A stretch of DNA of 64,000 nt from Pantoea agglomerans (GTDB lineage Bacteria; Pseudomonadota; Gammaproteobacteria; Enterobacterales; Enterobacteriaceae): the NCBI RefSeq assembly GCF_020149765.1, contig NZ_CP083809.1, positions 3,596,001-3,660,000 on the forward strand. The letters run 5' to 3'. Every line of letters begins with the position of its first letter. Positions within the stretch are counted from its first letter, which is position 1. The notes beneath the pieces were generated by a model that saw only the letters and a list, made by a program, of their open reading frames with translations, was not told where the DNA came from and searched no databases. The position numbers and the translations under genes are program-made. Of this stretch, positions 1-64,000 are shown one piece after another.

Positions 1-959
1 TGATCGTTGGTTTGATTTTACTGGCTTATGGCGCCGATCGCCTGGTGTTTAGCGCCGCGATACTCTGTCGATCCTTTGGTATCCCGCCGCTGATTATCGG
101 CATGACGGTCGTCAGCATCGGCACCTCGCTTCCGGAGATGATCCTCTCTTTTTCGGCGGCGCAGCATGGCCAGATGGATCTTGCCGTTGGCGCCGCGCTG
201 GGCTCCAACATCACCAATATCTTATTGATACTCGGCGGCGCGGCGCTGCTGCACCCTCTGAACATATACTCCAATCTGATTCGGCGCGAACTGCCGCTGA
301 TGCTGCTGGTCTCACTACTCAGCGGCCTGATGCTGTTTGATAACTACCTGAGTCGCCTTGACGGCCTCGGCCTGATCGCTATCGCCATCGCCTATCTGCT
401 GGTGGCGATCCGCTTTGCGCGCCGCGCCGAACGCGACAATAGCGATACCCTGACGCGCGAACAGCTTGCGGAGCTGCCGCGCGAAGAGAGCGGCAATACG
501 GTGGCCTTTCTCTGGCTGGCGGTCGCGCTGATTATTTTGCCGATGTCGACGCGCATGGTGATCGATAACGCCACCGCCTTTGCCGACTATTTCGGCGTCA
601 GCGAGCTGGTGATGGGCGCGACGTTAATCGCCGTCGGTACCAGCCTGCCAGAGCTGGCGACGGTGGTGGCGGGCGCGCTGAAAGGCGAAGATGATATCGC
701 CATCGGCAATCTGATTGGCGCCAATATTTATAATATCGCCATCGTGCTGGGCCTGCCCGCGCTGCTTAACCCCGGCGGCGTGGACGAGCACGCCTTCGCG
801 CGCGATTACTGGGTGATGCTCGGCGTCAGCGCGCTGTTCACCCTGCTCTGCCTGCAGCGCAGCCGCCGCATCGGCCGCGTCGCGGGCGCCCTCTTACTCT
901 GTGGTTTCATCGTCTGGGGCGCGCTTTTGTGGATTCAGCCCGCTTTCCTCGACGGATAA
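1..959 (+). CDS. yrbG: YrbG-type sodium/calcium exchanger (5' end outside window)
   Basis: This is an inner-membrane cation/Ca2+ exchanger of the CaCA family. Translation in this frame from base 3 reads IVGLILLAYGADRLVF, matching E. coli YrbG from about its tenth residue, so only the first few codons lie before the window. The two repeated alpha motifs of the family are visible: GMTVVSIGTSLPEM near the start and GATLIAVGTSLPELA in the second half, each with the conserved acidic residue. Hydrophobic segments fill the rest. It is followed 17 bp downstream by kdsD, as in E. coli. The TTG at base 12 is not a real start, because homology continues upstream of it. Its physiological role in E. coli is not settled. 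Confidence 0.93.
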   Translation, partial: IVGLILLAYGADRLVFSAAILCRSFGIPPLIIGMTVVSIGTSLPEMILSFSAAQHGQMDLAVGAALGSNITNILLILGGAALLHPLNIYSNLIRRELPLMLLVSLLSGLMLFDNYLSRLDGLGLIAIAIAYLLVAIRFARRAERDNSDTLTREQLAELPREESGNTVAFLWLAVALIILPMSTRMVIDNATAFADYFGVSELVMGATLIAVGTSLPELATVVAGALKGEDDIAIGNLIGANIYNIAIVLGLPALLNPGGVDEHAFARDYWVMLGVSALFTLLCLQRSRRIGRVAGALLLCGFIVWGALLWIQPAFLDG

Positions 960-976
960 CAAAGGACCGATTTGCC

Positions 977-1963
977 ATGTCAACTCAGCTTTCAAACGCG
1001 AATTTCGACTTTCAAGCGGCGGGAAAAGCGGTACTGCGCATCGAGCGTGAAGGTCTGGAGCAGCTGGACCAGTATATTAACGACGACTTTAGCCGCGCCT
1101 GTGAGATGATCTATCGCTGTCAGGGCAAAGTGGTGGTGATGGGCATGGGCAAGTCGGGCCATATCGGTAAAAAGATGGCCGCCACCTTCGCCAGCACCGG
1201 CACGCCCGCCTTTTTTGTGCATCCGGGCGAAGCCAGCCACGGCGACCTCGGTATGGTCGGCCGCGGTGATGTGGTGCTCGCTATCTCTAACAGCGGCGAG
1301 TCCAACGAGATTCTGGCGCTGATCCCGGTGCTGAAGCGGCAGCATGTGCCGCTTATCTGCCTTACCAGCCGTCCCGAGAGCGCCATGGGCCGCGCCGCCG
1401 ACGTGCATCTCTGCGTGAAGGTGCCGCAGGAAGCCTGCCCGCTCGGGCTCGCCCCGACCACCAGCACCACGGCGACGCTGGTCATGGGCGATGCGCTGGC
1501 GGTGGCGCTGCTGGAGGCGCGCGGCTTTACCGCAGAAGATTTCGCCCTGTCGCATCCGGGCGGCGCGCTGGGACGCAAGCTGCTGCTGCACGTTAGCGAC
1601 ATCATGCACAGCGGCGACGAGATCCCGCACGTTACGCGCGACGCCTCGCTGCGCGACGCGCTGCTGGAGATTACGCGCAAAAATTTAGGGCTGACGGTTA
1701 TCGTTGACGATCTGATGAAGATTGAAGGCATTTTTACCGACGGCGACCTGCGCCGCATCTTCGATATGGGCATCGACTTTCAGAAAGCCACCATTTCGGA
1801 AGTGATGACGCGCGGCGGCATTCGGGTTCGCCCCAATATGCTGGCGGTCGAGGCGCTGAACCTGATGCAAAACAAAAACATTACCGCTGTGCTGGTGGCC
1901 GATGACGATCGTCTGCTCGGTGTGGTACATATGCATGACATGCTGCGCGCCGGCGTAGTCTGA
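977..1963 (+). CDS. kdsD: D-arabinose 5-phosphate isomerase KdsD
   Basis: KdsD converts ribulose 5-phosphate to arabinose 5-phosphate, the first committed step of Kdo synthesis for LPS. The 328-residue product equals the E. coli length. An N-terminal SIS sugar-isomerase domain (about residues 40-185, with GMGKSGHIG and ISNSGES) is followed by two CBS domains (about 210-328). The ATG at 977 follows an AAAGGA ribosome site and gives the usual N-terminus; the open frame extends upstream to 929 but that part overlaps yrbG and has no homology. It lies between yrbG and kdsC, 13 bp before kdsC, in the conserved LPS operon. Confidence 0.97.
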   Translation: MSTQLSNANFDFQAAGKAVLRIEREGLEQLDQYINDDFSRACEMIYRCQGKVVVMGMGKSGHIGKKMAATFASTGTPAFFVHPGEASHGDLGMVGRGDVVLAISNSGESNEILALIPVLKRQHVPLICLTSRPESAMGRAADVHLCVKVPQEACPLGLAPTTSTTATLVMGDALAVALLEARGFTAEDFALSHPGGALGRKLLLHVSDIMHSGDEIPHVTRDASLRDALLEITRKNLGLTVIVDDLMKIEGIFTDGDLRRIFDMGIDFQKATISEVMTRGGIRVRPNMLAVEALNLMQNKNITAVLVADDDRLLGVVHMHDMLRAGVV

Positions 1964-1976
1964 ACAGGAAACAAGA

Positions 1977-2543
1977 ATGTCGGTAAATACTTCCCTGGTG
2001 GAAACCTGCTACGGCCCGGTCAGCGCGGAGGTGATGGCGCGCGCCAGCCAGATCCGTCTGCTGATTTGCGACGTCGACGGCGTTATGTCGGACGGCCTGA
2101 TCTATATGGGCAATAACGGCGAAGAGCTGAAAGCTTTTAACGTGCGCGACGGCTTCGGCATCCGCTGTTTGCTAACCTCTGATATAGAGGTGGCGATTAT
2201 TACCGGACGCAACGCGCGCCTGATGGAAGATCGCTGCAAAACCTTAGGCATTCGGCATCTTTACCAGGGTCAGTCCGATAAGCTTTTGGCCTATCGCGAA
2301 CTTCTGGATAAACTGTCGCTCTCCGATGAGCAGGTCGCCTATATCGGCGACGATCTTATCGACTGGCCAGTGATGGCCCGCGTAGGGCTGAGCGTGGCGG
2401 TCGCGGATGCGCACCCGGTGCTGCTGCCGCGCGCCCATTACGTTACGCATATCGCGGGCGGGCGCGGCGCAGTGCGCGAACTGTGCGACCTGATTTTAAT
2501 GGCGCAGAACAAATTTGAGGATGCCAAAGGGCAATCGGTATGA
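1977..2543 (+). CDS. kdsC: KDO 8-phosphate phosphatase KdsC
   Basis: KdsC is a cytoplasmic HAD-superfamily phosphatase that removes phosphate from Kdo 8-phosphate. The 188-residue protein carries HAD motif I as DVDGVMSDG (nucleophile Asp32, acid/base Asp34) and a motif III/IV region IGDDLIDWPVM. It lacks a cap domain, as tetrameric C0-type HAD enzymes do. An AGGAAACA ribosome site precedes the ATG. Its stop overlaps the lptC start by 4 bases (ATGA), indicating translational coupling between Kdo synthesis and LPS export genes. Confidence 0.97.
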   Translation: MSVNTSLVETCYGPVSAEVMARASQIRLLICDVDGVMSDGLIYMGNNGEELKAFNVRDGFGIRCLLTSDIEVAIITGRNARLMEDRCKTLGIRHLYQGQSDKLLAYRELLDKLSLSDEQVAYIGDDLIDWPVMARVGLSVAVADAHPVLLPRAHYVTHIAGGRGAVRELCDLILMAQNKFEDAKGQSV

Positions 2544-3118
2544 GTAAAAGCAGGCGTTGGATAACGCTGATTCTGGCCTTAATTGCGCTGGTGCTGATCG
2601 GCTGGAACCTGACCAGCCAGGATGACAGCAGCGCGCCGGTCGCCACCAGCGATCAGGAGCCGACCTACACCAGCGCGAATTCAAACACCGTGGTCTATAA
2701 CCCGCAAGGGGCGCTGGCTTACAAACTGGTGTCGGAAAAAGTGACCTATTTCGCGGCGGATGAGGTGAGCTGGTTCGATAAGCCGGTGATGACCACCTAC
2801 GACGAAAATAAGGTGCCGACCTGGTCGGTGCGCGCCGATAAAGCCAAACTCACCAAAGATCGTATGCTTTATCTGTATGGTCACGTCGAGGTCAACACCC
2901 TGACGCAGGATTCGCAGCTGCAGCGCATCAAAACCGACAACGCGCAGGTCAACCTCGTCTCGCAGGATGTGACCTCTAACGATCAGGTGACGTTGTTTGG
3001 GCGCGGTTTTAACTCTACCGGCATGAAGATGCGCGGAAATTTACGGACGAAAAACGCCGAGTTGATTGAAAAGGTCAAAACTTATTATGAAATTCAAAAT
3101 GCACAACAACAGCCTTAA
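2540..3118 (+). CDS. lptC: LPS transport protein LptC
   Basis: LptC is the bitopic inner-membrane component that receives LPS from LptB2FG and passes it to LptA. The 192-residue product has a single N-terminal membrane anchor (about residues 7-24) after a basic MSKSRR start, followed by a periplasmic domain rich in alternating beta-strand sequence. It starts within the kdsC stop and its 3' end overlaps lptA by 32 bases, the same nested arrangement as in E. coli. Confidence 0.95.
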   Translation: MSKSRRWITLILALIALVLIGWNLTSQDDSSAPVATSDQEPTYTSANSNTVVYNPQGALAYKLVSEKVTYFAADEVSWFDKPVMTTYDENKVPTWSVRADKAKLTKDRMLYLYGHVEVNTLTQDSQLQRIKTDNAQVNLVSQDVTSNDQVTLFGRGFNSTGMKMRGNLRTKNAELIEKVKTYYEIQNAQQQP

Positions 3119-3635
3119 GTTTTTCCTGGTCGGCGCCCTGCTGGCGGCCAGTGTACCCGCGCTGGCGGTGACCGGCGACTCGGACAAGCCCGTTAATATC
3201 GATTCCGAAAACCAGGCGCTGGACCTGCAAGGCAATGTGGCGACCTTTACCGGCAACGTCATCGTGACCCAGGGAACGATCAAAATCACCGCCGATAAAG
3301 TGGTGGTGACGCGTCCCGGCGGCGACAGCAACAAAACCATCGTGGACGCCTGGGGCAATCCCGCCACCTTCTATCAGATGCAGGACAGCGGCAAGCCGGT
3401 TCAGGGCCACGCCGCTAAGCTGCACTATGAGCTGGCAAAAGATTTCGTCGAGCTGACCGGCAACGCTTATATCGAGCAGCAGGACAGCAATATCAAAGGC
3501 GACCGCATTACCTATCTGGTCAAAGAGCAGAAGATGCAGGCCTACAGCCAGGGCCAGAGCAAACGCGTTACCACCGTACTGGTGCCGTCGCAGCTGCAGG
3601 ACAAAAACGCTAACAGCCCGAAAAAGAGTAACTGA
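3087..3635 (+). CDS. lptA: LPS transport periplasmic bridge protein LptA
   Basis: LptA polymerises into the periplasmic bridge carrying LPS from LptC to LptD. The ATG at 3087 gives a 182-residue precursor with a signal peptide ending near SVPALA. The mature part keeps the OstA-fold signatures [23 protein letters not shown] and [15 protein letters not shown]. The open frame begins at 3066, but that extension lacks signal-peptide logic and E. coli homology. It overlaps the end of lptC and is separated from lptB by 5 bases. In E. coli a sigma-E promoter precedes lptA; I did not identify one here. Confidence 0.95.
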
Positions 3636-3640
3636 TCGCT

Positions 3641-4366
3641 ATGGCCACTTTAATCGCAGAAAATCTGGCGAAGGCCTATAAAGGCCGTCGCGTGGTAGAA
3701 GATGTCAGCCTGCAGGTGAAATCGGGCGAGATCGTCGGCCTGCTCGGCCCTAACGGCGCGGGCAAGACCACCACCTTCTACATGGTCGTCGGCATCGTGC
3801 CGCGCGACGCTGGCCGCATCGTGATCGATGAGGATGATATCAGCATCCTGCCGCTGCACGCGCGCGCGCGCCGCGGCATCGGCTATTTACCGCAGGAGGC
3901 GTCGATTTTCCGCCGTCTCAGCGTCTATGACAACCTGATGGCAGTGCTGCAAATCCGCGACGATCTCACCGAAGAGCAGCGTCAGGATCGCGCTAACGAG
4001 CTGATGGATGAGTTTCATATCGGCCACCTGCGCGACAGCATGGGTCAGGCGCTGTCGGGCGGCGAGCGCCGCCGCGTTGAGATTGCGCGCGCCCTGGCGG
4101 CCAATCCTAAATTTATCCTGCTGGATGAACCCTTCGCCGGCGTCGACCCTATTTCGGTTATCGACATCAAAAAAATCATTGAGCACCTGCGCGACAGCGG
4201 GCTCGGCGTGCTGATTACCGACCACAACGTCCGTGAAACCCTGGCGGTTTGCGAGCGCGCTTATATCGTGAGTCAGGGGCGCCTGATTGCTCACGGCACG
4301 CCAAATGAAATTCTTGAAGATGAGCAGGTTAAACGGGTTTATTTGGGCGAAGAGTTCAGACTCTGA
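3641..4366 (+). CDS. lptB: LPS export ABC ATPase LptB
   Basis: LptB is the cytoplasmic ATPase powering LPS extraction with LptF and LptG. The 241-residue protein has Walker [10 protein letters not shown] (36-44), the signature LSGGERRR, Walker [10 protein letters not shown] and the switch histidine in [10 protein letters not shown]. Length and sequence match E. coli. It starts 5 bases after lptA and is followed by rpoN after a 47-base spacer. Confidence 0.97.
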
Positions 4367-4413
4367 TAAGGTGTCGTTAATACGATGTTTGCTTAGGAAA
4401 TCCCGTCCTGAAT

Positions 4414-5847
4414 ATGAAGCAAGGTTTGCAACTCAGGTTCAGCCAACAGCTGGCAATGACTCCACAGTTGCAGCAGGCAATCCGGCTGCTGCAACTCTCT
4501 ACGCTTGAGCTTCAGCAAGAGCTGCAGCTGGCGCTGGAGAGCAATCCGCTGCTGGAACAGGCTGACGTGCATGAAGAGGTCGACAGCCGCGACTATCAGG
4601 AAGATGAGGTGCTGGACACGCGCGAAGCGCTTGAACAGAAAGAGATGCCGGACGATCTGCCGCTCGACGCCACCTGGGACGAGATCTATACCGCAGGCAC
4701 CCCTTCCGGCACCGGCACCGACTATCAGGACGATGAGCTGCCGGTCTATCAGGGCGAAACCACCCAGTCGCTACAGGACTATCTGATGTGGCAGGTGGAT
4801 TTAACGCCGTTTACCGATACCGATCGCGCTATCGCCACCTCGATCGTCGACGCCATCGACGATACCGGATACCTCACCGTTTCGCTTAACGAGATCCTCG
4901 ACAGCATGGGCGATGAAGAGCTGGCGCTGGAGGAGGTCGAGGCGGTGCTGAAGCGTATTCAGCGCTTCGATCCGGTCGGCGTCGGCGCGCGCGATCTGCG
5001 CGACTGCCTGCTGGTGCAGCTTTCCCAGTTCGCGCCGACCACGCCGTTGCTGGCCGAAGCGCGTCTGATTGTCAGCGAGCATCTCGACCTGCTGGCTAAC
5101 CACGATTTCCGCAGCCTGATGCGCGTCACCCGCTTTAAAGAAGATGTGCTGAAAGAGGCGATGCTGCTGATCCAGTCGCTGGATCCGCGTCCCGGCCAGT
5201 CGGTGCAGACCGGCGAGCCGGAATATGTCATTCCCGATGTGCTGGTGCGCAAGGTCGGCAAGCGCTGGACGGTGGAGCTGAACGCCGACAGCGTGCCGCG
5301 CCTGCGCATCAACCAGCACTACGCCGCAATGGGCGGCGCGGCGCGTAACGACAGCGACAGCCAGTTTATCCGCAGCAATCTGCAGGAGGCGCGCTGGCTG
5401 ATCAAGAGTCTGGAAAGCCGCAACGACACGCTGCTGAAAGTGACGCGCTGCATCGTCGAGCAGCAGCAGGCCTTTTTCGAGCAGGGCGAAGAGTTTATGC
5501 GTCCGATGGTGCTGGCGGATATCGCCCAGGCCGTGGATATGCATGAATCCACGATTTCTCGCGTCACCACGCAGAAATACCTGCACAGCCCGCGCGGCAT
5601 CTTTGAACTCAAATATTTTTTCTCCAGCCACGTCAATACCGAAGGCGGCGGCGAAGCCTCCTCTACGGCGATCCGCGCGCTGGTGAAAAAATTAATCTCG
5701 GCGGAGAATCCCGCTAAACCCTTGAGTGACAGTAAGCTCACCTCCATGTTATCTGAACAGGGCATCATGGTGGCGCGCCGGACCGTCGCTAAATATCGCG
5801 AGTCTTTATCTATCCCGCCCTCCAACCAGCGTAAACAGCTGGTTTGA
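4414..5847 (+). CDS. rpoN: RNA polymerase sigma-54 factor RpoN
   Basis: RpoN directs RNA polymerase to -24/-12 promoters that need enhancer-binding ATPases. The 477-residue product has the Gln/Leu-rich activator-contact region I at the N-terminus ([21 protein letters not shown]), an acidic region II (about 50-110), the core-binding domain, and the C-terminal RpoN box [10 protein letters not shown] that reads the -24 element. It heads the rpoN-hpf-ptsN-rapZ-npr group, which couples sigma-54 to the nitrogen PTS. Confidence 0.97.
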
Positions 5848-5868
5848 CCGAAATGAGAAGGAAGACCT

Positions 5869-6156
5869 ATGCAGCTGAACCTCACTGGGCAAAACGTTGA
5901 AATCACCGAACCACTGCGTGAATTCATCACCACGAAATTTGCCAAACTGGAACACTACTTCGATCGTATCAATCAGGTTTATATTGTTCTGAAAGTGGAA
6001 AAGGTCACTCAGGTTGCGGAAGCAACTTTACACGTCAACGGCGGCGAGCTGCACGCCACGTCGGAAGCGGAAGATATGTACGCGGCGCTGGATGGACTGG
6101 TGGATAAACTGGCCCGTCAGCTAACCCGGCACAAAGACAAACTGAAAAAACACTAA
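5869..6156 (+). CDS. hpf: ribosome hibernation promoting factor HPF (short form)
   Basis: This 95-residue cytoplasmic protein is the short HPF that binds the 30S decoding region and, with RMF, forms 100S ribosomes. It matches E. coli HPF over its full length, with the conserved basic C-terminal helix ending ARQLTRHKDKLKKH. A GAGAAGGAAG ribosome site lies upstream of the ATG. It is 21 bp after rpoN and is followed by a possible intrinsic terminator. Confidence 0.97.
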   Translation: MQLNLTGQNVEITEPLREFITTKFAKLEHYFDRINQVYIVLKVEKVTQVAEATLHVNGGELHATSEAEDMYAALDGLVDKLARQLTRHKDKLKKH

Positions 6157-6201
6157 CCTTCACGCTTGCAGCGCGCTTGCCGCGCTCAGGGCGGCCAGGA
6201 T

Positions 6202-6225
6202 GGGGCGGATTAACCGCCCCGTTTT
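6202..6225 (+). terminator. possible attenuator/terminator between hpf and ptsN
   Basis: A 7-bp perfect stem (GGGGCGG / CCGCCCC) with a 5-base loop is followed by GTTTTG. The short T run suggests partial termination only. Confidence 0.45.
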
Positions 6226-6310
6226 GCCATCTGTGCAAGCGCCACGGGATACCGCGCGGCTGTTTAGCGCGGCAGGCCTGCGGCTCTGTGAACTCGCAAG
6301 TGAAACGACA

Positions 6311-6790
6311 ATGAACAACGATCTGACACTGGAACTGAGCACCGTGCTGACGCCGGACTGTACGCGCAGCGGCGTACACTGCCAGAGTAAAAAGCGCGCG
6401 CTTGAAATTATCAGCGAGCTGGCAGCGAAGCAGCTTAATCTGCCGCATCAAACGCTGTTTGAAGCGATCCTGACCCGTGAACGCATGGGCAGCACCGGCA
6501 TCGGCAGCGGTATCGCGATACCGCACGGCAAGCTGGAAGAGGATACGCTGCGCGCCGTCGGCGTCTTTATCAGCCTCGACCAGCCTATCGCCTTCGATGC
6601 GGTGGACAACCAGCCGGTCGACCTGCTGTTTGCGCTGCTGGTGCCGGCGGATCAGTGCAAAACCCACCTGCACACCCTGTCTCTGGTCGCCAAACGGCTG
6701 GCGGACAAAACCGTGTGTCGCCGCCTGCGCGCGGCGCAGAGCGATGAAGAACTCTACGCCATTATTACAGAAGCTCCAGAGGAGCAGTAA
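6311..6790 (+). CDS. ptsN: nitrogen-PTS enzyme IIA (EIIA-Ntr)
   Basis: PtsN is the terminal phosphate acceptor of the PtsP-NPr-PtsN relay and regulates potassium transport and other targets when unphosphorylated. The 159-residue product matches E. coli PtsN, with the phospho-accepting His72 in GIAIPHGKLE. The start at 6311 is chosen from homology (MNNDLTLELS); the open frame extends to 6200 through the hpf-ptsN hairpin and that part is not conserved. It sits between hpf and rapZ with npr close downstream, so relay components are co-located. Confidence 0.96.
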   Translation: MNNDLTLELSTVLTPDCTRSGVHCQSKKRALEIISELAAKQLNLPHQTLFEAILTRERMGSTGIGSGIAIPHGKLEEDTLRAVGVFISLDQPIAFDAVDNQPVDLLFALLVPADQCKTHLHTLSLVAKRLADKTVCRRLRAAQSDEELYAIITEAPEEQ

Positions 6791-6844
6791 CGCGCGCTGC
6801 GCTTTTACCGGCGTGCGCGCCGGTTTAAAACGGGAGAGAAGGTC

Positions 6845-7699
6845 ATGGTGCTGATGATCGTTAGCGGTCGGTCAGGCTCAGGAAAATCGGTGGCGCTACG
6901 CGCGCTTGAAGATATGGGGTTCTACTGCGTCGATAACTTGCCGGTCGTGCTGTTGCCGGAGCTGGCCAACTCGCTGGTGGAGCGCAATATTTCGGCCGCG
7001 GTAAGCATCGACGTGCGCAACATGCCGGAGTCGCCGGAGGTGTTCGAACATGCGCTGAATAATCTGCCAGACGCCTTTTCGCCGCAGCTGCTGTTTCTGG
7101 ATGCCGATCGCAATACGCTTATCCGCCGCTACAGCGACACGCGCCGCCTGCACCCCCTCTCCAGCAAAAATCTGTCGCTGGAAAGCGCCATCGATGAAGA
7201 GAACGACCTGCTGGAGCCGCTGCGCTCCCGCGCCGATTTGATTATCGATACCTCTGAAATGTCGGTTCACGAGCTGGCGGAGATGCTGCGCACGCGCCTG
7301 CTGGGCAAGCGCGAACGCGAACTGACGATGGTGTTCGAATCTTTTGGCTTCAAGCACGGCATCCCTATCGACGCCGACTACGTTTTCGACGTGCGCTTTC
7401 TGCCTAACCCGCACTGGGATCCCAAGCTGCGGCCGATGACCGGCCTCGATCGCCCCGTGGCGGCCTTTCTCGATCGCCATACTGAAGTACACAATTTTAT
7501 CTATCAGACGCGCAGTTACCTGGAGTTATGGCTGCCGATGCTGGAAACCAATAACCGCAGCTATCTCACCGTCGCTATCGGCTGTACCGGCGGTAAACAT
7601 CGTTCGGTCTATATCGCCGAGCAGCTGGCGGACTACTTCCGCTCACGCGGCAAAAACGTGCAGTCGCGCCATCGTACGCTGGAAAAACGCAAATCATGA
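6845..7699 (+). CDS. rapZ: RNase adapter protein RapZ
   Basis: RapZ binds the sRNA GlmZ and hands it to RNase E, controlling glmS and so amino-sugar synthesis. The 284-residue protein equals the E. coli length. It has an N-terminal P-loop GRSGSGKS (8-15) and a basic C-terminal RNA-binding tail ([18 protein letters not shown]) with the conserved [10 protein letters not shown] segment. Its stop overlaps the npr start by 4 bases. A GC-rich 6-bp hairpin (6808-6823) lies in the ptsN-rapZ spacer. Confidence 0.97.
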
Positions 7700-7968
7700 C
7701 CGTCAAACAAACCGTGGAAATTAAAAACAAGCTGGGGATGCACGCCCGTCCGGCCATGAAGCTGTTTGAGCTGGTGCAGAGCTTCGACGCCGAGGTATTG
7801 CTGCGTAACGAATCTGGCACCGAGGCGGAGGCGAGCAGCGTTATCGCCCTGCTGATGCTCGATTCGGCGAAAGGCGGTCATATAGAAATTGAAGCCAGCG
7901 GCCCCGAAGAGCGCCAGGCGCTGGCTGCGGTTATCGAACTTTTCGAGGCTGGCTTCGACGAAGAGTAA
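7696..7968 (+). CDS. ptsO: phosphocarrier protein NPr
   Basis: NPr is the HPr-like carrier that passes phosphate from PtsP (EI-Ntr) to PtsN. The 90-residue protein has the phosphorylated His16 in the motif [10 protein letters not shown] and the regulatory-serine helix region ([10 protein letters not shown]). It begins inside the rapZ stop codon, so it is translationally coupled. The E. coli gene that follows, yrbL, is absent here; npr ends 3 bases before the convergent mtgA. Confidence 0.96.
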
Positions 7969-7971
7969 GCG

Positions 7972-8691
7972 CTAGTTAAGATGATGGCGCTGTAAAAAGC
8001 CCTCTCCGCCCAGCTGGCGCATCTGGCGCATAATCCACTGCTGACGCTGTCGCACATAGCCTGAGGGCGCATCGGCGCGAAAACGGATAGGATTGGGCAG
8101 TACCGCCGCCAGCAGCGCCGCTTCTGCAATCGTCAGGCGGCTGGCCGGCTTATGAAAATAGCGCTGCGCCGCCGCTTCCACGCCGAAGGTTCCCTGACCA
8201 AACTCAGCGATATTGAGATAGACCGTCAGGATGCGACGCTTGGTCCAGACGGTTTCGATGCCGACCGTTAATCCTGCCTCTAGCCCTTTGCGCACCCAGC
8301 TACGCCCGTCCCAGAGAAACAGGTTTTTTGCCGTTTGCTGCGACAGCGTCGAGGCGCCGCGCATGCGTTCGCCTTCGCTGCCCAGCGCCGTTTCAATCGC
8401 GTCGACGTCAAAACCCCAGTGGTCAGGGAATTTTTGATCCTCCGCAGCGATTACCGCCAGCGCCATCCAGGGCGATATCTCGTCGTGGCCCACCCAGTCG
8501 GCGTGCGCCACATAGTGAAAATCGCCGCGCAGCCAGGCACCGATTTGCCGTTCCGCCATCACCGCTGAAAACGGCACCGGCAGAAAGGAAAACAGCACAA
8601 TTCCCGCGACCCAGATAGCTGCTATCGCCACCACCGCGCCGATAACCGCACGCTTAACCCGCTGCCAGCGGTTCACTTTATTCTTGCTCAT
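7972..8691 (-). CDS. mtgA: monofunctional peptidoglycan glycosyltransferase MtgA
   Basis: MtgA polymerises lipid II into glycan strands at the periplasmic face of the inner membrane. The 239-residue protein has a basic start, one membrane anchor (about residues 15-35) and a GT51 domain with the catalytic glutamate in [14 protein letters not shown], plus the family motifs [17 protein letters not shown] and [18 protein letters not shown]. It is convergent with npr. In E. coli elbB lies between mtgA and arcB; here that position is non-coding apart from arcZ and a possible small ORF. Confidence 0.95.
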
Positions 8692-9194
8692 GCAATGTTC
8701 TCTTACCTGTTCCCTGCATTAATCAATTTCCGACGTAATAAAAGTCTCGTCCCGGTCACAATCGCTGAAGAAGCGCCAGAATGTGCGCGTCAGATAACCG
8801 GCACGGCGCTATTTTATCTGTAAAATATTGAAACAGATCGAATGACATCAAGCACTTCCGTGAAAAAGGAATCGGTTCCATACTTCAGGCCGCCTTATCA
8901 CCTTTCCCGCCCTATACTTAATTATTTGTGATAAGCGCCTGCATGAATGATTCACTTTTCTAAACTTTGCCGCTTAGCGCAATGTTGTGCTTTTCACCAA
9001 TTGATGCGAATGCTTACACAACATGCAACGTCGGACGGCTAATTTGCTCGCCCGGGCGCGCCCCGGCCCCCTGGATTTTATGTCGCGTCCTCCGTAAATT
9101 TACAGGACTTAATTCAAATCTGGAACTTTAAAGGCGCGCTTTCCAAAACGTTTTGGATAAAAGCACGGAAATAGCATCTTAGACTTTATATTTC
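8692..9194. other. non-coding spacer upstream of mtgA
   Basis: Rich in stop codons and AT-richer than its neighbours. It must hold the leftward mtgA promoter, which I could not pinpoint. No remnant of elbB was recognised. It includes the perfect 14-bp palindrome CCAAAACGTTTTGG at 9143-9156, listed separately. Confidence 0.6.
9143..9156. promoter_or_regulatory. 14-bp perfect palindrome CCAAAACGTTTTGG
   Basis: The palindrome has a central AAACGTTT, the core seen in several LacI/PurR-family operators, but its outer bases do not match the PurR consensus. It lies 38 bases upstream of a possible 48-codon ORF and about 290 bases upstream of arcZ. The operator role is inference. Confidence 0.35.
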
Positions 9195-9341
9195 ATGCAG
9201 TTACCCTACATCAGACCGTTAAAAACCGCCGTGCGACTTTTTCGCTGCTTTAAGACCATGCTCTTGTCGTTACGACAGGCAAAAACCGCGCAAAAAATGC
9301 AACAATTGGTCAAAATGAGCGCAATGCAACGCAGAAATTAA
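9195..9341 (+). CDS. possible 48-residue basic small protein
   Basis: An open frame of 48 codons starts MQLPYIRPLKTAVRLFRCF and ends KMSAMQRRN. It is strongly basic, with a short hydrophobic stretch (TMLLSL) that could form an amphipathic helix. No Shine-Dalgarno sequence is evident before the ATG and an in-frame TAG lies five codons upstream, so the ORF is bounded. It occupies the position of elbB between mtgA and arcZ. I do not recognise a family; chance is a realistic explanation. Confidence 0.22.
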   Translation: MQLPYIRPLKTAVRLFRCFKTMLLSLRQAKTAQKMQQLVKMSAMQRRN

Positions 9342-9449
9342 TTCCTTGCTTGACTGTGTTGCCAAATTAATGTTTTCTGTATTTAAACGCTGCTCAACAT
9401 CACACATTTTAATGAATCTTTACCTGGTCATTGATGAATTTGCTAAGGT

Positions 9450-9578
9450 GATGACAGACGTTAACCGATACCACGCTGCTGCACTTAAACTCCTCCAAGT
9501 ATAGCAACAGCGACTTTTTCCCTGGTGTTGGCGCAGTATTCGCGCACCCCGGTCTTCGACTGGGGTCATTTTTTTTCA
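9450..9578 (+). ncRNA. arcZ: small regulatory RNA ArcZ
   Basis: ArcZ is an Hfq-dependent sRNA that activates rpoS and represses flhDC and other mRNAs; ArcA represses it. The 3' part from about 9515 matches the E. coli processed ArcZ almost base for base (TTTCCCTGGTGTTGGCGCAG, then TATTCGCGCACCCC). It ends in the terminator stem CCCCGGTC-TTC-GACTGGGG plus eight T residues (about 9547-9577). The 5' end is estimated from the -10-like TGCTAAGGT at 9441-9449 and the known length of about 121 nt; the 5' half diverges from E. coli. The gene faces the 3' end of arcB, as in E. coli. Confidence 0.92.
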
Positions 9579-9583
9579 GGCCT

Positions 9584-11917
9584 CTACTTTTCTCTTTCCG
9601 CTACCCAGTCGCGCAGCACCTGAACGTCATGTCGCCACTCGTGCTTTAACTCTTCCACCCATTCACCTACGTTGTCCCACCATGCCGGCAGCTCCGGGCT
9701 CTGGATCTGTTTCGCAACCTGTTGCAGATGCTGTAGCCCTACCGATCCCGCAGCGCCTTTGATTTTGTGTCCCTCTTCCGCAATGCCTTTTTGATCGCGC
9801 GCCATCAGATTCGAATCGAGCACCTCCAGATAGCCAGGCATCATCTGTTCAAACATCGTCAGGCTCTGCGTAATCAGGCCGGGACCAACCAGTTCGATAT
9901 ATTGCTCCAGCATCGGCACATCCAGCAGCGTGCGTCGCTTGTCGTCGCTTTCCGGGTGGGCAGCGTCAGCCTCGTCGCTCTGGTGATCCCAGAACTTCTT
10001 AATCATCGCGGTCAGCGCCGGAACCGAGAGCGGCTTACTCAGCACGTCGTCCATACCCGCCTCCAGGTACTCTTTCTTGTCCTTGAGCACGTTGGCGGTC
10101 AGCGCCACCAGCGGCGGCAGGCTGGCGTCTGGATAGCGCTGATGGATAGCGCGCGAAACGTCGAGTCCGGTCATATCCGGCAGCTGGATATCGAGCAGGG
10201 CGAGATCGAACTCCAGCGGGTCGAACATCTCCAGCGCGGCCTGGCCAGTCATGGCAACCTCAACGCTGCAGCCAAGCTTCTCCAGCACCGAGCGCGCCAC
10301 AATCACGTTCAGCTCGATATCTTCCACCAGCAAAACGTGCAGCGCCGGCAGCGGCATGCTGTCGTCTCTGCTGTCATCCTCGACCTCTTCCGCCACGCGC
10401 GGCGCCTTAATCAGCACGGTAAAGCAGGAGCCCTGTCCCGGCGCGCTGCGCACGGTGATATCGCCGCCCATCGCCTGCGCCAGACGGCGCGATACCGCCA
10501 GGCCGATGCCGGTGCCGGTCGCCGGCTTGCCGCCATGCTGATCTTTTACCTGATAGTACATGGCGAAAATTTTATCCTGCTCCTCCTGCGGAATGCCCTG
10601 TCCGGAGTCTTCCACCTCAAAGCGCAGCGTCTCGTTCGGCTCGTAGGCGACGCGCACCACGATTTCGCCCTGCTGGGTGAACTTCACCGCATTGCCGATC
10701 AGGTTCCACAGGATCTGGCGCAGGCGCGTGCCGTCGGCGCAAATTTTGTGCGGCAGCGGTAGCTGGGGTGCCATAACGAACTTCAGCCCTTTCGGCTGCG
10801 CCAGCAGCCCGGACAGGTTCTCCAGATCCGCCAGGAAGCCGGTGAAGTCGAGCGGCTGGTTATCCAGCTGCACTTTGCGGCGCTCGATCTTGTCGACTTC
10901 GATAACGTCGTTAAAGATGTTGCCGAGCGTAATTGCTGAAACGTGAATGGTTTTCAGGTATTTCAGCTGCTCCTGATTGAGATCGGTATCGAGCAGAATG
11001 CGGCTCAGGCCGACAATGCCGTTAAGCGGCGTACGCAGCTCGTGGCTGATAGTAGAGATAAAGGTGGTTTTCTCCCGGCTGGCGTTCTCCAGGGCGTCCT
11101 GGTAGCGCTTACGCTCGGTAATATCGCGGCCGAAGCCCATCAGCCCGCTGCGCTTGCCGACGCGGTCGTAGTAAGGCACCTTACGGATTTCAAAACAGGC
11201 CTTGCGTCCGTCCGGGTATTGCAGCCACTGTTCATAGGTGAGCGAGACGTTATGGCGGAAAACCTTCTCATCCGTCTCCAGCACTTTCGTCGCGGCGTCG
11301 TCGTCATAGATATCGCGCGGCGTCAGGCCAATCAGCTGCTTTTCGCTTTTGCCGGTCAGCAGCTCCATGGCGCGGTTACAGCCGGAGAACTGCTTGTCGA
11401 TATTGCGGTAGAACACCAGATCGGGCGAGGCGTCGAGGAACGAGCGGAGAAACGAGGATTGCTGCTCCAGTTCTATCTGCGCCTGCTCGCGGCGAGCCAT
11501 CTCTTCGCGCAGCTTATCCATTACCTGTTCGCGCGCCTGCTCCGCCTTAATACGATCGGTAATTTCCTGATTGAGCTGGGTGATGGTCTCTTTCATCTGC
11601 TGGTTCAGCTCTAAATCGCGGGTGCGCATCTCTTCCAGCTTGTCCACCAGCCGCGACAGACGCTGACGCGACTCCTCCAGCTGATCGACCACAACAGAGA
11701 GAAAGTAGACCGCCCAGGGCGTAATCAGCAGTCCGAAGAATACCGAGCGCACCACGTCGATGCTCTCGACATGCCCGCGCAGCACCATGGTCACCGCCAT
11801 CTGTACTATCATCGCCAGCACCACCAGCGCTGACGCCAGCAGCAGCGAAAAACGCACCAGTCCCAGCTTAACCATCAAATCAACATAATACTGCGCCAGC
11901 AGGCGAATCTGTTTCAT
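9584..11917 (-). CDS. arcB: aerobic respiration control sensor kinase ArcB
   Basis: ArcB senses quinone redox state and phosphorylates ArcA. The 777-residue hybrid kinase has two membrane segments (about 22-46 and 57-77), a coiled-coil linker (about 80-150), a PAS domain (about 155-270), a transmitter with His292 (ISHELRTPLNG), a receiver with the phospho-Asp in LALLDIQLPDMTG near 575, and a C-terminal HPt domain with His in EEGHKIKGAAGSVG near 716. The redox-active cysteines of E. coli ArcB are both present (Cys180 and Cys241). The gene ends opposite the arcZ terminator. Confidence 0.97.
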   Translation of the reverse strand: MKQIRLLAQYYVDLMVKLGLVRFSLLLASALVVLAMIVQMAVTMVLRGHVESIDVVRSVFFGLLITPWAVYFLSVVVDQLEESRQRLSRLVDKLEEMRTRDLELNQQMKETITQLNQEITDRIKAEQAREQVMDKLREEMARREQAQIELEQQSSFLRSFLDASPDLVFYRNIDKQFSGCNRAMELLTGKSEKQLIGLTPRDIYDDDAATKVLETDEKVFRHNVSLTYEQWLQYPDGRKACFEIRKVPYYDRVGKRSGLMGFGRDITERKRYQDALENASREKTTFISTISHELRTPLNGIVGLSRILLDTDLNQEQLKYLKTIHVSAITLGNIFNDVIEVDKIERRKVQLDNQPLDFTGFLADLENLSGLLAQPKGLKFVMAPQLPLPHKICADGTRLRQILWNLIGNAVKFTQQGEIVVRVAYEPNETLRFEVEDSGQGIPQEEQDKIFAMYYQVKDQHGGKPATGTGIGLAVSRRLAQAMGGDITVRSAPGQGSCFTVLIKAPRVAEEVEDDSRDDSMPLPALHVLLVEDIELNVIVARSVLEKLGCSVEVAMTGQAALEMFDPLEFDLALLDIQLPDMTGLDVSRAIHQRYPDASLPPLVALTANVLKDKKEYLEAGMDDVLSKPLSVPALTAMIKKFWDHQSDEADAAHPESDDKRRTLLDVPMLEQYIELVGPGLITQSLTMFEQMMPGYLEVLDSNLMARDQKGIAEEGHKIKGAAGSVGLQHLQQVAKQIQSPELPAWWDNVGEWVEELKHEWRHDVQVLRDWVAEREK

Positions 11918-12766
11918 ACGAACTCCCTGGAAAAGAACAGGCTCATCATAGCGTAATTATCCTGCCGATGGCGCGACGAAGCGCCGGAAAGCGCGCGTTA
12001 TGCCCCGTTATGGTGCATCTGACGCCACGATCGCCGACGATAGCCGCGCTGGCGCTAAATTGCTTGACTAATTGCGCCAACCGAATAATCTGGAGGGCCG
12101 CCTGCTTTCCGGCGAGCATGATCCAGACCTTTCTTTTTCTTTGCCGACAGCCTCTTGTTGTCCCGGCACTGCTTTTCCTTTTTGCATAGCCATTCATTTT
12201 AACTGCCTGAATAATCGCGCCCGCTATGATTAATTTTACTTATGACGCCTGCGCATTTGCGGCAAAAAGGCTGTTATAAGAAAAACAGATACATGACGTG
12301 TGGGTAATCTGCTATCCAGCAGATTATGCTGTCAAACCCCGTCAAACCAGCACCTAAAAGGGATATGACGGCTGCATGACAGTGAGAGAGTTCACATTTC
12401 CGCCTGGCGGCGAGCGTTGCCGATAGCGCCTTTTTTGCCTGTAAAAACTAAACTATTCAAATAGTTAATTGATAAAAGCTGGCTAAAAAGACGACCAGGA
12501 ACGCTATTTGACCTTATTCCGCTTTCCCGATAAGTTGGAAATCCGCTGGAAGCTTTCTGGACGGGTGCTCAACCCGTCATATTTATGCAGTAACAGAGAT
12601 TCCCCCTGTAACAAGACCACGACGCTTGTGACAACGACGCCAAAGGCCAGACAGATGGGGCGACACAGGAGTGCAGCGCACGATGCGCGCCAGCCTGTCG
12701 CTTAGCACTTTCTGCGCCCGTAGCCCGACCAAAGGGAATCCACAGAGCCTGGGGAGGTTCACTGAA
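11918..12766. other. arcB-gltB spacer without yhcC; carries the gltB leader
   Basis: In E. coli the radical-SAM gene yhcC lies here; no trace of it is visible. The stretch must hold divergent promoters for arcB and gltB. Two perfect hairpins stand out: AATCTGCT-ATCC-AGCAGATT at 12306-12325 and GACGGGT-GCTCA-ACCCGTC at 12560-12578, the latter about 190 bases before the gltB start. Short ORFs on both strands have no recognisable similarity or good ribosome sites, so I do not call them. Confidence 0.55.
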
Positions 12767-15700
12767 ATGTTGTATGACAAATCCCTTGAAAAGGATAACT
12801 GTGGTTTCGGCCTCATCGCCCATATAGAAGGCGAACCTAGCCATAAGGTAGTGCGTACCGCAATCCACGCGCTGGCCCGTATGCAACACCGTGGCGCGAT
12901 CCTTGCCGACGGCAAGACCGGCGACGGCTGTGGTCTGTTATTACAAAAACCTGACCGCTTCTTCCGCGTTGTCGCGGAGGAGAAGGGCTGGCGCCTGGCA
13001 AAAAATTACGCCGTAGGCATGCTGTTCCTCAGCCATGATGAGGAAGAGGCTCAGGCGAGCCGCCGCATTGTGGAAGAGGAAGTGGTCCGTGAAACCCTCT
13101 CTGTGGTCGGCTGGCGCGACGTGCCGGTCAATCAGGACGTGCTGGGAGAGATTGCCCTCTCCTCTATGCCGCGCATTCAGCAGCTGTTTATTAACGCCCC
13201 GGCCGGCTGGCGTCCGCGCGATATGGAGCGTCGCCTTTATATGGCGCGTCGCCGTGCGGAAAAGCGCATTGAGCAGACCGACGATAAAGCGTTCTACATT
13301 TGCAGCTTCTCAAACCAGGTCAATATCTATAAAGGCCTGTGTATGCCGGCTGACCTGCCGCGCTTCTATCTCGATCTGGCGGACCTGCGTCTGGAATCGG
13401 CTATCTGCCTGTTCCACCAGCGCTTCTCCACCAACACCGTGCCGCGCTGGCCGCTGGCGCAGCCGTTCCGCTATATGGCACATAACGGCGAAATCAACAC
13501 CATTGCCGGTAACCGTCAATGGGCGCGCGCCCGCGCCTACAAATTCAACACGCCGCTGATCCCCGATCTGCAGAACGCCGGGCCGTTCGTCAATGAAACC
13601 GGCTCCGACTCCAGCTCGATGGACAACATGCTGGAGCTGTTCCTGAACGGCGGCATGGACCTGGTGCGCGCGATGCGCCTGCTGGTGCCGCCCGCCTGGC
13701 AGAACAACCCGGATATGGATCCAGAGCTGCGCGCCTTCTTCGACTTTAACTCCATGCATATGGAGCCGTGGGATGGCCCGGCGGGCATTGTAATGTCCGA
13801 CGGCCGCTACGCCGCCTGTAACCTTGACCGTAACGGTCTGCGTCCGGCGCGCTACGTCATCACCAAAGACAAGCTGATCACCTGCGCCTCAGAAGTGGGC
13901 ATCTGGGATTATCAGCCAGACGAAGTGGTGGAAAAAGGCCGCGTCGGCCCAGGCGAGCTGATGGTAATCGACACCCGCATCGGCCGCATTCTCCATTCGG
14001 CGGAAACTGACCACGATCTCAAGAGCCGCCATCCCTACAAAGAGTGGATGGAGAAAAACGTTAAGCGTCTGGTACCGTTCGAAGATCTGCCTGATAACCA
14101 GGTCGGCAGCCGCGAGCTGAACGATCCGCTGCTGGCAACTTACCAGAAGCAGTTCGGCTACAGCAGCGAAGAGCTTGATACCATTATTCGCGTACTGGGC
14201 GAGAACGGCCAGGAAGCGGTCGGCTCGATGGGCGACGACACGCCGTTTGCCGTGCTCTCCAGCCGCCCGCGCATTATTTATGACTATTTCCGCCAGCAGT
14301 TCGCGCAGGTCACCAACCCGCCGATCGATCCGCTGCGCGAAAATCACGTTATGTCGCTGGCCACCAGCATCGGTCGCGAGATGAATGTCTTCTGCGAAGC
14401 GGAAGGCCAGGCGCATCGCGTCAGCTTTAAGTCCCCTATCCTGCTCTGGTCTGACTTTAATCAGCTGACCACTCTGGAAGGTGAATACTATCGCGCCGAT
14501 ACGCTCGACTGCACCTTCGACCCGGCGACGCAGACCCTGGAACAGGCAGTGCACGCGCTGTGCGACGAGGCGGAGCGTATGGTGCGCAACGGCACCGTGC
14601 TGCTGGTGCTCTCCGATCGCGCCATCGCCGAAAACCGCCTGCCGGTTCCGGCACCGATGATCGTCGGCGCGGTGCAGACGCGTCTGGTAGAGAAAAGCCT
14701 GCGCTGCGACGCCAACATTATCGTTGAGACCGCCAGCGCGCGCGATCCGCACCACTTCGCCGTCCTGCTCGGCTTTGGCGCGACCGCGATTTATCCTTAC
14801 CTGGCCTATGAATCGCTGGCGAAGATGGTCGACAGCAACGTTATCGAAAAAGATTACCGCGCCGTGATGCTGAACTACCGTAACGGCATCAATAAAGGCC
14901 TGTATAAGATCATGTCCAAAATGGGCATCTCGACCATCGCCTCCTATCGCTGCTCGAAACTGTTTGAAGCGGTGGGCCTGCATGCGGATGTATCCAGCCT
15001 CTGCTTCCAGGGCGTGGTCAGCCGCATCAGCGGCGCCAGCTTCGCCGACTTCCAGCAGGATCTGACCAACCTGGCGAAGCGTGCCTGGCTGCAGCGCAAG
15101 CCGCTGGATCAGGGCGGCCTGCTGAAGTATGTCTACGGCGGCGAGTATCACGCCTATAACCCGGACGTGGTGGGGACGCTGCAACGCGCCGTAGAAAGCG
15201 GCGAATACAGCGACTATCAGGCCTATGCGAAGCTGGTAAACGAGCGTCCGGTCGCGACGCTGCGCGATCTGCTGGCGCTGCAGCCTGGCACCGGCGCAGT
15301 GCATATCGACGACGTCGAGCCGGCCAGCGAGCTGTTTAAACGCTTTGATACCGCAGCGATGTCTATCGGCGCGCTCAGCCCGGAGGCGCATGAGGCGCTG
15401 GCCGAAGCGATGAACTCCCTCGGCGGCTACTCTAACTCCGGCGAAGGCGGCGAAGATCCGGCGCGCTACGGCACCAGTAAAGTGTCGCGTATCAAACAGG
15501 TCGCCTCGGGCCGCTTCGGCGTCACGCCAGCCTACCTGGCCAACGCCGACGTGATCCAGATTAAAGTGGCGCAGGGCGCGAAGCCAGGCGAAGGCGGTCA
15601 GCTGCCGGGCGACAAAGTCACGCCCTACATCGCGAAGCTGCGCTACTCGGTGCCGGGCGTCACGCTGATTTCGCCGCCGCCGCATCACGATATCTACTCG

Positions 15701-17236
15701 ATTGAAGATCTGGCGCAGCTGATTTTCGACCTGAAGCAGGTTAACCCCAAAGCGATGATTTCGGTGAAGCTGGTCTCGGAGCCAGGCGTTGGCACCATCG
15801 CCACCGGCGTGGCGAAAGCCTATGCCGACCTGATCACCATCGCCGGCTATGACGGCGGCACCGGCGCCAGCCCGTTAAGCTCGGTGAAATATGCGGGCTG
15901 CCCGTGGGAGCTTGGCCTGGTGGAAACCCAGCAGGCGCTGGTCTCCAACGGTCTGCGCCACAAGATCCGTCTACAGGTCGACGGCGGCCTGAAAACCGGC
16001 CTCGACATTATTAAAGCGGCGATCCTCGGCGCAGAGAGCTTCGGCTTCGGCACCGGGCCGATGGTGGCGCTGGGCTGTAAATATCTGCGTATCTGTCACC
16101 TGAACAACTGCGCAACTGGCGTAGCGACCCAGGACGACAAGCTGCGTAAGAACCACTATCACGGCCTGCCCTTCAAGGTAACTAACTACTTTGAATTTAT
16201 CGCGCGCGAAACCCGCGAGCTGATGGCCAGCCTGGGCGTGAAGCGTCTGACTGACCTTATCGGCCGCACCGATCTGCTGAAAGAGCTGGATGGCTTCACC
16301 GCCAAGCAGCAGAACCTGGATCTCTCGTCGCTGCTGAAAACCGCGACGCCGATGCCGGGCAAAGCGCTGCACTGCACCGAAGGCAGCAACCCGCCTTTCG
16401 ACAAGGGCGAGCTGAATAAAGCGCTGCATGACCAGGCGATGCCGTTTGTGGAAGCGAGACAGAGCAAGACGTTCTTCTTTGATATTCGCAACACCGACCG
16501 CTCCGTAGGCGCGACGCTCTCTGGTGCTATCGCGGCGATCCACGGCGATCAGGGCCTGGCGGCAGATCCGATCCGCGCGCACTTTTCCGGCACCGCCGGT
16601 CAGAGCTTCGGCGTGTGGAACGCAGGCGGCGTCGAACTGACGCTGACCGGCGACGCCAACGACTACGTCGGCAAGGGAATGGCGGGCGGCATGCTGGCGA
16701 TTCGTCCGCCGGTAGGCTCCGCGTTCCGTAGCCATGAGGCGACCATTGCGGGCAACACCTGCCTTTATGGCGCGACGGGCGGCAAGCTGTTCGCCGCAGG
16801 CCGCGCGGGCGAGCGTTTCGCGGTGCGCAACTCGGGCGCGATCACGGTAGTCGAGGGGATCGGCGACAACGGATGTGAATATATGACCGGCGGCATCGTC
16901 TGCGTGCTGGGCCGCACCGGCGTTAACTTCGGCGCTGGCATGACGGGCGGCTTCGCCTACGTGCTGGATGAAGACGGTGAGTTCCGCAAGCGCGTCAACC
17001 CGGAGCTGGTAGAAGTGCTCAACGTCGACGAGCTGGCGATCCATGAAGAGCACCTGCGCGGTCTGATCACCGAGCATGTGCAGCACACCGGCTCCAGCCG
17101 TGGCGAAGAGATCCTCGCCAACTGGCCGCTCTGGTCGTCGCGCTTCGCGCTGGTTAAACCGAAGTCCAGCGACGTTAAAGCGTTGCTGGGTCACCGCAGT
17201 CGTTCCGCAGCCGAGCTGCGCGTGCAGGCACAGTAA
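12767..17236 (+). CDS. gltB: glutamate synthase (NADPH) large subunit GltB
   Basis: GltB makes glutamate from glutamine and 2-oxoglutarate with GltD. The ATG at 12767 has a strong GGGGAGG ribosome site 9 bases upstream and encodes 1489 residues. The first 11 residues (MLYDKSLEKDN) are the propeptide removed to expose the catalytic N-terminal cysteine of CGFGLIAHIEG (Cys12). Order: class II glutaminase domain, central domain, FMN-binding synthase domain with GEGGEDPARYG and the 3Fe-4S cysteines (CRH/C motif near KYLRICHLNNCATGVATQ), and the C-terminal beta-helix (GxxG repeats near NAGGVELTLTGDANDYVGKGMAGG). The frame is open back to a GTG at 12671, but that start has no comparable ribosome site. 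Confidence 0.97.
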   Translation: MLYDKSLEKDNCGFGLIAHIEGEPSHKVVRTAIHALARMQHRGAILADGKTGDGCGLLLQKPDRFFRVVAEEKGWRLAKNYAVGMLFLSHDEEEAQASRRIVEEEVVRETLSVVGWRDVPVNQDVLGEIALSSMPRIQQLFINAPAGWRPRDMERRLYMARRRAEKRIEQTDDKAFYICSFSNQVNIYKGLCMPADLPRFYLDLADLRLESAICLFHQRFSTNTVPRWPLAQPFRYMAHNGEINTIAGNRQWARARAYKFNTPLIPDLQNAGPFVNETGSDSSSMDNMLELFLNGGMDLVRAMRLLVPPAWQNNPDMDPELRAFFDFNSMHMEPWDGPAGIVMSDGRYAACNLDRNGLRPARYVITKDKLITCASEVGIWDYQPDEVVEKGRVGPGELMVIDTRIGRILHSAETDHDLKSRHPYKEWMEKNVKRLVPFEDLPDNQVGSRELNDPLLATYQKQFGYSSEELDTIIRVLGENGQEAVGSMGDDTPFAVLSSRPRIIYDYFRQQFAQVTNPPIDPLRENHVMSLATSIGREMNVFCEAEGQAHRVSFKSPILLWSDFNQLTTLEGEYYRADTLDCTFDPATQTLEQAVHALCDEAERMVRNGTVLLVLSDRAIAENRLPVPAPMIVGAVQTRLVEKSLRCDANIIVETASARDPHHFAVLLGFGATAIYPYLAYESLAKMVDSNVIEKDYRAVMLNYRNGINKGLYKIMSKMGISTIASYRCSKLFEAVGLHADVSSLCFQGVVSRISGASFADFQQDLTNLAKRAWLQRKPLDQGGLLKYVYGGEYHAYNPDVVGTLQRAVESGEYSDYQAYAKLVNERPVATLRDLLALQPGTGAVHIDDVEPASELFKRFDTAAMSIGALSPEAHEALAEAMNSLGGYSNSGEGGEDPARYGTSKVSRIKQVASGRFGVTPAYLANADVIQIKVAQGAKPGEGGQLPGDKVTPYIAKLRYSVPGVTLISPPPHHDIYSIEDLAQLIFDLKQVNPKAMISVKLVSEPGVGTIATGVAKAYADLITIAGYDGGTGASPLSSVKYAGCPWELGLVETQQALVSNGLRHKIRLQVDGGLKTGLDIIKAAILGAESFGFGTGPMVALGCKYLRICHLNNCATGVATQDDKLRKNHYHGLPFKVTNYFEFIARETRELMASLGVKRLTDLIGRTDLLKELDGFTAKQQNLDLSSLLKTATPMPGKALHCTEGSNPPFDKGELNKALHDQAMPFVEARQSKTFFFDIRNTDRSVGATLSGAIAAIHGDQGLAADPIRAHFSGTAGQSFGVWNAGGVELTLTGDANDYVGKGMAGGMLAIRPPVGSAFRSHEATIAGNTCLYGATGGKLFAAGRAGERFAVRNSGAITVVEGIGDNGCEYMTGGIVCVLGRTGVNFGAGMTGGFAYVLDEDGEFRKRVNPELVEVLNVDELAIHEEHLRGLITEHVQHTGSSRGEEILANWPLWSSRFALVKPKSSDVKALLGHRSRSAAELRVQAQ

Positions 17237-17244
17237 TAGTTCGT

Positions 17245-17266
17245 CCTGCCCGGTGCGCCGGGCAGG
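17245..17266 (+). other. intercistronic hairpin gltB-gltD
   Basis: A perfect 9-bp stem CCTGCCCGG-TGCG-CCGGGCAGG lies in the 49-base gltB-gltD spacer with no T run. It probably stabilises or tunes the mRNA rather than terminating it; the function is inference. Confidence 0.6.
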
Positions 17267-17276
17267 ATAGCCGTAA

Positions 17277-18704
<1,428 letters not shown>

Positions 18705-18719
18705 GGTTCACGCAGCGAC

Positions 18720-18751
18720 AAAAAAGCCGGCTATCGCAGCCGGCTTTTTTT
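18720..18751. terminator. bidirectional terminator gltD / sspB
   Basis: The stem AAAAAAGCCGGCT / AGCCGGCTTTTTT with a 5-base loop has T runs in both directions and sits between the convergent gltD and sspB genes. Confidence 0.93.
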
Positions 18752-18756
18752 ATGCT

Positions 18757-19242
18757 CTATTTCACCACGCGCAGCGACGGGCGATTGCCGCGCGGCGGCG
18801 GATCGTCATCCGGCGAGGGATCCTCTTCAGGAGCGTCGTCCGGGCGGTCACCATCGATCACTGACATAACAGGATCGACCGGCGCCTCTTCAGCGTCCTG
18901 CACGCCCAGCTCGTAGGCCGGCTCCGGCTCAAACATGGTGCCCGCGCCGTTTTCCCGCGCGTAGATCGCCAGAATCGCAGCCATCGGCACCGAGACCTGG
19001 CGCGGCACGCCGCCGAAACGCGCGTTGAAGCGCACTTCGTCATTGCCCAGCTCCAGATTACCCACCGCACGCGGCGCAATGTTCAGCACAATCTGTCCAT
19101 CGCGCGCGTATTCCAGCGGCACCTGAACCCCTTCCAGATTGATGTCGACCACCAGATGCGGCGTTAGCTGGTTGTCGAGCAACCAGTCGTAAAAGGCGCG
19201 CAGCAGGTAAGGACGGCGGGCTGAGAGTTGCGACATTTCCAT
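18757..19242 (-). CDS. sspB: ClpXP adaptor SspB
   Basis: SspB tethers ssrA-tagged and other substrates to ClpXP. The 161-residue protein has the folded N-terminal domain (about 1-110, RRPYLLRAFYDWLLDNQLTPH), a long acidic Pro-rich linker and the C-terminal ClpX-binding tail RPSLRVVK. It starts 3 bases after sspA ends, forming the sspAB operon. Confidence 0.96.
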   Translation of the reverse strand: MEMSQLSARRPYLLRAFYDWLLDNQLTPHLVVDINLEGVQVPLEYARDGQIVLNIAPRAVGNLELGNDEVRFNARFGGVPRQVSVPMAAILAIYARENGAGTMFEPEPAYELGVQDAEEAPVDPVMSVIDGDRPDDAPEEDPSPDDDPPPRGNRPSLRVVK

Positions 19243-19245
19243 AGG

Positions 19246-19887
19246 TTAGCCCCGGGCTTGCAGGCGCATTTCACGTTCCGCTTCCGTCAGTGAAGCGAGG
19301 AAAGAGTCACGCTCAAATACGCGATTCATGTAGCCTTTCAGCTCTTTCGAACCGGCGCCAGCCAGATCGATGCCCATTGACGGCAGACGCCACAGCAGCG
19401 GTGCCAGGTAGCAGTCTACCAGGCTAAACTCTTCGCTCATAAAGAACGGGGTGCGGGCGAACAGCGGCGCAATTGCCAGCAGCTCTTCGCGCAGCTGCTT
19501 GCGCGCGGCTTCCGCTTCCTGACCGCTGCTTTTTTCAATGATGTGCATCAGGCTATACCAGTCCTGCTCGACGCGGTGCATCATCAGACGGCTTTCGCCG
19601 CGCGCAACCGGGTAGACCGGCATCAGCGGCGGATGCGGGAAGCGCTCGTCCAGGTACTCCATGATGATACGCGATTCATACAGCGTCAGTTCGCGATCTA
19701 CCAGCGTCGGCACAGTGCGATACGGGTTGAGGTCAATCAGATCCTGCGGCAGGTTATCCATTTCGACCTGCTCGATCTCTACACTAACGCCTTTTTCAGC
19801 CAGTACGATGCGTACCTGATGGCTGAAAATGTCAGTAGGACCGGAAAACAGCGTCATTACCGAACGTTTGTTGGCAGCGACAGCCAT
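19246..19887 (-). CDS. sspA: stringent starvation protein A (SspA)
   Basis: SspA is a glutathione-transferase-fold protein that associates with RNA polymerase and acts during starvation and acid stress. The 213-residue product begins MAVAANKRSVMTLF as in E. coli; the frame extends four codons further upstream without a better ribosome site. Thioredoxin-like and helical GST domains are recognisable (YRTVPTLVDRELTLYESRIIMEYL). It is first in the sspA-sspB operon. Confidence 0.96.
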   Translation of the reverse strand: MAVAANKRSVMTLFSGPTDIFSHQVRIVLAEKGVSVEIEQVEMDNLPQDLIDLNPYRTVPTLVDRELTLYESRIIMEYLDERFPHPPLMPVYPVARGESRLMMHRVEQDWYSLMHIIEKSSGQEAEAARKQLREELLAIAPLFARTPFFMSEEFSLVDCYLAPLLWRLPSMGIDLAGAGSKELKGYMNRVFERDSFLASLTEAEREMRLQARG

Positions 19888-20156
19888 GAAAACCTCCAAG
19901 TTTGTTCACAAAAAGTTACTGCGAATAGCCAACCACACGGCGACTCACCTGCTCAATCGTTCGCTCACAGCCCGCGTAAGATCTGTCTTTCCGACATCCT
20001 GAGGGTTGACCGACATCACACGCCGACTTATGGGCGCAAAGTGACACAGAGTTTACCAGATTTTGGGCAGCTTGTGGGCGAGGATTCGAGATTTGCGGGG
20101 AATTTGCGAGCAGCGCAGGGGTTTTACGCGTTTTTTGACGCAACGGGGTAGAAAAT
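19888..20156. other. sspA upstream region
   Basis: The stretch between sspA and the rpsI terminator must contain the leftward sspA promoter. I did not find a clear -35/-10 pair, small gene or repeat. Confidence 0.5.
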
Positions 20157-20182
20157 AAAAAACCCGCCGAAGCGGGTTTTTT
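20157..20182 (-). terminator. terminator of rplM-rpsI operon
   Basis: On the minus strand the stem ACCCGC-TTCG-GCGGGT is followed by six T residues, 32 bases after the rpsI stop codon. Confidence 0.92.
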
Positions 20183-20214
20183 GTGCCAATCGCAGCAGCC
20201 GAAGCCGCAAACAA

Positions 20215-21250
<1,036 letters not shown>

Positions 21251-21279
21251 ACCCTATTTGATCTTTTTCTTGCGCCCTC

Positions 21280-22407
21280 TCAGGGCAGATGCGGCAGGCG
21301 CAAATACTCCTCGCTCTGCATTTCCTGCAGACGCGACAGGCAGCGCTGATACTCAAATTTCAGCCGCGTGCCCTGATAGATTTCGAACAGCGAGGTTTCC
21401 GCCGCGACCACCAGCTTGACGTGACGCTCGTAGAACTCATCCACCAGCGCGAGGAAGCGCCGCGCCTGATCCTCGGTTTTATAGATCATCACCGGCACGT
21501 CGTAGAGCAGCACGCTGTGAAAACGGCGCGACAGCTCGATATAGTCATGCTGGCTGCGCCCTTCTCCGCACAGCGTCAGGAAATCGATCGCCAGCACCCC
21601 TTCGCTGACGCCCAGCGTCGCCATCTGGCGATGGTTAATCTCCAGCACCGGCGCGTCGTCGCGCGCGCTGCCCGCCAGCGCCTTAAACATACGCTCCATC
21701 TCGGCGTGGGTCGCCTCGTTCAGCGGCGCGTTCCACAGGTGCGCCGAGGTCAGCGTGCGCAGGCGGTAGTCGATGCCAGCATCGACGTTCATCACGTCGC
21801 AGTGCTGTTTGATCTGCTCAATCGCCGGCAGAAAGCGCGCGCGCTGCAGGCCGTTGCGATAGAGCTCGTCCGGCGGAATGTTTGAGGTCGCTACCAGCGT
21901 AATGCCGCGCGCGAAGAGCGCCTCCATCAGCGTGCCGAGCAGCATAGCGTCGGTAATGTCGGAGACGAAAAATTCGTCGAAGCAGAGAATGTCCGTTTCG
22001 GCTTTAAAGCGGTCGGCAATGATCAGCAGCGGGTCGCTCTGCCCCTGCAGCTGCGTCAGCTCTTCATGCACGCGCAGCATAAATCGGTGAAAGTGCAGAC
22101 GCAGTTTGCGGTTGCCAGGAATAGACTGAAAAAACAGATCCATGACCCAGGTTTTACCGCGTCCTACGCCGCCCCACATATAGAGGCCACGCACCGGCGC
22201 CTGCGCGTCGGTTTTCTCTTTGCCCATCAGTCTGGACAGGCGGCCGAACAATCCTTTGCCGCTGGCGGGCTGCTCGGGCTGGCGTGCAAGTAAGGCCCGC
22301 TGAACGGCGTCCAGTCGGGTAATTGCATCGCGTTGTACATCATCGGGTTTAAAGTCGCCCTGCGACAGCGCCTGCTCATAGCGCGCAAGCGGAGATAAGG
22401 TTTGCAT
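21280..22407 (-). CDS. zapE: cell division protein ZapE (AFG1-like ATPase)
   Basis: ZapE is a cytoplasmic AFG1-family ATPase that affects Z-ring stability under stress and low oxygen. The 375-residue product has Walker A GGVGRGKT (79-86), Walker B ILCFDEFFVSD and a sensor region TSNIPPDELYRNGLQRARFLP. It is divergent from zapG, with 175 bases between start codons. Confidence 0.95.
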   Translation of the reverse strand: MQTLSPLARYEQALSQGDFKPDDVQRDAITRLDAVQRALLARQPEQPASGKGLFGRLSRLMGKEKTDAQAPVRGLYMWGGVGRGKTWVMDLFFQSIPGNRKLRLHFHRFMLRVHEELTQLQGQSDPLLIIADRFKAETDILCFDEFFVSDITDAMLLGTLMEALFARGITLVATSNIPPDELYRNGLQRARFLPAIEQIKQHCDVMNVDAGIDYRLRTLTSAHLWNAPLNEATHAEMERMFKALAGSARDDAPVLEINHRQMATLGVSEGVLAIDFLTLCGEGRSQHDYIELSRRFHSVLLYDVPVMIYKTEDQARRFLALVDEFYERHVKLVVAAETSLFEIYQGTRLKFEYQRCLSRLQEMQSEEYLRLPHLP

Positions 22408-22582
22408 GGTTCTCTCAGAATCCCTGAAAAGGTCTTATTCACAGTTCGGTTGACGAAAAAAAGGCCGCCCTACACTAAGGCATGCCGCCTCAGAGTTCCA
22501 CATCCATAAGATTAACGGGTATAGTGACTACTATTGAAATGGTGGATGCCCTACAAACAACGGAAATTACATGGGAGTCATT

Positions 22583-22984
22583 ATGACCTGGGAATACGGG
22601 TTAATTGGTTTAGTCATTGGCATTATTGTCGGCGCGGTTGCCATGCGTTTCGGTAACAAAAAACTGCGCGAACAGCGCAGCATGCAGTATGAGCTGGAGA
22701 AATCCAAAGCAGAGCTGGCGGACTACCGCGAAGAGCTGACTAACCACTTTGCACAGAGCGCCGAGCTGCTGGATAACATGGCGCGCGACTACCGCCAGCT
22801 TTATCAGCATATGGCAAAAGGATCGAACGATCTGCTGCCGAACCTGCCGGGCGAGAAAAACCCCTTTGCCTATCAGCTGACGGAAGCGGAAGCGGATAAC
22901 GATCAGGCACCGGTTCAGATCCCGCGCGACTATTCCGAAGGCGCGTCAGGCCTGCTGCGCGGCGAACGCGCTGCGCGCGACTAA
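22583..22984 (+). CDS. zapG: cell envelope protein ZapG (YhcB)
   Basis: This inner-membrane protein links cell division, elongation and envelope synthesis. The 133-residue product begins MTWEYGLIGLVIGIIVGAVA, a single N-terminal membrane helix, followed by a coiled coil (about 30-80) and the conserved tail PRDYSEGASGLLR. An upstream in-frame ATG at 22571 would add MGVI, but its GGGAG serves better as the ribosome site for 22583. Confidence 0.94.
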   Translation: MTWEYGLIGLVIGIIVGAVAMRFGNKKLREQRSMQYELEKSKAELADYREELTNHFAQSAELLDNMARDYRQLYQHMAKGSNDLLPNLPGEKNPFAYQLTEAEADNDQAPVQIPRDYSEGASGLLRGERAARD

Positions 22985-22991
22985 TCTTATT

Positions 22992-23022
22992 GGGGCGTAA
23001 CCCGGTTGCGCCCCGCATTTTT
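22992..23022 (+). terminator. terminator after zapG
   Basis: The stem GGGGCGTAAC-CCG-GTTGCGCCCC (one G-T pair) is followed by GCATTTTTG, 7 bases after the zapG stop. Confidence 0.85.
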
Positions 23023-23095
23023 GCGAACCCAGACCCTGAATCAGCTGTCACATACGTTTACTCCCCCCACTATTCGCAGCGAGAGCGTTGTAGCA

Positions 23096-24466
23096 ATGAA
23101 AAAACAAGCACGTCTGTTAAGCGCATTAGCCTTGAGTATCGGAATGAGCCTGGCCGCAACGCCTGCGGCGATGGCGACCCTGCCCGCGCAGATTCAGGGC
23201 CAGCCGCTGCCCAGCCTGGCACCGATGCTGGAAAAAGTGTTGCCGGCGGTGGTCAGCGTTCATGTTGAAGGTACGGAAACCGCCAGCCAGGCGCAGGATA
23301 TTCCCGAGCCGTTGAAGCGCTTCTTCGGTCAGGGGCCGGGCGGCGATCAGGCGCAGCCGTTCGAGGGGCTGGGCTCCGGCGTAATTATCGACGCGGCTAA
23401 GGGCTACATCCTCACCAACAACCACGTGGTCAACGGCGCGGACAAGATCAGCGTGCAGCTGGGTGACGGCAGCGAATATGATGCGAAGCTGATTGGTCAT
23501 GACGAACAGACCGATATCGCGCTGATTCAGGTAGAAGGCGCGAAGAATTTGACGCAGGTGAAGATCGCCGACTCCGATCAGCTGAAAGTTGGCGATTTCG
23601 CCGTGGCGATCGGCAACCCGTTCGGGCTGGGCCAGACCGCCACCTCCGGCATTATCTCGGCGCTGGGCCGCAGCGGACTTAATCTGGAAGGGCTGGAAAA
23701 CTTTATTCAGACCGACGCCGCGATTAACCGCGGCAACTCCGGCGGCGCGCTGGTCAATCTCAACGGCGAGCTGATCGGTATCAACACCGCGATTCTGGCG
23801 TCGAGCGGCGGCAATATCGGCATCGGCTTTGCGATCCCGAGCGACATGGCGATGAACCTGGCGCAGCAGCTGATCAAATATGGCGAAGTGAAGCGCGGCC
23901 AGCTCGGCATCAAGGGCACCGAGATGACGGCGGATATCGCCAAGGCGTTTAATGTCGATGCACAGCGCGGCGCCTTCGTTTCGGAAGTGCTGCCGCAGTC
24001 CGCCGCACAGAAAGCGGGCGTTAAGTCAGGGGATATCATCACCTCGATTAATGACAAGCCGATCACCAGCTTCGCCGAACTGCGCGTAAAAGTGGGCACC
24101 ACCGCGCCGGGCGAGAAAGTGAAGCTCGGCCTGCTGCGCGACGGCAAACCGCTGTCGGTAGAGGTGACGCTGGAGCAAAGCGCTCAGACCACCGCCAGCG
24201 CGCAGCTGATGTCGCCTGCGCTGCAGGGCGCGATGCTGAGCGACGGCGCGACCAAAACCGGCGACAAGGGCGTGAAGATCGACAGCATCGAAAAAGGCAC
24301 GCCGGCTGAGCAGGTCGGGCTACAAAAAGATGACGTGATTGTTGGCGTGAACCGCACGCGCGTCACCAGCCTTGCCGAGATGCGCAAAGTGCTGGAGGGC
24401 AAACCGCCGGTGCTGGCGCTGAACGTGGTGCGCGGCGACGAGTCTATCTACCTGCTGCTGCGTTAA
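23096..24466 (+). CDS. degQ: periplasmic serine endoprotease DegQ
   Basis: DegQ is an HtrA-family protease and chaperone for misfolded periplasmic proteins. The 456-residue precursor has a signal peptide ending near PAAMA, a trypsin-like domain with catalytic His110, Asp140 and Ser215 (GNSGGAL) and two PDZ domains (about 260-345 and 370-450). The start at 23096 is chosen because it begins the signal peptide (MKKQARLL); the frame extends upstream through the zapG terminator. A terminator separates it from degS. Confidence 0.96.
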   Translation: MKKQARLLSALALSIGMSLAATPAAMATLPAQIQGQPLPSLAPMLEKVLPAVVSVHVEGTETASQAQDIPEPLKRFFGQGPGGDQAQPFEGLGSGVIIDAAKGYILTNNHVVNGADKISVQLGDGSEYDAKLIGHDEQTDIALIQVEGAKNLTQVKIADSDQLKVGDFAVAIGNPFGLGQTATSGIISALGRSGLNLEGLENFIQTDAAINRGNSGGALVNLNGELIGINTAILASSGGNIGIGFAIPSDMAMNLAQQLIKYGEVKRGQLGIKGTEMTADIAKAFNVDAQRGAFVSEVLPQSAAQKAGVKSGDIITSINDKPITSFAELRVKVGTTAPGEKVKLGLLRDGKPLSVEVTLEQSAQTTASAQLMSPALQGAMLSDGATKTGDKGVKIDSIEKGTPAEQVGLQKDDVIVGVNRTRVTSLAEMRKVLEGKPPVLALNVVRGDESIYLLLR

Positions 24467-24476
24467 TTCCTGCTAC

Positions 24477-24513
24477 AGGCGAACAACACAAGCGCGTGTT
24501 TGTTCGCCTTTCT
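24477..24513 (+). terminator. terminator between degQ and degS
   Basis: A long stem pairs AGGCGAACAACAC with GTGTTTGTTCGCCT (one bulged base) around a short loop and is followed by TTTCT. Confidence 0.75.
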
Positions 24514-24558
24514 CGTGCTATTCTGCCCTGCGATCTCCCCCTGGCATAAGTTAACACC

Positions 24559-25623
24559 ATGTTTCCTAAACTTTTGCGTTCAGTGGTGTTGGGCCTGATT
24601 GTCGCGGGCATTTTGCTTGCGGCGCTGCCCGCACTGCGCATGGGCGGCACCAGCGCCCTTCTTAACCATGAAGACAGCGAAGACGAAACGCCCTTCAGCT
24701 TTAACGCCGGCGTCCGCCGCGCCGTGCCTGCCGTGGTCAACGTCTACAACCGCAGCGCCCACGGCAATAACAACCGCGGCATTACTACGCTGGGCTCCGG
24801 CGTGATCATGAACGCCAAAGGTTATATCCTGACCAACAAGCACGTTATTAATAACGCCGATCAGATTATCGTCGCGCTGCAGGATGGCCGCTTTTTTGAG
24901 GCCAACCTGGTCGGCTCTGACGCCATGACCGATCTGGCGGTGCTGAAGATCACCGCCTCCAGCCTGCCGGTGATCCCGATTAACCCGCACCGCGTGCCGC
25001 ATATTGGCGACGTGGTGATGGCAATCGGCAATCCCTATAACCTGGGGCAAACCGTCACGCAGGGCATTATCAGCGCCACGGGCCGCGTCGGCCTCAGCTC
25101 CTCGGGACGCCAGAACTTCCTGCAAACCGACGCCTCTATCAATCAGGGCAACTCCGGCGGCGCGCTGATTAACTCGCTGGGCGAGCTGATGGGCATCAAT
25201 ACCCTGACCTTTGATAAAAGCAACGACGGCGAGACGCCGGAAGGCATTGGCTTTGCCATCCCTACCGCGCTGGCGAGCAAGATTATGGACAAGCTGATCC
25301 GCGACGGCCGCGTTATCCGCGGCTATATCGGCATCACCGGGCGCGAGCTGCCCGCCCTGCACAATCAGGGCAGCGGCATCGATCACGTTCAGGGCATTAT
25401 CGTCAGCGTGGTGACGCCGGACGGTCCGGCGGAGAAAGCGGGCGTGCAGGTCAACGACGTGCTGCTGAGCGTGAACGGCAAACCGGCCATCTCCGCGCAG
25501 GAGACCATGGACCAGGTCGCGGAGATCCGCCCAGGCTCAGTGATTAAAGTCGAGGTGCTGCGCAACGATCGGAAGCTGACGCTGCCGGTGACCATTCAGG
25601 AGTTTCCCGACAGCGGGAATTAA
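24559..25623 (+). CDS. degS: site-1 protease DegS
   Basis: DegS is membrane-anchored in the periplasm and cleaves RseA when misfolded porin C-termini bind its PDZ domain, starting the sigma-E response. The 354-residue protein has an N-terminal anchor (about 5-25), catalytic His95, Asp125 and Ser199, and a single PDZ domain (about 255-345). It is the last gene of the 72-min block; in E. coli mdh follows, but here epmA does. Confidence 0.96.
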   Translation: MFPKLLRSVVLGLIVAGILLAALPALRMGGTSALLNHEDSEDETPFSFNAGVRRAVPAVVNVYNRSAHGNNNRGITTLGSGVIMNAKGYILTNKHVINNADQIIVALQDGRFFEANLVGSDAMTDLAVLKITASSLPVIPINPHRVPHIGDVVMAIGNPYNLGQTVTQGIISATGRVGLSSSGRQNFLQTDASINQGNSGGALINSLGELMGINTLTFDKSNDGETPEGIGFAIPTALASKIMDKLIRDGRVIRGYIGITGRELPALHNQGSGIDHVQGIIVSVVTPDGPAEKAGVQVNDVLLSVNGKPAISAQETMDQVAEIRPGSVIKVEVLRNDRKLTLPVTIQEFPDSGN

Positions 25624-25662
25624 CCGAGCGTCTTTCCGGCCGCAACGGCATTAAAACGCGGG

Positions 25663-25694
25663 TAGCGGGAACCGAAGAGCAAAGCGTCCCGCTA
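25663..25694. other. inverted repeat at the degS/epmA junction
   Basis: The arms TAGCGGGA and TCCCGCTA are separated by 16 bases between the convergent degS and epmA genes. It could be a weak terminator or a by-product of the rearrangement. Confidence 0.4.
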
Positions 25695-25700
25695 GCTTGT

Positions 25701-26678
25701 TTAGCTGCGATCCACCGGAAACGCGATAACCTCACTCAGGGAATCCGCCTTCAGCGCCAGCATAATCAAACGATCCACGCCCAGCGCCACGCCGGAACAG
25801 GCTGGCATGCCGTGCGCCAGCGCATCCAGCAGATAAGTATCGACCGGATGCTGAGGCAGCCCGCGCGCCGCGCGTCGACGGTTATCCTGCTCGAAGCGCT
25901 GACGCTGTTCGCGGCTGTCGGTCAGCTCGCGGAAGCCGTTCGCCAGCTCCACGCCTTTGTAGTAGACCTCGAAACGCTCCGCGACGCGGTGATCCTCGGT
26001 GCTGATCTCGGCCAGCGCCGCCTGGCTGGCAGGAAAATGATAGACGAAGGTCGGCTTATCAATGCCGATCTTCGGCTCCACGCCCAGCATAAACAGCAGC
26101 ATCAGCAGGGTATCGCGATCTTCTTCGCGGTTCGCCAGCTCGCCTTCGCCCAGCTTCTCCGCCGCTTCGCGCAGCTGCGCCTTATCGGCTGACAGCGGGT
26201 CGAGATCGAGATGGCGAATAAACGCCTGCTGATAAGAGAGCGATTCCGCGCTGTCGCACTCCAGCACCTGCTGCAGCAAATCGTCAACCTCGTTCATCAG
26301 GCGGTACATATCGTAGTGCGGGCGATACCACTCCAGCATGGTGAATTCAGGATTATGGTGACGCCCCGCCTCTTCATTGCGGAAACAGCGCCCCATCTGA
26401 TAGATCGGTCCGCTGCCTGCCGCCAGCAGGCGCTTCATATGGTATTCCGGGCTGGTCATCAGCCAGAGATCGCGTCCCTGCGTTGCGCCGGGACCGACAA
26501 AGCGCGTCTGGAAGGGCACCAGATGGATATCAGTGACGGTTGCCTGGCTCATCGCCGGCGTATCCACCTCCAGCACGCCGCGATCGGCAAAGAAACGTCG
26601 GATTTCCGCAAGGATAGCCGCTCGTTTCAACAAATTGGCAATAGGTGCGCTCGGCTGCCAGCTTGCCGTTTCGCTCAT
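25701..26678 (-). CDS. epmA: elongation factor P--(R)-beta-lysine ligase EpmA
   Basis: EpmA attaches (R)-beta-lysine to Lys34 of EF-P. The 325-residue protein is a truncated class II lysyl-tRNA synthetase lacking the anticodon-binding domain. Class II motifs are visible: motif 2 [20 protein letters not shown] and motif 3 [12 protein letters not shown]. An AAGGAG ribosome site precedes the ATG. In E. coli frdABCD is divergent from epmA; here the divergent neighbour is blc. Confidence 0.97.
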
Positions 26679-26811
26679 GTTGATGACTCCTTATAAAATA
26701 AGGGGTGGAAGTCTACCTGTATTGCATCCGGCAGACAATCAGCCGTCCGATACCAGAGAAAGATCGCAGCGGCACCTATACTTAATCTGTTCAATCAAAA
26801 AGGAATCGTTT

Positions 26812-27336
26812 ATGTCTCCATGGAAAACCTTTATCGCAGGCCTCGGTTCAATGCTGTCAGTAGCCTGCTCTACTACGCCCCCAAAAAACGTTACCGTCGT
26901 CGAAGGGTTCGACAGCCAGCGCTATCTCGGCACCTGGTATGAGATCGCGCGCCTCGATCACCGCTTTGAGCGCGGCCTGGAACAGGTTACGGCGACCTAC
27001 AGCCCGCGCGACGACGGTGGTCTGAAGGTCATTAACCGCGGCTACAAGCCGCAGAAGCAGAAATGGCAGGAGAGCGTAGGCAAGGCGTACTTTACCGGCG
27101 ATCCGCAGCGCGCCGCGCTGAAAGTCTCTTTCTTCGGGCCTTTCTACGGCGGCTACAATGTTATCGCGCTGGACAAGGAGTACCGCTATGCGCTGGTATG
27201 CGGTCCGAATCGTCACTACCTGTGGATATTGTCGCGCACGCCGCAGCTGGATGAGGGCGTGAAGCAAAAGCTGGTGGATCAGGCGCGGCAGGCCGGTTTC
27301 CCGGTGGAAGAGCTGATTTGGGTCAGGCAGAAATAA
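26812..27336 (+). CDS. blc: outer-membrane lipocalin Blc
   Basis: Blc is a stress-induced lipocalin that binds fatty acids and lysophospholipids. The 174-residue precursor has a lipoprotein signal peptide with lipidated Cys19 (LSVAC), then the lipocalin signature YLGTWYEIARLDHRFERGLEQV and the conserved YNVIALDKEYRYALVCGP. The ATG at 26812 follows AAAAAGGA; the frame is open much further upstream across epmA, with no meaning. A terminator-like hairpin separates it from ecnB, which runs toward it. Confidence 0.95.
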   Translation: MSPWKTFIAGLGSMLSVACSTTPPKNVTVVEGFDSQRYLGTWYEIARLDHRFERGLEQVTATYSPRDDGGLKVINRGYKPQKQKWQESVGKAYFTGDPQRAALKVSFFGPFYGGYNVIALDKEYRYALVCGPNRHYLWILSRTPQLDEGVKQKLVDQARQAGFPVEELIWVRQK

Positions 27337-27359
27337 CCGGTACGACGAGATCGTACCGG
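27337..27359. terminator. hairpin between convergent blc and ecnB
   Basis: A 9-bp perfect stem CCGGTACGA-CGAGA-TCGTACCGG. In the minus direction it is followed by TTATTTCT, so it probably terminates ecnB; the plus direction has no T run. Confidence 0.6.
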
Positions 27360-27369
27360 CTTGAAGAAA

Positions 27370-27504
27370 TTACTGCGCAGTACGCTGAATAGCCTGGCCG
27401 CCCGCTTCTACATCCTCGCCGACACCTCGCGTGGTGTTGCAGGCGGACAGCAGAGAAGAGAGCACCAGCACTGAGAAAATCGCAACAATACTTTTCTTTA
27501 ACAT
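27370..27504 (-). CDS. ecnB: entericidin B lipoprotein
   Basis: Entericidin B is a small toxic membrane lipoprotein of the EcnAB antidote/toxin pair. The 44-residue precursor begins [20 protein letters not shown] with lipidated Cys22 and continues [20 protein letters not shown], matching the E. coli protein closely but with a shorter tail. AAAGGAT lies upstream of the ATG. It follows ecnA in the same direction with a 103-base spacer, which in E. coli contains a separate stationary-phase promoter. Confidence 0.93.
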
Positions 27505-27607
27505 GGCAATATCCTTTTTGTGGTTGCAGTCAAGTACAGCGCTTTAAGCATAGACTGCTTATGGCCAAACGTACTGAAACACACCGAAAAAAGGTTATCG
27601 GACAGGA

Positions 27608-27739
27608 CTATTTTGCCGCGCGCGAAATAGCGCCGCCAAGGTGGGAAACATCTTCGCCGAAGCCATGAAAGGTATTGCAGGCGCTGAGCGCTGAACAGGC
27701 CAGCAGCGCAAGAGTGAAAAGCAGTAGCTGTTTTTTCAT
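27608..27739 (-). CDS. ecnA: entericidin A lipoprotein
   Basis: Entericidin A is regarded as the antidote partner of entericidin B. The 43-residue precursor has a lipoprotein signal peptide (MKKQLLLFTLALLACSALSA, lipidated Cys21) followed by CNTFHGFGEDVSHLGGAISR, with the family pattern CNT-x-x-GFGED-x-x-x-LGG-x-IS. It lies between the efp terminator and ecnB. Confidence 0.92.
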   Translation of the reverse strand: MKKQLLLFTLALLACSALSACNTFHGFGEDVSHLGGAISRAAK

Positions 27740-27756
27740 TCTTCTTTACTCACACA

Positions 27757-27785
27757 GGAAAAAGGCGCATCCCGGGATGCGCCTT
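27757..27785 (-). terminator. efp terminator
   Basis: A perfect 24-bp palindrome (AAGGCGCATCCC / GGGATGCGCCTT, 27762-27785) is followed on the minus strand by TTTTTCC, 5 bases after the efp stop. Confidence 0.9.
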
Positions 27786-27790
27786 CGCAC

Positions 27791-28357
27791 TTATTTTACG
27801 CGTGAAACGTATTCGCCGGAGCGGGTATCGACTTTAACCACTTCGCCGATCTGGACGAACAGCGGCACTTTAACCACGGCGCCGGTCGCCAGTTTAGCAG
27901 GCTTGCCGCCGGTGCCAGCGGTATCGCCTTTCAGGCCCGGATCGGTTTCAATGACTTCAGCTTCGATAAAGTTCGGCGCCTGTACGGCGATAGCTTTGTT
28001 GTTCCACAGGGTGACGATACACTCTGCGTTGTCCTGCAGCCACTTCTGCACATCTTCCAGCACTTTCGATTCAACCTGATACTGCTCGAAGGTTTCCGGG
28101 TGCATAAAGTAGAAGAAGTCGCCGTCGTTATAAGAGTACTGCAGCGTCATATCAATAACGTCCGCGCCTTCAGCTGAGTCGGTAGACTTGAAGGTTTTCT
28201 CAACGCGCGTGCCGGTCAGCAGACGACGCATTTTTACGCGTGCGAATGCCTGGCCTTTACCTGGCTTAACGAATTCACTGGATTCGATGGCGTAAGGCTC
28301 GCCTTCGAACATGATTTTAAGACCGGAACGAAAATCGTTGCTAAGATAAGTCGCCAT
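27791..28357 (-). CDS. efp: elongation factor P
   Basis: EF-P relieves ribosome stalling at polyproline stretches. The start [14 protein letters not shown] gives 188 residues, the E. coli length. Lys34 in [12 protein letters not shown] is the site lysylated by EpmA and EpmB. The frame extends 16 codons further upstream into the divergent epmB start, which is not conserved. Both modification genes are close by: epmB is divergent 41 bases away and epmA is 1.1 kb beyond ecnB. Confidence 0.98.
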
Positions 28358-28398
28358 AAAGGCCCTCTGTAAATATTGAACTGGTAATAGCCAAAAAA

Positions 28399-29427
28399 AT
28401 GGCACACATTGTAACCCTAAAAACCCCTTCCAGAGAAGATTGGTTGCAGCAACTTGCTGATGTTGTCACCGAACCTGATGAATTACTACGTCTTTTAGGC
28501 CTTGAAGGGCATGCGGAACTGGCCGCTGGCCGCGACGCCCGCCAGCTTTTTGCGCTGCGCGTGCCGCGCGCCTTTATCGCCCGCATGAAGCCGGGTGACG
28601 CGCAGGATCCTCTGCTGCTTCAGGTGCTTACCCAGCGCGAAGAGTTTGTCCAGGCGCCGGGCTACAGCGCCGATCCGCTCGACGAACAGAGCAGCGTCGT
28701 ACCGGGCTTATTGCATAAATACAGAAACCGCGCCCTGCTGCTGGTCAAAGGCGGCTGCGCGGTCAACTGCCGCTACTGCTTCCGTCGCCACTTCCCCTAT
28801 CAGGATAATCCCGGCAACAAGCGCAGCTGGCAGGGGGCTATCGACTATATCGCCGCTCATCCCGAGCTGGATGAAATTATCTTCTCCGGCGGCGATCCGC
28901 TGATGGCGAAAGATCATGAGCTGGCGTGGCTGATTGAGGCGCTGGCAGCTATACCGCATCTGAAGCGTCTGCGTATCCATAGCCGCCTGCCGGTGGTTAT
29001 TCCGGCGCGCATCACCGATGAACTGTGCCGAATGCTGGCGGAGACGCGCCTGCAGGTTTTGATGGTGACGCATATTAACCATGCGCAGGAGATCGATGCG
29101 TCGCTGGCGGCGGCGATGCAGCAGCTGAAGCGCGCCGGCGTGACGCTGCTAAACCAGAGCGTGCTGCTGCGCGGCGTCAATAACGACGCCCAGGCGCTCG
29201 CCGATCTCAGCAACGCGCTGTTCGACGCGGGCATTCTGCCCTACTACCTGCACGTTCTCGATAAGGTGCAAGGCGCGGCGCACTTTTACGTCTCTGACGA
29301 CGAGGCGCGCGCGCTGGTGCGCACGCTGCTGACAAAGGTGTCCGGCTATATGGTGCCAAAGCTGGCGCGAGAGATTGGCGGCGAGCCGAGCAAGACACCG
29401 CTCGACCTGCAGCTGCGTCAGGCGTAG
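28399..29427 (+). CDS. epmB: EF-P lysine 2,3-aminomutase EpmB
   Basis: EpmB is a radical-SAM, PLP-dependent aminomutase that makes (R)-beta-lysine for EF-P. The 342-residue protein has the SAM-cluster cysteines C120, C124 and C127 in CAVNCRYC, the motif [12 protein letters not shown] and a C-terminal dimer/zinc region. It is divergent from efp; the region before its ATG is A-rich without a clear ribosome site. Confidence 0.97.
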
Positions 29428-29454
29428 CGCGCCTGCTTTGCGCGCGCAAAAATT

Positions 29455-29480
29455 AACGGCCGGTTAAAACCGGCCGTTTT
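29455..29480 (+). terminator. terminator after epmB
   Basis: The stem AACGGCCGGTT / AACCGGCCGTT with a minimal loop is followed by TTC, 27 bases after the epmB stop and before the convergent yjeI. Confidence 0.85.
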
Positions 29481-29500
29481 CTACAGGATGGCGAACGCGA

Positions 29501-29857
29501 TCAGGCTTTCGCCGGGCACTTGTAGACCTGCCCGTTCATTTTGCTGTCCAGAGGCGCGAAAGCGGACCACAGGTTTTGCGTCGGGCTGGTGGCGCCGTAA
29601 ATCACATTGCCGCCCATTTCCGCTGCGCGGTTGCGCAGATCGTTAGCTGCGCCGCGCAGCGAGCTGCCCTCGCCGCCGGAACCGCTCAGCCAGTTACTCT
29701 GTGAACCGGTGACATTACCCAGCAGCTGACATTCGCTGCCCGGTTGTTGATCGGTGAAGGTGACACGTTCGCCGCCAGCGCTCAGCTGGTGAGAGCTGCT
29801 GCATCCCGCCAGCAACAAGGTACTGACTGCCAGTCCGAGCAAGAGGTTAATCCGCAT
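29501..29857 (-). CDS. yjeI: DUF4156 family lipoprotein YjeI
   Basis: This small envelope lipoprotein has no established function. The 118-residue precursor has a lipobox LLLAGC with Cys19, and the body shows the conserved QPGSECQLLGNVTGSQSNWLSG and AANDLRNRAAEMGGNVIYG. The start with GGGGA upstream is preferred over an ATG four codons earlier. It sits between epmB and groL, the E. coli arrangement. Confidence 0.9.
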   Translation of the reverse strand: MRINLLLGLAVSTLLLAGCSSSHQLSAGGERVTFTDQQPGSECQLLGNVTGSQSNWLSGSGGEGSSLRGAANDLRNRAAEMGGNVIYGATSPTQNLWSAFAPLDSKMNGQVYKCPAKA

Positions 29858-29994
29858 TGTAATCCCCATTTATTATCATCAGTATCGGGCGGCAGCGTAG
29901 CAGAAAAGTATCTCTTTTTTCTGAACATTCATTGCCCTGAGCCCGCAAAGCCGAAGGTTTGCGCCCTTACTTATACCCTTTTCATCCGCAAAAG

Positions 29995-30028
29995 AAAAAC
30001 CCCCGACCGTTTCCGATCGGGGGTTTTC
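29995..30028 (-). terminator. groS-groL terminator
   Basis: On the minus strand AAAACCCCCGA pairs with TCGGGGGTTTTT around a short loop, about 24 bases after the groL stop. Confidence 0.92.
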
Positions 30029-30051
30029 AGAGAGCAAAAGCGTCAGGGCAA

Positions 30052-31713
<1,662 letters not shown>

Positions 31714-31746
31714 TTAAATTCGTTTCGTTCAGTGAGTTCCGCGTAA

Positions 31747-32067
<321 letters not shown>

Positions 32068-32124
32068 TCATTCAGTTTCTGGGTTGAACGCCGGGCTGCA
32101 GGGCTTCCGGCCTCGTGGTGCAAG

Positions 32125-32153
32125 AGATAGGGTCGGTTAAAATGGCTTTCAAG
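32125..32153 (-). promoter_or_regulatory. sigma-32 heat-shock promoter of groS-groL
   Basis: On the minus strand CTTGAA and CCCTATCT are separated by 15 bases, close to the sigma-32 consensus CTTGAA-N13-15-CCCCATNT. The predicted leader to groS is about 75 nt, similar to E. coli. Confidence 0.9.
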
Positions 32154-32233
32154 GGGCGCCAGGACAATTTTTTTACCTGGCGATGACAACTGCCCATATT
32201 TTGCGCAAAAGGGCCGCATTTCGCGCCGCGCAT

Positions 32234-32262
32234 AAAAAAAGCGCGACCTCAGGTCACGCTTC
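32234..32262 (-). terminator. fxsA terminator
   Basis: On the minus strand AAGCGTGACC-TGA-GGTCGCGCTT (one G-T pair) is followed by seven T residues, shortly after the fxsA stop and before the groS promoter. Confidence 0.88.
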
Positions 32263-32277
32263 TCTTCTGAACCGCCT

Positions 32278-32736
32278 TTAGCGATCGTGGCGATCGTCAT
32301 GGCCGATGCGGTCGCTGTCCTTGCGCTCATACTCACCATCCACGGTGAATCCGCTGTCCGGGCCGGCGCCAGGGCCGCGCCAGACGCGCAGGTGGGGCAT
32401 CAGCTTCAGGGTCAGATGCTTTTGCACCGGCGGCAACAGCAGCAGCAGGCCGAGGAAGTCGGTAAAGAAGCCAGGCAGCAGCAGCAGGAAACCCGCGATG
32501 ATCAGCGACACGCTTTTAATCATCTCTTCGGCCGGGCTCTCGTTGCGCGCCAGCTTCTCCTGCATCAGCATAAAGTTTTTCATGCCCTGGTTTTTCACCA
32601 GCGACACGCCGATTGCCGAGGTGAAAATCACCAGCAGCATGGTCAGCAACACGCCCAGCGCGTGAGCCACCTGAATAAACAGGGTGATCTCAATCCAGGC
32701 GAGCGCAAAAATAATGATTAACGGTAACCAGCGCAC
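32278..32736 (-). CDS. fxsA: inner-membrane protein FxsA
   Basis: FxsA overproduction in E. coli suppresses exclusion of phage T7 by the F plasmid; its normal role is unclear. The 152-residue protein has hydrophobic segments near 4-24, 26-46 and 75-100 and a hydrophilic charged tail. It starts at a GTG preceded by AAAAGGAG. It lies between groS and the divergent aspA as in E. coli. Confidence 0.92.
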   Translation of the reverse strand: MRWLPLIIIFALAWIEITLFIQVAHALGVLLTMLLVIFTSAIGVSLVKNQGMKNFMLMQEKLARNESPAEEMIKSVSLIIAGFLLLLPGFFTDFLGLLLLLPPVQKHLTLKLMPHLRVWRGPGAGPDSGFTVDGEYERKDSDRIGHDDRHDR

Positions 32737-33083
32737 CGTATTCTCCTTTTAGTCGGGCTGCTCTGCGTCAGGCAGGCAGCGGAAAATGCCCTGTCAAACG
32801 GCATAGCCATGAGATGGGCCTGCCGTAACGCTAATTCAACCGCTGTTTTCAAATATTTACAGAAGGGTTAAATTTGTGCGTCATCTCACATATCGTAGTT
32901 ATTGCAGCAATAATTGATGCATGGATACCTGTCCATGCTCGCGCTTTAGCCCGGCGGCAGCATATGATCGTGCGCGCCGGTGTCGAGGCGGATACACTGT
33001 CGGCTCCGGCTTTCCACGACAAATCAATACATCACCTGTGATGGATAGCGCCAGCGCAAGCGGCCAATAACAAGAAGGTTATC
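32737..33083. other. divergent fxsA/aspA control region
   Basis: The 347-base stretch holds the fxsA promoter side and the long upstream region of aspA including a CRP site (listed separately). I see no small gene or repeat. Confidence 0.6.
32875..32890 (+). promoter_or_regulatory. CRP binding site upstream of aspA
   Basis: TGTGC-GTCATC-TCACA has the two CRP half-sites with the correct 6-base spacer and A/T flanks (AAATT/TAT). E. coli aspA is CRP- and FNR-regulated. The -10 region and start point were not fixed; the site is about 200 bases before the ATG. Confidence 0.75.
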
Positions 33084-34520
33084 ATGGCGAACAACATTCG
33101 TATCGAAGAAGACCTGCTAGGCATGCGTGAAGTCCCCGCGGATGCCTACTACGGCGTTCATACTCTGCGTGCGATTGAAAATTTCCGTATCAGCAACAGT
33201 AAAATCAGCGACATCCCTGAATTTGTACGCGGCATGGTGATGGTGAAAAAAGCCGCCGCGCTCGCCAATAAAGAGCTGCAAACCATTCCGCGCAATATCG
33301 CCAACACCATTATTCAGGCCTGCGACGAGGTGCTGAATAACGGCAGATGCATGGATCAGTTTCCGGTCGACGTCTATCAGGGCGGCGCGGGCACCTCGGT
33401 CAATATGAACACCAACGAAGTGCTGGCCAATATCGGGCTGGAACTGATGGGCCACCAGAAAGGCGAATATCAGTTCCTTAACCCCAACGATCACGTCAAT
33501 AAATGCCAGTCCACCAACGACGCCTATCCCACCGGCTTCCGTATCGCGGTCTACAGCTCGATTCTCAAGCTGCTGGACGCGATCAAAGAGCTGGGCGAAG
33601 GTTTTGAGCGCAAGGCGGCGGAGTTCGAAACCATTCTCAAGATGGGCCGCACCCAGCTGCAGGACGCGGTGCCGATGACGCTCGGCCAGGAGTTCCGCGC
33701 TTTCCACGTGCTGCTGAACGAAGAGACGCGCAGCATTCTGCGCACCGCCGAGCTGCTGCTGGAGGTGAACCTGGGTGCCACGGCGATCGGCACGCGCCTC
33801 AACACGCCGGACGGCTATCAGCAGCTGGCGGTGCAGCGTCTCGCCGAGGTGAGCAACCTGCCGGTGGTGCCAGCGGAAGATCTGATCGAAGCGACCTCCG
33901 ACTGCGGTGCTTACGTGATGGTGCACTCGTCGCTGAAGCGCCTGGCGGTGAAGCTGTCGAAGATCTGCAACGACCTGCGCCTGCTCTCTTCCGGCCCGCG
34001 CGCAGGCCTGAACGAGATCAACCTGCCGGAACTGCAGGCGGGCTCCTCGATTATGCCCGCCAAGGTCAATCCGGTGGTGCCGGAAGTGGTGAACCAGGTC
34101 TGCTTCAAGGTGATTGGCAACGACACCACCTTAACCATGGCGGCGGAAGCGGGCCAGCTGCAGCTCAACGTTATGGAGCCGGTTATTGGCCAGGCGCTGT
34201 TCGAGTCGATCAGCATTCTCACCAACGCCTGCTACAACCTGCTGGAGAAATGCGTTAACGGTATTACCGCTAACAAAGCGGTGTGCGAAGCCTACGTCTT
34301 TAACTCCATCGGCATCGTGACCTACCTCAACCCGTACATTGGCCATCACAACGGCGATATCGTCGGCAAGATCTGCGCGGAAACCGGTAAAAGCGTGCGC
34401 GAAGTGGTGCTGGAGCGCGGCCTGCTGACCGAAAGCGAGCTGGATGACATCTTCTCGGTGCAGAACCTGATGTACCCGGTCTACAAGGCGCGTCGCTACA
34501 CTGACGAAAACGAACAGTAG
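33084..34520 (+). CDS. aspA: aspartate ammonia-lyase AspA
   Basis: Aspartase converts L-aspartate to fumarate and ammonia. The 478-residue protein has the fumarase/aspartase signature [15 protein letters not shown] with the catalytic serine and substrate-contacting [14 protein letters not shown] and [16 protein letters not shown] segments. An AAGAAGG ribosome site precedes the ATG. It pairs with dcuA downstream: aspartate import and fumarate/succinate exchange. No frdABCD genes are in the window, unlike the E. coli vicinity. Confidence 0.98.
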
Positions 34521-34540
34521 GTCTGTTTTCACAATGCGAA

Positions 34541-34576
34541 AAAAGGCGCGCCGCGATCAACACGGCGCGCCTTTTT
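34541..34576 (+). terminator. terminator between aspA and dcuA
   Basis: The stem AAAGGCGCGCCG / CGGCGCGCCTTTTT with a 9-base loop follows aspA by about 20 bases. Confidence 0.9.
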
Positions 34577-34622
34577 ATTTGGTACATAACCGGCTCTTTT
34601 TCTCACTCTTATGAGGTGACGA

Positions 34623-35924
34623 ATGATCGTCGTTGAATTAGCGATCGTCCTGCTGGCGATCTGGTTAGGCGCGCGTCTGGGCGGTATCGGGATCGGATTC
34701 GCCGGCGGGCTGGGCGTGCTGGCGCTGACGCTGCTCTGCGGGCTGAAGCCCGGCGCTATCCCCTTTGACGTGATTGAGATCATTATGGCGGTCATCGCCG
34801 CTATCGCCGCGATGCAGGTCGCGGGCGGCATGGATTATCTGGTTAGCCTGGCGGAACGGCTGCTGCGCCGCCATCCGCGCTACGTCACGCTGCTGGCGCC
34901 GCTGGTGACTTATACAATGACGCTGCTGGCGGGCACCGGCCATACCGCCTTCTCGACGCTGCCGGTGATAGCCGAAGTGGCGAAAGAGCAAGGCGTGCGC
35001 CCGTCGCGTCCACTCTCCATCGCCGTGGTCGCCTCGCAGATCGCCATCACCGCCTCGCCGCTCTCCGCCGCGGTGGTGTTCTTCGCCTCGCTGCTGGAGC
35101 CGCGCGGCGTCGGCTATATCGCCCTGCTGGCGATCGCCATCCCCTCAACGATGATCGGCCTGTTTCTCGCCGCGCTGGTCACCAACTTCCTCGGCAAAGA
35201 GCTGCACGAAGATGAGGTTTATCAGGCGCGCCTGGCCAGAGGCGAAGTCAAGCTGCGCGGGGCGAGCCGCTATGAAGAGAAGCCCGGTGCCAGACGGTCG
35301 GTGCTGCTGTTTCTGGTCGGCATCGTCGCGGTAGTGCTCTACGCCACCGCTATCAGCGACGGCGTAGGCCTGATTGCCAATCCGCCGCTGCCGCGCAACG
35401 AGGCGATCGTGGTCCTTATGCTGACCATCGCTACCCTGATCTCGCTGAGCTGCAAAATCGACACCAGCGCTATTCTCAGCGCCAGCACCTTTAAGTCGGG
35501 CATGAGCGCCTGCGTCTGCGTAATGGGCGTCGCCTGGCTCGGCGATACTTTTGTCAAAGCGCATATTGGCGAGATCCAGCAGCTGGCGGGTGATTTGCTG
35601 CAGCAGGCGCCCTGGCTGCTGGCGGTGGCGCTGTTTTTCGCCTCCATGCTGCTCTATTCGCAGGCGGCCACCGCCAAGGCGCTTATGCCCGCCGCGCTGC
35701 TGCTGGGGGTGTCGCCGCATACCGCCATCGCCTCCTTTGCCGCCGTTTCTGCGCTGTTCGTGCTGCCGACCTATCCGACGCTGCTGGCCGCCGTCGAAAT
35801 GGACGACACCGGCTCGACGCGCATCGGCAAATATGTGTTTAACCACGCCTTTATCGTGCCGGGCGTGCTGGCGATTGCGCTGTCGGTGCTGTTCGGCTTT
35901 TTAATCGGCGGCCTGGTGCTGTAG
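34623..35924 (+). CDS. dcuA: C4-dicarboxylate transporter DcuA
   Basis: DcuA exchanges aspartate, fumarate, malate and succinate across the inner membrane. The 433-residue protein equals the E. coli length and is composed of about 10-12 hydrophobic segments. Conserved stretches include ARLGGIGIGFAGGLGV, PVIAEVAKEQGVRPSRPLS and YSQAATAKALMP. GAGGTGA precedes the ATG. It probably receives read-through from aspA as well as its own transcription. Confidence 0.97.
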   Translation: MIVVELAIVLLAIWLGARLGGIGIGFAGGLGVLALTLLCGLKPGAIPFDVIEIIMAVIAAIAAMQVAGGMDYLVSLAERLLRRHPRYVTLLAPLVTYTMTLLAGTGHTAFSTLPVIAEVAKEQGVRPSRPLSIAVVASQIAITASPLSAAVVFFASLLEPRGVGYIALLAIAIPSTMIGLFLAALVTNFLGKELHEDEVYQARLARGEVKLRGASRYEEKPGARRSVLLFLVGIVAVVLYATAISDGVGLIANPPLPRNEAIVVLMLTIATLISLSCKIDTSAILSASTFKSGMSACVCVMGVAWLGDTFVKAHIGEIQQLAGDLLQQAPWLLAVALFFASMLLYSQAATAKALMPAALLLGVSPHTAIASFAAVSALFVLPTYPTLLAAVEMDDTGSTRIGKYVFNHAFIVPGVLAIALSVLFGFLIGGLVL

Positions 35925-36000
35925 CACGGTTACAACCGGTAAAGCCTGACGTGCGGCGAGCGTGCTATCATCCTCGCTTTCCGCAACCAGGAGCGACGCG

Positions 36001-36315
36001 ATGAACGCCGTTGTGATTCTTTGTACCGCGCCGGATGAAGCCTGCGCGCGAAGGCTCGCCGCTCAGGCGCTGGAGGCGAAGCTTGCCGCCTGCGTTACGC
36101 TGCTGCCCGGCGCCACTTCGCTTTACGTCTGGCAGGGCAAGCTGGAGCAGGCCAGCGAAGTCCAGCTGCTGTTAAAAAGCAGTACCACGCACCAGCAGGC
36201 GCTAATGGATCTGCTTAAGCGCGAACACCCCTTTGAAGTGCCTGAACTGCTGGCGCTACCGGTTCAACATGGAGACAGTGAATACTTGTCATGGCTGCAC
36301 GCATCTCTTGTCTGA
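36001..36315 (+). CDS. cutA: divalent-cation tolerance protein CutA
   Basis: CutA is a small trimeric ferredoxin-like-fold protein linked to copper and other divalent-ion tolerance, with no clear biochemical activity. The 104-residue product keeps the LCTAPDEA start and [13 protein letters not shown] near the end. The ATG at 36001 follows AGGAG; it lacks the extra N-terminal residues of E. coli CutA. It overlaps dsbD by 25 bases. Confidence 0.94.
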
Positions 36316-37991
36316 TCGCCTTTGCGCTGGCGCTGTTTATCGCGCTGCCGGCGCAGGCCTCTATTTTCTCTCCAAACGCCAGCAGCCGCTTTGTCCCCGT
36401 GGACCAGGCGTTTGCTTTCGATTTCAGCCAGCAGGGCCAGCAGCTGACGCTCAGCTGGAAGGTAAAAGAGGGCTACTACCTTTACCGTCAGCAGATTCAT
36501 GTCAGCGCGCAGCAGGCGCAGATCGCGCCGGTGGAGCTGCCTCCAGGCCAGTCGCATGAAGATGAGTTTTACGGCAAAAGCGAAATCTACCCGCAGGATC
36601 TCAGCGTACCGGTGCAGCTACGCCAGGCCGCCAGCGGCGCCAGCCTCAGGGTGACCTATCAGGGCTGCGCGGCGGCGGGCTTCTGCTATCCGCCCGAGAC
36701 GCGCACCATCCCGCTAACCGCGGTGGCCGCCGACGCGACGCCGCCAGCGGTCAGCGTCCAGCCCGCGTCGGCCGCGCCGCTGCCCTTCTCGCCGCTCTGG
36801 GCGCTGCTGATCGGCATCGGCGTCGCCTTTACCCCCTGCGTGTTGCCGATGTATCCGCTGATCGCCGGAATTATTCTCGGCGGCCAGCGCAGTGGCTCCT
36901 TGCTGCGGCTGTTTAGCCTGGCGCTAATCTACGTGCTGGGCATGGCGCTGACCTATACGCTGCTGGGCGTGGTGGTTGCGGCGGCGGGCCTGCGCTTTCA
37001 GGCAGCGCTGCAGCATCCTTATGTGCTAATCGGTTTATCGCTGATTTTCACCCTGCTGGCGCTGTCGATGTTCGGCCTGTTCCAGCTGCAGCTGCCCGCC
37101 AGCGTTCAGACGCGCCTTACCCTGTGGAGCAACCGCCAGCAGGGCGGCTCGCTGCCGGGGGTGTTCCTGATGGGCGCGCTGGCGGGCCTGATCTGCTCGC
37201 CCTGCACCACCGCGCCGCTTAGCGCTATTCTGCTCTATATCGCCCAGAGCGGTAATCTCTGGACCGGCGCGGGCACGCTGTGGCTCTACGCGATGGGCAT
37301 GGGCCTGCCGTTGATCCTGGTTACGATGTTCGGCAACCGCCTGCTGCCGAAAAGTGGTCCCTGGATGCAGACGGTTAAGCAAGGTTTCGGCTTCGTCATC
37401 CTGGCGCTGCCGGTATTTTTGCTGGAACGCGTGCTGGGTGATACGTGGGGCGTGCGGCTCTGGAGCGCGCTGGGCGTCGCCGGTTTCGCCTGGGCCTTTT
37501 GCCACAGCCTGCGCGGCCAGGGCGGCAAATGGCGGCTGGTGCAGATAGTGATGCTGGCGGCGGCGCTCGTCAGTGCCCGTCCCTTGCAGGAGTGGGTCTG
37601 GGATGCACCGGCCGCATCGCCGACGGCGGCGCCGCTGCCCTTTAAACATATTGCCTCTGCGCCGCAGCTCGACACGGCGCTGCAACAGGCCAACGGCCGC
37701 GTCACCATGGTCGATCTCTACGCCGACTGGTGCGTGGCGTGCAAAGAGTTTGAAAAATATACCTTCAGCGAGCCGGGCGTGCGTGAGGCGCTGGGCCGCT
37801 ACCAGCTGTTGCAGGCAAACGTCACCGCGAATAACGCCACGGATAACGCCCTGTTGCAGCATCTTCAGGTGCTTGGCCTGCCGACCATCCTGTTTTTCGA
37901 TGCGCAGGGCCGTGAGATCCCCGGCTCGCGCGTGACGGGCTTTCTCAACGCGGAGGATTTCCGCACACATTTGCAGAATCGGGCGCGTTGA
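36291..37991 (+). CDS. dsbD: thiol:disulfide interchange protein DsbD
   Basis: DsbD carries reducing power from cytoplasmic thioredoxin to periplasmic DsbC, DsbG and CcmG. The 566-residue precursor has a signal peptide ending near AQA, an N-terminal alpha domain with Cys126 and Cys132 ([10 protein letters not shown]), eight membrane segments with redox cysteines in FTPCVLP and [10 protein letters not shown], and a C-terminal thioredoxin-like gamma domain with CVAC ([13 protein letters not shown]). The start codon lies inside cutA, as in E. coli. Confidence 0.97.
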
Positions 37992-38043
37992 ACGACACTG
38001 GAATTCCCGCCATCGGCGGACTGGTAAAGAGAGGAGACGTCAT

Positions 38044-38622
38044 TTGCAGCGTGAACAGATACTCGAGCATGCGTTAAATGCGCTCGAAAAACATGGACTG
38101 GCGGCGACGACGTCATTATTACCGCAGCTGGCGGCCAGCAGCGAAGTGACGCTGCCGCAGCTGGAAGCGCTCTGGCGCGACAGCGACGCCCTGCTCTACG
38201 ATGCGCTGCGCTATCACGGGCAGCAGATCGACAGCTGGCGGCGTCAGGTATTGCTCAGCGAGCTGGACGGCGAGCAGAAGCTGCTGGCGCGCTATCATGT
38301 GCTGAGTGAGCAGGTGCAGAAAGGCCGCTTTCCCGGCTGCCTGTTTATTGCCGCCTGTAGCTTTTATCCGCAGCCGGATCAGCCGGTACACCAGATTGCC
38401 GAGCAGCAGAAACAGGCTTCCTGGCATTTCACCCACGCCATTCTGGTAGAGCTGGGGCTGGATAATCCGACGATGGTGGCGGACCAGCTTGAGCTGATCC
38501 TGGAAGGCTGCCTCAGCAGGCTGCTGGTGAAGCGCAATGTGCAGGACGTGGCGACAGCCAAACGCCTGGCAGAAGATGTGCTGCGCATCGCGCTGTGCCG
38601 GGCTAACGGCGCTCTGGCCTAG
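38044..38622 (+). CDS. yjdC: YjdC-like TetR family regulator
   Basis: A 192-residue protein similar to E. coli YjdC over its length, from MQREQILEHALNALEKHG to the C-terminal RLAEDVLRIALCR. The N-terminal helices (about 1-50) resemble a TetR DNA-binding domain and the rest the regulatory domain. It starts at a TTG after GAGGAG. Position after dsbD and before tRNA-Phe matches E. coli. The target is unknown. Confidence 0.88.
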   Translation: MQREQILEHALNALEKHGLAATTSLLPQLAASSEVTLPQLEALWRDSDALLYDALRYHGQQIDSWRRQVLLSELDGEQKLLARYHVLSEQVQKGRFPGCLFIAACSFYPQPDQPVHQIAEQQKQASWHFTHAILVELGLDNPTMVADQLELILEGCLSRLLVKRNVQDVATAKRLAEDVLRIALCRANGALA

Positions 38623-38729
38623 GGTTTTGCCGCTTTTGCCTGAAAATCAGGCAATCAGTCACGTTTTCCCGCTTTTTTACCGGAAAGGCGTTGACGCGAA
38701 GCGGCCATTACGGTTTAATGCGCCCCGTT

Positions 38730-38805
38730 GCCCGAATAGCTCAGTCGGTAGAGCAGGGGATTGAAAATCCCCGTGTCCCTGGTTCGATTCCGGGTTCGGG
38801 CACCA
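38730..38805 (+). tRNA. pheU: tRNA-Phe (GAA anticodon)
   Basis: A 76-nt cloverleaf starting GCCCGAATAGCTC and ending with an encoded CCA. The acceptor stem GCCCGAA pairs with TTCGGGC; the anticodon loop has GAA at 38763-38765; the T loop is GGTTCGATTCC. In E. coli pheU also follows yjdC, and this tRNA is a well-known island insertion site. Confidence 0.98.
38789..38805 (+). repeat. att-like direct repeat, copy 1 (tRNA-Phe 3' end)
   Basis: The 17-base sequence TCCGGGTTCGGGCACCA forms the 3' end of the tRNA gene and recurs exactly at 38957-38973. Confidence 0.85.
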
Positions 38806-38815
38806 CTAATTAGAG

Positions 38816-38840
38816 AACCCAGCCTTATGGCTGGGTTTTT
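38816..38840 (+). terminator. tRNA-Phe terminator
   Basis: The stem AACCCAGCC-TTAT-GGCTGGGTT is followed by TTTGC, 10 bases after the tRNA. Confidence 0.9.
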
Positions 38841-39036
38841 GCTTTTGTGCGGAACCCGTTCATCGAAGCGGTTCGATGACCTCGCCGCGTCCAGCGGCTC
38901 GCCCTGCGGGTTTGCCGCGCAGGCGCGACAAAGCAAAAATGCTCCCGGCATTTTTGTCCGGGTTCGGGCACCAAAATTTGAAACCCTCGCTTCGGCGGGG
39001 GTTTTTGCTTTGTGCGCAATCCGTCGTCGCACCCGG
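38841..39036. other. tRNA-Phe downstream scar region
   Basis: The sequence contains the second tRNA 3' fragment, the hairpin before it, and a second terminator AAACCCTCGC-TTCG-GCGGGGGTTT with T run (about 38980-39005). Each terminator is followed by a similar TTTTTGCTTT(T)GTGCG segment, so the repeated unit extends beyond the 17-base core. No integrase gene is nearby. Confidence 0.6.
38957..38973 (+). repeat. att-like direct repeat, copy 2
   Basis: An exact second copy of the last 17 nt of tRNA-Phe, 168 bases downstream. No other tRNA part is present, so this is a fragment and not a second gene. It is directly preceded by the hairpin CAAAAATGC-TCCCG-GCATTTTTG (38934-38956) and followed by another terminator. 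Confidence 0.85.
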
Positions 39037-40188
39037 TTAACCGGCGCGCATCCAGTCGCAAAGATTGCCCAGCATCTTCATGCAGCGCTCAAGCTGCTCG
39101 ACAGCGACAAACTCGTCCGCCTGATGTCCCTGTGCCATACTCCCCGGACCGCATACCAGCGTCGCAATGCCAATCTCGTCGAACAGTCCCCCTTCCGTGC
39201 CAAAGGCGACGGTGGAAAAGGTGTCGCTGCCGCTCCACTGCGCCAGCCAGCGGGCGAAGTCGCTCTGCGGATCGGTCAACAGGCCGGGATAGGCGCCCAG
39301 CGGCTGAAATGCAATCTCACTCTCCGGCGCCCGCTCGCGCATCGCGGGCAGCAGCTGGTCGCGCGCAAAGGCCGCGATATTCTCCAGCACGCCATCAACA
39401 TCGGCCGCCGGCAGGGTGCGCAGCTCAAAGTCGAACTGGCAATCCTGCGGCACGATATTGAGCGCTGCCCCGCCCTGAATCGTGCCGACCTGCAGCGTGC
39501 TGAACGGCGGATTGAACCGCGCATCCTGCGTCTGCCGCAGCGACTCGCTGACGCTGGCGATATGGCCAATTAGCTGCGCCGCCTGTTCGATGGCGTTAAC
39601 GCCCTCTGGCGCATAGGCGGAATGACAGGCGCGGCCGCGCACCTGACAGCGCATCGCCACTTTGCCTTTATGACCGTAAACCGGGCGCATTGCCGTGGGC
39701 TCGCCGATTATGCAGAGCGCGGGCTTTTCCGGCGATGCGCTGAGGTGGGCCACCAGCGAGCGCACACCCAGACAGCCAACCTCCTCGTCGCAGGAGAAAG
39801 CGAGATGTAGCGGCATCCGCAGCGGCTGCGCTAAAAAGCGATCCAGCGACGCCAGCACGCAGGCGATAAACCCTTTCATATCGGCGCTGCCGCGGCCATA
39901 GCAGCGCCCGTCGCGCTCGGTCAGCGCAAAAGGCGGTACCGTCCAGCGCTGTCCGTCGACCGGCACCACGTCGGTATGGCCCGACAGCAGCACCCCGCCG
40001 TCGCCCGCCGGCCCCAGCCGCGCATAGAGGTTGGCTTTAGCGCCGCTCTCGTCATAAAAAAGCTCAGCCGTAACGCCGCGCCGGGCAAGGACGTCGCGGA
40101 TAAAGCCGATCAGCGCCAGGTTCGATTCACGGCTGGTGGTATCGAAGGCGAGCAGCGCCGACAGCGTCTCGCGCAGCGCGCTATTCAT
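39037..40188 (-). CDS. M20 family deacylase (ArgE/acetylornithine deacetylase-like)
   Basis: This metallohydrolase of the M20 family probably removes an N-acyl group from an amino-acid-like compound. The 383-residue protein has the zinc-ligand motifs LSGHTDVVPVDGQ, GRGSADMKGF and CDEEVGCLG, and the HKGKVAMRC/HSAYAPEGVNAI dimerisation region. It is the last gene of a leftward group and overlaps the preceding DUF1028 gene by 8 bases. It resembles ArgE but the context (RidA, DUF1028, monooxygenase, amino-acid ABC transporter) argues for catabolism and not arginine synthesis. The true substrate is unknown. Confidence 0.85.
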   Translation of the reverse strand: MNSALRETLSALLAFDTTSRESNLALIGFIRDVLARRGVTAELFYDESGAKANLYARLGPAGDGGVLLSGHTDVVPVDGQRWTVPPFALTERDGRCYGRGSADMKGFIACVLASLDRFLAQPLRMPLHLAFSCDEEVGCLGVRSLVAHLSASPEKPALCIIGEPTAMRPVYGHKGKVAMRCQVRGRACHSAYAPEGVNAIEQAAQLIGHIASVSESLRQTQDARFNPPFSTLQVGTIQGGAALNIVPQDCQFDFELRTLPAADVDGVLENIAAFARDQLLPAMRERAPESEIAFQPLGAYPGLLTDPQSDFARWLAQWSGSDTFSTVAFGTEGGLFDEIGIATLVCGPGSMAQGHQADEFVAVEQLERCMKMLGNLCDWMRAG

Positions 40189-40855
40189 CGCCCGGCACGC
40201 CGTAGCTCGGCGCGTCGCGCGGATCGAGCGCGCGCGTCACGTAGGCCTCCATCTGCGGTTCGTAGGCGAGCCACAGCCGCGACAGCTCGCCGACCGGATC
40301 CTCGTCAGCCCAGTCCACGCGCAGATCCACCAGCGGCCAGGTGTAGTCATCCACCACCTTCACGGCGGCGGAATGCACCGGCCCCGCCTCGCCGCCGCGC
40401 GCGATGCCCGCCTGAAGCGCGGCGATCAGTCGGCTGGCAAGCTCGCCGGAAGAGGCATCAAACGCGGCAACCATCGCGTCGATTACCGCGCCGTCCGCCA
40501 GCATATTGCCCGCCGCCACGCAGTTTTCACCCTGCGCCACCTTCCAGACACCCAGGGTTTCGCTGCCGCTGAAGTGCGCCACCTCGCCGGCGGAGTCGAT
40601 CACCGTGACCTGGCGATAGTCGCTAAAGCGATCCTCCGCCAGCGCCAGCTTCAGCGCCTGCTGCGCCGACGCGCCCGCTTCCAGCTGCGCCAGGATCTGC
40701 TGCCCCAGCGCGGGCAGGGTAATGTTCTGGCTGGAGACCGCGCCCGTTCCCGCCTGCAGCCAGGGGCAGCGCGCGCCGACCGCGATGCTGGAGGAGCTGA
40801 TGGCAACGCCCAACTGCCCGCTCTCTGGACAGCGCGCGCTAATCGAAAGGGTCAT
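40181..40855 (-). CDS. DUF1028 family protein (Ntn-hydrolase-like)
   Basis: A 224-residue protein of the DUF1028 family, which has an Ntn-hydrolase-like fold and no firmly assigned reaction. The start MTLSISARCPESGQLGVAISS and the segments VGARCPWLQAGTGAVSSQN and GNMLADGAVIDAM are typical. The start overlaps the RidA stop by 4 bases and the end overlaps the deacylase gene, so the three are translationally coupled. This supports a shared pathway for an acylated or imine-yielding substrate. Confidence 0.85.
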   Translation of the reverse strand: MTLSISARCPESGQLGVAISSSSIAVGARCPWLQAGTGAVSSQNITLPALGQQILAQLEAGASAQQALKLALAEDRFSDYRQVTVIDSAGEVAHFSGSETLGVWKVAQGENCVAAGNMLADGAVIDAMVAAFDASSGELASRLIAALQAGIARGGEAGPVHSAAVKVVDDYTWPLVDLRVDWADEDPVGELSRLWLAYEPQMEAYVTRALDPRDAPSYGVPGDE

Positions 40856-41286
40856 GACGCCTCCTTACCGTGCCAGCTATCCGGGATCACGGCGATGACG
40901 TCAATCTCCATCAGCCACTGCGGCTGCGCCAGCGCCGACACCACCAGCCCGGTTGAGATGGGGAAAACGCCTTTTAGCCATTTGCCTACTTCCAGGTAGA
41001 CCGGCTCGCGGTAGCGCGGATCGGTGATATAGGTGGTGGTTTTCACGATATGGGACAGGTTGCTGCCCGCCTCTTCCAGCAGCTGCTTGACGTTCTTCAT
41101 CGCCTGCGCCGCCTGCAGGCCCGGTTCGCCCAGCCCGACCAGATTACCGTCGAAATCGGTACCGACCTGGCCGCGGACGTACACGGTGTTGCCTGCGCGC
41201 ACCGCCTGACAGAGATCGTTATCGAGCGCCTGATTGGGATAGGTCTCTTTGGTGTTAAACATGCGAATACGGGTATGGGTTGGCAT
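40852..41286 (-). CDS. RidA family protein
   Basis: RidA proteins hydrolyse reactive enamine/imine intermediates from PLP or amine-oxidising enzymes. The 144-residue product has the core VRAGNTVYVRGQVGTDFDGNLVGLGEPGLQAAQAMKNV split by family-typical spacing and a C-terminal VSALAQPQWLMEIDVIAVIP. Canonical RidA has an arginine in the region after a VSxLAxP-type motif; this divergent member has VVSALAQP and lacks an obvious RidA-type active-site Arg there, pointing to another Rid subgroup. Two adjacent ATGs follow GGAGAG; the second is better spaced. Confidence 0.82.
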   Translation of the reverse strand: MPTHTRIRMFNTKETYPNQALDNDLCQAVRAGNTVYVRGQVGTDFDGNLVGLGEPGLQAAQAMKNVKQLLEEAGSNLSHIVKTTTYITDPRYREPVYLEVGKWLKGVFPISTGLVVSALAQPQWLMEIDVIAVIPDSWHGKEAS

Positions 41287-41304
41287 CATGGCTCTCCTGC
41301 TGGG

Positions 41305-42570
41305 TTAAAAGGGCGACGCGGACTGGTAGTGCTGATACTGGCGCTGAATCGCAATCTGGTCGGCGATATATTTCGCGTCGTGCCAGACGCCCCAGATAAA
41401 AGTAGAGCCGCGCCGGGAGAGCCAGGGCAGGCCGAGAAAGTAGACGCCCGGCTCGGCGGAAACGCCGCGATGGTGCTGCGGTTTGCCCTTCTCATCAAAG
41501 GCGTCGACCGCCAGCCAGCTGTAGTCCGCCACATAGCCGGTCGCCCAGATAATGCTGTTCACGCCCGCGCTGGCGAGGTTGAGTTCGCTGAGCGGATGGG
41601 CGACGCAGGCGGGATCGGGCAGGAAATGGCGCGCCTCCGGCTCCTCCGGCAGATCGAGGCCGTTGCGGGCGATATAGTCATCCGCCGCATCCAGCAGCGC
41701 CAGATAGCTGGCGTCGCCGCGCGCGATGTTCTGCGCGAGGTCGGGCTGAAACCGCACCGTTTCGCCGTCGAACGCCTGGGTCATGCCGACCAGACTGACG
41801 CCCTGGTTCGCCAGCGCGCGGAAATCTACGGTATGGCCGCCGCGCGCCCCGCTGACGGCGATGGTGACGTGCTCTTTACCCGGCTGGCTCGCCGCCGCGT
41901 CCCACATGCCGAGCACCCCCAGCCACCAGCAGAAATCGCGGTTGCGATAGGCGCGCGGTGGGCGATCGTGCGGGCCAACCGAGAGATAGACCCTTCTGCC
42001 CGCGCGCTGCAGCTCATCGGCGATCTGCACGCCAGAGGATCCGGCGCCGATCACCAGCACGCCCCCCTCCGGCAGCTGCTGCGGGTTGCGGTAGTCGGCG
42101 GAGTGGATCTGCGTCAGGCGCTCGCTGCGCGGCGCGATCCCCGGGATAACCGGCTTCTGAAAGGGGCCGGTGGCCGCCACGATGCGCTGCGCCTCAATCA
42201 CGCCCTCCGAGGTGTACACGGTAAATCCTGCCCGCCCGCTGTTGCGCTCCACGCGCAGCACCTCCACGCCGGTGCGGATCGGCGCATGAAATTTTTCCGC
42301 GTAGGCGACGAAGTAGTCCGCCACCTTCTCTTTGGCGACGAAGCTGTCGGGCGCACACTCCGGAAACGCCATGCCGGGAAAGCGGTCGTGCCAGGCCGGG
42401 CCATTCGCCACCAGCGAATCCCAGCGCCCGCTGCGCCAGGCTTCGGCGATGCGGTTTTTCTCCAGCACCAGGTGCGGCACATCGAGGCGGCTCAGGTGTT
42501 CGCTCATCGCGACGCCCGCCTGCCCGGCACCAATCACCAGGGTATCAGTCTCTGTTTTCATCTCTGTCAT
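41305..42570 (-). CDS. flavin-containing monooxygenase (NAD(P)/FAD-dependent)
   Basis: A class B type flavoprotein that may oxygenate a nitrogen or carbon centre of the imported substrate. From MTEMKTETDT the 421-residue protein has the FAD motif GAGQAG (14-19), a second nucleotide motif VIGAGSSGVQIADEL, and the ATG-type motif IIWATGYVADYSWL. An AAGGA lies 8 bases before this ATG; upstream in-frame codons are less likely. It is the first gene of the leftward group and is followed by RidA after 15 bases, so amine or imine products are plausible. Confidence 0.85.
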   Translation of the reverse strand: MTEMKTETDTLVIGAGQAGVAMSEHLSRLDVPHLVLEKNRIAEAWRSGRWDSLVANGPAWHDRFPGMAFPECAPDSFVAKEKVADYFVAYAEKFHAPIRTGVEVLRVERNSGRAGFTVYTSEGVIEAQRIVAATGPFQKPVIPGIAPRSERLTQIHSADYRNPQQLPEGGVLVIGAGSSGVQIADELQRAGRRVYLSVGPHDRPPRAYRNRDFCWWLGVLGMWDAAASQPGKEHVTIAVSGARGGHTVDFRALANQGVSLVGMTQAFDGETVRFQPDLAQNIARGDASYLALLDAADDYIARNGLDLPEEPEARHFLPDPACVAHPLSELNLASAGVNSIIWATGYVADYSWLAVDAFDEKGKPQHHRGVSAEPGVYFLGLPWLSRRGSTFIWGVWHDAKYIADQIAIQRQYQHYQSASPF

Positions 42571-42721
42571 TTCCGCGTCCTTCAACCAGCCGCCGGCCGA
42601 TATATTCACCATAGGGAAGGTTTCCAAGACTATTTGAGCCGACAGAGCGGGTAAAATATTATAAAGCTAACACCTGCATAGGAATTTATTAGGCTGCGCG
42701 GCCTACTCGCCTGAAAAAAAA

Positions 42722-43639
42722 TTATTGACGCAACGGCGCAGGAAAAAGTTCGGCACGACGACAATATTCCATAAACAATTGCGCCGGCCGTGTCGGCTCA
42801 TTATTTTGCAGATAGGCCATTATCAGCATCGAATCCGCCATCTCATCTTCAATCTCAAGGTGAATTAATTGCTGTCCGTCGTAGGTAATATCGGAGCAGG
42901 GACGCGTCACCAGCACGGAAAAACCTAATCCCTGGCCCACCATGCAGCGCACCATTTCAATTGAGGGCGAACTGTAGGCGACCTCAGGATGATAGCCCTT
43001 CTCTTTAAAGATGCGGATAAAGTAGTTTTTGCTCGGGATCGCATCCAGCAGGATCATTGGTTCGCGGCTCAGCTGCTGCAGCGTCACCGTCGCCTGGCGC
43101 GCCAGCGGATGCGCGGCGGGCAGCAGCGCATAGGGCCGATGCGGCGCGTTCAGCGGTTCTTTTTTGATGGAGTGGTCGAGATCGAGATCGTAAAGAAACG
43201 CCAGGTCGAAACGTCCGCGGTGCAGCCCGTGCATCAGCTCATGCTGCTCGCCGTCATACAGCTCGATGGTGATATCGGGATAGATTTTTTTAAACCCGGC
43301 GATAAGCTTCGGCAGGTAGAGCGGCGCGGCTGACTCAAAGCAGCCAACGGCGATGGTGCCGGAAACCAGCTGATGCTCGGCGCGCGAGTTCTGCTCAAAC
43401 TCATAGGAGAGCCGCAGCAGATCGCGTGCCTTCTCGTAGAAACGGCGACCGCCCGGCGTCAGGGAGACACCCTGCGCGTGGTGGCGAATAAACAGCTGCT
43501 GATCAAAGGTATCTTCCAGGTTTTTAATGGCGATGGAGATAGAGGGCTGCGCGATATGCAGCTGGCGTGACGCTTCGGCGATGCTCTCTGTTTCGACCAC
43601 CGTGACAAAGTACTTAAGCTGTTTCAGCGTGAATCGCAT
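42722..43639 (-). CDS. LysR family transcriptional regulator
   Basis: The 305-residue protein has an N-terminal winged helix-turn-helix (MRFTLKQLKYFVTVVETESIAEASRQLHIAQPSIS split over residues 1-35) and a LysR effector-binding domain (about 90-295). It is transcribed away from the ABC/dioxygenase genes and lies upstream of the leftward catabolic genes, so it probably controls both arms. The start is chosen from two adjacent ATGs after TAAGG. Confidence 0.88.
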   Translation of the reverse strand: MRFTLKQLKYFVTVVETESIAEASRQLHIAQPSISIAIKNLEDTFDQQLFIRHHAQGVSLTPGGRRFYEKARDLLRLSYEFEQNSRAEHQLVSGTIAVGCFESAAPLYLPKLIAGFKKIYPDITIELYDGEQHELMHGLHRGRFDLAFLYDLDLDHSIKKEPLNAPHRPYALLPAAHPLARQATVTLQQLSREPMILLDAIPSKNYFIRIFKEKGYHPEVAYSSPSIEMVRCMVGQGLGFSVLVTRPCSDITYDGQQLIHLEIEDEMADSMLIMAYLQNNEPTRPAQLFMEYCRRAELFPAPLRQ

Positions 43640-44107
43640 CATAAAAACCTTACTTATCTCTTTTAGCGTGCTCGACTGGCGCGCTTTTTTACAGGTCTCT
43701 TTTCGCTGCAAGGGCCATGCCACTCCTGCGCCCTGTTAATGCGCAGCCCGCTGGCGTGCGGCGCGCATCAAAAAATTTCCTTTGTTGCTGATATATCAAC
43801 GCCTGAATAAATCTAATTATGTCGCAAAAAACAGTTATTTTTATCACTGCATCATTTTGGCACAGGACTGCTCTTTAACAGAGCAATCCATTGGCGAGCT
43901 AAATTGCGCCCAATGAAAAAGCGCCCCTTTTTAAATTAATCAGCGCGGCGCATCATTTTCCGCCTTTTTTGGCTGGATAGTTTTTTTAAAGTCTGAAGAC
44001 AACAATTTACTAATTGCCTCAAATTAGCCGCTGCCGCCATAGTGTGAATATATCGACAGCGGCGAATTTTCTGGAATTCGCGTTTATTTGAGCGAGTGAA
44101 ATGCCTC
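43640..44107. other. AT-rich divergent control region
   Basis: This 468-base spacer between the LysR gene and the ABC transporter gene is clearly AT-richer than its surroundings. It contains the inverted repeat TGCTCT-TTAAC-AGAGCA near 43869-43885. A sigma-54-like TGGCAC element at about 43857 has the wrong spacing to its GC. No gene is evident. Confidence 0.6.
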
Positions 44108-45628
44108 ATGACTTTTAACTGGAACTATATGTTCAGCCTGTTCAGCGACGCCGAATTCTGGCTGGCGACCTGGACCGTCATTAAACTGAGCTTGCTCACC
44201 TGGGGCATCAGTATCGTAGTGGGATTTATTCTCGCGCTGGCGAAGCAGTCGAACCGCCTGCTGTTCAACCTGCCGGCGCGCGGCTATATCTGGCTGTTCC
44301 GCAGCCTGCCGCTGCTGGTGCTGCTGATTTTCGTCTATAACCTGCCGCAGGCCGCGCCGGGAACCTCTGCGCTGCTGAGCGATCCCTTCTGGGCGGGCCT
44401 GATCGCTATGGTGCTCAGCGAAAGCGCCTATATCGCCGAAATTCATCGCGGCGGACTGCTGTCGATTCCCAAAGGCCAGAGCGAAGCCGCGCGGGCGCTC
44501 GGCCTGCGCTTCGCCGGTATCCAGTGGCGCATCATTATTCCGCAGGCGGTGCGCGTCGCCCTGCCCGCGCTGGCGAACGAATATATCGCCATCGTTAAGC
44601 TCAGCTCGCTGGTATCGGTGATCTCCCTGACCGAGATCCTGATGGTCGGCCAGCGTCTCTATTCGCAGAACTTCCTGGTGATGGAGACCATGGCGGCGGT
44701 CGCCTGCTACTACGTGCTGATCGTGACGGTGTTCGACTTCCTGCTGAAGCAGCTGGAGCGCCACCTCGACGTTACCCAGCGCCGTCCGTCAGGCAAGGTG
44801 GATGAGCAGCTTTTCGCGCTGGCGCAGCGCGGGGCCACCCCACTGGCGCGCCCGGCGGCGCAGAGCAGCGGCCCGGCGCTGCAGGCCTCGCGCCTGCATA
44901 AGGCCTATAACAATGTTGAAGTGCTGGGCGCGGTCAGCCTGCAAATCCAGCCGGGAGAAGTGGTGTCGGTCATTGGCCCTTCCGGCTCCGGCAAAACCAC
45001 GCTGATCCGCCTGCTGAACGGGCTGGAGCAGATCGACAACGGCGAAATCCGCATTAACGGCCAGCCCTTTATCCATCTCACCCAGCAGGGCGAGCAGAAG
45101 CCGCGCTTTATTGAGCACGCCGAACACCGCCTCAACATCGGCATGGTCTTCCAGAGCTTCAACCTGTTCCCGCATCTCAATGTGCTGGACAACCTGATGC
45201 TGGCGCCGCGCTACCACCGCCTGGCAGCGCGCGACGAACTCAGGCAGCACGCCTGCGAGCTGCTGCACAAGGTCGGCATGCTGGAGCACGCGTGGAAATA
45301 TCCGCACCAGCTCTCCGGCGGCCAGCAGCAGCGCGTCGCTATTGCCCGCGCCCTGATGATGCGTCCGCAGATCATGCTGTTTGACGAGCCGACCTCGGCG
45401 CTCGATCCGGAAAAGGTCAACGAAGTGCTGCAGGTGATTGAAACCCTGGCGCATGAGGGCATCACCATGGTGATCGTCACCCATGAGATGAACTTCGCCT
45501 TTAAGGTCTCTGACCGCATCGTATTTATGGAAAAGGGCCGCGTTGTCTGCGACGACGCGCCGCAGGCGATGCGCAGCGGGCAGCACCCGCGCGTTGAAGC
45601 CTTTTTAAAAGATGTTTCTCTGGCTTAA
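44108..45628 (+). CDS. fused amino-acid ABC transporter permease and ATPase
   Basis: One polypeptide of 506 residues joins a polar-amino-acid permease of the HisM/GlnP class to a GlnQ-class ATPase. Residues 1-220 hold about five membrane segments with the EAA loop EAARALGLRFAGIQWRIIIP; a linker of about 35 residues follows; residues 257-506 form the ATPase with Walker A GPSGSGKTT (290-298), signature LSGGQQQR and Walker B IMLFDEPTSALDP. The ATG at 44108 (MTFNWNYM) is chosen over a GTG at 44096. A homodimer would make a complete transporter core with the solute-binding protein encoded two genes downstream. Confidence 0.92.
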   Translation: MTFNWNYMFSLFSDAEFWLATWTVIKLSLLTWGISIVVGFILALAKQSNRLLFNLPARGYIWLFRSLPLLVLLIFVYNLPQAAPGTSALLSDPFWAGLIAMVLSESAYIAEIHRGGLLSIPKGQSEAARALGLRFAGIQWRIIIPQAVRVALPALANEYIAIVKLSSLVSVISLTEILMVGQRLYSQNFLVMETMAAVACYYVLIVTVFDFLLKQLERHLDVTQRRPSGKVDEQLFALAQRGATPLARPAAQSSGPALQASRLHKAYNNVEVLGAVSLQIQPGEVVSVIGPSGSGKTTLIRLLNGLEQIDNGEIRINGQPFIHLTQQGEQKPRFIEHAEHRLNIGMVFQSFNLFPHLNVLDNLMLAPRYHRLAARDELRQHACELLHKVGMLEHAWKYPHQLSGGQQQRVAIARALMMRPQIMLFDEPTSALDPEKVNEVLQVIETLAHEGITMVIVTHEMNFAFKVSDRIVFMEKGRVVCDDAPQAMRSGQHPRVEAFLKDVSLA

Positions 45629-45655
45629 CCCATTTAACCCGCACGAGGGAAAATC

Positions 45656-46528
45656 ATGATCGAACAGTGGCAGATAGATCAGTATCACCAGCAGGGGTTT
45701 CTGGTGGTGGAAAACGTATTGAGCGCCGAAGAGATCGCCGCGCTGCAGCACGATTTTGACGGCTGGGTGGAAGAGAGCCGCAGCCAGCAGGCGGCGTACG
45801 GCGACACCCTGGACGGCCGCGCGCGTTTCGATCTGGAAAGCGATCACCGCGCCGACCATCCGTCGCTGCGCCGCGTCAGCTCGCCAACCGAAATCTCTGC
45901 CGCCTATCGCCACGCCGCGCTGCAGTCGCGCATGGCGCAGATTGCCGGCCAGCTGACCGGCGGCCAGGGCGCGCGCTTTCACCACAGCAAGATCAACTCC
46001 AAGCTGCCGCACACCGCCACCAAAGTTGAGTGGCATCAGGATTTTCTCTTCACGCCGCACAGCAACGACGACATCGTCACCGCGCTGCTGATGGTCAGCG
46101 AAGTTACCCCGGAAAACGGCCCGCTGAACGTGGTGCCGGGCAGCCATAAAGGCCCGCTCTACTCCCACTGGCAAAACGGCCGCTTTACCGGCGCGGTGGA
46201 TCAAACGGTGGTCGAAGCGGAGTGCGGCCAGCCTGCCGCCTGTTTCGGCCCGCCAGGCTCGGTCTGCTTTATGCACACGCGCCTGCTCCACGCCTCCAGC
46301 CCCAACGAAACCGCGCTGCCGCGCACGCTGTTTATCGCCGTCTATGCGGCGGAAGACGCCCTGCCCTTCGGCGAAAACCCGCTGCCGAGCCGGGACGCCG
46401 GCGCGCTGGTGTCTGGCCAGGAGAGCGGCACCATCCGCAGCACCGCCAACCAGTTCCGTCTGCCGCAGAAGCCGAGCGGCGCATCCTTCTTTGTTCAGCA
46501 GGCTGGCAACGATCTTGCCCGCGCCTAA
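45656..46528 (+). CDS. phytanoyl-CoA dioxygenase (PhyH) family protein
   Basis: This is a predicted Fe(II)/2-oxoglutarate-dependent hydroxylase. The 290-residue protein has the metal triad candidate His127-x-Asp129 (EWHQDF) and distal His212 (LHASSPNE) with Arg223 to bind 2-oxoglutarate. The fold and size resemble small-molecule hydroxylases of this family, such as those acting on ectoine or amino-acid derivatives. It lies between the transporter gene and its binding protein, so it probably acts on the imported compound; the substrate is unknown. Confidence 0.85.
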   Translation: MIEQWQIDQYHQQGFLVVENVLSAEEIAALQHDFDGWVEESRSQQAAYGDTLDGRARFDLESDHRADHPSLRRVSSPTEISAAYRHAALQSRMAQIAGQLTGGQGARFHHSKINSKLPHTATKVEWHQDFLFTPHSNDDIVTALLMVSEVTPENGPLNVVPGSHKGPLYSHWQNGRFTGAVDQTVVEAECGQPAACFGPPGSVCFMHTRLLHASSPNETALPRTLFIAVYAAEDALPFGENPLPSRDAGALVSGQESGTIRSTANQFRLPQKPSGASFFVQQAGNDLARA

Positions 46529-46547
46529 TCGCCACCACGGAGGCTCT

Positions 46548-47360
46548 ATGAAATCTGTTGCCCTGACTTTTTTGGCCGCCAGCGTCGCGCTGGGGTCGTT
46601 TAGCGCCTCGGCGTTCCAGCAGCCGGGGAAAATCATCGCCGGTTCCGATATGACCTTTTTCCCCTATGAATATATTGAGAACAACAAACCGACCGGCTTT
46701 GATATCGAGTTTCTCGACGGGCTGGCGAAGGTGATGGGCCGCCAGGCGGTTAACCTTGATACCCGCTTTCCTAACCTGATCACCGGCCTGCAGGGCAACC
46801 GTTTCGATATCACCAACTCCTCGATGTACATCACCGCAGAACGCCTGAAGGTGATCGATATGATCCCCTATCTCAAGAGCGGCGAAGCGATCCTGTCGCT
46901 GAAAGGCAGCGCCTACCAGCCGAAAACGCCAGAAGAGTTTTGCGGCCATAAAATTGGCTCAATGGGGGCCACCTCCTGGCTACAGCAGCTGCATAAGCTC
47001 TCTGCCGACTACTGCGTGAAGAACGGTAAGCCACCTATCGCCATCAGCGAATACACCACCGATCCGCAAACCACCCAGGCGATGCTGTCCCATGCGGTCG
47101 AGGCACAGATCACCGACGCCGCCGTGGCGCGCGGCGTGGTGCAGAAGCTGGGCAACCGGGTGCAGATCTCCTCTGAAACGCTGATCTATCCGGTGCTGAA
47201 CGGCTTCGGCGTGAAGAAAGGCAACGATGAGGTGAAGCAGGCGCTGATCGACGGGCTGGAGAAGTACAGCAAAACGCCGGCGTACGCCGCGCTGCTGAAG
47301 AAGTATAACTTTGAGGCTCCCAGCGCAGAGGATATCAAAACCCTGATGCCGCAGCCGTAA
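46548..47360 (+). CDS. family 3 solute-binding protein (amino-acid ABC transporter)
   Basis: A periplasmic binding protein for the fused ABC transporter. The 270-residue precursor has a signal peptide ending near ASA (about residue 22), then the family pattern IIAGSDMTFFPYEYIENNKPTGFDIEFLDGLAKV in pieces, and RFPNLITGLQGNRFDITNSSMYITAERLKV. GGAGG lies upstream of ATG 46548; the open frame extends back into the dioxygenase gene but is a shadow there. The ligand cannot be assigned from sequence alone. Confidence 0.92.
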   Translation: MKSVALTFLAASVALGSFSASAFQQPGKIIAGSDMTFFPYEYIENNKPTGFDIEFLDGLAKVMGRQAVNLDTRFPNLITGLQGNRFDITNSSMYITAERLKVIDMIPYLKSGEAILSLKGSAYQPKTPEEFCGHKIGSMGATSWLQQLHKLSADYCVKNGKPPIAISEYTTDPQTTQAMLSHAVEAQITDAAVARGVVQKLGNRVQISSETLIYPVLNGFGVKKGNDEVKQALIDGLEKYSKTPAYAALLKKYNFEAPSAEDIKTLMPQP

Positions 47361-47365
47361 GCCCG

Positions 47366-47395
47366 ACGCGGGCGTCAGGCAAGCGTCGCCCGCGT
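47366..47395 (+). other. hairpin between binding-protein gene and aldolase gene
   Basis: A 9-bp stem ACGCGGGCG / CGCCCGCGT with a 12-base loop lies just after the binding-protein gene. Hairpins here often protect the binding-protein mRNA or reduce downstream expression; that role is inference. Confidence 0.5.
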
Positions 47396-47426
47396 TCCCT
47401 TCTCAATCCCCTGTCAGGAGAGATTT

Positions 47427-48158
47427 ATGGCGCTCTCGTTTGAAGAACAAACCCGCATCGATCTTGCCGCCACTTTTCGCATTATTGCCCATCTGGGCAT
47501 GCACGAGGCGGTGGCGAACCACTTTAGCGCGGCGGTCTCCCCCGACGGCAAGCAGTTTCTGCTCAATCCGAAGTGGAAGCACTTTTCCCGCATTCGCGCC
47601 AGCGATCTGCTGCTGCTCAACGCCGACGATGCCGCCTGCGCGCAGCGCGACGACGTGGACGCCACCGCCTGGTCGATTCACGGCCAGATCCACCAGCGCC
47701 TGCCGGAGGCGCGCGTGGTGCTGCATCTGCATCCGGTTTATACCACCAGCGTCGCCTGTCTGGCGGAGCCGCATATCCCGCCGATCGATCAGAATAGCGC
47801 GCGCTACTTTAATCGCGTGGCGGTCGATACCCTTTACGGCGGTATGGCGGACACGGTAGAGGAAGGCGCGCGGCTGGCGCGCCTGCTGGCGGGCAAAAGC
47901 CGCCTGCTGATGGGCAACCACGGCGTAATGGTCACGGCGTCCCATATCGGCGAAGCCTTCGACGATATCTGGACGCTGGAGCGCGCCTGCCAGATCCTGG
48001 TCACCGCCTGGTCCACCGGCCAGCCGCTGAAAATCCTCAGCGACGCGGTAGCGGAGAAGACGGCGCGCGCCTGGGAAGGCATCCCCGACTTCTCGCGCCA
48101 GCATTTCGAGGAGATGAAGGCGCTGATGATCGCCGCCGATCCGTCGCTGCTCGACTAG
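47427..48158 (+). CDS. class II aldolase/adducin family protein
   Basis: A predicted zinc-dependent class II aldolase or related decarboxylase/epimerase. The 243-residue protein has the metal ligands in VVLHLHPVYTT (His-x-His) and the conserved LLMGNHGVMV, with HEAVANHFSAAV near the N-terminus. It closes the rightward operon and its stop overlaps the convergent dehydrogenase gene by 4 bases. It could cleave a hydroxylated product of the dioxygenase; that is inference. Confidence 0.85.
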   Translation: MALSFEEQTRIDLAATFRIIAHLGMHEAVANHFSAAVSPDGKQFLLNPKWKHFSRIRASDLLLLNADDAACAQRDDVDATAWSIHGQIHQRLPEARVVLHLHPVYTTSVACLAEPHIPPIDQNSARYFNRVAVDTLYGGMADTVEEGARLARLLAGKSRLLMGNHGVMVTASHIGEAFDDIWTLERACQILVTAWSTGQPLKILSDAVAEKTARAWEGIPDFSRQHFEEMKALMIAADPSLLD

Positions 48159-49342
48159 CCTCTCAGCGGGCCGCTAACATTCGACCCAGACCGCGCCGCC
48201 TCCGCCGATTTGACGCACTGCTCGACCCAGCGCACGCCCGCCAGTCCGGCATGGACGTCGGGATACCAGAAGGTTTGCAGAAAGGCGGCGTCGCCGCGAT
48301 CGCTGGCGGCGAACGCCTGCGCGAAGCGGCGATAGAGATTCGACCAGGCCTCGAACAACCCCTCGGCATGGCCGCCGCCGATGCGGTCCTCTTCCAGCGC
48401 GCGCGCCGCCAGGTAAGGCATGCCGCGCTCAAGAATACGCACCGGTTCGCCCTGCACCTCATAGCGCAGTTGGTTGGGCTGTTCGTCCCACCACTCCAGG
48501 CTCGCCTTCGCGCCGACGATGCGGATCTTCTGGCCGTGCATCGACCCGCAGTTTACCGCCGAGGCCCAGAGCGTGCCCACCGCGCCGTTGTCATACTCCA
48601 TCATCACACAGGCGTTATCCTCCAGCGGCGCGCGCGTGGCGACAAAGCTCTGCCGCGCGCAGAGCAGCCGTTTAACCTTAAGCTGCGGCGCCATCGTCTC
48701 GGCAAGGAACAGCGTGTGGGTCGCCAGATCGCCCAGCACATAGCTGGGGCCGACGAAGCGGGGATCGACGCGCCAGCGCGTGCTGGGATTTTGCAGCTCC
48801 ACCGCCTCATGGTGAAAGCCGTGGGCGAACTGCATATTGACGATGCGGATCTCCCCCAGCATCCCCTGGGCGATCATCTCCCGCGCCTGCTGGATCAGCT
48901 GATGCCCCGCATAGCCGTAGGTGACGCCGATCAGCCGCTTTTTCTCCGCGCACAGCCGCTCCAGCTCGTCCGCCTCCTGGGTGGTAAAGCAGAGCGGCTT
49001 TTCGCACACCACGTGCAGCCCGGCGTTGAGCGCTGCGCGGCAGATCGCAAAGTGAGTATTATTGGGCGTGGCGATGGAAACCGCTTCAATGCCATCCTCG
49101 CGCGCCGCTTCGGCGGCGAACAGCGTCTCGTAGTCGGGATAGCAGCGTTCGGCCGCCACGCCCAGCGAGACGCCGAAGGCGCGGCCGCGCTCGGCATCGA
49201 TATCAAACGCGCCCGCCAGCAGCTGAAAGTTGCCGTCGCGCAGCGCCGCCGAGCGGTGAATATAGCCAATCTGGCTGGTGCCGCCGCCGCCGATCATGCC
49301 CCAGCGCAGGGCGCGATCCACCCCTTTTGTACCATTTATCAT
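48155..49342 (-). CDS. Gfo/Idh/MocA dehydrogenase, levoglucosan-dehydrogenase-like
   Basis: A NAD(P)-dependent sugar oxidoreductase of 395 residues with Rossmann motif GMIGGGGTSQIGYIHR, the catalytic-lysine motif CEKPLCFTTQEA and a C-terminal alpha/beta domain. The N-terminal pattern (GGG-x-x-SQIGYIHR-x-AALRDG, then AGAFDID-x-ERGRAFG) is the one I associate with levoglucosan dehydrogenase LgdA and relatives, which form 3-keto sugars. It lies 10 bases after the isomerase gene in the same operon. The exact substrate is not proven. Confidence 0.85.
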   Translation of the reverse strand: MINGTKGVDRALRWGMIGGGGTSQIGYIHRSAALRDGNFQLLAGAFDIDAERGRAFGVSLGVAAERCYPDYETLFAAEAAREDGIEAVSIATPNNTHFAICRAALNAGLHVVCEKPLCFTTQEADELERLCAEKKRLIGVTYGYAGHQLIQQAREMIAQGMLGEIRIVNMQFAHGFHHEAVELQNPSTRWRVDPRFVGPSYVLGDLATHTLFLAETMAPQLKVKRLLCARQSFVATRAPLEDNACVMMEYDNGAVGTLWASAVNCGSMHGQKIRIVGAKASLEWWDEQPNQLRYEVQGEPVRILERGMPYLAARALEEDRIGGGHAEGLFEAWSNLYRRFAQAFAASDRGDAAFLQTFWYPDVHAGLAGVRWVEQCVKSAEAARSGSNVSGPLRG

Positions 49343-49352
49343 CGTCTTCTCC

Positions 49353-50276
49353 TTAAAAACCCACGGATTTGAGATAGCTCAGGCTGGCGCTGACGTCGCG
49401 CAGGCTGGTGTCGGCCTGGCGCGGATCGCGCTCCTGCTCCAGCGTGATCCAGCCCTGGTAGTCCTGCCCGGCCAGAAAGGCGCGCACGGCCGGATAGTCG
49501 ATAGCGCCCTGGCCAATCGGGCACATCACCCCTTCGGCGCAGGCGCTGAAGAAGTCGAGGCCGCGGGCCAGCACGTCGCGCCAGACCGCCTCGTTGACAT
49601 CTTTGAAGTGGAGATAGTCGATGCGATGCCAGTAGCGCCGCAGCGCGGCGATGGGATCCATGCCCGCATAGTAGAGATGGCCGGTATCGAGGCAGAGCCC
49701 GGCCACCTCATGCGGAATATCCTGCACCAGCTGCGCCAGCTCGTCGGCAAACTCAATGCTGCCGCCCGCGTGCGGATGGATCACCGGCCGCACGCCGTAG
49801 TCGCGCCAGGCGATCTCGCTGATTTGCCTGATATGGCGCATCAGGCGCTGCCACTCCGCCGCCCCGAGGCGCGGCGCGCGTTCAGACTGCCCGGCCAGCC
49901 GGGCGCGCTCGGGGTTGCCGAAGTCGATAATCACCAGATAGGGCGCGGGCGCGTTGTCGCCGTGGGTCTTCGCGGCGGTGGGTATCTGGGACAGGGTGCG
50001 GCACAGCCTGTGCGTCAGCGCGATCATTGCCGGAAAGTTAGCCTCACTGACCAGATCGTCGAACAGCGTGGCGGCAACGATCGACAGGCCGTGCTGGTTC
50101 AGGGCGCGGCTGAGCTGCTCTGGATCCACTGGCAGATAGCGCCACGGCCCAAGCTCAATGCTGCGGTAGCCCGCCTGCGCCGCTTCGCGCAGTACGGTCT
50201 GCCACGGCGGCAGAAAGGGATTGTCGGGATTATCCACGCCCCAGCTACAGGGCGCGTTGGCGATATGGATGGTCAC
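49353..50276 (-). CDS. TIM-barrel sugar isomerase/epimerase (IolE/LgdB-like)
   Basis: A 307-residue xylose-isomerase-like TIM barrel. The GTG at 50276 follows CGGAGAG and begins VTIHIANAPCSWGV. Metal-site residues are suggested by SIELGPW, VIHPHAGG, LCLDTGHLYYAG, YLHFKDV and ITLEQERDP. The pattern resembles inosose dehydratase IolE and the keto-sugar eliminase/hydratase group. It is upstream of the LgdA-like dehydrogenase, which suggests dehydrogenation to a keto sugar followed by elimination or hydration. Confidence 0.82.
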   Translation of the reverse strand: MTIHIANAPCSWGVDNPDNPFLPPWQTVLREAAQAGYRSIELGPWRYLPVDPEQLSRALNQHGLSIVAATLFDDLVSEANFPAMIALTHRLCRTLSQIPTAAKTHGDNAPAPYLVIIDFGNPERARLAGQSERAPRLGAAEWQRLMRHIRQISEIAWRDYGVRPVIHPHAGGSIEFADELAQLVQDIPHEVAGLCLDTGHLYYAGMDPIAALRRYWHRIDYLHFKDVNEAVWRDVLARGLDFFSACAEGVMCPIGQGAIDYPAVRAFLAGQDYQGWITLEQERDPRQADTSLRDVSASLSYLKSVGF

Positions 50277-50356
50277 GATAGCTCTCCGGGCAGGCACATT
50301 TGCTGCGAGTATCGAATATATTTTCCATATCAAACAACCGTGGAAGTTTTATTCTT

Positions 50357-50405
50357 TGATAGCGATCATAGTTATTTTTATCAGAAAAATGATAGAAAAT
50401 TATCA
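50357..50405. promoter_or_regulatory. cluster of TGATA/TATCA half-sites upstream of the isomerase gene
   Basis: Two overlapping inverted repeats occur, TATCA-GAAAAA-TGATA (50379-50394) and TGATA-GAAAAT-TATCA (50390-50405), with a further TGATA at 50358-50362. They lie just upstream of the leftward isomerase-dehydrogenase genes in a very AT-rich spacer, the expected place for an operator or promoter. Confidence 0.5.
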
Positions 50406-50427
50406 TTTAAATCAGTAACTAAATGAT

Positions 50428-51453
50428 TTACATGTTTTCTCTGGTGATAATCTCGAAAGGCAGCACCACCTGCTGATAGCGCGCGTCGCCCTTGTTCTGG
50501 CGCTCAGTGCAAAGCCGCACCACGGCCGCCGCCATCGTCTCGATGTTATGGCGCAGCATCACTGTGATAGTGCCGTCGATAAGCGCCAGTTCCCCCTCCT
50601 GCACCGGCCCGTGACAGAGCAACATGACCCTGCGCTGCGCCTGTTCGCGCAGCGCGCGCACCACCCCCTCGATGCCGCCACACGGCGCATAGATCAGCTG
50701 CAAATCGGCGTGCTCCTCCAGCAGCGCCTGCGCGGCGCGATAGCCACCCTCGACGCTTTCACGGGTGTTGAGCGGCTCAAGCACGCGCTGCGTCGCCCCA
50801 TATTCGCGCATCCCGGAGCGAAAGCTGATTTCGCAGCTCTCCTGGCAGGTAAAGCGGTGATCGCCGAGCAGCACGCCGACGCTGCCGGGCTGACGCAGCA
50901 GATGCTGCGCCATCCAGGCGGCGGTGCGCCCCGCCTTCTGATTATCCACCCCGATATAGCCCGCCTGGCCGCAGGGCGAAAAGTCGGAAAAGAGCGCGTA
51001 GACCCGCACGCCCTGACGCGATACCGCCTGAATGGCATGGCGGATCAGCGGATGATCGAGCGCCACCACGCCGATTGCGTCGACGCGCGTTGCCAGCGCG
51101 CGCAGCGATTGTGCCGCCTGCTCCACCTCGTCGATGCCGTGGGTGATGAAAAGCGGCTCGACGCCGGCGGGATGGTGCGGTACGGCCTGTTCGCGCAGCG
51201 CCTCGCTCAGCTGCTGGTAGAGTGAATAGTCGGTAGAGAGCAGCAGAAATCCCATGCGCAGCGTCGCCGTCGGCGGCGAGCCGGCGTGCAGCAGCCGGGC
51301 CTGCGCGTGGCGATAGCCTAAGCGGCTGGCCGCCGCCAGCACCTTCTGTTCAGTTGCGCCGCGCACCGGGGCGCGCTGGTTCAGCACGCGATCGACCGTC
51401 GCCACGCCCACGCCCGCTTCGCGCGCGATGGCGCTCATAGTGACTTTCGTCAT
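50428..51453 (-). CDS. LacI family transcriptional regulator 1
   Basis: A 341-residue repressor with an N-terminal LacI helix-turn-helix (MTKVTMSAIAREAGVGVATV, then DRVLNQR) and a type 1 periplasmic-binding-protein-like effector domain. AGGAGG precedes the ATG at 51453; the open frame continues 53 codons upstream without conservation. It lies between the leftward isomerase-dehydrogenase pair and the divergent Gfo/Idh gene, so it could control either side. The effector is probably a sugar or keto-sugar. Confidence 0.88.
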   Translation of the reverse strand: MTKVTMSAIAREAGVGVATVDRVLNQRAPVRGATEQKVLAAASRLGYRHAQARLLHAGSPPTATLRMGFLLLSTDYSLYQQLSEALREQAVPHHPAGVEPLFITHGIDEVEQAAQSLRALATRVDAIGVVALDHPLIRHAIQAVSRQGVRVYALFSDFSPCGQAGYIGVDNQKAGRTAAWMAQHLLRQPGSVGVLLGDHRFTCQESCEISFRSGMREYGATQRVLEPLNTRESVEGGYRAAQALLEEHADLQLIYAPCGGIEGVVRALREQAQRRVMLLCHGPVQEGELALIDGTITVMLRHNIETMAAAVVRLCTERQNKGDARYQQVVLPFEIITRENM

Positions 51454-51770
51454 GCTCTGTTGCCTCCTGAGAAGGTTGAAATAGCTCGCTTTCGCTATCC
51501 TACCCGCCCCGGCGCGCTGGCCCGATTTTTTGATAAAAAACCGCGCGTAAATTTGATCCTCTTCGCATAATGAAACATTCATTTCCAAATCAGTTCCCTT
51601 CGGAAAATACATTTGCTAGAAATTTTCCGCAATTCGCCTGCGAAAAGGCTGATGGAATTCCATCAGCAAAAGGTTAGAGAAGGCAGCCTCCGGCTTTCTA
51701 TAGTGAAAGCCTGACGGATGCGCGTTACGCCGTCGCGCGCCATTAACAGAATGATAAATACGGAGATGTT
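51454..51770. other. divergent control region with operators
   Basis: The spacer contains AATGAA-ACA-TTCATT (51569-51583), the 20-bp perfect palindrome at 51648-51667 and GGCTTTC-TATAGT-GAAAGCC (51692-51711), the last including a plausible -10 for the rightward genes. No ORF with a ribosome site is seen. Confidence 0.6.
51648..51667. promoter_or_regulatory. 20-bp palindromic operator, site 1
   Basis: GCTGATGGAATTCCATCAGC is a perfect palindrome upstream of the rightward Gfo/Idh-iolH genes. A 16/20 match occurs at 54804-54823 directly before the second LacI gene, which suggests a common LacI-type repressor. Confidence 0.75.
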
Positions 51771-52802
51771 ATGTTTCCCTCTACCTTACCGGCGCCGCGC
51801 CTGCCCGATGCGCAACAGATCCCGACGCTGCGCTGGGGCATCGTCGGCCCTGGCTGGATCGCCGACCATTTCGCCAGCGCGCTTTGCCAGCACACCCGCC
51901 AGCAGCTGACGGCAGTTTCATCGCGCCGCTATGACAAGGCGCAGGCGTTCGCCGACAAATGGTCGATTCCCCACGCCTGCGCCGGCATCGATGCGCTGCT
52001 GGCACGCGAGGATATCGACGCGGTCTATATCGCCACGCCGCATAACCACCACTTCCCCGACGGCCTGCGCGCGCTGCAGGCGGGCAAACATGTGCTGATT
52101 GAAAAGCCGCTGGCGCTTAACGCGCGCGAGGGTGAAGCGCTGCAGCAGGCGGCGCGCCAGGCGGGACGGCTCTGTGTCGAGGCGATGTGGTGCGACTTCG
52201 CGCCGAAGTATGACGTTATCCGCCAGCTGCTGGCGGATGGCGCACTGGGCGACATTCACAGCCTGATCGCCGATCACGGCGAGTTTTTCACCCCGGATCA
52301 CCGCATTTTCAATGCCGACCTCGCCGGCGGGCCGATGCTCGATCTCGGCAGCTATTTAATCGCCTTCAGCATTCTGGTCGGCGGCGCGCCCGAACGCATC
52401 GCCGCGCAGGGTGAACCCGCGCCAGGCGGCGTCAACGGTCAGACCGCAATGCTCTTTACCCATGCGCGCGGCGTGCAGTCAGTGCTGCATACCACCCTGT
52501 TCAGCAATACGCCGGGCACGGCGGTAATCGCCGGACGCGACGCCACGCTCTGCCTCGACGGCCAGTTCTACGCGCCGGGTAATTTCCGCCTGGTCTCCAG
52601 CGATAAGCGCCGGACGCTGCACTGGGAAGAGCCAGCCAACCGCTATCAGCAGCTCTGCCATGAGATTAACCACTTCGCCTGGTGCATCGGCCAGAGCCTG
52701 ACGGATTCGCCGATCCGCTCGCTGACAACCTCGCTGCAGACGCTGCGCGCGATGGATGAGGTGCGTCGGCAGACTGGCGTGGTATTCAACGAAGAACGCT
52801 AA
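51771..52802 (+). CDS. Gfo/Idh/MocA family oxidoreductase 2
   Basis: A 343-residue NAD(P)-dependent dehydrogenase with N-terminal Rossmann fold (LRWGIVGPGWIADHFASAL), catalytic-lysine motif HVLIEKPLALNAREG and a C-terminal domain with DLGSYLIAFSILVGG. It resembles the dihydrodiol/trans-1,2-type dehydrogenase branch of the family. It is first in the operator-1 transcription unit and 21 bases before iolH. It may reduce or oxidise a keto-sugar intermediate. Confidence 0.87.
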   Translation: MFPSTLPAPRLPDAQQIPTLRWGIVGPGWIADHFASALCQHTRQQLTAVSSRRYDKAQAFADKWSIPHACAGIDALLAREDIDAVYIATPHNHHFPDGLRALQAGKHVLIEKPLALNAREGEALQQAARQAGRLCVEAMWCDFAPKYDVIRQLLADGALGDIHSLIADHGEFFTPDHRIFNADLAGGPMLDLGSYLIAFSILVGGAPERIAAQGEPAPGGVNGQTAMLFTHARGVQSVLHTTLFSNTPGTAVIAGRDATLCLDGQFYAPGNFRLVSSDKRRTLHWEEPANRYQQLCHEINHFAWCIGQSLTDSPIRSLTTSLQTLRAMDEVRRQTGVVFNEER

Positions 52803-52823
52803 CTTAAGCCTGGAGTCGTGAAG

Positions 52824-53708
52824 ATGAAAATCGCTTTTGATGTGGATGTAATCAGGGATATGGGTATTACCCGCATGGTGCATCAGGTGGCCGAATGGGG
52901 ATACAACTATATCGAGCAGTCGCCCCATCCGCAGATCAACCCTTTCTATAAGCACCCGAAAGCCAGCCGCGAAATTATGCGCGAATATAAAAACGCGCTG
53001 AACGCCACCGGCGTGGAGATCTCCTCGTTTATCGTCGTCTATCGCTGGTCCGGCCCGGACGAGCTGCGGCGTCAGGCGGCGGTAAAAAACTGGAAGCGCA
53101 TGATTGAGATTGCGGTAGAGATGGGCGTGCAGGTGATCAATACCGAGCTTTCCGGCAACCCCAATGAGCCGGAGATCTGCGAAGAGATGTTCTACCGCTC
53201 AATGGAGGAGCTGCTGCCCCTGTTCGAGCGCGAGAATATCCGCGTCGAGATCCAGTCGCATCCGTGGGATTTCTGCGAGAACAGCAACGAAACCGCCGAT
53301 ATGGTGAAGTCGTTCCGCAGCGACAACGTGAAATATGTTTACAGCGTGCCGCATACCTTTTTCTACGACAACGGCAAGGGCGACGTCAGGCCGATGCTGG
53401 AGTATGCCGGCGAGGATCTCTCCCATGTGCTGATCGCCGATACCATGAACCATACCAAACACTGCCGCTATATCGTTAACCCGCCGGGCGTGGACGCCAC
53501 TATCCACCAGCACGTCGGCGTCGGCGAAGGCGAGGTCGATTTCGACACGCTGTTCCAGACGCTGCGCGAGATGGACTTCGCCAACCGCACCTATAAAGTG
53601 GGCGGCGAATCCATTATCGCCTCTGCGCTGTTCGGCTACCCCGAGAAGATGAAGACGCAGGCGGTAGAGACGCGCGAGCTGATCGAGCGCGAACTGCTGA
53701 GCCGATAA
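52824..53708 (+). CDS. iolH: IolH-like TIM-barrel sugar isomerase/epimerase
   Basis: The 294-residue protein begins MKIAFDVDVIRDMGITRMVH and has VEISSFIVVYRWSGPDE, RVEIQSHPWDF and VLIADTMNHTKHCRYIVNPPG, the pattern I associate with IolH of inositol gene clusters. IolH has no firmly established reaction; the fold is xylose-isomerase-like. GGAG lies 8 bases before the ATG; a GTG 6 bases earlier is less well placed. It is convergent with iolG, with only 4 bases between stops. Confidence 0.82.
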   Translation: MKIAFDVDVIRDMGITRMVHQVAEWGYNYIEQSPHPQINPFYKHPKASREIMREYKNALNATGVEISSFIVVYRWSGPDELRRQAAVKNWKRMIEIAVEMGVQVINTELSGNPNEPEICEEMFYRSMEELLPLFERENIRVEIQSHPWDFCENSNETADMVKSFRSDNVKYVYSVPHTFFYDNGKGDVRPMLEYAGEDLSHVLIADTMNHTKHCRYIVNPPGVDATIHQHVGVGEGEVDFDTLFQTLREMDFANRTYKVGGESIIASALFGYPEKMKTQAVETRELIERELLSR

Positions 53709-53712
53709 GCGG

Positions 53713-54726
53713 CTATGCCAGTCGCTCGACCTTGACGAAGCGTCCGCTGGTCAGCGACTCGCACGCCGCCTCGGCAATCGCCTGCGCCTGCAGACCATCC
53801 ATCAGGCCAGGCAGATCCGCCACCGTTTCGCCGCCGAGATGACGCAGGAAGGCGTCAAGCTGAGCGTAGTAGGTGTCGCGCACGCGGCTGAACCAGTCCG
53901 GGAAAAGGCCAGGCTGAGTGATGCCGCTTTGCTGATAGAGCGTCGCGCCGCGCATCGCCTGCGGCTCCGACGCCAGCATGCCTTGCGATCCCACCACGCT
54001 GATGCGCTCGTCATAGCCGTATCCGGTACGGCGGGTGTTATCGAGCTGTGCCAGCGCGCCGCGTTCCAGCCGCATAATCAGCACCGAGGTATCGACATCA
54101 CCGAAGTCGCGCAGCGCAGGCTGCGCCAGCGCCGCACCCAGCGCGCCGACGGTATCGACCTCGTCGCCGGTCAGAAAACGCAGCAGATCGAAAAAGTGGA
54201 TCGCCTGATCGCGCATCTGTCCGCCCGACGCGCGCAGGTAGTCGAGAGAGGGCATCTCAGACGCGCGGCACACCATCTGGATCAGCTCCGGCGCGCCGAT
54301 TGCGCCCTGCTGAAGCTGCTGCTTCAGCTGCTGGTGGCTGCGGTCGAAGCGGCGGTTAAAGCCGACGGTGACCGGCACCTTCAGCGGCGCGAGGCTCTCC
54401 ACCACCGCGCGCGCCTTCGCCAGCGACAGATCGATCGGCTTTTCGCAGTAGACCGCCTTGCCAGCCCCTGCCGCCTGCGCCAGAAAATCGGCGTGCGTCG
54501 GCGTTGAGCTGGCGATCAGCACCGCATCGATATCGTTGCGATTCAGCGCCTCGCTGACGCGCCCCGCCCGCGTGCCATAGCGCTGCGCCAGCGCCTCGGC
54601 GCGCGCCGCGTCGAGGTCGCACACCAGCGCCAGATGCGCGCCCGGATGCGCCGCCAGATTCGCGGCGTGTACCTGACCAATAAAGCCGCTGCCGATCAGG
54701 GCAACGCGTTGAGTTACAGGGGACAT
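53713..54726 (-). CDS. iolG: IolG-like inositol 2-dehydrogenase
   Basis: A 337-residue NAD-dependent dehydrogenase of the myo-inositol/scyllo-inositol type. It has GSGFIGQVHAANLAAHPGAHL, the catalytic-lysine motif VYCEKPIDLSL, GFNRRFDRSH and the conserved GGQMRDQAIHFFDLLRFLTG and DNTRRTGYGYDERI. GAGGAG precedes ATG 54726; the frame extends far upstream as a shadow. Other inositol genes (iolB, iolC, iolD) are not in the window, so the pathway may differ. Confidence 0.85.
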   Translation of the reverse strand: MSPVTQRVALIGSGFIGQVHAANLAAHPGAHLALVCDLDAARAEALAQRYGTRAGRVSEALNRNDIDAVLIASSTPTHADFLAQAAGAGKAVYCEKPIDLSLAKARAVVESLAPLKVPVTVGFNRRFDRSHQQLKQQLQQGAIGAPELIQMVCRASEMPSLDYLRASGGQMRDQAIHFFDLLRFLTGDEVDTVGALGAALAQPALRDFGDVDTSVLIMRLERGALAQLDNTRRTGYGYDERISVVGSQGMLASEPQAMRGATLYQQSGITQPGLFPDWFSRVRDTYYAQLDAFLRHLGGETVADLPGLMDGLQAQAIAEAACESLTSGRFVKVERLA

Positions 54727-54803
54727 TTCGATCTCCTCTTCACAGTTCGGGATAGCTGACCTTGTCAAAATAGCCCGTTCTGTCAGGCTGGCTGAATGCA
54801 GAA

Positions 54804-54823
54804 ATTGATGGAATTCACTCAGC
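54804..54823. promoter_or_regulatory. 20-bp operator-like sequence, site 2
   Basis: ATTGATGGAATTCACTCAGC matches site 1 (51648-51667) at 16 of 20 positions. It abuts the ATG of the second LacI gene and lies between it and divergent iolG, so it suits autorepression and iolG control. Confidence 0.65.
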
Positions 54824-55843
54824 ATGAAGCGAATGACGCTCACTAATCTGGCGCGCGCCGCCGGCGTCGGCGTGGCGACCGTAGACCGGGTGCTTAACGA
54901 TCGCGGCGGCGTGTCGCCAGCGATGACGAAGAAGGTGCTGGAGGCGGCGCGCGCGGCGGGCCTTAACCGTATTCTGCCGGAAGAGCACCGCCAGCCGTGG
55001 CAAATCGAAGTGATCCTCAGCGGCACCGACGCCTTTTTCTTTCGCCAGCTGGCGCAGGATTTCCAGCAGCTGGCCGACGCGCTCGGCTATCGTCGCCTGC
55101 GCCTGCAGCGCACCTTTATCGCTGAAAACGCGCCGGAGAAGCTGGCAGCGCATATTCTCGCCAGCAGCCGCAGAGTCGACGGGCTGATGGTCTTTGCCCA
55201 TGAACATCCCGCGATTTACCAGGCGCTGCGCGACTGCAAAGCGCGCGGCGTACCGGTGATTACCCTGGTGTCCGACCTGCCCGACGCCGAGCGGCTACTG
55301 CACGTCGGCATCAATCAGCTGCAGGCTGGCCGCACCGCCGGGCTGATGATGGGCAGCATGCTGGCACGCGCGGGCGAGGTGCTGATGGTCAGCGGCCGCG
55401 TCGACTATCGCGCGCATCGCCAGCGCATCGAGGGATTCCGCGACGTGCTGCAGCAGCGCTTTCCCCATCTGGCGCTGCGCGAGGTGCTGGCCGGTCTGGA
55501 GGATCGCTCGCGCATCAGCAAGCTGCTGGAGAAGGCGCTGGTGGCATCCCCGTCGATAGTCGGCGTTTACAATACCGGCTCTGGCAACAGCGCGATTTCG
55601 CAGGCGCTGGCGCGCCATCGCCGCGAACGCGACGTGGTTTACATCACCCACGAGCTTTACGCCACCACGCGCCAGCTGCTGCAGCAGCGCATTCTCACCT
55701 TAACGCTCGATCAGAATACCCAGCGCCACGCCCAGCTGGCGCTGAACCTGCTTTTGCAAAAGCTGGAAAAAGGCGGTGATTTTTCCACTTATGCGGATGG
55801 CCGCGTCGACTTTATGCTCTATACCCAGGAGAACGTCGACTAG
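54824..55843 (+). CDS. LacI family transcriptional regulator 2
   Basis: A 339-residue repressor with LacI helix-turn-helix (MTLTNLARAAGVGVATVDRV, LNDRGG) and a sugar-binding effector domain. The start could be ATG 54824 or 54833 (MTLTN); neither has a good ribosome site, and the operator-like site ends at the first ATG. It is divergent from iolG. Similarity to regulator 1 in the DNA-binding helix (GVGVATVDRVLN) suggests the two could recognise related operators. Confidence 0.87.
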   Translation: MKRMTLTNLARAAGVGVATVDRVLNDRGGVSPAMTKKVLEAARAAGLNRILPEEHRQPWQIEVILSGTDAFFFRQLAQDFQQLADALGYRRLRLQRTFIAENAPEKLAAHILASSRRVDGLMVFAHEHPAIYQALRDCKARGVPVITLVSDLPDAERLLHVGINQLQAGRTAGLMMGSMLARAGEVLMVSGRVDYRAHRQRIEGFRDVLQQRFPHLALREVLAGLEDRSRISKLLEKALVASPSIVGVYNTGSGNSAISQALARHRRERDVVYITHELYATTRQLLQQRILTLTLDQNTQRHAQLALNLLLQKLEKGGDFSTYADGRVDFMLYTQENVD

Positions 55844-55932
55844 CGAACGCCAGCAGGGTTAAACCGCAATTATTCGCCCTGCTACACTCAGAGACGTCTG
55901 ACACCTTCTCATCAACAAGGCGAACCCACACT

Positions 55933-56799
55933 ATGTCGGAAAACAGTTATCAGCCCGCAACAGTCTGGAAATGGGATCCGGAAGCCAAAGGCAACGGCGC
56001 AAAAACCAACCGCCCCATCGCAGGCGCAACCCATGAAAAAGCGCTGCCGGTCGGCAAGCATCCGCTGCAGCTCTATTCGCTCGGCACGCCCAACGGCCAG
56101 AAAGTGACGATTCTGCTGGAGGAGCTGCTGGCGGTCGGCGTCAAAGAGGCGGAGTATGACGCCTGGCTGATCCGCATCGGCGACGGCGATCAGTTCGGCA
56201 GCGGCTTTGTTGATATCAACCCCAACGCCAAGATTCCGGCGCTCAGCGACCATTCGGTGAACCCGCCGCAGCGCGTGTTTGAGTCCGGCAATATTCTGCT
56301 CTACCTGGCGGACAAATTCGGCCATTTCCTGCCGGACGATCTGGCGGGCCGTACCGAAGCGCTGAACTGGCTTTTCTGGCTACAGGGCGCCGCGCCCTTC
56401 GTCGGCGGCGGTTTCGGCCACTTCTACCACTACGCGCCGGAGAAAATCGAATACGCCATTAACCGCTATACGCTGGAGACCAAGCGCCTGCTCGACGTGC
56501 TCGATCGCCGTCTGGCGGAGAGCCGCTTCCTTGGCGGCGACGCCTATACCATCGCCGATATCGCCACCTGGCCCTGGTTCGGCGGCCTGGTGCTGAACAA
56601 CCAGTATGGCGCAACCGAATTCCTCGACGCCAAATCCTACAAGAACGTGGTGCGCTGGGCGCAGGAGATCGCCGAGCGTCCGGCGGTTATCCGCGGACGC
56701 AAAGTGAATCGCGTGATGGGCGATCCGGCCGATCAGCTGCACGAGCGCCACGACGCATCCGATTTTGATACCAACACCGAAGATAAACGCCAGGCGTAA
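55933..56799 (+). CDS. yghU: glutathione S-transferase / disulfide-bond reductase YghU
   Basis: YghU is a Nu-class glutathione-transferase with disulfide-bond oxidoreductase activity. The 288-residue product matches the E. coli length, with an N-terminal extension (MSENSYQPATVWKWDPEAKGNG), thioredoxin-like domain (YSLGTPNGQKVTILLEEL) and helical domain (GGDAYTIADIATWPWFG). It is followed after 11 bases by a DUF1330 gene. Confidence 0.95.
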   Translation: MSENSYQPATVWKWDPEAKGNGAKTNRPIAGATHEKALPVGKHPLQLYSLGTPNGQKVTILLEELLAVGVKEAEYDAWLIRIGDGDQFGSGFVDINPNAKIPALSDHSVNPPQRVFESGNILLYLADKFGHFLPDDLAGRTEALNWLFWLQGAAPFVGGGFGHFYHYAPEKIEYAINRYTLETKRLLDVLDRRLAESRFLGGDAYTIADIATWPWFGGLVLNNQYGATEFLDAKSYKNVVRWAQEIAERPAVIRGRKVNRVMGDPADQLHERHDASDFDTNTEDKRQA

Positions 56800-56810
56800 A
56801 GGAGCCGACA

Positions 56811-57104
56811 ATGAGCGCATATGTAATCTTTATTCGCGACAAAATTACCAACCCTGAAGAGTTCGCTATTTACGGCGAGAAAGCGGGGAAAGCGCGCGGC
56901 GATCACCCTATTACGCCGCTGGCGTTTTATGGACAGCTGGAGACGCTGGAAGGGCCGGAAGCGGACGGCGTGGTCGTTCTGGAGTTTCCAACGGTTGAGG
57001 CAGCGCACGGCTGGTATGACAGCCCGGAGTATCAGGAAGCTAAACAGCACCGCCTGAAAGGTGCAGAGTACCGTGTCGTGCTGGTGCAGGGCGTCGATCA
57101 GTAA
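56811..57104 (+). CDS. DUF1330 family protein
   Basis: A 97-residue ferredoxin-fold (dimeric alpha-beta barrel) protein of the DUF1330 family, with MSAYVIFIRDKITNPEEFAIY and GWYDSPEYQEAKQHRLKGAEYRVVLVQG. The function is unknown. GGAG lies just upstream and it is probably co-transcribed with yghU. Confidence 0.9.
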   Translation: MSAYVIFIRDKITNPEEFAIYGEKAGKARGDHPITPLAFYGQLETLEGPEADGVVVLEFPTVEAAHGWYDSPEYQEAKQHRLKGAEYRVVLVQGVDQ

Positions 57105-57129
57105 TCGCGTTCCGCTAATCTGCATTCAT

Positions 57130-57158
57130 AAGCCGTAGCCTCAGGGCGCGGCTTTTTT
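57130..57158 (+). terminator. terminator after the DUF1330 gene
   Basis: AAGCCG and CGGCTT arms around a 13-base loop, followed by TTTT. Confidence 0.7.
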
Positions 57159-57268
57159 ATTTCTTCCCGATAAGCTGATTGCAATAAATTAGCTACCAAC
57201 AGCAAGAGAAAAAAGTAACAGACCGGCTCGACAACTCAAGCGATATAAACACAGCCTCTTCTGAAAAA

Positions 57269-57303
57269 TTAAAACCCCGCAGCCTTCTGCTGCGGAGTTT
57301 TTC
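57269..57303. terminator. bidirectional terminator downstream of the bacteriocin-like pair
   Basis: AAAACCCCGCAGC pairs with GCTGCGGAGTTTT (one G-T) around TTCT-type loop, with T runs on both strands. Confidence 0.88.
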
Positions 57304-57431
57304 CAGACTCGTGACGCTCCAGGCAGACATTAGCGTCCTTTAAATAATATTATTAAAAGGGTTTTATAATTACACATAAAACAAATAAAAAACGCTGCCA
57401 GATAAATCAGAGTCGCTAAAGATTTTTCGTG

Positions 57432-57746
57432 TTATACCAGGGCTACACTGTCGCTGGTGCCGTAATTCTTACGGAAGTCGGCGCCATAGGCCGCGACGGC
57501 ATCTCTGCCCCACAGCGCGCCGATAAAGGTTCCGACAACCGGGCCGACAATACAGCCGAAAATCAGGCCGACAACCTGAGCAATAGGGCCGAATACGGCG
57601 CTACGGCTGGCGCTGCCGCCCACTGCCGCGCCAGTCGCCAGGCCTTCAAAGAAGCCCCATGCTGCGCCTTCTGCTGCTTCGCCCACCGAGGAGACGATTG
57701 CACCGCCGCTGACGATTTCAGTTTCAATAACAGATAATTCACGCAT
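57432..57746 (-). CDS. double-glycine-leader, glycine-zipper small protein 1 (bacteriocin-like)
   Basis: A 104-residue protein whose first 15 residues, MRELSVIETEIVSGG, form a double-glycine leader like that of colicin V and other peptides exported by C39-peptidase ABC transporters. The mature part (89 residues) is Gly/Ala-rich. It contains a perfect glycine zipper with Gly at 60, 64, 68, 72, 76 and 80, then RDAVAAYGADFRKNYG. AAGGAA lies 8 bases before the ATG. It is a paralogue of the gene immediately upstream and is probably co-transcribed with it. No exporter or immunity gene is seen nearby. Microcin or two-peptide bacteriocin function is inference. Confidence 0.85.
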   Translation of the reverse strand: MRELSVIETEIVSGGAIVSSVGEAAEGAAWGFFEGLATGAAVGGSASRSAVFGPIAQVVGLIFGCIVGPVVGTFIGALWGRDAVAAYGADFRKNYGTSDSVALV

Positions 57747-57789
57747 GATTAATTTCCTTATATATTAATATGATGACTACTGAAAACTC

Positions 57790-57808
57790 CATTAAAGCCC
57801 CTTTAATG
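57790..57808. other. hairpin between the two bacteriocin-like genes
   Basis: CATTAAAG-CCC-CTTTAATG is a perfect 8-bp inverted repeat in the 89-base spacer. In the minus-strand mRNA it precedes the ribosome site of the second gene by about 30 bases. Confidence 0.55.
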
Positions 57809-57835
57809 AAGAGGGTACTGGCGCAACACTTTCGG

Positions 57836-58135
57836 CTAGCTGGAATAGCGCGTCCTGACATCAGCCGCATAGGCTGCGACCGCCTCTCTGCCAGCCATTG
57901 CGCCCATAATCGCGCCCACGATCGGGCCAATAACACCGCCAAAAATTGCCCCTATGCCCTGAGAGATAATGCCAAATATGGCGCTACGGCTGCCGCTTCC
58001 ACCCACGGTAACACCGGTCAGGAATCCATCCAGCGCGCCCCAGACAATGCCTTCAAGAAAAGCGCTTACCTGATCGGCAGTCGCCGGCGCACCACCGCTT
58101 ACGATGCTGAGCTCGTATTGTTTTAACGTTCTCAT
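57836..58135 (-). CDS. double-glycine-leader, glycine-zipper small protein 2 (bacteriocin-like)
   Basis: A 99-residue protein with the leader MRTLKQYELSIVSGG, 15 residues ending in Gly-Gly, and an 84-residue Gly/Ala-rich mature part. A perfect glycine zipper has Gly at 62, 66, 70, 74, 78 and 82, followed by REAVAAYAADVRTRY. GAAGGTGA lies before ATG 58135; a GTG three codons earlier overlaps that ribosome site. It aligns with protein 1 along the mature region (VGGSxSRSAxFG, then the zipper, then AVAAY). Two adjacent paralogues suggest a two-component toxin resembling the Caulobacter Cdz glycine-zipper bacteriocins; other roles are possible. Confidence 0.85.
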   Translation of the reverse strand: MRTLKQYELSIVSGGAPATADQVSAFLEGIVWGALDGFLTGVTVGGSGSRSAIFGIISQGIGAIFGGVIGPIVGAIMGAMAGREAVAAYAADVRTRYSS

Positions 58136-58514
58136 TATTTTCACCTTCGATAATAAGTGAATAGCAGCATTCTGTTTATTTGAAGAGAAGCAAAGCTCAT
58201 TGATTCAGTAGAATACAGCAGCTATTCGCCAGAAAAAATAGTAAAAACATCCATTTTCATGGCGCATTAACGCTATCATTTCAGGTGTAAAAACAGAGCG
58301 GCGTTAATTACGCCAGGGTTAACAGCGGGTATACTTTTCCGGGCATGTCTTTTAGACAGAAAATAGCAATATATCCTGTGGTAAAAAAATAATGCAGCCA
58401 TAACATTATTTCCAGTAATGGAATATATTCACCGGTCGCAGGGAAAGGGAGCCTGATTCATTCACCGGAAAAGAGCCGCCACAGGTGAAGCCGTGAGGCG
58501 GCCCTTTATAAACC
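58136..58514. other. AT-rich region upstream of the bacteriocin-like pair
   Basis: The stretch should hold the leftward promoter of the small-protein pair; I could not define it. It contains GGCGT-TAATT-ACGCC at about 58300-58314. Reading frames here are 20 codons or fewer in the spots I translated, so no immunity gene was found. The yncE-like terminator lies at its right edge. Confidence 0.55.
58473..58510 (-). terminator. terminator of the yncE-like gene
   Basis: On the minus strand GGGCCGCC and GGCGGCTC (G-T pairs) flank a loop and are followed by TTTT, just after the stop codon at 58515. Confidence 0.75.
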
Positions 58515-59603
58515 TTAATTCAGCGCTATGCGCGCCACGCTGTCCGGCCCTTTGCTGCTGTGATCCTTGTTAAAGCCCTGCTTGATGGTGACATAGAGCG
58601 TCTGCCCATCCGGCGTGACCAGCAGGCTATTGGGATGCCCCTCGAACGACCAGCTGTTTTTCACCGCGTAGGTGGTGGCGTCAAGCTGCAGCACCTTCTG
58701 CGATTCACGCTGGCTGATATAGATCTCGTTGCGTTTCGCGTTGAATTTAATGCCCAGCGCGTCGCCGTCAATGCGTTTGATTACCTTGCCGGTGCGCTCA
58801 TCGAACACCAGAGTGGTTTTCGCTTTCGAGTTGTCGGTCACGAACAGACGGCCGGTTGCCGGATCTTCCGCCATGTTCAGCAGCAGATACTCTTTGCCGT
58901 CGCCCGCGGTCAGACGCTTCTCAATCTTATGGCTGCGCGGGTTGATCACCAGGATTTCGCCGCCGCCGTTCGCGGCGTAGATGCGATCGGTTACCGGCGA
59001 GTAGATAATGCCAGTGACCCATTTGCCAGCATTTTTAATGCGGCTCTTCAGCTTCATGCTCTGCGCGTCCACCACCCAGATAACGCCCGGATCGCCCACG
59101 CCGCCGATATAGAGCTGGTCGTTATGCAGGAAAATCTCACGCGCGCCGAACGGGAACCCTTTCTCGTTGCGCTCGCTGAACAGGGTGCGCGCCAGCACCT
59201 TGCCTTTAACCGGGTCGATCTTCGAGACGCCGCCATCCAGCGTATTGGTCACGTAGAGCAGGCTGCCGTCCTGGTTCATGGTCATGCCGAAGTTTTTCAG
59301 GTCGGTATAGCCTTTGCCGGTGGTCTCCAGCGTGGTGGGATCGAGGCGATAGATCACGCCGCCGCTGACATCCTTAAAGGCGTCGGCGCTGGCGACGTAG
59401 AGCGCTTTGGCGCCCGGCACGTAAGCCATCTCATACAGGCCAAAGCCGAGTTCGCGCTGTTTCACCGCAGAGGCGGGCTGCGCGGCGGCAGCGGCGGCGG
59501 GCGCCTCGGCTTTTTTCGCCGGTGCCTGACAGGCCGAGAGGCCAAAAGCGGCGGCCAGCGCCAGAGCAAGCGCGGCGTGACGCGGACTGAACAGAGATTT
59601 CAT
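58515..59603 (-). CDS. yncE: YncE-like beta-propeller lipoprotein
   Basis: A 362-residue secreted protein with a seven-bladed YVTN/NHL-type beta-propeller similar to E. coli YncE, an iron-repressed periplasmic protein with DNA-binding reports. Repeats such as YVASADAFKDVSGGVIYRLDP, LYVTNTLDGGVSKIDP and IYAANGGGEILVINP mark blades. Unlike E. coli YncE, the signal peptide ends in a lipobox GLSAC with Cys25, followed by a Pro/Ala-rich tether, so it is predicted to be lipid-anchored. A Fur box lies upstream, consistent with iron control. Confidence 0.86.
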   Translation of the reverse strand: MKSLFSPRHAALALALAAAFGLSACQAPAKKAEAPAAAAAAQPASAVKQRELGFGLYEMAYVPGAKALYVASADAFKDVSGGVIYRLDPTTLETTGKGYTDLKNFGMTMNQDGSLLYVTNTLDGGVSKIDPVKGKVLARTLFSERNEKGFPFGAREIFLHNDQLYIGGVGDPGVIWVVDAQSMKLKSRIKNAGKWVTGIIYSPVTDRIYAANGGGEILVINPRSHKIEKRLTAGDGKEYLLLNMAEDPATGRLFVTDNSKAKTTLVFDERTGKVIKRIDGDALGIKFNAKRNEIYISQRESQKVLQLDATTYAVKNSWSFEGHPNSLLVTPDGQTLYVTIKQGFNKDHSSKGPDSVARIALN

Positions 59604-59669
59604 GCATGACTCCCTTGGGAAATGATGCGCCGCCGCCCGGCTCAGCCGCTGCGGTCAGCGCTCAAAAAG

Positions 59670-59688
59670 AATGAGAATCATACTCATT
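59670..59688 (-). promoter_or_regulatory. Fur box upstream of the yncE-like gene
   Basis: AATGAGAATCATACTCATT is a 19-bp palindrome close to the Fur consensus and lies 66 bases before the start codon. Confidence 0.85.
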
Positions 59689-59730
59689 AACAATCAGTGT
59701 GTAAATGTTGTCCCGCTGCGGCGGCCTCCT

Positions 59731-60648
59731 CTACTTCTCCTGCTTTAAGCGCGCCTGTAAGAAATCCACAAAGGCGGTAATGCGCGTGGGAAGCTGCCGC
59801 TGCGCCTGCCATACTGCGAAAATATCGCCGTCGGGCGCCTGCCATTCAGGCAGTACGTGCAGCAGCTCGCCGCGTTCAACCGCGTGGCGCGCATCCCACC
59901 ACGAGCGCAGCAGAATGCCGTGGCCGTCCAGCGCCATGCGCATCGCGACCTCGCCGTCGTTGGTCAGCAGCGTGCCGCGCACCTTCTGGCTGACGCTCTC
60001 GCTGCCCTGCACAAAGCGCCACAGGGTGAAATCCCCTTCATGCTGGCGCAGCAGAATACAGTTGTGCTGCGCCAGCGCGTGAATATCGGCAGGCAGGCCG
60101 CAGCGCGCAGCGTAGGCGGGCGAACAGCAGAGAATGCGTGGATTGGCGCGCAGCCGACGCGCCACCAGCCGCGAATCGGGCGGCTCCCCGACGCGCACGT
60201 CAATATCGACGTTGGCATCAAGAAAATTAAGCGGCTGGCTGCTGAGCTGCAGCGACAGCGCCAGTTCGGGATGCAGCGCCGCGAACGCCGATACGCAGGG
60301 CGCGACGTGGCGGCGGCCAAAGCCGAACGAGGCGTTGATATTGAGCGTGCCGCGCAGCACCTGAGTCTGGCTGCTCACCGCCTCCTCCAGCGCCGCCAGC
60401 TGATCGAGCAGCGGACGCGCGCCCTCCAGGTAGCGCCGTCCTTCCGCCGTCAGCTCCAGCCGTCGCGTGGTGCGCCTCAGCAGCTGCACGCCGAGGCGTC
60501 GCTCAAGCTGGCTGAGACGCTTGCTGACCGCCGCCAGCGACAGGCCGAGATCGCGCGCCGCCGCCGTCAGGCTGCCAAGGGAGGCGATGCGCACAAAGAA
60601 GGCGAGATCGTCGGTGGAGGTGCGGGATTCTCTACTTTGATTCAACAT
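59731..60648 (-). CDS. LysR family regulator (DmlR-like)
   Basis: A 305-residue LysR protein with an N-terminal helix-turn-helix (DDLAFFVRIASLGSLTAAAR, then LGLSLAAVSKRLSQLERRLG) and effector domain. It is divergent from a tartrate/D-malate dehydrogenase gene with 86 bases between starts, the same layout as dmlR-dmlA in E. coli. It probably activates that gene. The start MLNQSRES is chosen over an ATG 13 codons upstream. Confidence 0.85.
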   Translation of the reverse strand: MLNQSRESRTSTDDLAFFVRIASLGSLTAAARDLGLSLAAVSKRLSQLERRLGVQLLRRTTRRLELTAEGRRYLEGARPLLDQLAALEEAVSSQTQVLRGTLNINASFGFGRRHVAPCVSAFAALHPELALSLQLSSQPLNFLDANVDIDVRVGEPPDSRLVARRLRANPRILCCSPAYAARCGLPADIHALAQHNCILLRQHEGDFTLWRFVQGSESVSQKVRGTLLTNDGEVAMRMALDGHGILLRSWWDARHAVERGELLHVLPEWQAPDGDIFAVWQAQRQLPTRITAFVDFLQARLKQEK

Positions 60649-60734
60649 TGACTTGCGTTTCAGGCTAATTATTTCCCGGTGATGCAAAGTTATACTGCGC
60701 GGACAATTCGAACATCAACCCTGCGAGGTGCCCT

Positions 60735-61811
60735 GTGTCTGAAAAAATCCATCGTATTGCCGTCATTCCCGGCGACGGTATCGGTAAAGAAGTGATGCCG
60801 GAAGGCGTCCGCGTGATGAACGCGGCGGCCGAAAAGTTTGGCATTGCGCTGCGCTGGGAGTGGTTCGACTTCGCCAGCGCCGAATACTGGCAGCAGCACG
60901 GCAAGATGCTGCCCGACGACTGGTTCGCGCAGCTAAAAAGCTTTGATGCGATCTATTTCGGCGCGGTGGGCTGGCCGGCGATCGTGCCGGATCACGTCTC
61001 GCTGTGGGGATCCCTGCTGCAGTTCCGCCGCGAATTCGATCAGTACGTCAACCTGCGGCCGGTGCGCCTGATGCCTGGCGTTAAGGCACCGCTGGCGAAC
61101 CGTAAGCCGGGCGACATCGACTTTTACGTGGTGCGAGAAAACACCGAGGGCGAATACACCAGCGTCGGCGGCACTCTGTTCCCCGGCACCGAGCGCGAAG
61201 TGGTGATCCAGGAGACGGTGATGACGCGCGTCGGCGTCGACCGCATCCTGAAGTTCGCCTATGAGCTGGCCAACAGCCGCCCGAAAAAACATCTCACCTC
61301 CGCCACCAAATCCAACGGCATCGCCATTACCATGCCCTACTGGGACAAGCGCGTCGAGGCGATGGGCGAGCACTACCCGCAGGTCAGCGTCGACAAGTAC
61401 CATATCGATATTCTTACCGCCAACTTCGTGCTGCACCCCGACTGGTTCGACGTGGTGGTCGCCAGCAACCTGTTCGGCGACATTCTTTCCGATCTCGGCC
61501 CCGCCTGCACCGGCACCATCGGTATCGCCCCCTCGGCCAATATCAATCCCGAAGGCCTCTTCCCCAGCCTGTTTGAGCCGGTACACGGCTCCGCCCCCGA
61601 CATCGCGGGCAAAGGCGTGGCCAACCCCATCGGCCAGATCTGGTGCGGGGCGATGATGCTGGAGCATCTGGGCTATAAAGCGGCGGGCGACGCGGTGCTC
61701 GACGCCATTGAACGCACGCTGGCGCAGGGCGAGTGCCTGACGCGCGATCTCGGCGGCGACGCCAGCACCGAAGCGCTCGGCGCAGCGATTGCCGCCGCGC
61801 TCAACGCTTAA
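60735..61811 (+). CDS. dmlA: tartrate dehydrogenase / D-malate dehydrogenase (decarboxylating)
   Basis: A 358-residue NAD-dependent beta-decarboxylating dehydrogenase close to DmlA/TtuC. It oxidises D-malate or tartrate. Conserved parts are IPGDGIGKEVMPEG, FGAVGWPAIVPDHVSLWGSLL, RREFDQYVNLRP, YVVRENTEGEY and SNLFGDILSDLGPACTGTIGIAPSANINPEG with the metal-binding aspartates. It starts at a GTG preceded by CGAGG. Its stop overlaps the convergent GH28 gene stop by 4 bases. Confidence 0.9.
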   Translation: MSEKIHRIAVIPGDGIGKEVMPEGVRVMNAAAEKFGIALRWEWFDFASAEYWQQHGKMLPDDWFAQLKSFDAIYFGAVGWPAIVPDHVSLWGSLLQFRREFDQYVNLRPVRLMPGVKAPLANRKPGDIDFYVVRENTEGEYTSVGGTLFPGTEREVVIQETVMTRVGVDRILKFAYELANSRPKKHLTSATKSNGIAITMPYWDKRVEAMGEHYPQVSVDKYHIDILTANFVLHPDWFDVVVASNLFGDILSDLGPACTGTIGIAPSANINPEGLFPSLFEPVHGSAPDIAGKGVANPIGQIWCGAMMLEHLGYKAAGDAVLDAIERTLAQGECLTRDLGGDASTEALGAAIAAALNA

Positions 61812-63136
61812 TCGGTGACGAAAGGCTGCGGATTCCAGCCTGGCGGCAGCGGCTCAGGCCGCTCAACCGCCAGGTGATGCCAGCGCAGATTTTCGACCCC
61901 GCGCGCAAAGAGCGCAGGCAGGCCGCCGGGATAGCGCTCCACGCCGAACGCCTCCCCGGTCGCGGGATCGAGCCGGTAGGCGTTATCCAGCCCCATGCCG
62001 GTGGGCGCGTCCGGATTGCACGGCGGCCGAATATCAAACTGCCCCTGCGCGCCATCGCGGCTGACCACCTGACGCAGCTGCACATCGGCGATCAGCACGT
62101 CGCGAATATCGCCCGGCTGCGCGGCGTGCAGGTTAATCGCCCCTTCCGCCACGCCGCTCGCCTGCGTGAACTGCAGCTGCTCAACCCGCCCCGGCCGCAC
62201 CGCCGGATCGCGCGGACGCACCGACACAAACAGCGGATCCGCTTTGCCCCAGTGACACGGCGGCGCGTAGTGACAGACAAACGTCAGATGGCTGAACAGC
62301 AGACGCCGCATGGCACCGCCGTCGCGCGACAGAATGCCGATGCCGCGGTTGGAGTCAAACAGGGTGCAGTTAGTGACGGTGACATCCTCGATATCGTCAA
62401 AGGTTTCGGTGCCGATCTTAAAGGCGCAGCTGTAGGAGCGCAGCAGGCAGTTGCTGATGGTGATCTGCCGCGCGGGGCGGCGTAGCGCCTCGGGCTTCCA
62501 GGTGGTTTTGATGCAGATGGCGTCATCCGCCGCGCTAAAGTAGCTGTTGCTGACAAACACCGCCTCGCAGCTGTCGATGTCGAGCGCGTCGGTATTGGGC
62601 ATCGTCATGGCGTTGTCGATGGTGAGGCGATCGATATGCACATGGCGGCAGCTGACCAGATGCACCGTCCACATCGGCGCCTGGACAATGGTGAATCCCT
62701 CCAGCGTCACCTGCTCGCACGCTTCGAACACGATGATGCGCGGCCGATCGGCGTGCGGCAGCCGGTAGCCCTGGGCGTCGCGCCCGGCGGCGAACCAGAC
62801 CTCGCCGTCACCGTCGATCCTGCCTTTACCGCTGATGGTCAGATTACGCTGGCCAAGCGCGTAAAGCAGGACGTTATGCGACTTCTCAGCGCTGCTCAGG
62901 GTCTGAAAGCGCTGATAATCGGCGCGCTGCGGGCTGGCGAGCAGCACCGCACCCGCCTCCAGGTGCAGCTCAAAGTCGGAAGGCAAATTCAGGCAGCCGC
63001 TGCGGTAGCGTCCGGCGGGCAGCGTCAGGCGACCGCCGCCTGCCGCGGCGATGCGATCGATGGCGCATTGCAGCACCGCCGTATCCAGGGTTTCGCCGTC
63101 GGCGGCGGGATGAAAATCAGCAAGAGAAAGATGCAT
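61808..63136 (-). CDS. GH28-family right-handed beta-helix protein
   Basis: A 442-residue parallel beta-helix protein of the polygalacturonase family without a signal peptide, so probably cytoplasmic. Catalytic aspartate motifs are retained as NTD (181-183) and ADD (Asp204, Asp205). The usual GHG motif is replaced by Ser236-Cys237-Ala238 before KIGTE, and the RIK motif by a NRGIGILSRDGG-type segment. It follows a sugar ABC permease gene after 18 bases, so it probably acts on an imported oligosaccharide. Pectic substrate is possible but not shown. Confidence 0.83.
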   Translation of the reverse strand: MHLSLADFHPAADGETLDTAVLQCAIDRIAAAGGGRLTLPAGRYRSGCLNLPSDFELHLEAGAVLLASPQRADYQRFQTLSSAEKSHNVLLYALGQRNLTISGKGRIDGDGEVWFAAGRDAQGYRLPHADRPRIIVFEACEQVTLEGFTIVQAPMWTVHLVSCRHVHIDRLTIDNAMTMPNTDALDIDSCEAVFVSNSYFSAADDAICIKTTWKPEALRRPARQITISNCLLRSYSCAFKIGTETFDDIEDVTVTNCTLFDSNRGIGILSRDGGAMRRLLFSHLTFVCHYAPPCHWGKADPLFVSVRPRDPAVRPGRVEQLQFTQASGVAEGAINLHAAQPGDIRDVLIADVQLRQVVSRDGAQGQFDIRPPCNPDAPTGMGLDNAYRLDPATGEAFGVERYPGGLPALFARGVENLRWHHLAVERPEPLPPGWNPQPFVTD

Positions 63137-63154
63137 TGTGCGGTATCTCACATT

Positions 63155-63970
63155 TTACTTTACGGCCCCTTCGGTGACGCCGCTGATAAACTTGCGCTGG
63201 AAAATCAGGAACACCACCACCAGCGGCAGGATCACAATCATCGCCCCCGCCATCAGCACCGGAATATCGATGGTGTTTTTGTTCTGAAAGAACATCATGC
63301 CGATCGGCAGCGTGCGCAGCTCATCTTTGTTAACCAGAATCAGCGGGATCAGGAATTCGTTCCAGGTCCAGATAAACAGCAGCAGTCCCAGCGTCGACAG
63401 GGTTGGCCAGATAGCGGGCACCAGAATGCCCCAGAGAATTTTGATCCGTGACGCGCCATCCATTACCGCCGCCTCTACCAGCTCTTTCGGCACCTGCTGG
63501 AAGGCGCTGGCGATCATCAGGGTGGTAAAGGGCAGCGACAGGGCGATCTGAGGCAGGATCAGTGCCAGCCAGGTGTTGGTCAGCCCCATCCAGCGCAGCT
63601 CATGGTAAAGCGGAATAATAAAGGCCTCGCTCGGCAGCACCATCCCCAGCGCCAGCATCGCTGCTATCGCCTTTTTGCCGGGGATCCTCAGCCAGGCAAA
63701 GCCAAACCCGGCCAGAATACCCAGCAGCACGCTGCACAGCACTACCGGGATCACCACCAGCACCGAGTTAAGAAAATAGACGTTGAAGTGGCCCTGCTGC
63801 CAGGCGGTCAGGTAATTTTTGAAGTTCAGCGAGGCGGGCAGCGTAAACACCCCCTGAAACAGCTCCATCTGGGTTTTGAATGAGGTCATCAGCGCCATCA
63901 GAAACGGCAGAATGGTCATCAGCGCCACTATCCAGATCAGCGCGCGTGAAATCACCGGCGTGCTTCGCAT
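63155..63970 (-). CDS. carbohydrate ABC transporter permease (MalG-like)
   Basis: A 271-residue inner-membrane permease of the MalG class with about six membrane segments and the EAA loop EAAVMDGASRIKILWGILVP. It ends RKFISGVTEGAVK, typical of the subfamily. It lies between an upstream permease whose end is at the window edge and the GH28 gene, so it is part of an oligosaccharide uptake operon. Confidence 0.92.
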   Translation of the reverse strand: MRSTPVISRALIWIVALMTILPFLMALMTSFKTQMELFQGVFTLPASLNFKNYLTAWQQGHFNVYFLNSVLVVIPVVLCSVLLGILAGFGFAWLRIPGKKAIAAMLALGMVLPSEAFIIPLYHELRWMGLTNTWLALILPQIALSLPFTTLMIASAFQQVPKELVEAAVMDGASRIKILWGILVPAIWPTLSTLGLLLFIWTWNEFLIPLILVNKDELRTLPIGMMFFQNKNTIDIPVLMAGAMIVILPLVVVFLIFQRKFISGVTEGAVK

Positions 63971-64000
63971 CAGTAACGCTCCTTTAAGGCGAGATGGATC
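63970..64000 (-). CDS. 3' end of an upstream permease gene (partial)
   Basis: On the minus strand the window edge reads IHLALKERY then TGA, with the stop overlapping the next ATG by one base (TGATG). Coupling and position suggest the MalF-like partner permease; only nine residues are visible. Confidence 0.5.
   Translation of the reverse strand, partial: IHLALKERY

What the first reader, a model, noticed from the sequence alone, without database searches (positions are those of the whole stretch)
57432..58135. Paralogous pair of double-glycine-leader, glycine-zipper proteins: candidate two-peptide bacteriocin
Seen in sequence: two adjacent same-strand genes encode proteins of 104 and 99 residues with 15-residue leaders ending Val-Ser-Gly-Gly. 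Each mature part has exactly six glycines at 4-residue spacing (60-80 and 62-82), then AVAAY. Known: double-glycine leaders are cut by C39-peptidase ABC exporters, and the Caulobacter CdzC/CdzD contact-dependent bacteriocin consists of two such glycine-zipper proteins. Inference: this is an enterobacterial two-peptide, membrane-active bacteriocin.
Basis: partly seen in the sequence, partly recalled or inferred. Interest (0 to 1): 0.9.

Follow-up and report, generated by a model that had tools for sequence, protein, structure and literature searches.

The report
Orphan glycine-zipper bacteriocin-like protein pair
Two neighbouring genes in a Pantoea genome encode small proteins built like contact-killing bacteriocins, but this strain lacks the kind of exporter that sister species carry next to hair-like pilus genes.

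Summary
In detail: A (57432-57746, 104 aa) and B (57836-58135, 99 aa), minus strand, 53% identical, with 15-residue VSGG leaders and six-glycine GxxxG runs. Both are Pfam DUF5862 and meet the four sequence criteria published for Cdz-like toxins. The genus is Pantoea; the pair is syntenic in P. alfalfae and Ca. P. gossypiicola.

This genome (4.84 Mb, 5 contigs, 100% complete) has no C39 peptidase, and no clear immunity gene adjoins the pair. In the six Pantoea genomes with above-cut-off DUF5862 and C39, the only C39 exporter lies in a pilus-linked cluster (a named plasmid in two): pilin, chaperone, usher, adhesin, TolC, MFP, PCAT, Eag-like DcrB protein, mostly with GG-leader peptides. Pair alleles diverge between two sister species whose flanks do not, which suits an exchanged antagonism factor.

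Best reading: bacteriocin-like cargo, exported in trans by that machine in relatives, stranded in this isolate. Cleavage, killing and two-peptide action are untested; A-type genes also occur alone. Fimbriae near Cdz-like loci were noted in 2017; the Eag-like partner, trans supply and allele exchange were not found in three named searches.

The parts
57836..58135 (-). gene B: 99-aa double-glycine-leader, glycine-zipper protein, DUF5862; first gene of the pair
   Evidence: (PF19180 42.0 bits, cut-off 33.3)
57432..57746 (-). gene A: 104-aa double-glycine-leader, glycine-zipper protein, DUF5862; second gene, 89 bp after B
   Evidence: (PF19180 47.6 bits, cut-off 33.3)
58091..58135 (-). leader of B (15 residues, ends VSGG)
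57702..57746 (-). leader of A (15 residues, ends VSGG); DNA from before the start codon into the leader (57703-57769) is 76% identical to the start of the 73-aa plasmid cargo gene of G199
   Evidence: (last row, E 5.6e-4)
57890..57952 (-). B residues 62-82: two GxxxGxxxG zippers around a central Gly-Pro
   Evidence: Gly-Pro invariant in the 8 rows of A2
57507..57569 (-). A residues 60-80: two GxxxGxxxG zippers around a central Gly-Pro
57787..57811 (-). stem-loop between B and A (11 pairs); both arms can be read in G199 and G215 with different loops; possible attenuator or processing site
   Evidence: consensus scan; alignment, by eye
57271..57301 (-). intrinsic-terminator-like hairpin (13 pairs) downstream of A
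   Evidence: consensus scan; 6 such sites found, 2.1 expected

Best explanation
A and B are a pair of Cdz-like (class II microcin-type) bacteriocin precursors of the DUF5862 family. In sister Pantoea the 15-residue leader would be recognised and cut after Gly-Gly by the only C39-peptidase ABC exporter in the cell, which sits in a pilus-linked cluster (a named plasmid in two of six genomes) with its own TolC, membrane-fusion protein and an Eag-like DcrB protein that could shield the hydrophobic zipper helices before export. The mature part, two glycine-zipper segments joined by a Gly-Pro turn with a short polar tail, would then insert into the membrane of a touching relative. In the window's strain the exporter is absent, so the pair is probably made, if at all, without being exported. 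Shown: sequence anatomy, constraint, synteny, absence of C39 in this genome, presence of one pilus-linked exporter in six sister genomes, a pair that is far more diverged between two close species than its flanks. Inferred: export in trans, cleavage, chaperoning, pilus-assisted contact and killing.
For: Both proteins match PF19180 above its cut-off and meet all four Cdz-like sequence criteria. In the family sample 11 of 12 genomes with a DUF5862 match also have C39, against 74 of 186 without (Fisher p 0.0005); some of the weak matches lie beside an exporter themselves, which builds in part of this, and above the cut-off it is 7 of 8 against 78 of 190 (p 0.02). In Pantoea, 6 of 8 genomes with DUF5862 above cut-off have C39; each has exactly one C39 match and all six are of the pilus-linked exporter clade with a usher, against 9 of the other 53 genomes, 8 exporter-bearing genomes being untyped (p 0.002; 0.044 if all 8 are counted as that clade). 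Exporter-adjacent cargo has the same kind of leader, and leader DNA is shared with gene A. Between G199 and G215 nine flanking genes have dS 0.08-0.27 but the pair 0.63-0.81; the divergent tract runs from the mature part of B to the end of A; the A and B trees group the window with G215. At the argH-prx locus G199 and G255 show flanks 0.19-0.50, pair 1.09-1.45. The DcrB-like protein's solved relatives are SciW Eag chaperones.
Against: No C39 in this genome. No clear immunity gene beside the pair or in the exporter cluster. No solved relative and no confident fold (mean pLDDT 59.3). Within Pantoea the association with any C39 exporter is not significant (9 of 11 vs 25 of 50, p 0.09; 6 of 8 vs 28 of 53, p 0.28), and genomes share ancestry. 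Outside Pantoea the strong DUF5862 genomes G060, G086, G143 and G162 have exporters with no usher in the fetched stretches, so the pilus link is not general for this cargo. A without B exists. Two of nine flanking genes (EthD-like 0.58, MalG-like 0.45) are about as close between the window and G215 as the pair (0.56-0.57), so that part of the exchange argument is weak; G202 against G206 shows little contrast between pair and flanks.
Confidence: 0.5

Rival explanations
1. Non-toxic secreted surface proteins: the GG-leader glycine-zipper proteins coat the pilus or biofilm matrix, like the EbfG proteins of Synechococcus that use a GG motif and promote biofilm.
For: Exporters of this cargo type sit beside a chaperone-usher operon in 18 of 22 clade loci; no clear immunity gene was found; precedent of GG-motif biofilm proteins (PMC4997328, start of abstract seen in the listing).
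Against: The strong divergence of the pair between close species is more typical of antagonism factors (recall); sequence features match Cdz-like toxins.
Confidence: 0.2
2. A relic: the strain lost the exporter and the pair is decaying, with no present role.
For: No C39 in G000, exporter locus not found. In G206, the other C39-less Pantoea genome with DUF5862, the second gene of its pair is cut to 59 aa; B is broken in Ca. P. deserta, which does have an exporter.
Against: Both window ORFs are intact, with pairwise dN/dS 0.13-0.18 against G215 and 0.16 against G199; leaders, inter-gene stem and terminator-like site are present.
Confidence: 0.2
3. The pair is exported in this strain by another transporter, for example the LapB-like type I exporter encoded at G000:C2:725937, or a housekeeping peptidase and ABC pair.
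For: L186 holds a 726-aa ABC exporter protein with an N-terminal extension and a downstream membrane-fusion-like protein (names by inspection).
Against: PF03412 matches nothing in G000, the PCAT match to this protein starts only at residue 170, and I see no catalytic Cys-type motif in its N-terminal part (by eye), so Gly-Gly cleavage is not expected.
Confidence: 0.08

Closest known systems
CdzC/CdzD contact-dependent bacteriocin of Caulobacter crescentus and the 'Cdz-like' set of PMC5380434
   Same: Two small adjacent GG-leader proteins with glycine zippers and a short polar C-terminus; type I export; the paper reports that many Cdz-like regions include fimbrial genes and names Erwinia sp. among carriers.
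   Different: Here no exporter or clear immunity gene is beside the pair, and no C39 exporter is in the genome; the DUF5862 profile does not ring in the Caulobacter vibrioides control genome (whether that strain holds cdz was not checked); no killing shown.
Class II microcins (MccV, E492 group and candidates from Pantoea and Erwinia, PMC13174018)
   Same: Leader of the MREL...E...VSGG kind; PCAT, MFP and TolC export route in relatives.
   Different: MccV and E492 models match far below cut-off; no separate C-terminal uptake domain and no siderophore-type tail visible (by eye); PMC13174018's main text does not hold the words fimbria, usher or pilus (term search).
EbfG biofilm proteins of Synechococcus elongatus
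   Same: Small secreted proteins with a GG secretion motif; biofilm role (abstract start). That their exporter is of the C39 type is recalled.
   Different: Not compared by sequence here.
T6SS Eag chaperones (SciW, EagT6)
   Same: The DcrB/DUF1795 protein after the plasmid PCAT matches SciW (6xrb, E 1.8e-7) and PF08786.
   Different: It lies in a type I exporter operon; its role as a chaperone here is inference, and the T6SS role of Eag proteins is recalled.

Membership tests
Pfam PF19180 (DUF5862) | profile score above the curated cut-off of 33.3 bits | tested here: met
   47.6 and 42.0 bits
Cdz-like proteins (criteria of PMC5380434) | 60-151 residues | tested here: met
   104 and 99 aa
Cdz-like proteins (criteria of PMC5380434) | leader ending G[G/A/S] | tested here: met
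   VSGG at residues 12-15 of both
Cdz-like proteins (criteria of PMC5380434) | one or two glycine zippers flanked, not interrupted, by proline or charged residue | tested here: met
   GxxxGxxxG - P - xxGxxxGxxxG then R-D/E; read as two zippers around the proline
Cdz-like proteins (criteria of PMC5380434) | short polar or charged C-terminus | tested here: met
   RDAVAAYGADFRKNYGTSDSVALV and REAVAAYAADVRTRYSS
Cdz-like systems | CdzAB-type exporter within about 10 kb | tested here: not met
   no C39 exporter anywhere in the genome
Cdz systems | small membrane immunity protein (CdzI) in the locus | tested here: inconclusive
   flanking ORFs on the pair's strand are of 24-45 aa with no counterpart visible in the G199/G215 alignment (by eye); an immunity gene elsewhere cannot be excluded
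Cdz systems | contact-dependent killing needing both proteins | not testable with these tools
   A-type genes without a detectable B exist, which argues against an obligate pair
Class II microcins | double-glycine leader | tested here: met
Class II microcins | PCAT in the genome | tested here: not met
   no PF03412 match in G000; met in G199, G201, G202, G210, G215, G255
Class II microcins | match to a microcin profile (MccV PF17508; E492 NF051486) | tested here: not met
   MccV 10.7 (A) and 13.3 (B) bits against 27; E492 18.4 bits (B only) against 50
Class II microcins | antibacterial activity | not testable with these tools
   bench work needed
Two-peptide bacteriocin | both genes conserved together as distinct orthologues | tested here: inconclusive
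   A and B are distinct and syntenic in three species (the B group has 100/99 support, the A rows are not shown as one clade), but A occurs without B in at least three loci and B is broken in one

The most novel reading that the evidence does not exclude
Pantoea splits a contact-antagonism system in two: one plasmid carries a combined pilus plus C39 exporter machine with an Eag-like chaperone and its own glycine-zipper cargo, while chromosomes carry exchangeable banks of further cargo pairs at fixed loci (here, and argH-prx), swapped between species and armed only when the plasmid is present. The window's strain is an unarmed carrier.
Probability: 0.3. Interest if true: 0.75.

Novelty: new variant of a known kind. 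Interest (0 to 1): 0.52.

Why it matters
If right, it ties a family of unknown function (DUF5862; no paper in the held library names it) to interbacterial antagonism in plant-associated bacteria. It also offers a testable case of toxin cargo encoded apart from its exporter, and suggests that an Eag-type chaperone fold, known to me (recall) from T6SS effectors with transmembrane segments, serves a type I exporter of glycine-zipper proteins.

Tried and rejected
Ordinary lipoprotein or membrane glycine-zipper protein (Gly-zipper_Omp, YMGG): these profile matches are below cut-off. Anti-phage defence: no PADLOC match at E up to 1. Plasmid-borne copies of B: no match in the plasmid collection at E 0.01. 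Fold evidence: profile search of solved structures gave two hits at E 0.39 and 0.6, taken as chance; the AlphaFold model is helical but of low confidence (pLDDT 59.3), so no fold search was run. A claim of relaxed selection on the window's branch was dropped: with flanking genes as control, the G000 branch ratio of the pair does not differ from the flanks (p 0.25), and pair and flanks seem to have different trees. The A comparisons with G210 (dN/dS 0.62-0.88) come from comparing codons without aligning an indel and are not used. The Clostridiaceae match L117 (42% over 49 residues) was set aside as likely chance. The Proteus mirabilis contact-killing paper PMC8386478 (passages only) does not use the words fimbria, type I secretion or gene cluster, and helped no further.

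Full report
OBSERVATION. A (57432-57746) has 104 residues, B (57836-58135) 99, with 89 bp between them; B comes first in transcription. They are 53% identical. Both have a 15-residue leader ending VSGG and a run of six glycines at 4-residue spacing (A 60-80, B 62-82) with a Gly-Pro in the middle, invariant in 8 aligned relatives, so it reads as two zippers with a turn. Each mature part has 16 glycines; runs of six or more arose in 78 and 132 of 100,000 shuffles. The leader pattern occurs in the window only at these two genes, and never in 100 shuffles. A terminator-like hairpin follows A, and a stem lies between the genes. The other ORFs on this strand in the flanks are of 24-45 aa; none is a clear immunity gene.

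FAMILY. Both match Pfam DUF5862 (PF19180) above the cut-off; MccV and E492-microcin models match far below theirs. No paper in the held library names DUF5862. Profile search of solved structures gave two hits at E 0.39 and 0.6. A structure prediction on a 20-row alignment is helical but weak (pLDDT 59.3).

WHERE IT IS. The pair is syntenic in G199 and G215, between a GST/EthD-like gene pair and a YncE-like gene (names by inspection, not from a call). In P. anthophila, Erwinia typographi and IMG/VR contig L118 an A-type gene stands without a B that the leader search could find; in Ca. P. deserta B is broken. Related pairs occur at other loci, for example between argH and a peroxiredoxin gene (names by inspection) in G199, G202, G255 and, with the second gene truncated, G206. 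In a 20-row tree the three B rows form a group (100/99); within A and within B the window groups with G215 (98/99 and 97/91).

EXPORTER. G000 (4,844,324 bases, 5 contigs, 100% complete) has no C39 peptidase (repeated). Searching it with a plasmid PCAT gives only matches starting at residue 169 or later, that is, beyond the peptidase part. DNA of the exporter locus of G199 and of the neighbouring pPag1 stretch finds only short scattered matches at 65-82% identity, so neither the locus nor that plasmid stretch seems present; a plasmid lost in culture or in assembly cannot be excluded. In the family sample, 12 of 198 genomes have a DUF5862 match (8 above cut-off). Of the 12, 11 have C39, against 74 of the other 186 (p 0.0005); four of the 12 (G002, G046, G130, G142) have only weak matches, each a few kb from a C39 match, which builds in part of this. 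Above the cut-off it is 7 of 8 against 78 of 190 (p 0.02). In Pantoea, 11 of 61 have a match (8 above cut-off); 9 of 11 have C39 against 25 of 50 (p 0.09), or 6 of 8 against 28 of 53 above cut-off (p 0.28). G000 and G206 are the exceptions.

THE MACHINE IN SISTER SPECIES. The six above-cut-off Pantoea genomes with C39 have one C39 match each, in a cluster with chaperone, usher, TolC, MFP, PCAT and a DcrB protein; pilin, adhesin and a response regulator were read in G199 and G201. In five of the six the strict leader search also found GG-leader peptides in the fetched stretch; none in G255's L099. Pfam confirms the parts for G199. The contigs of G199 and G202 match named plasmids; the other four are contigs of 121-224 kb. 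In P. vagans C9-1 the cluster is on pPag1, annotated in the same order; a Burkholderia ubonensis plasmid has PCAT, MFP, TolC, two GG-leader peptides and a chaperone-usher operon. Among 72 exporter loci examined, 22 have a PCAT at least 60% identical to one of the two Pantoea queries. A usher lies in the fetched stretch in 18 of 22 (one partial at the edge) against 7 of 50 of the others (two partial at the edge); a DcrB protein in 14 of 22 (13 directly after the PCAT; L171's is 8 kb away) against 0 of 50. The queries came from this clade, many of the 22 are closely related Pantoea, two (L181, L182) were picked from a plasmid search, and some stretches end at contig ends (L128), so these numbers lean towards the clade. 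By clade, the exporter is of this type in 6 of 8 above-cut-off Pantoea genomes and in 9 of the other 53, with 8 exporter-bearing genomes not fetched and the rest typed by their strongest matches (p 0.002, or 0.044 in the worst case). The DcrB-like protein is closest in the PDB to SciW Eag chaperones (E 1.8e-7). That Eag proteins shield transmembrane segments of T6SS effectors is recalled. Against a general rule: G060, G086, G143 and G162 carry strong DUF5862 genes and their fetched exporters have no usher nearby.

ALLELE EXCHANGE. Nine flanking genes of G199 and G215 differ by dS 0.08-0.27, the pair by 0.63-0.81. Between the window and G215 the pair differs by 0.56-0.57; seven of nine flanks are more distant (0.76-1.19), but two are not or hardly (EthD-like 0.58, MalG-like 0.45). 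In the alignment, G199 and G215 are 87-100% identical outside, and 69-89% from the mature part of B to the end of A. At the argH-prx locus G199 and G255 show flanks at 0.19-0.50 and the pair at 1.09-1.45; G202 against G206 shows little such contrast (flanks 0.11-0.33, pair 0.36-0.55). dN/dS of the window-locus pair is 0.08-0.18. So the genes are kept under constraint while alleles seem to be exchanged, which is common for antagonism factors (recall); this rests on few genomes.

LITERATURE. The Cdz paper (PMC5380434; section 13 read, other passages by term) describes Cdz-like proteins by four sequence criteria, all met here, reports them particularly in gamma-proteobacteria and names Erwinia sp., and notes fimbrial genes in many such regions. 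The pilus link is therefore not new in general. PMC9746304 (passages) found microcin hits in 40.0% of Erwiniaceae species. PMC13174018 (abstract and parts 1, 3, 4 and 5 of 8 read) reports many Pantoea, Erwinia and Xanthomonas class II microcin candidates, mostly described as lying near exporter genes, and screened 23; its supplementary lists were not read, so I cannot say whether DUF5862 members are among them. Searches for microcin + chaperone-usher + C39, Pantoea + pPag1 + fimbrial + type I secretion and DUF1795 + bacteriocin + type I secretion + glycine zipper listed no paper that I recognised, from titles and abstract starts, as describing the Eag-like partner, cargo supplied in trans or allele exchange; the last search held 228 papers of which 10 were listed, and all cover one library only.

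VERDICT. The pair is best read as Cdz-like bacteriocin cargo without its exporter in this strain, most likely served in relatives by the pilus-linked exporter. Export in trans, cleavage and killing remain inference.

Noticed in passing
L094:12110-12544 and 13 other loci: A DcrB/DUF1795 protein, closest to SciW Eag chaperones, lies in 14 of 22 stretches with this PCAT clade (directly after the PCAT in 13) and in 0 of 50 others.
   Followed up: partly
L147, L148, L149, L158, L173: More distant C39 exporters (40-42% identical) also lie within several kb of a usher and chaperone (ushers 31-33% identical) with GG-leader proteins of 68-129 aa: perhaps a second, separate pilus-exporter linkage.
   Followed up: no
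L089:4260-4979, between argH and the pair: G202 has two further GG-leader proteins (109 aa each) beside its DUF5862 pair: the argH-prx interval looks like a cargo hotspot.
   Followed up: partly
L012, L018, L020: Clusters of two to four unlike GG-leader proteins in a row, some ending with a 'DFFRP...W' type protein that by eye resembles the 73-aa plasmid cargo.
   Followed up: no
L118 and L120 (IMG/VR contigs): An A-type gene lies near integrase-like and repressor-like genes (by inspection); in L120 it is cut to 33 residues. Cargo genes may ride beside prophage attachment sites.
   Followed up: no
L186:985-3165 (G000:C2:725937): The window's genome has a LapB-like (by inspection) type I ABC exporter; PF03412 matches nothing in this genome.
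   Followed up: partly
window 57787-57811: Stem-loop between B and A whose arms persist by eye in G199 and G215 although the loop differs.
   Followed up: no
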